Shown here one piece after another: positions 1 through 21,475 of a DNA stretch of 21,475 bases. The DNA comes from Candidatus Poribacteria bacterium. GTDB lineage: Bacteria; Poribacteria; DTPJ01; WJIO01. Location: NCBI GenBank assembly GCA_014730235.1, contig WJIO01000150.1, positions 1-21,475 of the forward strand. Reading direction: 5' to 3'. The translations under genes were made by a program, and so were the position numbers. The notes beneath the pieces are model-generated. The model saw nothing but the letters and a program-made list of their open reading frames with translations, ran no database searches and was not told the DNA's origin. Every line of letters starts with the position of its first letter. Within the stretch, counting starts at the first letter, position 1.

Positions 1-28
1 ATTATAACCACACTTAACCCGGAAGAAA
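1..28. mobile_element. Right end of a MITE-like element, cut by the window start
   Basis: The first 28 bases read as one terminus of the repeat family seen complete at 19089-19209. The shared word is ACCACAC..AACCCGGAAGAA, and the closest match is the right end of the copy at 9037-9156. The rest of the element lies outside the window. It stops about 11 bp before the first DnaA box, so a mobile-element relic borders the origin. There is no coding capacity. Confidence 0.6.
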
Positions 29-38
29 CAAAAAATTC

Positions 39-345
39 TGTGGATAACCTGTGGATAACCTGTGGATAACCTGTGGATAAAATTTAAAAAATGTGGATAA
101 CTTATCCACAATGTGGAAATGTGGATAACTCGCCTACTTATCCACATAGTTTTCCACAGCTTTTCCACACGACCTACGCCAGTCATAGCATATGTTTAAC
201 CCAGTTTTCCACTTTTCCACATAGGCCTACTACTACTACTACTATGTTTTAAAAAGATCTTAATAGTAGTACATAGAGGAACTTATACAGTTACTATATA
301 AGAGGGAAAAGCAATTTTTAAAAAATATAAAAAATCCTCTATTTG
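39..345 (+). other. oriC: Chromosomal replication origin (oriC) with DnaA boxes, DnaA-trios and AT-rich unwinding region
   Basis: Perfect DnaA boxes (TTATCCACA or its complement) lie at 39-47, 50-58, 61-69, 72-80, 92-100 and 120-128 in one orientation, and at 102-110 and 138-146 in the other. The variant TTTTCCACA occurs at 150-158, 161-169 and 213-221, with a weaker TTTTCCACT at 205-213. The first four perfect boxes repeat every 11 bp, about one helical turn. After the last boxes comes a short GGCC (224-227), then a run of TAC triplets, then a strongly AT-rich stretch. Box clusters beside dnaN are a standard bacterial origin layout. All downstream genes run away from it on the leading strand. 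dnaA is not seen, so it lies upstream or elsewhere. Confidence 0.93.
228..245 (+). promoter_or_regulatory. DnaA-trio array (origin unwinding element)
   Basis: Five TAC triplets and one TAT follow directly on the tandem TTTTCCACT/TTTTCCACA boxes and a GGCC spacer, and run into AT-rich DNA. This order (DnaA box, short GC cluster, trios, unwinding region) matches the basal unwinding system described in Bacillus subtilis. There the trios load DnaA onto one strand to start melting. That this array works the same way is inferred from layout. Six trios without a mismatch in the first five is unusually regular. Confidence 0.75.
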
Positions 346-483
346 CAATCTCATGAATTCTCTAAAATGACAGTTAAAGAATAAATATTTTGCATATTTT
401 ATATAACTCTTAACTCTTTAAATTTTTACACTTAAATCCTGAGAACAAAAATCTTTTCAAATACACAAGGGAGAAAAAATGCT

Positions 484-1611
484 ATGGAACTGATTTTTGA
501 AAGAGAAGACTTACTGGAAGCAATGCAAGTAGTTGGAAACATAGCAGCAAGCAGAAACACACTTCCCATTCTGGCAAACGTACTTATAAGAGCAACAGAA
601 GAACATATTCAATTAGCAGCAACGGATTTGGAGGTTGGAGTTAAGTCGCTAGTTGAAGGGGAAATAAAAGAACCCGGCTCAATAACCATTCCAGCCAGAA
701 AATTAGCTGATATAGCAAGAGAGCTTCCTGTTTCCAGTGCTTCGGGTGATCCTGTTAAGGTAAGCCTCAAAACTTCAGCCAGCGACCGCGTGGAAATAGA
801 GTGCGAAAATGCCAGATTTAGAATGGTAGGTCTATCCGACGAAGAATTTCCGCCCTTGCCTGAGATTGGAGACGAATTCATATCACTGGAATCAGATCTT
901 ATGAACAACATGATCCAGAAAACAGTCTTTGCTGTTTCTACTGAAGAAACCAGGCACTTTCTCAACGGTATATATCTCTCAATAAATTCTGATACAGTCA
1001 AAATGGTAGCAACAGATGGCAAGAGACTTGCAGTAGCTATAAATAAAGAAGACGGAGTTTCCGATAAAGAAATCGGTGTTATAATACCGACAAAAGCCGT
1101 AAATAACGTTCTGAGGACCTTCACAGAAGACGGCGAGGTTAAAGTAGCGCTCCTGGAAAACCAAATAGCCTTCGCTTCTGAAAAAATGACCCTCATCTCA
1201 AGACTTATAGAGGGTGATTACCCCGACACCGAAGCTGTGATGTCTCCCACTATGAGTAACGAAATAAAAGTAACTGCAAACACTGACCATCTACTCTCTG
1301 TGGTAAGACGTGTTTCTCTTCTTGCTAATCCAAAAACTCCGTCTATAAGAATGGAAACAAACGAAAGTGAACTTAGCATTTCCGCCAGCACTCCGGAATT
1401 AGGTGAAGCAAAGGAGCAAATTCAGGTTGACCACGAGGGCGGCAGTATTGAAATAGCATTTAACGCAAGATACGTTCTGGATGTCCTGAGAAACATAGAA
1501 TCGGAGAAAGTCTTATTCAAATTCAGGGATTCTCTAAGCCCGGTTCTGGTAATGCCGTCAGATGAAACAGAAGTAACCTACATGTGTGTTATAATGCCTA
1601 TGAGACTATAA
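484..1611 (+). CDS. dnaN: DNA polymerase III subunit beta (sliding clamp)
   Basis: This 375-residue protein has the usual clamp length (about 365-380) and the three repeated clamp domains, roughly residues 1-120, 128-245 and 250-375. Family signatures are visible: SRNTLPILANVL near the N-terminus, the LAATDLEVG stretch, FPPLPE near residue 120 and the C-terminal end VIMPMRL. As a dimeric ring it tethers Pol III and other partners to DNA. An AAGGGAG Shine-Dalgarno-like site at 467-473 serves the ATG at 484. Another ATG at 479 in a different frame opens only ATG CTA TGG AAC TGA, ending just inside dnaN. The gene directly follows oriC, and dnaA is not between them. Confidence 0.97.
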   Translation: MELIFEREDLLEAMQVVGNIAASRNTLPILANVLIRATEEHIQLAATDLEVGVKSLVEGEIKEPGSITIPARKLADIARELPVSSASGDPVKVSLKTSASDRVEIECENARFRMVGLSDEEFPPLPEIGDEFISLESDLMNNMIQKTVFAVSTEETRHFLNGIYLSINSDTVKMVATDGKRLAVAINKEDGVSDKEIGVIIPTKAVNNVLRTFTEDGEVKVALLENQIAFASEKMTLISRLIEGDYPDTEAVMSPTMSNEIKVTANTDHLLSVVRRVSLLANPKTPSIRMETNESELSISASTPELGEAKEQIQVDHEGGSIEIAFNARYVLDVLRNIESEKVLFKFRDSLSPVLVMPSDETEVTYMCVIMPMRL

Positions 1612-1640
1612 TTCTTATGAATTTTAAAATAAATCGGGTA

Positions 1641-1671
1641 ATTCTTTAGAGAAGCGAAGAATCTCGTCTCT
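1641..1671. repeat. Dispersed intergenic repeat containing GAAGCGAAGAAT
   Basis: The word AGCGAAGAAT and its flanks recur at 15335-15365. It resembles the 'TCATTCTGAGCGAAGCGAAGAATCT'-type intergenic repeats found in many bacterial genomes, here in a degenerate form. It is non-coding and its function is unknown. Confidence 0.5.
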
Positions 1672-1694
1672 ACCTTTCCAGAAAGTCGAACCTT

Positions 1695-1905
1695 TATTTC
1701 CCCCTTCCTTAAAGGGGATTAAAGGGAATGGAACTTACTTTAGGAAATTTGCTATTCCGATTTGATTATGGAAATGATAAAACATTTTCTAAGTAAAAAA
1801 ATCGGTTCTTCCGGATTCAGTGTGGTAAAGATAAGAAATTATCTCCATATTTCCTAAATTAATCACCATTCGGATTAAGGGGGATTTTCAGCGCGACTAA
1901 AAAAC
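1695..1905. repeat. Imperfect inverted-repeat region with an embedded MITE end, dnaN-recF spacer
   Basis: The 333-bp dnaN-recF spacer has no gene. Its left arm around 1724-1753 (GAATGG..TTTAGGAAAT) is the imperfect reverse complement of 1843-1871 (ATTTCCTAAA..CCATTC). The outer flanks carry C-rich and G-rich words, CCCCCTTCCTTAAAGGGG and GGATTAAGGGGGATTTT. A related right arm occurs at 15426-15462. Between the arms, 1804-1836 is a terminal sequence of the MITE family of 19089-19209. This looks like one repeat family containing or abutting another. No promoter for recF is obvious. Confidence 0.5.
1804..1836. mobile_element. Isolated terminus of the MITE-like family
   Basis: The stretch starts GGTTCTTCCGGATTCAGTGT and continues GGTAAAGATAAG. 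It matches the reverse complement of the right end of the element at 19089-19209 almost base for base. The opposite terminus is missing because the sequence passes into a different repeat near 1837. It is a truncated copy. Confidence 0.65.
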
Positions 1906-1944
1906 ATAGCATTACCCGCTTATTCATTCAGTATTTATATTACT

Positions 1945-3051
1945 GTGTTTCTAAAAGAAATAACCTTTCGAAATTTTCGCAATTACGATTCTCTGAATCT
2001 TCAGTTCTCAGAAAAAATAAGTTTGGTAACAGGGGAAAATGCCCAGGGAAAAACAAACATCCTGGAGGGCATATATTTCCTCTCAACCGCCAAATCTCAT
2101 CGCACAAATCGCGATGATGAACTGATTCAGCAGGGAAAACACTGGTTTTACATCAAAGGCAGGATCCAATCTAGGTTATCGTCAAATTCGGTTGAAATCA
2201 CCAATACCTGTGGTGAGAAAAAAAGAATCAGAATAAATGGCAAGACTCAGGACAAAATATCCAGTATCATCGGAAAAATAAACGTCGTTATGTTCTCACC
2301 TGAGGATTTATCTCTGGTAAAAGGTGCTCCTTCTGAACGCCGGAGATTTCTGGATATATTAATTTCCCGAATTAGTCCCTCATATCTTTACGCTTTACAG
2401 GAATATAATTCTTCTCTCAGGCAGAGGAACGAATTGTTAAAAAACATAAGGGACAAAAAGGCAAAAGCTGATTCTCTGGAATCATGGGATATACTATTGG
2501 CTAAATCAGGTTCAGAGATAATAAAACAAAGACTGGCAGTAGTTTCAGAGTTGTCTGAAATTGCCAGGGAAAAACATAGTCAATTGACTTCAGATCAGGA
2601 GGATTTTCATATAGAATACCAGACCCAGTTTGATTTTAATTCCGATTCCCGGATTGAAGACATTTATCGCGAAAATCTAGATAGTTCCATCGATTCCGAT
2701 CTCAGGCGTGGTTCCACTTCCACGGGCCCTCATCGCGATGATTTAATGTTTTCCGTAGATTGTGTCGATGCCAGGAGATATTGCTCTCAAGGACAGCAAA
2801 GAACCAGCGTTCTATCTCTTAAAATGGCAGATCTGGAACTCATGGCCAGAAAACTTAACGATTACCCCATTGTATTGCTGGATGACGTAACTTCCGAACT
2901 GGATGAAAACAGGGCTTCGTTTCTTTTTGATTTACTGAATCAGACACCCGTTCAAGCTTTTCTTACTGCCACAAATCTCGAAGGTATTTCATCCAAATTT
3001 CCCAATAGCCAGCTTTTTGCTGTAGAAAACGGGGTTGTTAAAAAAAGGTAG
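1945..3051 (+). CDS. recF: DNA replication and repair protein RecF
   Basis: This 368-residue SMC-like ABC ATPase loads RecA at gapped DNA during recombinational repair. The N-terminus FLKEITFRNFRNYDSL is the family hallmark. Walker A GENAQGKT spans residues 30-37 with K36 as the ATP-binding lysine. The ABC signature SQGQQRT is at 281-287 and Walker B ends in D313-D314 (VLLDDVTSELD). The start is GTG at 1945, fixed by homology to the family N-terminus, and no convincing Shine-Dalgarno site precedes it. Its place after dnaN is classical. The 333-bp gap filled with repeats is larger than usual for this pair, so recF may not be simply cotranscribed with dnaN. Confidence 0.96.
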   Translation: MFLKEITFRNFRNYDSLNLQFSEKISLVTGENAQGKTNILEGIYFLSTAKSHRTNRDDELIQQGKHWFYIKGRIQSRLSSNSVEITNTCGEKKRIRINGKTQDKISSIIGKINVVMFSPEDLSLVKGAPSERRRFLDILISRISPSYLYALQEYNSSLRQRNELLKNIRDKKAKADSLESWDILLAKSGSEIIKQRLAVVSELSEIAREKHSQLTSDQEDFHIEYQTQFDFNSDSRIEDIYRENLDSSIDSDLRRGSTSTGPHRDDLMFSVDCVDARRYCSQGQQRTSVLSLKMADLELMARKLNDYPIVLLDDVTSELDENRASFLFDLLNQTPVQAFLTATNLEGISSKFPNSQLFAVENGVVKKR

Positions 3052-3111
3052 CTGAAAAATACTTATAGCTAATTGAAAATTACTATTCACAGATTACCGA
3101 TTACTAATAAA

Positions 3112-3609
3112 ATGCCAAAAAAAGACCCAAGAGAAATTAAAGAAGTAATAGAAAACCTGATAGAGAAAAATGGAATGGTCCATAAAATGGAGGCTTCCAG
3201 GGCCCTGCTCTATTGGGATAACACTGTAGGAAATCTGGCTGCACGAACAAAAGCCGTTGGTATAGGTCATGGAAAATTGTATGTAAACGTAACCGATTCG
3301 ATGGTTCTCCACCAATTGACACTTTACAAAAACAGACTTATGGACAAAATTAACCTACTGATGGGAAAAAGAGTTGTCAGAGATATTGTCTTTCGGGTGG
3401 GGAGTGTAGAAAGAGATAAAAATAAAGTCGAAAATAGAGATGATTACATCAAGAAAATCAACGAAATACAATTAAATCAGGAAAAAAAAGAAAAGATCGA
3501 ACAGACTGTTTCACAAATCCATGACGAAGAACTCAAGGAAACTTTGAAAGACATTTTCACAAGCCAGAGCAAATTATCAAAATTCAGAGATTCTGAAAAT
3601 AATAATTAA
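3112..3609 (+). CDS. DUF721 (DciA-like) protein
   Basis: Counted from the ATG at 3112, this protein has 165 residues. A TTG at 3073 would add 13 residues, but those are encoded by a repeat-like GATTAC stretch and no ribosome site supports it. The region ALLYWDNTVG...ARTKAV..GKLYVNVTDSMVLHQL..YKNRLMDKIN and the following VVRDIVFRVG match the DUF721 fold. That family includes DciA, which loads or supports the replicative helicase DnaB in bacteria without DnaC. The C-terminal third is charged and helical (KINEIQLNQEKKEKIEQ), plausibly a coiled coil. Its position between recF and gyrB is frequent for this family. The family assignment is good; the helicase-loading role is inferred. Confidence 0.85.
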   Translation: MPKKDPREIKEVIENLIEKNGMVHKMEASRALLYWDNTVGNLAARTKAVGIGHGKLYVNVTDSMVLHQLTLYKNRLMDKINLLMGKRVVRDIVFRVGSVERDKNKVENRDDYIKKINEIQLNQEKKEKIEQTVSQIHDEELKETLKDIFTSQSKLSKFRDSENNN

Positions 3610-6078
<2,469 letters not shown>

Positions 6079-6092
6079 AACTTAAGCTGTTT

Positions 6093-6336
6093 GGTTCTTC
6101 TGGTTTTCGTGTGGTAGTAATTTGAAAATTCTCTCAGCTTGTCATTCCTGCGAAAGCAGGAATCCAGAAGTTTAACATAATGACTGGATTCCCGCCTCAA
6201 GCCTTTTTGAAAAAAACTTGAGTAAAAAGGAATCAGGATTTCGAAGGAATGACAAAAATGACAAACAAAGTAGGTTTTTCTCTTATAATTTAATTTGTTA
6301 TCTTTCTTCATTTATCAAACGAAATCCGGAAGAACC
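6093..6336. mobile_element. MITE-like element enlarged by a nested repeat, gyrB-gyrA spacer
   Basis: The termini GGTTCTTCTGG and CCGGAAGAACC at 6093 and 6336 match the element family of 19089-19209. The flanks AGCTGTTT (6085-6092) and AGCAATTT (6337-6344) agree at six of eight bases, as expected of an aged 8-bp target duplication. This copy is 244 bp instead of about 120 bp. Inside are a TCATTCCTGC-GAAA-GCAGGAAT hairpin (6142-6163), then GACTGGATTCCCGCC and GGAATGAC. That arrangement is typical of another widespread palindromic intergenic repeat, probably inserted or expanded here. It has no credible coding content. Confidence 0.65.
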
Positions 6337-6371
6337 AGCAATTTTCAATTAATCTTTTCAAATCTCTCCTG

Positions 6372-6386
6372 ATGGGTAAAGCCCAT
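6372..6386. repeat. Short hairpin repeat ATGGG-CCCAT
   Basis: ATGGGTAAAGCCCAT forms a short hairpin and is followed by TATTA. The same unit recurs as AATGGGCGAAGCCCATTATT at 19244-19263. In both places it lies about 35 bp downstream of the right end of a MITE copy. The rest of the 432-bp gyrB-gyrA gap (about 6390-6497) shows nothing recognisable before the gyrA ribosome site. Confidence 0.5.
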
Positions 6387-6510
6387 TATTACCCCTTATT
6401 AAGCGGGAAAAGGCTTTGCCTATTAAGTGAAAGGGTGAATAGATTTTCTTGAAATTGCTTATAAACATACACAAAGTACTGATCAAACGTCCAAACTGGA
6501 GAGATAAAAA

Positions 6511-8985
6511 ATGCTTCCCATTGGAGAAAAAATAGTTCCCCGAGATATTGAGGACGAACTTAAGGAATCATATCTTAATTATTCCATGAGCGTAATAGTA
6601 AACCGCGCTCTGCCTGATGTCCGGGATGGATTAAAACCCAGTATCAGGCGAATTTTGTTTGCTATGCATCAACTGGGTCTGACACACGACAAAGCCACAG
6701 TTAAATGCGCTACTATCGTCGGTGAGGTTATGGGACATTACCATCCCCATGGTGACGGTCCTATATATGGCACTCTGGTGCGTCTGGCCCAGACTTTTTC
6801 CATGCGATACCCCTTGGTTGATGGTCAGGGAAACTTTGGTAGTATTGACCGAGACCCAGCCGGGGCTATGAGATACACCGAAGCACGAATGGCTGCCATT
6901 ACCAGCGAAATGCTGGTTGACATAAACAAAAATTCCGTTGATTTCAGGCCCAATTTTGACGAAAGACTTCAGGAACCTGTCGTCCTTCCTGCAAAACTTC
7001 CAAATCTCCTTATTAATGGCGTTTCAGGCATTGCTGTTGCCATGGCCACAAATATTCCACCTCATAATCTTGAGGAAATTGTTGATGGTATTATCATGGT
7101 TATGGAAGAACCGGATACTACCATTGACGACCTTATTGAGGTTATAGAAGGCCCTGATTTCCCTACAGGAGGTCTAATTGTAGGTCATAACGGCATCAGA
7201 AAAGCATACATGACCGGAAGAGGAAGTATAACCATGAGGGCCAGGGTTGCTATAGAAAAGTCAAAAGGCGGTAAAGAAAGTATAGTTGTAACCGAAATAC
7301 CCTATCAGGTTAATAAAACAACCCTTAAAGAGCGTATCGCAAAAGTTGTTAGAGAAAAGGTAATTAACGGTATATCAGATCTCAGGGATGAATCCGATAA
7401 AGACGGAATAAGAATCGTTATTGACCTGAAGAGGGATGAAATTCCCCAGGTTGTCTTAAATCAACTCTACAAACATAGTGAAATGCAAAGCACATTTGGC
7501 GCAAACATGGTTGCCCTTGTGGATAACAGGCCCCAGGTGTTAAATCTCAAGCAAATTATTCAATACTACCTTGAACATCGCATAGAAGTTATCACCCGTA
7601 GAACACAGTTTGAGCTGGACAAAGCCCTGAGACGTGCCCATATCCTCGAAGGCCTGAAAATAGCTCTGGCAAATCTGGACAAAATCGTGGCCTTGGTAAG
7701 GGCATCAAGCTCCCCTGCCGAAGCCAGGGAAAAGCTTATGGGTGAATTTGACCTTACCGAAGCCCAGACTAGGGCGATAATGGAGATGACACTACAAAGG
7801 CTGACAGGGCTTGAAAGACAAAAAATTGATGAGGAATATACAAATATTCTTGTGAGTATACAGGAATTTCAGGCAATCCTTGCCAATGATCAGCTCAAAA
7901 GAAACATAATCAAAGAAGAGCTTCTTGAGTTAAAAGAAAAATACGGTGATGAGCGTAGAACCGAAATCGTTATGGATGAGGGCGAAATTAAAGTAGAAGA
8001 CCTTATTGCCGATCAGGATGTTGTTGTTACCATATCCCACAGCGGATATGTTAAGCGTTTACCGTTAACTACATACAGAAAGCAAAGGCGCGGCGGCGTT
8101 GGCGTTATGGGTATGGATACAAAAGACGAGGATTTTGTTGAGCATATATTCATTGCTTCTACCCATCAATACATACTCTTCTTTACCGACAGGGGAAAGT
8201 GTTATTGGCTGAAAGTTTTTGAGATCCCCAAAGGTGGAAGAACATCAAAGGGTAAAGCCATAATAAACCTCATTGATGTTGATCCCGGTGAAAAAATAGC
8301 TGCATTTGTACCCGTTCGGGAATTTGATGATGAACATTTTGTGTTTATGGTAACAAAAAAAGGCATTGTTAAAAAAACCGAGTTATCAGCATACAGTCAT
8401 CCAAGTGTCAGGGGTATAATAGCACAGACTCTGGACGACGATGACTGCGTGGTTGATGTAAAGCTTACAGATGGAAATCATGATATTATACTTGTCACAC
8501 ATGACGGAATGTCCATAAGGTTCTCTGAAAAAGACGTCAGAAGCACAGGTAGAACTTCAAAAGGCGTAAAAGGTATAAACCTTCGGGAAGATGATTATGT
8601 AATCGGTATGGAGATCGCCAAAACTAAAGGAACTCTATTGGTAGTCACCGAAAAAGGCTTTGGTAAAAGAACCGATGTTTCCGAATACAGAGTCCAGGGG
8701 CGTGCAGGTAAAGGAATTATTGCCATAAGAACAAGCATAAGAAACGGCCCTGTAGTTGGTGTTAAGAGTGTTATGGATAGTGATGAGCTTATTGTTATGA
8801 CTACCAGAGGTATGGTTATTCGCTTGCCTATAAAAGACATAAGACCCATTGGAAGAAATACCCAGGGAGTGCGTTTAATAGCCTTGCATTCCGATGATCT
8901 GGTAAGTGATATTGCAAAAGTCCCCGCTTCAGAAGATGGAAATTCTACAGATGAAGCTGACCTGATAGAAAAGTCAGAAAGCTGA
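6511..8985 (+). CDS. gyrA: DNA gyrase subunit A
   Basis: This is the DNA breakage-reunion subunit, 824 residues. The winged-helix start [19 protein letters not shown] is canonical and the catalytic tyrosine is Y122 in AMRYTEAR. The C-terminal beta-pinwheel carries a GyrA-box-like QRRGGVG at 525-531 (canonical QRRGGKG), which supports GyrA over ParC, and further blades continue to about residue 800. The quinolone-resistance-determining region reads [17 protein letters not shown]. The positions equivalent to E. coli Ser83 and Asp87 are both Gly (same numbering here). A GGAGAG site at 6498-6503 precedes the ATG. The acidic, serine-rich tail ([18 protein letters not shown]) is ordinary for the family. 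Confidence 0.97.
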
Positions 8986-9036
8986 TAAGCCGATGTCGAT
9001 ACACCGGAAATCAGCGTAATTTATACTAAAACTTTT

Positions 9037-9156
9037 GGCTCTTACGGGTTCATTGTGTAAAAGATAAAGAACTTCTTTATGCTTTCATTCCTGCTTTTGC
9101 AGGAATGACAGGCTGAGGAAATTTTCAATTATAACCACACCAAACTCGGAAGAACA
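9037..9156. mobile_element. MITE-like element downstream of gyrA, with 8-bp target duplication
   Basis: The element is about 120 bp, with a left end GGCTCTTACGGGTTCATTGT and a right end reading CTCGGAAGAACA. It is flanked by AAACTTTT at 9029-9036 and 9157-9164, an exact 8-bp direct repeat. An internal perfect hairpin TCATTCCTGC-TTTT-GCAGGAATGA lies at 9085-9108. Its termini are more diverged than those of the 19089 copy, suggesting an older insertion. The hairpin could also act on the gyrA transcript end, but no U-run follows it. Confidence 0.8.
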
Positions 9157-9166
9157 AAACTTTTTT

Positions 9167-9185
9167 CGGGAGACCGAAGCTCCTG
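9167..9185. repeat. Short palindromic repeat CGGGAG..CTCCTG
   Basis: CGGGAGACCGAAGCTCCTG is an imperfect hairpin and matches GGGAGGCCGAAGCTCCC at 14499-14515. It occupies the spot just upstream of the permease start, where a ribosome binding site would normally be looked for. Confidence 0.5.
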
Positions 9186-9201
9186 TTAAGCTTTCTCCAA
9201 A

Positions 9202-11043
9202 ATGAAAGATTCCACAGAATTAAAGAAAAGCCTCAGCCTGATTGAAATATTCTGCATAGCTTCCGGAGCCATGATAAGCTCAGGATTATTTATTCTTCCC
9301 GGCATAGCCCATGCCCAGGCCGGACCAGCGGTAATAATATCTTATTTTCTTGCTGGAATCCTGTCTTTGGCCGGCATGTTGAGCATAGTCGAAATGACAA
9401 CAGCCATGCCCAAAGCTGGAGGTGACTGTTTTGCTATTATAAGAAGCATGGGACCGGCCGTAGGAACTGCCGCAGGTCTGCTTAGTTGGTTTTCTCTATC
9501 TATGAAGAGCGCATTTGCTCTTGTGGGTATGTCCGTTTTCACAGTCCTTATCGTGGATATTAATATACATATAATTGCAGTGTTTTTCTGCCTGCTCTTT
9601 CTGTTTATCAATCTGATAGGTATTAGAGAAGCCGGTAAAACTCAGGTTATACTCGTATTTAGTTTAATAGGGCTGATGTTTGTGTATGTGGTTCGCGGTA
9701 TCCCAAGTGTTGATATTCGTTCTTTTGAGCCTTTTGCTCCTGAGGGAATAACTTCTGTTTTCTCTACGGCAGGATTTGTGTTTGTATCCTATGGTGGTCT
9801 GTTAAAGATAGCCAGCGTTGCCGAGGAGATAGAAAATCCTAAAAAGATTATACCCATGAGCATGATTCTGTCTCTTTCGGTGGTGAGTATTATATACAGC
9901 CTCGTTATTTTTGTAACATCCGGGGTTCTTGAAGCTCAGGTATTACATAAATCCCTAACACCTATTTCCGATGGTGCCGCCGTTTTTATGGGTTCATGGG
10001 GTAAAATCGCCTTGAGTATTGCCGCTGTTTTGGCCTTTCTTTCTACCGCAAATGCTGGTATAATGACTGCTGCCAGATCTCTTGTGCCCTTGAGTCGTGA
10101 TAATTTAATACCCGGAGTATTTGGCAGAATCAATTCAAGATTTCAGACTCCCCATTATTCTTTGCTTGTAACGGGGTTATTCATAATTATTTCTCTTTTC
10201 CTGCAACTGAAGGTTCTTGTCGAAGCGGCATCAATAGTTCTTATTCTTACTAATCTGCTTTCGTGCTTCTCAGTTATAATTTTAAGGGAAAGCAGGATTC
10301 AGAACTACCGTCCAAGCTTTCAGACGCCTTTTTATCCCTGGCTACAGATTCTGGGCATCCTGGGACTTACATTTGTTATGTTCGAGATGGGCAGAGAAGC
10401 AATTATGATAAGCCTGATATTAATTACAATCGGTTTCCTGTCATATTTTCTGTATGGCAGAACCCGTAATAATAGGGAATACGCCCTCCTGCATCTTATC
10501 GAGCGTATTACCGCAAGGGAACTCACAGAACGAATGTTGGAGACAGAGCTAAAGGAGATCATTAGGGAAAGGGATGAAATTGTAGTAGACCGATTCGATC
10601 GGGTTATCGAAAATTCCATAATCATGGACATAAATAAATCAATGAAAGCCGAGGAATTCCTCCATTTAGTCGCGGAAGAAATGGCACCAAAACTGGAATT
10701 GAGTACAGAGGTGATGTTTAAAACCCTTGTGGATAGAGAAAAACAAAGTTCTACAGTATTAACACCATATCTTGCTATACCCCATATTATTACTCCGGGA
10801 GAAAATAAATTCGATATTCTCATGGCCCGATGCCATGAGGGAATATTGTTCTCAGAAGAAGCCCCGGAAGTTCATGCTGTATTTGTACTCGCGGGAACAA
10901 AGGACGAAAGAAACTTTCATCTTCATTCTCTGGCATCTATCGCTCAGATTGTGCAGGAATCTGAATTTGTGAAAAATTGGATGTCTGCAAGAAATAAAGA
11001 AGATCTTCGGGATATTATCCTATTAGGAAGACGTCAGCGTTAA
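9202..11043 (+). CDS. APC-superfamily amino acid permease with C-terminal PTS EIIA-like domain
   Basis: This 613-residue protein begins with about 12 hydrophobic helices over residues 10-425. The APC transporter signature is in the first helix (IASGAMISSGLFILPG), with ASVAEEIENPKKIIP later, which predicts amino acid or polyamine uptake across the inner membrane. A charged linker (about 430-465, ERITARELTERMLETELKEI) leads to a cytoplasmic domain of about 145 residues. This resembles the fructose/Ntr-type PTS EIIA fold: LAIPH with H528 at the phosphorylatable position, and HLHSLASIAQIVQESEFV starting at H573. Such a fusion suggests regulation of transport by PTS-type phosphorylation or by the domain as a sensor. 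No Shine-Dalgarno site is clear before the ATG at 9202. The substrate cannot be read from the sequence. Confidence 0.85.
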   Translation: MKDSTELKKSLSLIEIFCIASGAMISSGLFILPGIAHAQAGPAVIISYFLAGILSLAGMLSIVEMTTAMPKAGGDCFAIIRSMGPAVGTAAGLLSWFSLSMKSAFALVGMSVFTVLIVDINIHIIAVFFCLLFLFINLIGIREAGKTQVILVFSLIGLMFVYVVRGIPSVDIRSFEPFAPEGITSVFSTAGFVFVSYGGLLKIASVAEEIENPKKIIPMSMILSLSVVSIIYSLVIFVTSGVLEAQVLHKSLTPISDGAAVFMGSWGKIALSIAAVLAFLSTANAGIMTAARSLVPLSRDNLIPGVFGRINSRFQTPHYSLLVTGLFIIISLFLQLKVLVEAASIVLILTNLLSCFSVIILRESRIQNYRPSFQTPFYPWLQILGILGLTFVMFEMGREAIMISLILITIGFLSYFLYGRTRNNREYALLHLIERITARELTERMLETELKEIIRERDEIVVDRFDRVIENSIIMDINKSMKAEEFLHLVAEEMAPKLELSTEVMFKTLVDREKQSSTVLTPYLAIPHIITPGENKFDILMARCHEGILFSEEAPEVHAVFVLAGTKDERNFHLHSLASIAQIVQESEFVKNWMSARNKEDLRDIILLGRRQR

Positions 11044-11178
11044 GATGATTTATTCTATCATAATTGCATATATAATCATATATAATAATAAACGTAAACC
11101 ATTCAAATATTATAGTTTACTGATCTATGAGCACCAATCATTATTCACATATCACCAAATATTCGGAGGCATTAAATA

Positions 11179-12687
11179 ATGGCTGTAAATTCTGTTATTA
11201 AAAATCTGATACCTTTAAAAAAGTTGATTCTTATTTCATTTTTTGCCCTGATAATATCTTCCTTTTCTGCTTCAGCACAAATAACGGAAAATATTACAGA
11301 TGAAGACATTGTTATTTCCAGAAGTCCGGAAGTTAAAAGCTATATGGGTTTATGTAAAGCAATTTACTGGCAGAACATAGGTGATAACGAAAGCGCAAAG
11401 GATCAATTGATTTCGATTATAAATCTTAATCCCGATTCTTCATTTCTGTATACCAAACTTACTGAGGTTTTAATTTCTCTCCAGAAATACAGGGATGCTG
11501 CTTCTGCTTGCAGAAGGGCTATAGAGCTAAACGATAACAATGCAGAAGCTCATTATTTCTATGGGCTCCTTAATCGCCTTCGTACAGACCCTCGGGGCCG
11601 ACAGGATTCCATTAGGGAATTCAAAAAAGTCGCTGAACTTAAACCCAAACATTACAGGGCTCAGTATTATCTGTCTTCTATGCTTTTTGAAGACGGTGAT
11701 TATGCTGGCGCCGCAAAAGCCTATTCCGAACTGGTAAGGGTAAGGCCCTATGATGAAAAACTCCGTTTCAGGCTTGGGATTTGCTATTCCAGATCCGGAG
11801 AAAATCAAAAAGCCATAAAAGAAATGGAAGCCGCTGTTAAAATAGATAAAAATTACATGGAACCCCATTTTCATCTTGCTTATCTATATGCTAACCAGAG
11901 CAGAAACAAAGAAGCTATTAGGGAATCTAGGTTTGTACTCAGTATATCACCCCAGGAACCCAATATGAAACTCCTGCTTTCAGATATATATGTTTCCATG
12001 AACGAGTTTGAAAAGGCAATACCAATAGCAAAAGGAGTTATTCAATTCTCCGGCGCAAATAAATCCAATTTAGCAGAAGCCTATTATAGATTGGCTGCTG
12101 CATATAAGGGTATAGGTCAAAAAGATCTGGCTAAGGAAAGTTTTAACAAATCCATAGAAACCTACAAAGAAATCCTGAGGGATGATAAAGAAAATATAGG
12201 CATTAATTACGATATAGCAATGGTGTATGATGCAATGGGAGAGCATAATCTTGCTGAAAAACACCTGAGAAAATACATACGTCTGGAACCGGATGAGCCA
12301 AATACATATAATCTGTTAGGTTATATGTTCGTTGAGGCTGAAAGAAATCTCGAAGAAGCAACCGATCTGATTAAAAAAGCTGTAGAAATGGAGCCAAAAA
12401 ACGGTGCTTTCCGGGATAGTCTTGGATGGGCCTATTACAAAATGGGCGATCTGGATAAATCCATCCAGGAACTGGAAAAAGCTGTGGAATACATACCCAA
12501 TGACAGCGAAGTAAGGGAACATCTGGGTGAAGTCTATCTCAAAAAAGGCGGCGCTTATGTAGAAAAAGCCATAAAGGAATGGGAAAAAGCTCTCCAGATG
12601 AAACCCAAAGATATCGACTTGCAAAAAAAATTGGTAGACTTAAGACAATCTATTGGAAAAATAAGTAAGTCAACCGAGGAAATGTAA
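11179..12687 (+). CDS. Exported TPR-repeat protein
   Basis: This 502-residue protein starts with a clear Sec signal peptide: basic KK, a hydrophobic core and a probable cut after SFSASA at about residue 34. Almost the whole remainder consists of tetratricopeptide repeats. Examples are YRDAASACRRAIELNDNNAEAHYFYG, YAGAAKAYSELVRVRPYDEKLRFRLG-type units and LDKSIQELEKAVEYIPNDSE, roughly ten or eleven in all. It is therefore a periplasmic or outer-surface scaffold for protein-protein interaction with no enzymatic motif. A GGAGG site at 11165-11169, nine bases before the ATG, fixes the start. The next gene, a secreted peptidase, begins 10 bp after the stop, so the two are almost certainly cotranscribed. 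The 135-bp AT-rich stretch upstream may hold its promoter. No precise function can be assigned. Confidence 0.88.
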   Translation: MAVNSVIKNLIPLKKLILISFFALIISSFSASAQITENITDEDIVISRSPEVKSYMGLCKAIYWQNIGDNESAKDQLISIINLNPDSSFLYTKLTEVLISLQKYRDAASACRRAIELNDNNAEAHYFYGLLNRLRTDPRGRQDSIREFKKVAELKPKHYRAQYYLSSMLFEDGDYAGAAKAYSELVRVRPYDEKLRFRLGICYSRSGENQKAIKEMEAAVKIDKNYMEPHFHLAYLYANQSRNKEAIRESRFVLSISPQEPNMKLLLSDIYVSMNEFEKAIPIAKGVIQFSGANKSNLAEAYYRLAAAYKGIGQKDLAKESFNKSIETYKEILRDDKENIGINYDIAMVYDAMGEHNLAEKHLRKYIRLEPDEPNTYNLLGYMFVEAERNLEEATDLIKKAVEMEPKNGAFRDSLGWAYYKMGDLDKSIQELEKAVEYIPNDSEVREHLGEVYLKKGGAYVEKAIKEWEKALQMKPKDIDLQKKLVDLRQSIGKISKSTEEM

Positions 12688-12697
12688 AACATTTCAA

Positions 12698-14470
12698 ATG
12701 CCTAATTCACATAATAAAACATCCAAACTCCTGTTATGCCTTTTATACCTGACAGGAGTTTCTTATTTTATATATCCCGCTTTTTCATATTCAGACAACT
12801 GGACAAGCGGAACACCCCAGCTTATAGAGAGGGCATGGAGTGTTCTCGATTTTTCCGTTGAAAATCCTACCCTTGCACCGAAAAATCCCCATGCCCCAGC
12901 ACCCAATCCCCGGATAGGCGTTCAGGAGAGATTTTATGCTGTGGACTTTTCCCGTTCCAGGGCACCATATTTCACAAACGCAACCTGCAGGGCTGTTGGC
13001 GATTTTTGCTACATTTTCGTCCAGGACTCCCAGTGGCAGAAAGGTACTGTGAACCATGATGACATAATAGCTATAAAAAAAGCCTTCGATCAATCCACAA
13101 ATGCTAACCCATCAAAGGGAATATACGAAACTGAGGTAGAAAATCTGGGATTCCCACCCGATGACATAGATCAGGACCCAAAAATTTACATACTGGTCCT
13201 GGATATACCCGATGGCAGAGAAGGTACTGGCTCATATCTGGCGGGATATTTTGAACCTTTGAACCAGAAACGCGGTGTCTTTCGGGATCCCCATACTGGT
13301 GTAAAGATAACCAGCAACGAGGTTGAGATGATATATCTGGATGCTCATCCTCTGGATGTGGGGAGTAATACGTCAAAGGAAATCTTGGCCCACGAGTTTC
13401 AGCATCTAATTCATTGGAAACACGACCCTGATGAGGACATATGGTTAAACGAAGGTTGTTCCGAATACGCAGCCATATTTCTCTGCGGTTACGGGGGCGA
13501 CAAATCTATGCACGTTCGGTCATTTGAGATGAAACCTCAGACATCTCTCGTTTACTGGTCTGGCCTGCTGGAAAACTACGGCGCATCCTTTCTTTGGGTG
13601 TTATATCTACACGAGCAATACGGCGGTGTTTCCACCATATCAGCCCTGATAGATGAGCAGGATAACGGAATCAAAGGCATAAATGATGTCCTGTCAAATC
13701 GCGGCTACTCCCGGAATTTTTCCGAAGTATTTTCCGACTGGAAAATTGCCAATATTATGGATGATACCTCCTACGCCAATGGTCGTTATGGCTACAAAAA
13801 TCTGGATTTGAACCTTAGAATTGATACAAGACATGCCTCTTATCCCACAGAAAGAATGAATAATATTCAGAGCTGGACGGCTGATTATATACAGTTCAGC
13901 AATGGTGATGGAATCTCAGACCTGCTGCTGGATTTTAACGGCAAAAATCCAGCTCATAGTTTTGATATTAAAATCATATCCATGCTAAATGGAAGACCTG
14001 TTGGCATAGAAAAAATAAACCTTGCTAAAGGTCTGGGCTATTTATCCTTACCTGATTTCGGTATTTCATCCCATGATATAATCATGGCCGTAAGCTGGCA
14101 ACCCAGGTCCCGACCCGACTTCAGCGACATAATACAATATTCATATTCAGCCCGTTTGGGTGAAAAAATAGAGATAAATACTGCCGTTATACCAAACCCC
14201 ATACATAACAGATATATAGACATTCTTGTCAAGATTAACGACGTTTCGCAAACAAATATACCAAGAATAAACGTCTCACAAAATGGCAAGGTAATCATCA
14301 AACAGCAGATAATGTCCGGCCTGGAATCTTCTTCAAATAGAGAAAAGGCAGCATACATATACCAGCTATACATCCCAAAAAACATGGACAAATCAAGTAT
14401 AGATTGGGAAATATATTACACCAACCGCATAGTAGCAAACGGTAATCTGGGTGAGTTAAATGATTATTAA
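12698..14470 (+). CDS. Secreted zinc metallopeptidase (gluzincin, M30/M6-like)
   Basis: This 590-residue protein has an N-terminal signal sequence (KLLLCLLYLTGVSYFIYPAFS, about residues 10-31). The catalytic core carries HEFQH with H232, E233 and H236, followed by the WLNEG motif with E252 as likely third zinc ligand. The spacing and the NEGxSE context resemble hyicolysin-like (M30) and immune-inhibitor-A-like peptidases. The lead-in region has secreted-protein character (Asp, Gly, Asn rich). The last 200 residues have no visible repeat and are probably beta-sandwich. It starts 10 bp after the TPR gene and overlaps the next lipoprotein gene by 11 bp. The trio therefore forms one transcription unit, likely acting in the envelope. 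The substrate is unknown, and the exact peptidase family would need a profile search. Confidence 0.8.
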   Translation: MPNSHNKTSKLLLCLLYLTGVSYFIYPAFSYSDNWTSGTPQLIERAWSVLDFSVENPTLAPKNPHAPAPNPRIGVQERFYAVDFSRSRAPYFTNATCRAVGDFCYIFVQDSQWQKGTVNHDDIIAIKKAFDQSTNANPSKGIYETEVENLGFPPDDIDQDPKIYILVLDIPDGREGTGSYLAGYFEPLNQKRGVFRDPHTGVKITSNEVEMIYLDAHPLDVGSNTSKEILAHEFQHLIHWKHDPDEDIWLNEGCSEYAAIFLCGYGGDKSMHVRSFEMKPQTSLVYWSGLLENYGASFLWVLYLHEQYGGVSTISALIDEQDNGIKGINDVLSNRGYSRNFSEVFSDWKIANIMDDTSYANGRYGYKNLDLNLRIDTRHASYPTERMNNIQSWTADYIQFSNGDGISDLLLDFNGKNPAHSFDIKIISMLNGRPVGIEKINLAKGLGYLSLPDFGISSHDIIMAVSWQPRSRPDFSDIIQYSYSARLGEKIEINTAVIPNPIHNRYIDILVKINDVSQTNIPRINVSQNGKVIIKQQIMSGLESSSNREKAAYIYQLYIPKNMDKSSIDWEIYYTNRIVANGNLGELNDY

Positions 14471-15200
14471 CCTGATTAAAAAAGTTATTTCTTTTCCCGG
14501 GAGGCCGAAGCTCCCACTGAACCTTTTAAATGTTTTTGTCACTTTGAGTAATATTTTTGTCATTTTCCCCCTTAACAAGGGGATTAGGGGGATTTTAAGC
14601 GCGGCCAAAACCTTTTCCCCGCTCATAATTCTGATATTAATCACCCTGGTTCCCGCATGCGGCACACAAACAGAAGAAACCGAATCCATGCTATCACCCC
14701 AACATCACCTTCAGACCGGCTGGGATGAATACAAATCCGGCAATTATTCATCATCCATAATAGCTTTTGAGCGGGCTTTATCGGCAGAATCAGGCCTTGC
14801 TGATGCATACAATGGTCTTGGATGGGCTTACATCAGCTATTCCAGCGATCCCATAATCAACTTAACAAACCTGAACACAGCCTTCAATAAATTTGATCAA
14901 GCTCTGGCTATAGACAGCAAAAATTCCGACGCTTGGGTAGGCAAAGCCATTTTAATATTCATAAACAGGGAATCAAAGCAGGATTTAAACGAGGCCATAA
15001 AAGCTATTGACACGGCCCTACAGGGAGAGCAAATTTACCTTTACCGTCACGATTACGATTCAAAAGCCGATCTCCACGCCCTTAAAGCCCAATGTTATTA
15101 CTATCTGGACGAATACGAGAAAGCCACAGCAGAAATTGAAAATACACTTGAAATCGAAAAAGAAAACCAGGTTGCATTGAAGATAAAAACCTTGTTATAA
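14460..15200 (+). CDS. TPR-containing lipoprotein with a repeat-derived N-terminal leader
   Basis: This 246-residue protein has a lipobox LVPAC ending in C67 (codon 14658-14660) after the hydrophobic run SPLIILILITLVPA, so the mature protein is probably a lipid-anchored periplasmic or outer-membrane protein. Residues from about 75 on carry TPR-like helices: GWDEYKSGNYSSSIIAFERAL, DAYNGLGWAYI and EYEKATAEIENTLEIEKEN. The leader is abnormally long at 66 residues. DNA at 14499-14515 (GGGAG..CTCCC palindrome) and 14567-14605 (CCCCCTT..GGGGGATTTTAAGCGCG) belongs to intergenic repeat families. Repeat DNA therefore appears to encode part of the leader, adding a second hydrophobic stretch at about 18-38. 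A TTG at codon 29 is an alternative start. It overlaps the peptidase gene by 11 bp. Confidence 0.75.
   Translation: MIINLIKKVISFPGRPKLPLNLLNVFVTLSNIFVIFPLNKGIRGILSAAKTFSPLIILILITLVPACGTQTEETESMLSPQHHLQTGWDEYKSGNYSSSIIAFERALSAESGLADAYNGLGWAYISYSSDPIINLTNLNTAFNKFDQALAIDSKNSDAWVGKAILIFINRESKQDLNEAIKAIDTALQGEQIYLYRHDYDSKADLHALKAQCYYYLDEYEKATAEIENTLEIEKENQVALKIKTLL
14499..14515. repeat. Palindromic repeat inside a coding region
   Basis: GGGAGGCCGAAGCTCCC is a five-base-arm hairpin with surrounding similarity to 9167-9185. Here it lies inside the open frame of the TPR lipoprotein, translating as PGRPKLP. Confidence 0.55.
14567..14605. repeat. C/G-rich dispersed repeat inside a coding region
   Basis: The word CCCCCTTAACAAGGGGATTA, followed by GGGGGATTTTAAGCGCG, recurs as GGATTAAGGGGGATTTTCAGCGCG near 1875-1897 and in reduced form at 1698-1722. 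Both other sites are intergenic. This one is translated within the leader of the TPR lipoprotein. Confidence 0.55.
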
Positions 15201-15225
15201 TGAAAGAGGTATTTATCCTGTAAAC

Positions 15226-15260
15226 CAATCACGGATTACATATCACGGATCACTGATAAC
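15226..15260. repeat. Degenerate tandem GATTAC/GATCAC repeat
   Basis: Units ATCACGGATTAC and ATCACGGATCAC alternate, followed by TGATAACC. Similar words occur at 3089-3105 (ACAGATTACCGATTACT) and 18070-18090 (CAGATCACTGATCACGGA). All are non-coding and lie in spacers. This type of degenerate tandem is seen in several bacterial genomes without known function. Confidence 0.5.
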
Positions 15261-15334
15261 CAATTTCCTGTTGATCATAACTGAATAATCTGCTAACATG
15301 ACTAATGTCTGTTATTAAGCAAAATTAAGCTTTT

Positions 15335-15462
15335 GTCATTCTAAGCAAAGCGAAGAATATCATCCTTTTGTCATTCCTGTTTTTACAGGAATGATATGCT
15401 TAAATGCTTAGAAAATTTTCAAAGTATCTCCATATTTCCTTATGTAAGTACCATTTGGATTA
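15335..15462. mobile_element. Mosaic of truncated repeats upstream of the Gfo/Idh gene
   Basis: The 292-bp spacer before the oxidoreductase contains three pieces. At 15335-15365 is a copy of the GAAGCGAAGAAT repeat also present at 1641-1671. At 15371-15394 is a perfect hairpin TCATTCCTGT-TTTT-ACAGGAATGA, and with the following AGAAAATTTTCAA it matches the interior of the MITE at 9037-9156 but lacks both termini. At 15426-15462 is the TCTCCATATTTCC..ACCAT..GGATTA arm seen at 1840-1877. At both places the MITE fragment directly abuts this arm. No promoter is evident. Confidence 0.5.
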
Positions 15463-15492
15463 GGAAGTATTTTTATAGCGATGGAGTAACTC

Positions 15493-16743
15493 ATGTCACC
15501 AGTCAATGCCCTCATGATAGGAACCGGCGAGTATACAACAGGTTACGTCCACACCCGGGCCAGCACATCAGACAAAGGCCCGGGGGTTGTGGCCCTTACG
15601 TTATTTGATCTACGCCGATTTGGTAAGATAGATCGCATAGCTATGGCCGGCACAAACGGAACAAAGTTCCCCGGAATTCGACAGCATTTTAAAAGCAATA
15701 TTTCCGACGTTTACCGGGATATGGACATAAGCTTTGATTCCTTCCCCCAGGACCATGTTTCATCTGATCCAGAAGCCTACCTAAAGGCCCTGGATTCCAT
15801 GTCTCCGGGTGATTTTGTCACCATTTTCACACCCGACGACACTCACTGCCAGATAGCACTGGATGCCATAGAACACGGTCTGCATGTTCTGGTAACAAAA
15901 CCCCCGGTAAAGACCCTGAAAGACCATATTGCATTAATAGAAGCCGCCGAAAGAAAAAATGTTCTGGTAGCTGTTGAAGTCCACAAGCGCTGGGATCCCA
16001 TATACCTGGATGCTCGTGACCGCATAAAAAATTTAGGGGATTTCAGCTTCTTCCACTCCTACATGAGCCAGCCAAAGAAGCAGTTGGATACCTTCCGACG
16101 CTGGGCAGGAAAATCCAGTGACATAAGCTATTACCTGAATTCTCATCACATAGATTTCCACGCCTGGACGGTTCAGGACAGGGCAAAATCTGTAAAAGTA
16201 GTGGCCACAGCTTCCACCGGCGTTGCCACAAAGCCGCCTTACAATATCAACACTGAAGACACCATAACCCTGACCGTTCAATGGCAAAACACAAAAAGTG
16301 GTAGTCTGGGAACAGCCATTTACACAGCATCCTGGATAGCCCCCACCAGCGATGTCCATTCCCAGCAGCGATTTTTCTACATGGGCCACGACGGTGAAAT
16401 CATAATAGACCAGGCCCACCGGGGATATTCCGTAGCCACAGACGCCGCTGGATATGCCTCAGCCAATCCCCTCTTCATGAAATACACACCTGATGCTCAG
16501 GGATATTTCATAGGCCAGAGTGGTTATGGCTATCTCAGCATACAGGCCTTTGTAAACGCCGTCCAGTCAATCCAGAAAGGTCAAACCACCCCAAAGGATT
16601 ACGAAGGAAAGCTTGCCACCATATCATCAACCCCTTGCATGACTGCCATATTGGAAGCTGGCCGCCTGAGTCTGGATAACGACGGTAAAACCTGTATTAT
16701 TAACTATAATTCAGAAGGACAGCCAGAATCCCTGACTGTTTAA
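15493..16743 (+). CDS. Gfo/Idh/MocA-family NAD(P)-dependent oxidoreductase
   Basis: This 416-residue protein is of the sugar or inositol dehydrogenase type. The N-terminal Rossmann motif is GTGEYTTG (G10, G12, G17). The lysine motif appears as VTKPP with K136, where most relatives have EKP. The second-domain catalytic motif is SHHIDFHAW (H218-H219, D221, H223), in the place where the family has a GIHDIDL-like segment. A probable substrate is a sugar, sugar acid or cyclitol oxidised with NAD or NADP; the specificity cannot be read. A GGAG at 15483-15486 supports the ATG at 15493. The next small gene starts 15 bp after the stop and the TIM barrel follows, so they probably share a catabolic role. 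The N-terminal 90 residues are less typical of the family than the rest. Confidence 0.85.
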   Translation: MSPVNALMIGTGEYTTGYVHTRASTSDKGPGVVALTLFDLRRFGKIDRIAMAGTNGTKFPGIRQHFKSNISDVYRDMDISFDSFPQDHVSSDPEAYLKALDSMSPGDFVTIFTPDDTHCQIALDAIEHGLHVLVTKPPVKTLKDHIALIEAAERKNVLVAVEVHKRWDPIYLDARDRIKNLGDFSFFHSYMSQPKKQLDTFRRWAGKSSDISYYLNSHHIDFHAWTVQDRAKSVKVVATASTGVATKPPYNINTEDTITLTVQWQNTKSGSLGTAIYTASWIAPTSDVHSQQRFFYMGHDGEIIIDQAHRGYSVATDAAGYASANPLFMKYTPDAQGYFIGQSGYGYLSIQAFVNAVQSIQKGQTTPKDYEGKLATISSTPCMTAILEAGRLSLDNDGKTCIINYNSEGQPESLTV

Positions 16744-16758
16744 AGGGGGAGAGTCTAT

Positions 16759-16977
16759 ATGGTTCAAAAAAAGCTGGACACTGAGGTTCTTTTAGAAAGG
16801 GTTAGAGAATTAGAAAAATCCCTGGAAATCTTGAAAAGGGATATTATAAAAGGGATTGAGCCTGCCGAAAGACGAACAAATATATCTTTCTACGGCAGTG
16901 TGAAAGCTGGAGAGATAACTGAAGAGATGATTAATGAGGCAAAAAAATCCTTATTCAGAGATTTAATAGAATTATAA
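16759..16977 (+). CDS. Small coiled-coil protein, possibly antitoxin-like
   Basis: This 72-residue protein has a strong AGGGGGA ribosome site at 16744-16750, eight bases before the ATG, which makes translation likely. Residues 5-30 form a heptad-patterned helix (LLERVRELEKSLEILK). The tail FYGSVKAGEITEEMINEAKK recalls the toxin-binding ends of small VapB-like antitoxins. That resemblance is weak, and no PIN or other toxin gene follows. It sits between the Gfo/Idh gene and the TIM-barrel gene. I do not recognise the family with confidence. Confidence 0.6.
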   Translation: MVQKKLDTEVLLERVRELEKSLEILKRDIIKGIEPAERRTNISFYGSVKAGEITEEMINEAKKSLFRDLIEL

Positions 16978-17059
16978 AATTATCAGGTGAAATTGAATCG
17001 CCATTTTAATTCAAAAATAGAGGTATGATAAAGTATACCCTAAAAAAGGAGATCAAAAA

Positions 17060-17983
17060 ATGCAAGAATCTTTTTACAAATACATGAAAGTAGGCATAAT
17101 CCATTTCATGGCCTACCCAAACACCATTAAAGGCGAGGGAAATATAGTCGAAACCATAACAAAGATCGCTGAAGACGACTTCTTCACAGCAATAGAGATA
17201 ACATGGATCAAAGACCCTGAGGTAAGGAAGCAGGCTAAAGCCATTCTGGACACCAGCGGTATGGCCGTAGGATACGGCGCACAGCCAGCCGTCCTTATTA
17301 CCCCGTTGAACCCCAATTCCCTTGATGAAGACGAACGTAAAGCCGCAGTAAAAGCCCTTATGGAACGTCTGGACGAAGCCCATTACATGGGCGCAGAGCG
17401 CATGGCCTTCCTCAGCGGAAAAGCACCGGCGGCTAAAGATCGCGAAGCGGCCATTGATGCCCTGATCAAGTCCACCAGGGAACTATGTGACTACGCCATG
17501 ACAAAGGACATGGCCATCGCCATCGAAACCTTTGATGAAGAGATAGACAAAAAAGCCCTTATCGGTTCATCAATAGCCTCTGCGGATTTTGCATCAACCG
17601 TTAATCGAAGTAACTTCGGCCTTATGGTTGACCTGTCCCATCTCCCGCTCCTGGGTGAAACACCTTATGAATGTGCCGAAGCCGTCCAGGATCATGTCGT
17701 CCATCTACATGTTGGCAACTGCGTAATGGCTAATAAAGACCATCCGGCTTATGGTGACAAGCACCCCAGATTCGGCGTAGAAGGCGGAGAAAACGACGTG
17801 GAAGAACTGGCCGAATATCTCTGTGCTTTCATGGATGTTGATTTTCTCAACGGCGAAGACCAGCCTTTCATGAGCTTTGAAGTAAGCCCTATGAAAGATA
17901 AGGATGGTAACATAATCGAATCCAGCGAAGTAGTAATAGCCAATGCAAAACGCACTCTAAGAGAAGCATGGGCTATGATATAA
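17060..17983 (+). CDS. Xylose-isomerase-like TIM-barrel sugar isomerase/epimerase
   Basis: This 307-residue protein has the AP-endonuclease-2 / xylose-isomerase-like fold. A divalent-metal site is visible as E156 (AIETFDE), D191 (MVDLSHLPLL), H217 (HLHVGN) and E274 (SFEVSP), at the expected strand ends of the barrel. AIEITW early and HPRFGVEGGENDV before the last strands are also typical. Such proteins isomerise or epimerise sugars, keto-sugars or related acids. They are often encoded beside Gfo/Idh dehydrogenases, as here. The AAGGAG at 17046-17051 favours the ATG at 17060. An internal ATG at 17084 would still leave a full barrel. The specific substrate is unknown. Confidence 0.85.
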   Translation: MQESFYKYMKVGIIHFMAYPNTIKGEGNIVETITKIAEDDFFTAIEITWIKDPEVRKQAKAILDTSGMAVGYGAQPAVLITPLNPNSLDEDERKAAVKALMERLDEAHYMGAERMAFLSGKAPAAKDREAAIDALIKSTRELCDYAMTKDMAIAIETFDEEIDKKALIGSSIASADFASTVNRSNFGLMVDLSHLPLLGETPYECAEAVQDHVVHLHVGNCVMANKDHPAYGDKHPRFGVEGGENDVEELAEYLCAFMDVDFLNGEDQPFMSFEVSPMKDKDGNIIESSEVVIANAKRTLREAWAMI

Positions 17984-17998
17984 ATTACTTACAAACAA

Positions 17999-18066
17999 TT
18001 TGTAGGTTGGGTTGAGTCTGCGAAACCCAACAAAAAGGCGTTTCCAATTCCAACCCTACCTACAAA
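17999..18066. repeat. Palindromic repeat of the TGTAGGTTGGGTT type
   Basis: Outer arms TTTGTAGGT (17999-18007) and ACCTACAAA (18058-18066) enclose an inner palindrome GTTGGGTT (18006-18013) and AACCCAAC (18024-18031). GTAGGTTGGGTTGAG..CGAAACCCAAC is a repeat type met in many unrelated bacteria. It fills the spacer between the TIM-barrel gene and etfB. An upstream in-frame ATG for EtfB at 18012 lies inside it and is rejected as a start. Confidence 0.65.
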
Positions 18067-18095
18067 AACACAGATCACTGATCACGGACAACCGT

Positions 18096-18893
18096 ATGCA
18101 AATAATTGTACCCATAAAACAGGTTCCCGAAACCGGCAACGTAAAAATTGACGAAGCAAAGGGAACAATGGTCAGGGATGGCGTGGAAAGTATCGTCAAC
18201 CCCCTTGACCTGTATGCCATAGAAATAGCATTACAGCTAAAAGAGAAACGCAGTGGAAAGATAACTGTAATTTCCATGGGTCCACCCAAAGCCGAAACGG
18301 CCATCAGGGAAGCCATGTCTATGGGATGTGACGAAGGGGTATTAATCACAGACCGGGCTTTCGCTGGTTCAGATACCTGGGCCACGTCTTATTCCCTGTC
18401 AAAGACTATAAAAAAATTAGGCCATTACGATATTATTATAACCGGAGTCCGGGCAACTGACGGCGACACCGGTCAGGTAGGCCCCGGAATCGCCGCCTTT
18501 CTCGATCTGCCGTTATCGACCTTTACCAGCGCAGTTAAAGATATATCCGACGGCAAAGTCACAGTAGAAAGACTAATCGAATCGGGCTATGAAACTCTAA
18601 GACTACCAATGCCCTGTCTATTAACAGTCATAAGGGAGATAAGCTACCCCCGACTCCCCACATTGCGAGGAAAACAGAGAGCCAGATCAAAAGAAATCCC
18701 GGCCTGGGGACCTGAAAATATTGAAGCGCAAAAAAATCTAGTAGGAATAAACGGTTCTCCCGTAAAAGTCGTCAAGATAAATAGACCAAAAGTTACCAGA
18801 GGCGGCAAAATACTGGATTTATCAAAAACAACCCTGGAAGAAGCCGCAAAGGAACTTGCTGATTATTTGGAAAATAAAAATCTATATAAATAA
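18096..18893 (+). CDS. etfB: Electron transfer flavoprotein subunit beta
   Basis: This 265-residue protein has the usual EtfB length. The start ATG at 18096 gives MQIIVPIKQVPETGNVKID, the family N-terminus. The ATG at 18012 would add 28 residues coded by repeat DNA. Motifs TVISMGPPKAE, DRAFAGSDTWATS and DGDTGQVGPGIA closely follow those of clostridial and Acidaminococcus EtfB, the class that includes electron-bifurcating ETFs. PTLRGKQRARSKEIP is the typical late motif. With EtfA it forms an FAD-containing electron carrier for a partner dehydrogenase. The distance to etfA, 431 bp, is unusual for an obligate pair and is due largely to repeat insertion. Confidence 0.93.
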   Translation: MQIIVPIKQVPETGNVKIDEAKGTMVRDGVESIVNPLDLYAIEIALQLKEKRSGKITVISMGPPKAETAIREAMSMGCDEGVLITDRAFAGSDTWATSYSLSKTIKKLGHYDIIITGVRATDGDTGQVGPGIAAFLDLPLSTFTSAVKDISDGKVTVERLIESGYETLRLPMPCLLTVIREISYPRLPTLRGKQRARSKEIPAWGPENIEAQKNLVGINGSPVKVVKINRPKVTRGGKILDLSKTTLEEAAKELADYLENKNLYK

Positions 18894-18959
18894 ATAATAC
18901 ATACTGATATTTCTAAAAATTAACTAAAAATATCGCGGTGCTTAAAGAGCCACTAGCAA

Positions 18960-19010
18960 ATGAAAATGCTAACAGAATGACATATGACTATATTTGTTGA
19001 GCATTTTCAT
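18960..19010. repeat. Inverted repeat in the etfB-etfA spacer
   Basis: ATGAAAATGCT at 18960-18970 is the exact reverse complement of AGCATTTTCAT at 19000-19010. The stem can be extended by AACA/TGTT with one bulged base. It could be a hairpin in the etf transcript or the remains of another repeat. No T-tract follows directly, so a simple terminator is not supported. Confidence 0.45.
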
Positions 19011-19088
19011 CCGTTTCTTGATGCCGAATTCTTATAAACATTGGTTTTAGAGATTTTTTTAGAATTCTCAGTGCATATAAGCATTTTT

Positions 19089-19209
19089 GGTTCTTCCGGG
19101 TTCAGTGTGGTAATAGTTTGAAAATTCTCTCAACCTGTCATTCCTGCGAAAGCAGGAATGACAGCATAAAGAAGTTCCTTATCTTTACCACACTGAACCC
19201 GGAAGAACC
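19089..19209. mobile_element. Intact MITE-like element with 25-bp terminal inverted repeats and 8-bp target duplication
   Basis: The element is 121 bp. Its ends, 19089-19113 and 19185-19209, are perfect inverted repeats of 25 bp, beginning GGTTCTTCCGGGTTCAGTGT. The flanks GCATTTTT at 19081-19088 and 19210-19217 are an exact 8-bp direct duplication, the mark of transposase-mediated insertion. The centre carries a perfect hairpin CTGTCATTCCTGC-GAAA-GCAGGAATGACAG (19135-19164). It has no coding capacity, so an autonomous partner elsewhere must supply transposase. GGYTCTTC-type ends with 8-bp duplications are reminiscent of ISL3-family insertion sequences; that link is inferred. It separates etfB from etfA. 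Confidence 0.9.
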
Positions 19210-19243
19210 GCATTTTTCAGAAAAAATATTCAACTTTTCCTCT

Positions 19244-19260
19244 AATGGGCGAAGCCCATT
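19244..19260. repeat. Short hairpin repeat AATGGGC-GCCCATT
   Basis: This is a perfect seven-base-arm palindrome with a GAA loop, the second copy of the unit at 6372-6386. It again lies about 35 bp beyond the right end of a MITE copy. The remaining bases up to etfA (19264-19324) show only the ribosome binding site at 19311-19315. Confidence 0.5.
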
Positions 19261-19324
19261 ATTCAACCTTAATCCATAACGCATCAATGATTACTGTTCA
19301 CCAAAAACACAGGAGCATAAATAA

Positions 19325-20323
19325 TTGCCAAACAAATCAGTATGGACATTCGCCGAACAATCAGAAGGAAGGCTGAAGTCTGTATCCTACGAACTACTGA
19401 CCCGGGGCCGACAACTTGCCGACAAACTAAATACCGACTTATGCGCAGTAGCCCTGGGAAAAAGCATTAATATCAGAGACATAAACGAATTAATTCATCG
19501 TGGGGCGGATATAGTTTACCTCGTCCAGCATCCCATGCTTAAGCATTTTCTGGTTGAGCCATACTCTCAGGCCATAGAATACCTGGTAAAGAAATACGCT
19601 CCCGACATATTCATAGCCGGGGCCACCACCGTTGGCAGGACTTTAATGCCATACCTGGCCATAAAGGTAAACACCGGCCTAACTGCCGACTGCACAGGTC
19701 TGGACATCGAGCCGGAGACCGGAAATCTGTTGCAGACAAGACCGGCCATCGGCGGTAATATAATGGCCACCATCAAAACGCCGGATCATCGTCCCCAGAT
19801 GGCAACGGTAAGGCCAAAATCCACAAATCCGCCGCCTATAGATGAAAGCCGACAGGGAGAGATTATTGAGGTTCAGGTTCCTCAGGATCTACTGCATACA
19901 AAGGTTGAGCGGTTGGGCTTTAAAAGCATCGAGGATGACGAGGGAAATCTGGAGGATGCGGAAAAAGTCGTTGCCGGTGGCAGAGGCCTGAAAAAAGCCG
20001 AAAACTTCGACCTGATCCGGGAGCTTGCCGAAAAGCTTGATGCCGCCGTAGGCGCATCCAGGGATGCAGTTGATCGCGGCTGGATTTCCTATCCCCATCA
20101 GGTAGGCCTCAGCGGAAAGACAGTAAACCCCCAGTTATACATAGCCATAGGAATTTCAGGCTCAATACAGCATCTTGCCGGCATGAAAACCTCCGAAACC
20201 ATTATAGCCATCAATAGCGATCCCGATGCCCAGATTTTTCAGGTTGCAGATTTAGGAATTGTGGGAGACTTATTCGAGGTCGTGCCTGCCGTAGTTGAAG
20301 AACTGGAGAAACGCAAAAAATGA
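19325..20323 (+). CDS. etfA: Electron transfer flavoprotein subunit alpha
   Basis: This 332-residue protein has the usual EtfA length. The start is TTG at 19325, supported by AGGAG at 19311-19315, nine bases upstream, and by the N-terminus [21 protein letters not shown]. The N-terminal domain has [13 protein letters not shown] and [12 protein letters not shown], as in clostridial-type EtfA. The C-terminal FAD domain has [20 protein letters not shown] and [20 protein letters not shown]. No cysteine-rich ferredoxin domain is present, unlike the EtfA partner of Acetobacterium lactate dehydrogenase. The stop overlaps the start of the next gene (ATGA), which indicates translational coupling to the GlcD-type dehydrogenase and suggests that this is the redox partner. 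Confidence 0.95.
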
Positions 20324-21475
20324 GCCTTAATCAATTCAAACCGGTCACTAAAAGCATAATAAAAGAACTGGAAAACATCATCGGCCAGCGTTTTGTAATC
20401 ACCGACGACGAAAAGATGGAACCTTACTCCCACGATGAGGTGGCCGAAGATAAAAATGCCTGTATGCCCGAAGTTGTTATAAAACCTCGTACGGCCGAGG
20501 AAATATCAAAGATCGTCAGACTGGCCAACCGGGAGATGTTTCCCATAACCCCCAGGGGTGCAGGAAGCGGTCTCTCCGGCGGCGCTGTTCCCGTCTGCGG
20601 CGGTGTAGTGCTGTCCTTTGAAAGGATGAACCAGATCCTTGAAATTGACGAAGCAAACATGATGGTGGTAGTAGAGCCGGGAGTCGTGACCAACGACATT
20701 AACGATGCCATAGCCGATAAGGGCTTATTTTATGCAGGCTATCCCATGAGCGTTGAGACCTGCTTCATAGGCGGCAACGTGGCCGAAAACGCCGGCGGAG
20801 GCAAGGCCATTAAATACGGCGTTACCGAGCGATACATCATGGGTTTACAGGTAGTAACTCCCACCGGCGAGATAATGAATCTTGGCGGTAAACGCGTCAA
20901 AGACGTTACCGGATACAACCTCAAGCAGCTTATGGTAGGCTCTGAGGGCACTTTGGGTATTATAACAAAGATAATAATCAAGCTCTTACCCCTGCCCAAA
21001 GAAAAGGTTGATCTTCTGGTGTTGTTTCCCGACGTAAAATCAGCCATCGGCATTGTGCCAAAGATCATGACCATAGGTGGAATAATACCGACAGCGGTGG
21101 AGTTCATGGATCAACTTTCTGTAAGGGCTTCGTGCCAGTATCTAAACGAGCATCTGCCCTACCAGCAGGCCGGGGCCATGCTTCTTATCGAGGTAGATGG
21201 CAGCGACGAGGATGTTGTCCAGAGAGATTACGACGTAATAGGCGAATTGTGCATGAAAAATGACGCTTTAGAGGTATATGTGGCCGATAATTACACCACC
21301 CAGGAGCGTATATGGAGTGTCCGGCGAAACATAGCTGAGGCCTTCAAGGTAGTCAGCCCTCATCAAAGCCTTGAGGACATAGTTGTTCCCACAGCCAGTA
21401 TCCCCGATTTAATACCCGAACTGGATAAAATCTCAGAAAAATACAGCGTCCAGATTCCATGCTACGGTCACGCCG
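20320..21475 (+). CDS. GlcD-type FAD-linked oxidase (glycolate/D-lactate dehydrogenase family), 3' end beyond window
   Basis: 385 residues are visible of a family usually about 460 long, and the frame is open to the window end. The FAD-binding PCMH domain is clear: PRGAGSGLSGGAVPVCGG, then FIGGNVAENAGG and VGSEGTLGIITK. The C-terminal vanillyl-alcohol-oxidase-like domain begins after LLPLP. These enzymes oxidise 2-hydroxy acids such as glycolate or lactate to 2-oxo acids. The start overlaps the etfA stop by four bases. The order EtfB-EtfA-GlcD matches the lactate dehydrogenase-ETF modules of anaerobes. An Fe-S subunit (GlcF) could follow outside the window. The substrate cannot be assigned from sequence alone. 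Confidence 0.92.
   Translation, partial: MSLNQFKPVTKSIIKELENIIGQRFVITDDEKMEPYSHDEVAEDKNACMPEVVIKPRTAEEISKIVRLANREMFPITPRGAGSGLSGGAVPVCGGVVLSFERMNQILEIDEANMMVVVEPGVVTNDINDAIADKGLFYAGYPMSVETCFIGGNVAENAGGGKAIKYGVTERYIMGLQVVTPTGEIMNLGGKRVKDVTGYNLKQLMVGSEGTLGIITKIIIKLLPLPKEKVDLLVLFPDVKSAIGIVPKIMTIGGIIPTAVEFMDQLSVRASCQYLNEHLPYQQAGAMLLIEVDGSDEDVVQRDYDVIGELCMKNDALEVYVADNYTTQERIWSVRRNIAEAFKVVSPHQSLEDIVVPTASIPDLIPELDKISEKYSVQIPCYGHA

Follow-up and report, generated by a model that had tools for sequence, protein, structure and literature searches.

The window, i.e. the whole stretch of 21,475 nucleotides of Candidatus Poribacteria DNA analysed here, includes the genes etfB (PF01012) and etfA (PF01012 and PF00766), separated by a 432-bp spacer in which a MITE is located. 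The features of this element, and the related sequences elsewhere in the window, are as follows.

1-28, minus strand: right end of a MITE, truncated by the contig boundary
1804-1838, plus strand: lone left end of the arm B type, with a different repeat after it
6093-6336, plus strand: 244-bp composite with GG ends and REP material within, without target duplication
9029-9164, minus strand: a second complete MITE at 9037-9156, oppositely oriented and bordered by exact AAACTTTT duplications
15369-15396, no strand: bare REP-type hairpin without MITE ends
19081-19088, no strand: left-hand copy of the target duplication (8 bp, GCATTTTT), identical to 19210-19217
19089-19209, plus strand: GG-type MITE, 121 bp, non-coding (sequence inspection and own-genome matches)
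19089-19113, plus strand: left terminal inverted repeat, 25 bp, GGTTCTTCCGGGTTCAGTGTGGTAA
19089-19135, plus strand: arm A, the terminal repeat plus ...GAAAATTCTCTCAACC, ending at the hairpin (arm clustering)
19136-19163, no strand: central REP-type hairpin, TGTCATTCCTGC-GAAA-GCAGGAATGACA
19164-19209, minus strand: arm B, from the right end inward the terminal repeat plus ...AAGATAAGGAACTTCTTTATGC (arm clustering)
19185-19209, minus strand: right terminal inverted repeat, 25 bp
19210-19217, no strand: right copy of the target duplication GCATTTTT, identical to 19081-19088

The element in the spacer is as the sequence-only reading had described it, with terminal inverted repeats that are perfect over exactly 25 bp and an exact duplication of 8 bp, and its 121 bp contain no long ORF. 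The central hairpin (TGTCATTCCTGCGAAAGCAGGAATGACA) is a palindrome except for its 4-base loop; the RNA fold of the entire element has an energy of -74.3 kcal/mol (z = -15.2 with respect to shuffled sequences), and Rfam gave no match in the window. The element has 82 matches in its own genome (E<=0.001), the closest paralogue being 98% identical. Considering its perfect ends, perfect duplication and nearly identical paralogue, the label of a recent insertion that it had been given is fair, for a copy that cannot be dated and for which no empty site was found. A decayed copy of a third repeat family (18904-19071, with ends CTGATATTTCTAAAA... and CTGAGAATTCTAAAA...) lies 17 bp upstream of the MITE, so that the etfB-etfA spacer is mostly made of repeats. 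A short repeat, CTAATGGGCGAAGCCCATTATT, is present at 19218-19273 and 6337-6407, directly after two GG elements, and elsewhere in the genome a GG copy is inserted within this repeat.

Five further whole or partial copies had been proposed in the window, and four of them stood. The copy at 9037-9156 is flanked on both sides by AAACTTTT, as had been noticed, and its terminal ends agree at 15/25 positions only, which marks it as an older copy. The ends of the composite at 6093-6336 agree at 20/25 positions, and its flanking 8-mers (AGCTGTTT and AGCAATTT) differ. The sequences at 1-28 and 1804-1836 are also genuine, whereas the one at 15371-15422 has no terminal repeat, but only the hairpin, and is therefore not a MITE copy. 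A 61-bp repeat occurs at 1836-1896, where it adjoins the lone GG end, and again, 77% identical, at 15421-15481, near the bare hairpin. The contig break at position 1 falls inside a MITE; TTATCCACA and TGTGGATAA boxes (11-bp tandem repeats) are clustered at 36-170, just upstream of dnaN-recF-gyrB-gyrA, and this cluster is probably the replication origin.

The assembly containing the window is a draft of 5.53 Mb in 451 contigs, 92% complete. A search for the 21-base MITE end over the whole of it returned 696 occurrences (353 + 343, <=3 mismatches), compared with none for the reversed pattern, in agreement with the high-copy family that had been proposed. A sample of 1.36 Mb, taken in stretches, was studied in detail and contained 369 ends (<=5 mismatches) and 125 adjacent inverted pairs spanning 52-244 bp. 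The flanking 8-mers were identical in 49 of the 124 testable pairs, while shuffled pairings predicted 0.71, and exact flank matching peaked sharply at this length (9 at 7 bp, 1 at 9 bp). The duplications are 89% AT, with a consensus of approximately AAAWWTTT. The 49 elements with exact duplications show no similarity to one another in their flanks, and 42 distinct sequences occur among their TSDs, which implies dozens of independent insertions. ORFs of >=150 aa cover 86% of the sequence, yet not one of the 125 elements is entirely contained in such an ORF. From 303 kb of contigs picked regardless of content, which contained 39 ends and 13 pairs, the number of recognisable elements in the genome can be extrapolated to roughly 240.

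Insertion is proven by nested copies whose paralogous sites are uninterrupted. The GG copy at G000:C224:7231-7351 interrupts a MITE with GTAATCGTTAAAAAATG ends (GTAA-type), with TCATTTTT as TSD, and other copies of the interrupted MITE read through the insertion site. Likewise, a 141-bp GG copy (L158, 19589-19729) lies in a repeat, and paralogues of this repeat can be aligned through the junction, gap-free over up to 85 bases; in a third nested case (L099, 4881-5006) the duplication has one mismatch. The transposition proposed in the sequence-only reading is thereby confirmed, and with a target duplication of fixed length across copies, multiple independent insertions and empty sites, the feature in the window is an ordinary, convincingly demonstrated MITE.

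As to the enzyme involved, mobilisation of the ISL3 type had been suggested from the ends and the duplication length. The MITE end (GGTTCTTCCGGGTT) fits the ISL3 pattern, sharing GGYTC(T/A)TCCG with verified ISL3 ends and about 15/22 positions overall. Among these, a Pseudodesulfovibrio element has the end GGTTCATCCGGCTAAAGCGTAC and an exact 8-bp TSD, and the ends from Rhodococcus and Calothrix begin with GGCTCTTCCG... (GGCTCTTCCGACTTGG/GGCTCTTCCGAGTTAG and GGCTCTTCCGTACTT, respectively). Three fragments of ISL3 transposases (PF01610) are present in the Poribacteria genome itself, all at contig ends; one of them ends in GGTTCATCCGGTTAATGCGTAG, which matches the MITE end at 15/22 positions and diverges from it beyond position 13. 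An autonomous partner was sought through ISL3 domains in the own genome and in relatives, duplication-flanked pairs of GG ends up to 3.5 kb apart, and ORFs adjacent to unpaired ends. No autonomous element with the full 21-22-bp end, i.e. the complete insertion sequence whose search had been recommended, was found in the 1.36-Mb sample or in 84 genomes of the phylum, all searched as incomplete assemblies; viral contigs gave no exact MITE end, and plasmids no MITE match. Among the candidates considered, elements of 270-1200 bp with similar ends in genomes G007 and G029 had no recognised transposase ORF among those listed, and an end match in G040, beside a coding sequence and with no partner end, is probably due to chance. 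Related ends (GGYTCTTCAGRGTTAAGTGTG) with 8-bp duplications do occur in other genomes of the phylum, in some cases at contig breaks sharing a duplication, as expected of a multi-copy element left unassembled. In genome G004, there are three contig-end pairs (C17/C8, C29/C25 and C21/C23) whose two members have an 8-bp duplication in common, adjoining GGCTCTTCAGAGTTAAGTGTG / GGTTCTTCAGGGTTAAGTGTG ends, as if one such element were missing from the assembly. On the AT-rich 8-bp duplication, the shared GGYTC(T/A)TCCG ends and the ISL3 remnants in the genome, an ISL3 transposase appears well supported as the most likely driver; in the absence of an autonomous element with the full end, this is the best inference and not a proof. 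The MITE differs from the ISL3 insertion sequences, which share its GG-starting ends and 8-bp duplication, in having no gene and in the inner part of its end, which matches no ISL3 element examined here.

The internal hairpin had been regarded as a further sign of recent transposition. It is, however, a REP shared with other repeat families, and therefore no evidence of this. The short symmetric form was found 378 times in the whole assembly (<=2 mismatches; control 0), and the 1.36-Mb sample contained 216 hairpins GTCATTCCTGC...GCAGGAATGAC. Clustering of their flanks gave several types of arms, all stopping at the hairpin. The common GG MITE, to which 90 of about 206 hairpins belong, is built from arms A and B; GG-type ends are also found on arms C to F, arms G and H have GTAATCGTTAAAAAATG ends, and arms I and J come from the third repeat family. 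GG elements with arm C occupy a constant position within a larger repeat, ATTTTACATCCCTGTGTTATTGCGAAGAACGGAGTAACAAA... (L082 2986, L084 10082, L171 3299 and 8557, L174 14750, L198 4743, L163 15215), which suggests that this repeat multiplied after the GG insertion. The GTAA family has 235 ends at <=1 mismatch (e.g. L162 9317-9440 and L165 11155-11277) and 5-bp duplications, exact in 10/24 cases, which points to a different enzyme; a 91-bp form of it lacks most of the hairpin. Since ends and duplication lengths both differ between the GG and GTAA elements, at least two MITE families share one core.

The core itself is variable. Its two commonest short forms are symmetric hairpins of 26 bp, with GAAA or TTTC as the loop. 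TTCC, AAAA and TTTT loops were also found, as were a hairpin of 47 bp, an asymmetric form of 67 bp and a form of 70 bp, GTCATTCCTGC-GAAA-GCAGGAATCCAG...CTGGATTCCTGC-TTTC-GCAGGAATGAC; the 4-base-loop, 47-bp and 70-bp types are each represented in several families or at least two. The size steps of about 21 bp among elements (120, 141, 162) come from these different loop types, so that helical phasing was rejected as their cause. In a 2013 survey (PMC3733652), a CGTC-1 REP is described as an 8-bp stem starting with AT, a 4-base loop, a C/TGTC tag and a CCA tail, and is said to form head-to-head dimers commonly. The stem, loop and tag are all recognisable here (TGTC-ATTCCTGC-GAAA-GCAGGAAT), while the unpaired CCA tail is present in the dimer-type cores and missing in the 26-bp symmetric form, which has a second tag instead. 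By that definition, the 70-bp core can be classified as a head-to-head CGTC-1 REP dimer, and the internal hairpin, judged by its sequence, as a CGTC-1-type REP, single or dimeric, that is not specific to the GG MITE. A search of G001, an order-level relative, gave no MITE ends at <=2 mismatches; its REPs are of the canonical TGTC...CCA type, and their flanks vary.

About 30 of the approximately 206 hairpins in the 1.36-Mb sample are chimeric, with a GG arm on one side and, on the other, one from the GTAA or the third family. Arms were called by alignment over 30 bases with a threshold of 8, while the 95th percentile of shuffled arms was 6 and their maximum 11. A few calls may therefore be wrong, although most of the printed examples are plain by eye. 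In several of these elements (L206 4205, L197 11168, L163 18566) the GG arm begins within the terminal GTAATCGTTAAAAAATG of the other element, which would be the remnant expected if a GG element had inserted into the AT-rich end and the DNA between the two identical hairpins had then been deleted. Some mixed GG/GG elements carry exact duplications (L098 4273-4466, L093 8766-8927), and hence transposed as units, and at L204 11380 an IJ-type segment between GG ends is likewise flanked by an exact duplication.

It could be objected that the hairpin belongs to the MITE as such and serves, for example, transposition or RNA stability, and that its likeness to a REP is coincidental or derived from the MITE. 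Among the 49 elements with exact duplications, 46 were indeed scored as having the hairpin, and a hairpin or remnants are present in the remaining three; the occurrence of the same hairpin in GTAA-ended MITEs, in the third repeat family and as bare copies, along with the canonical REPs of G001, a genome devoid of MITE ends, makes this explanation highly improbable. The hybrids could also be artefacts of short-read assembly at palindromic repeats. Several of the 451 contigs of this draft do start or stop in or near MITEs, and some of the chimeric joins might be assembly errors of this kind; as an account of the hybrids in general it is distinctly improbable, considering that, for a mis-join, a shared hairpin of 26-47 bp is short and that the mixed GG elements and the IJ-type segment mentioned above are bordered by exact duplications.

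As for the driver, 8-bp duplications are not unique to ISL3. Another GG-ended family producing them (IS1595, IS6 or an undescribed one) could move the MITE, and, in addition to the lack of a matching autonomous element, the ends in G004 and G029 are 19/21 identical to the MITE end and have 8-bp duplications in assemblies with no ISL3 domain. This alternative is nevertheless unlikely in view of the ten-base agreement with verified ISL3 ends and of the ISL3 fragments in the genome; as regards IS1595 only, its transposase domain is absent from the genome. A RAYT was rejected as the driver of the REP core, because no REP lies within about 1.5 kb of the only Y1 transposase gene in the genome (3.4-kb locus). 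REPINs resemble the present system in that paired inverted REPs are the repeated unit, and differ from it in having REPs that flank the Y1 transposase gene.

The ends, the duplications, the hundreds of copies, the intergenic placement and the nested insertions with uninterrupted paralogous sites are all directly observed, as is the same core joining half-elements in unrelated repeat families of one genome. The element, about 120 bp long, is very probably a non-autonomous MITE that carries a CGTC-1-type REP core as a passenger and is mobilised through its GGYTCTTCCGGGTTYAGTGTGG ends by a DDE transposase of the ISL3 type. The transposase would be supplied in trans and would generate the AT-rich 8-bp target duplications; the passenger core appears in several copies still as a head-to-head dimer, and the 26-bp symmetric hairpin may be this dimer minus its middle, lost across internal direct repeats. 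Chimeras would arise in two steps, the insertion of one element into another and then recombination or slippage between the two identical hairpins, with deletion of the intervening DNA.

Small size, lack of coding capacity, terminal inverted repeats, target duplication, intergenic location and hundreds of copies are shared with bacterial MITEs of the NEMIS, RUP, Nezha and MITEAba12 type, whereas the REP core common to unrelated families and the combinatorial arms are not. With the CGTC-1 REPs, including Neisseria dRS3, as described in PMC3733652, the core shares the 8-bp stem ATTCCTGC and 4-base loop, the head-to-head dimers and, in its dimer form and in G001, the TGTC tag together with the CCA tail; instead of being scattered as units, it mostly lies within MITEs in this genome, as a symmetric hairpin. 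A parallel in the same text is Halothiobacillus neapolitanus, where CGTC-1 dimers lie within 41-bp palindromes; the passage on it describes no terminal repeats, duplications or chimeras, which are measured here in a Poribacteria genome.

What is unusual, therefore, is not the MITE, but the REP core common to, and apparently exchanged between, MITE families. Tentatively, and as a possibility rather than a probability, CGTC-type REPs may have spread here as exchangeable cores of several unrelated MITE families, with their hairpins acting as recombination points that swap half-elements and thus yield new MITEs, a picture drawn from one genome in a draft assembly. According to the 2013 survey (PMC3733652), CGTC REPs have no dedicated transposase and no linkage to transposase genes, and the way in which dRS3 and its relatives multiply was an open question. 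Where such REPs lie inside MITEs with duplications and nested empty sites, the order of events can be read, which makes the question of their multiplication testable, and the joining of halves of old elements would be a possible route to new MITE families.
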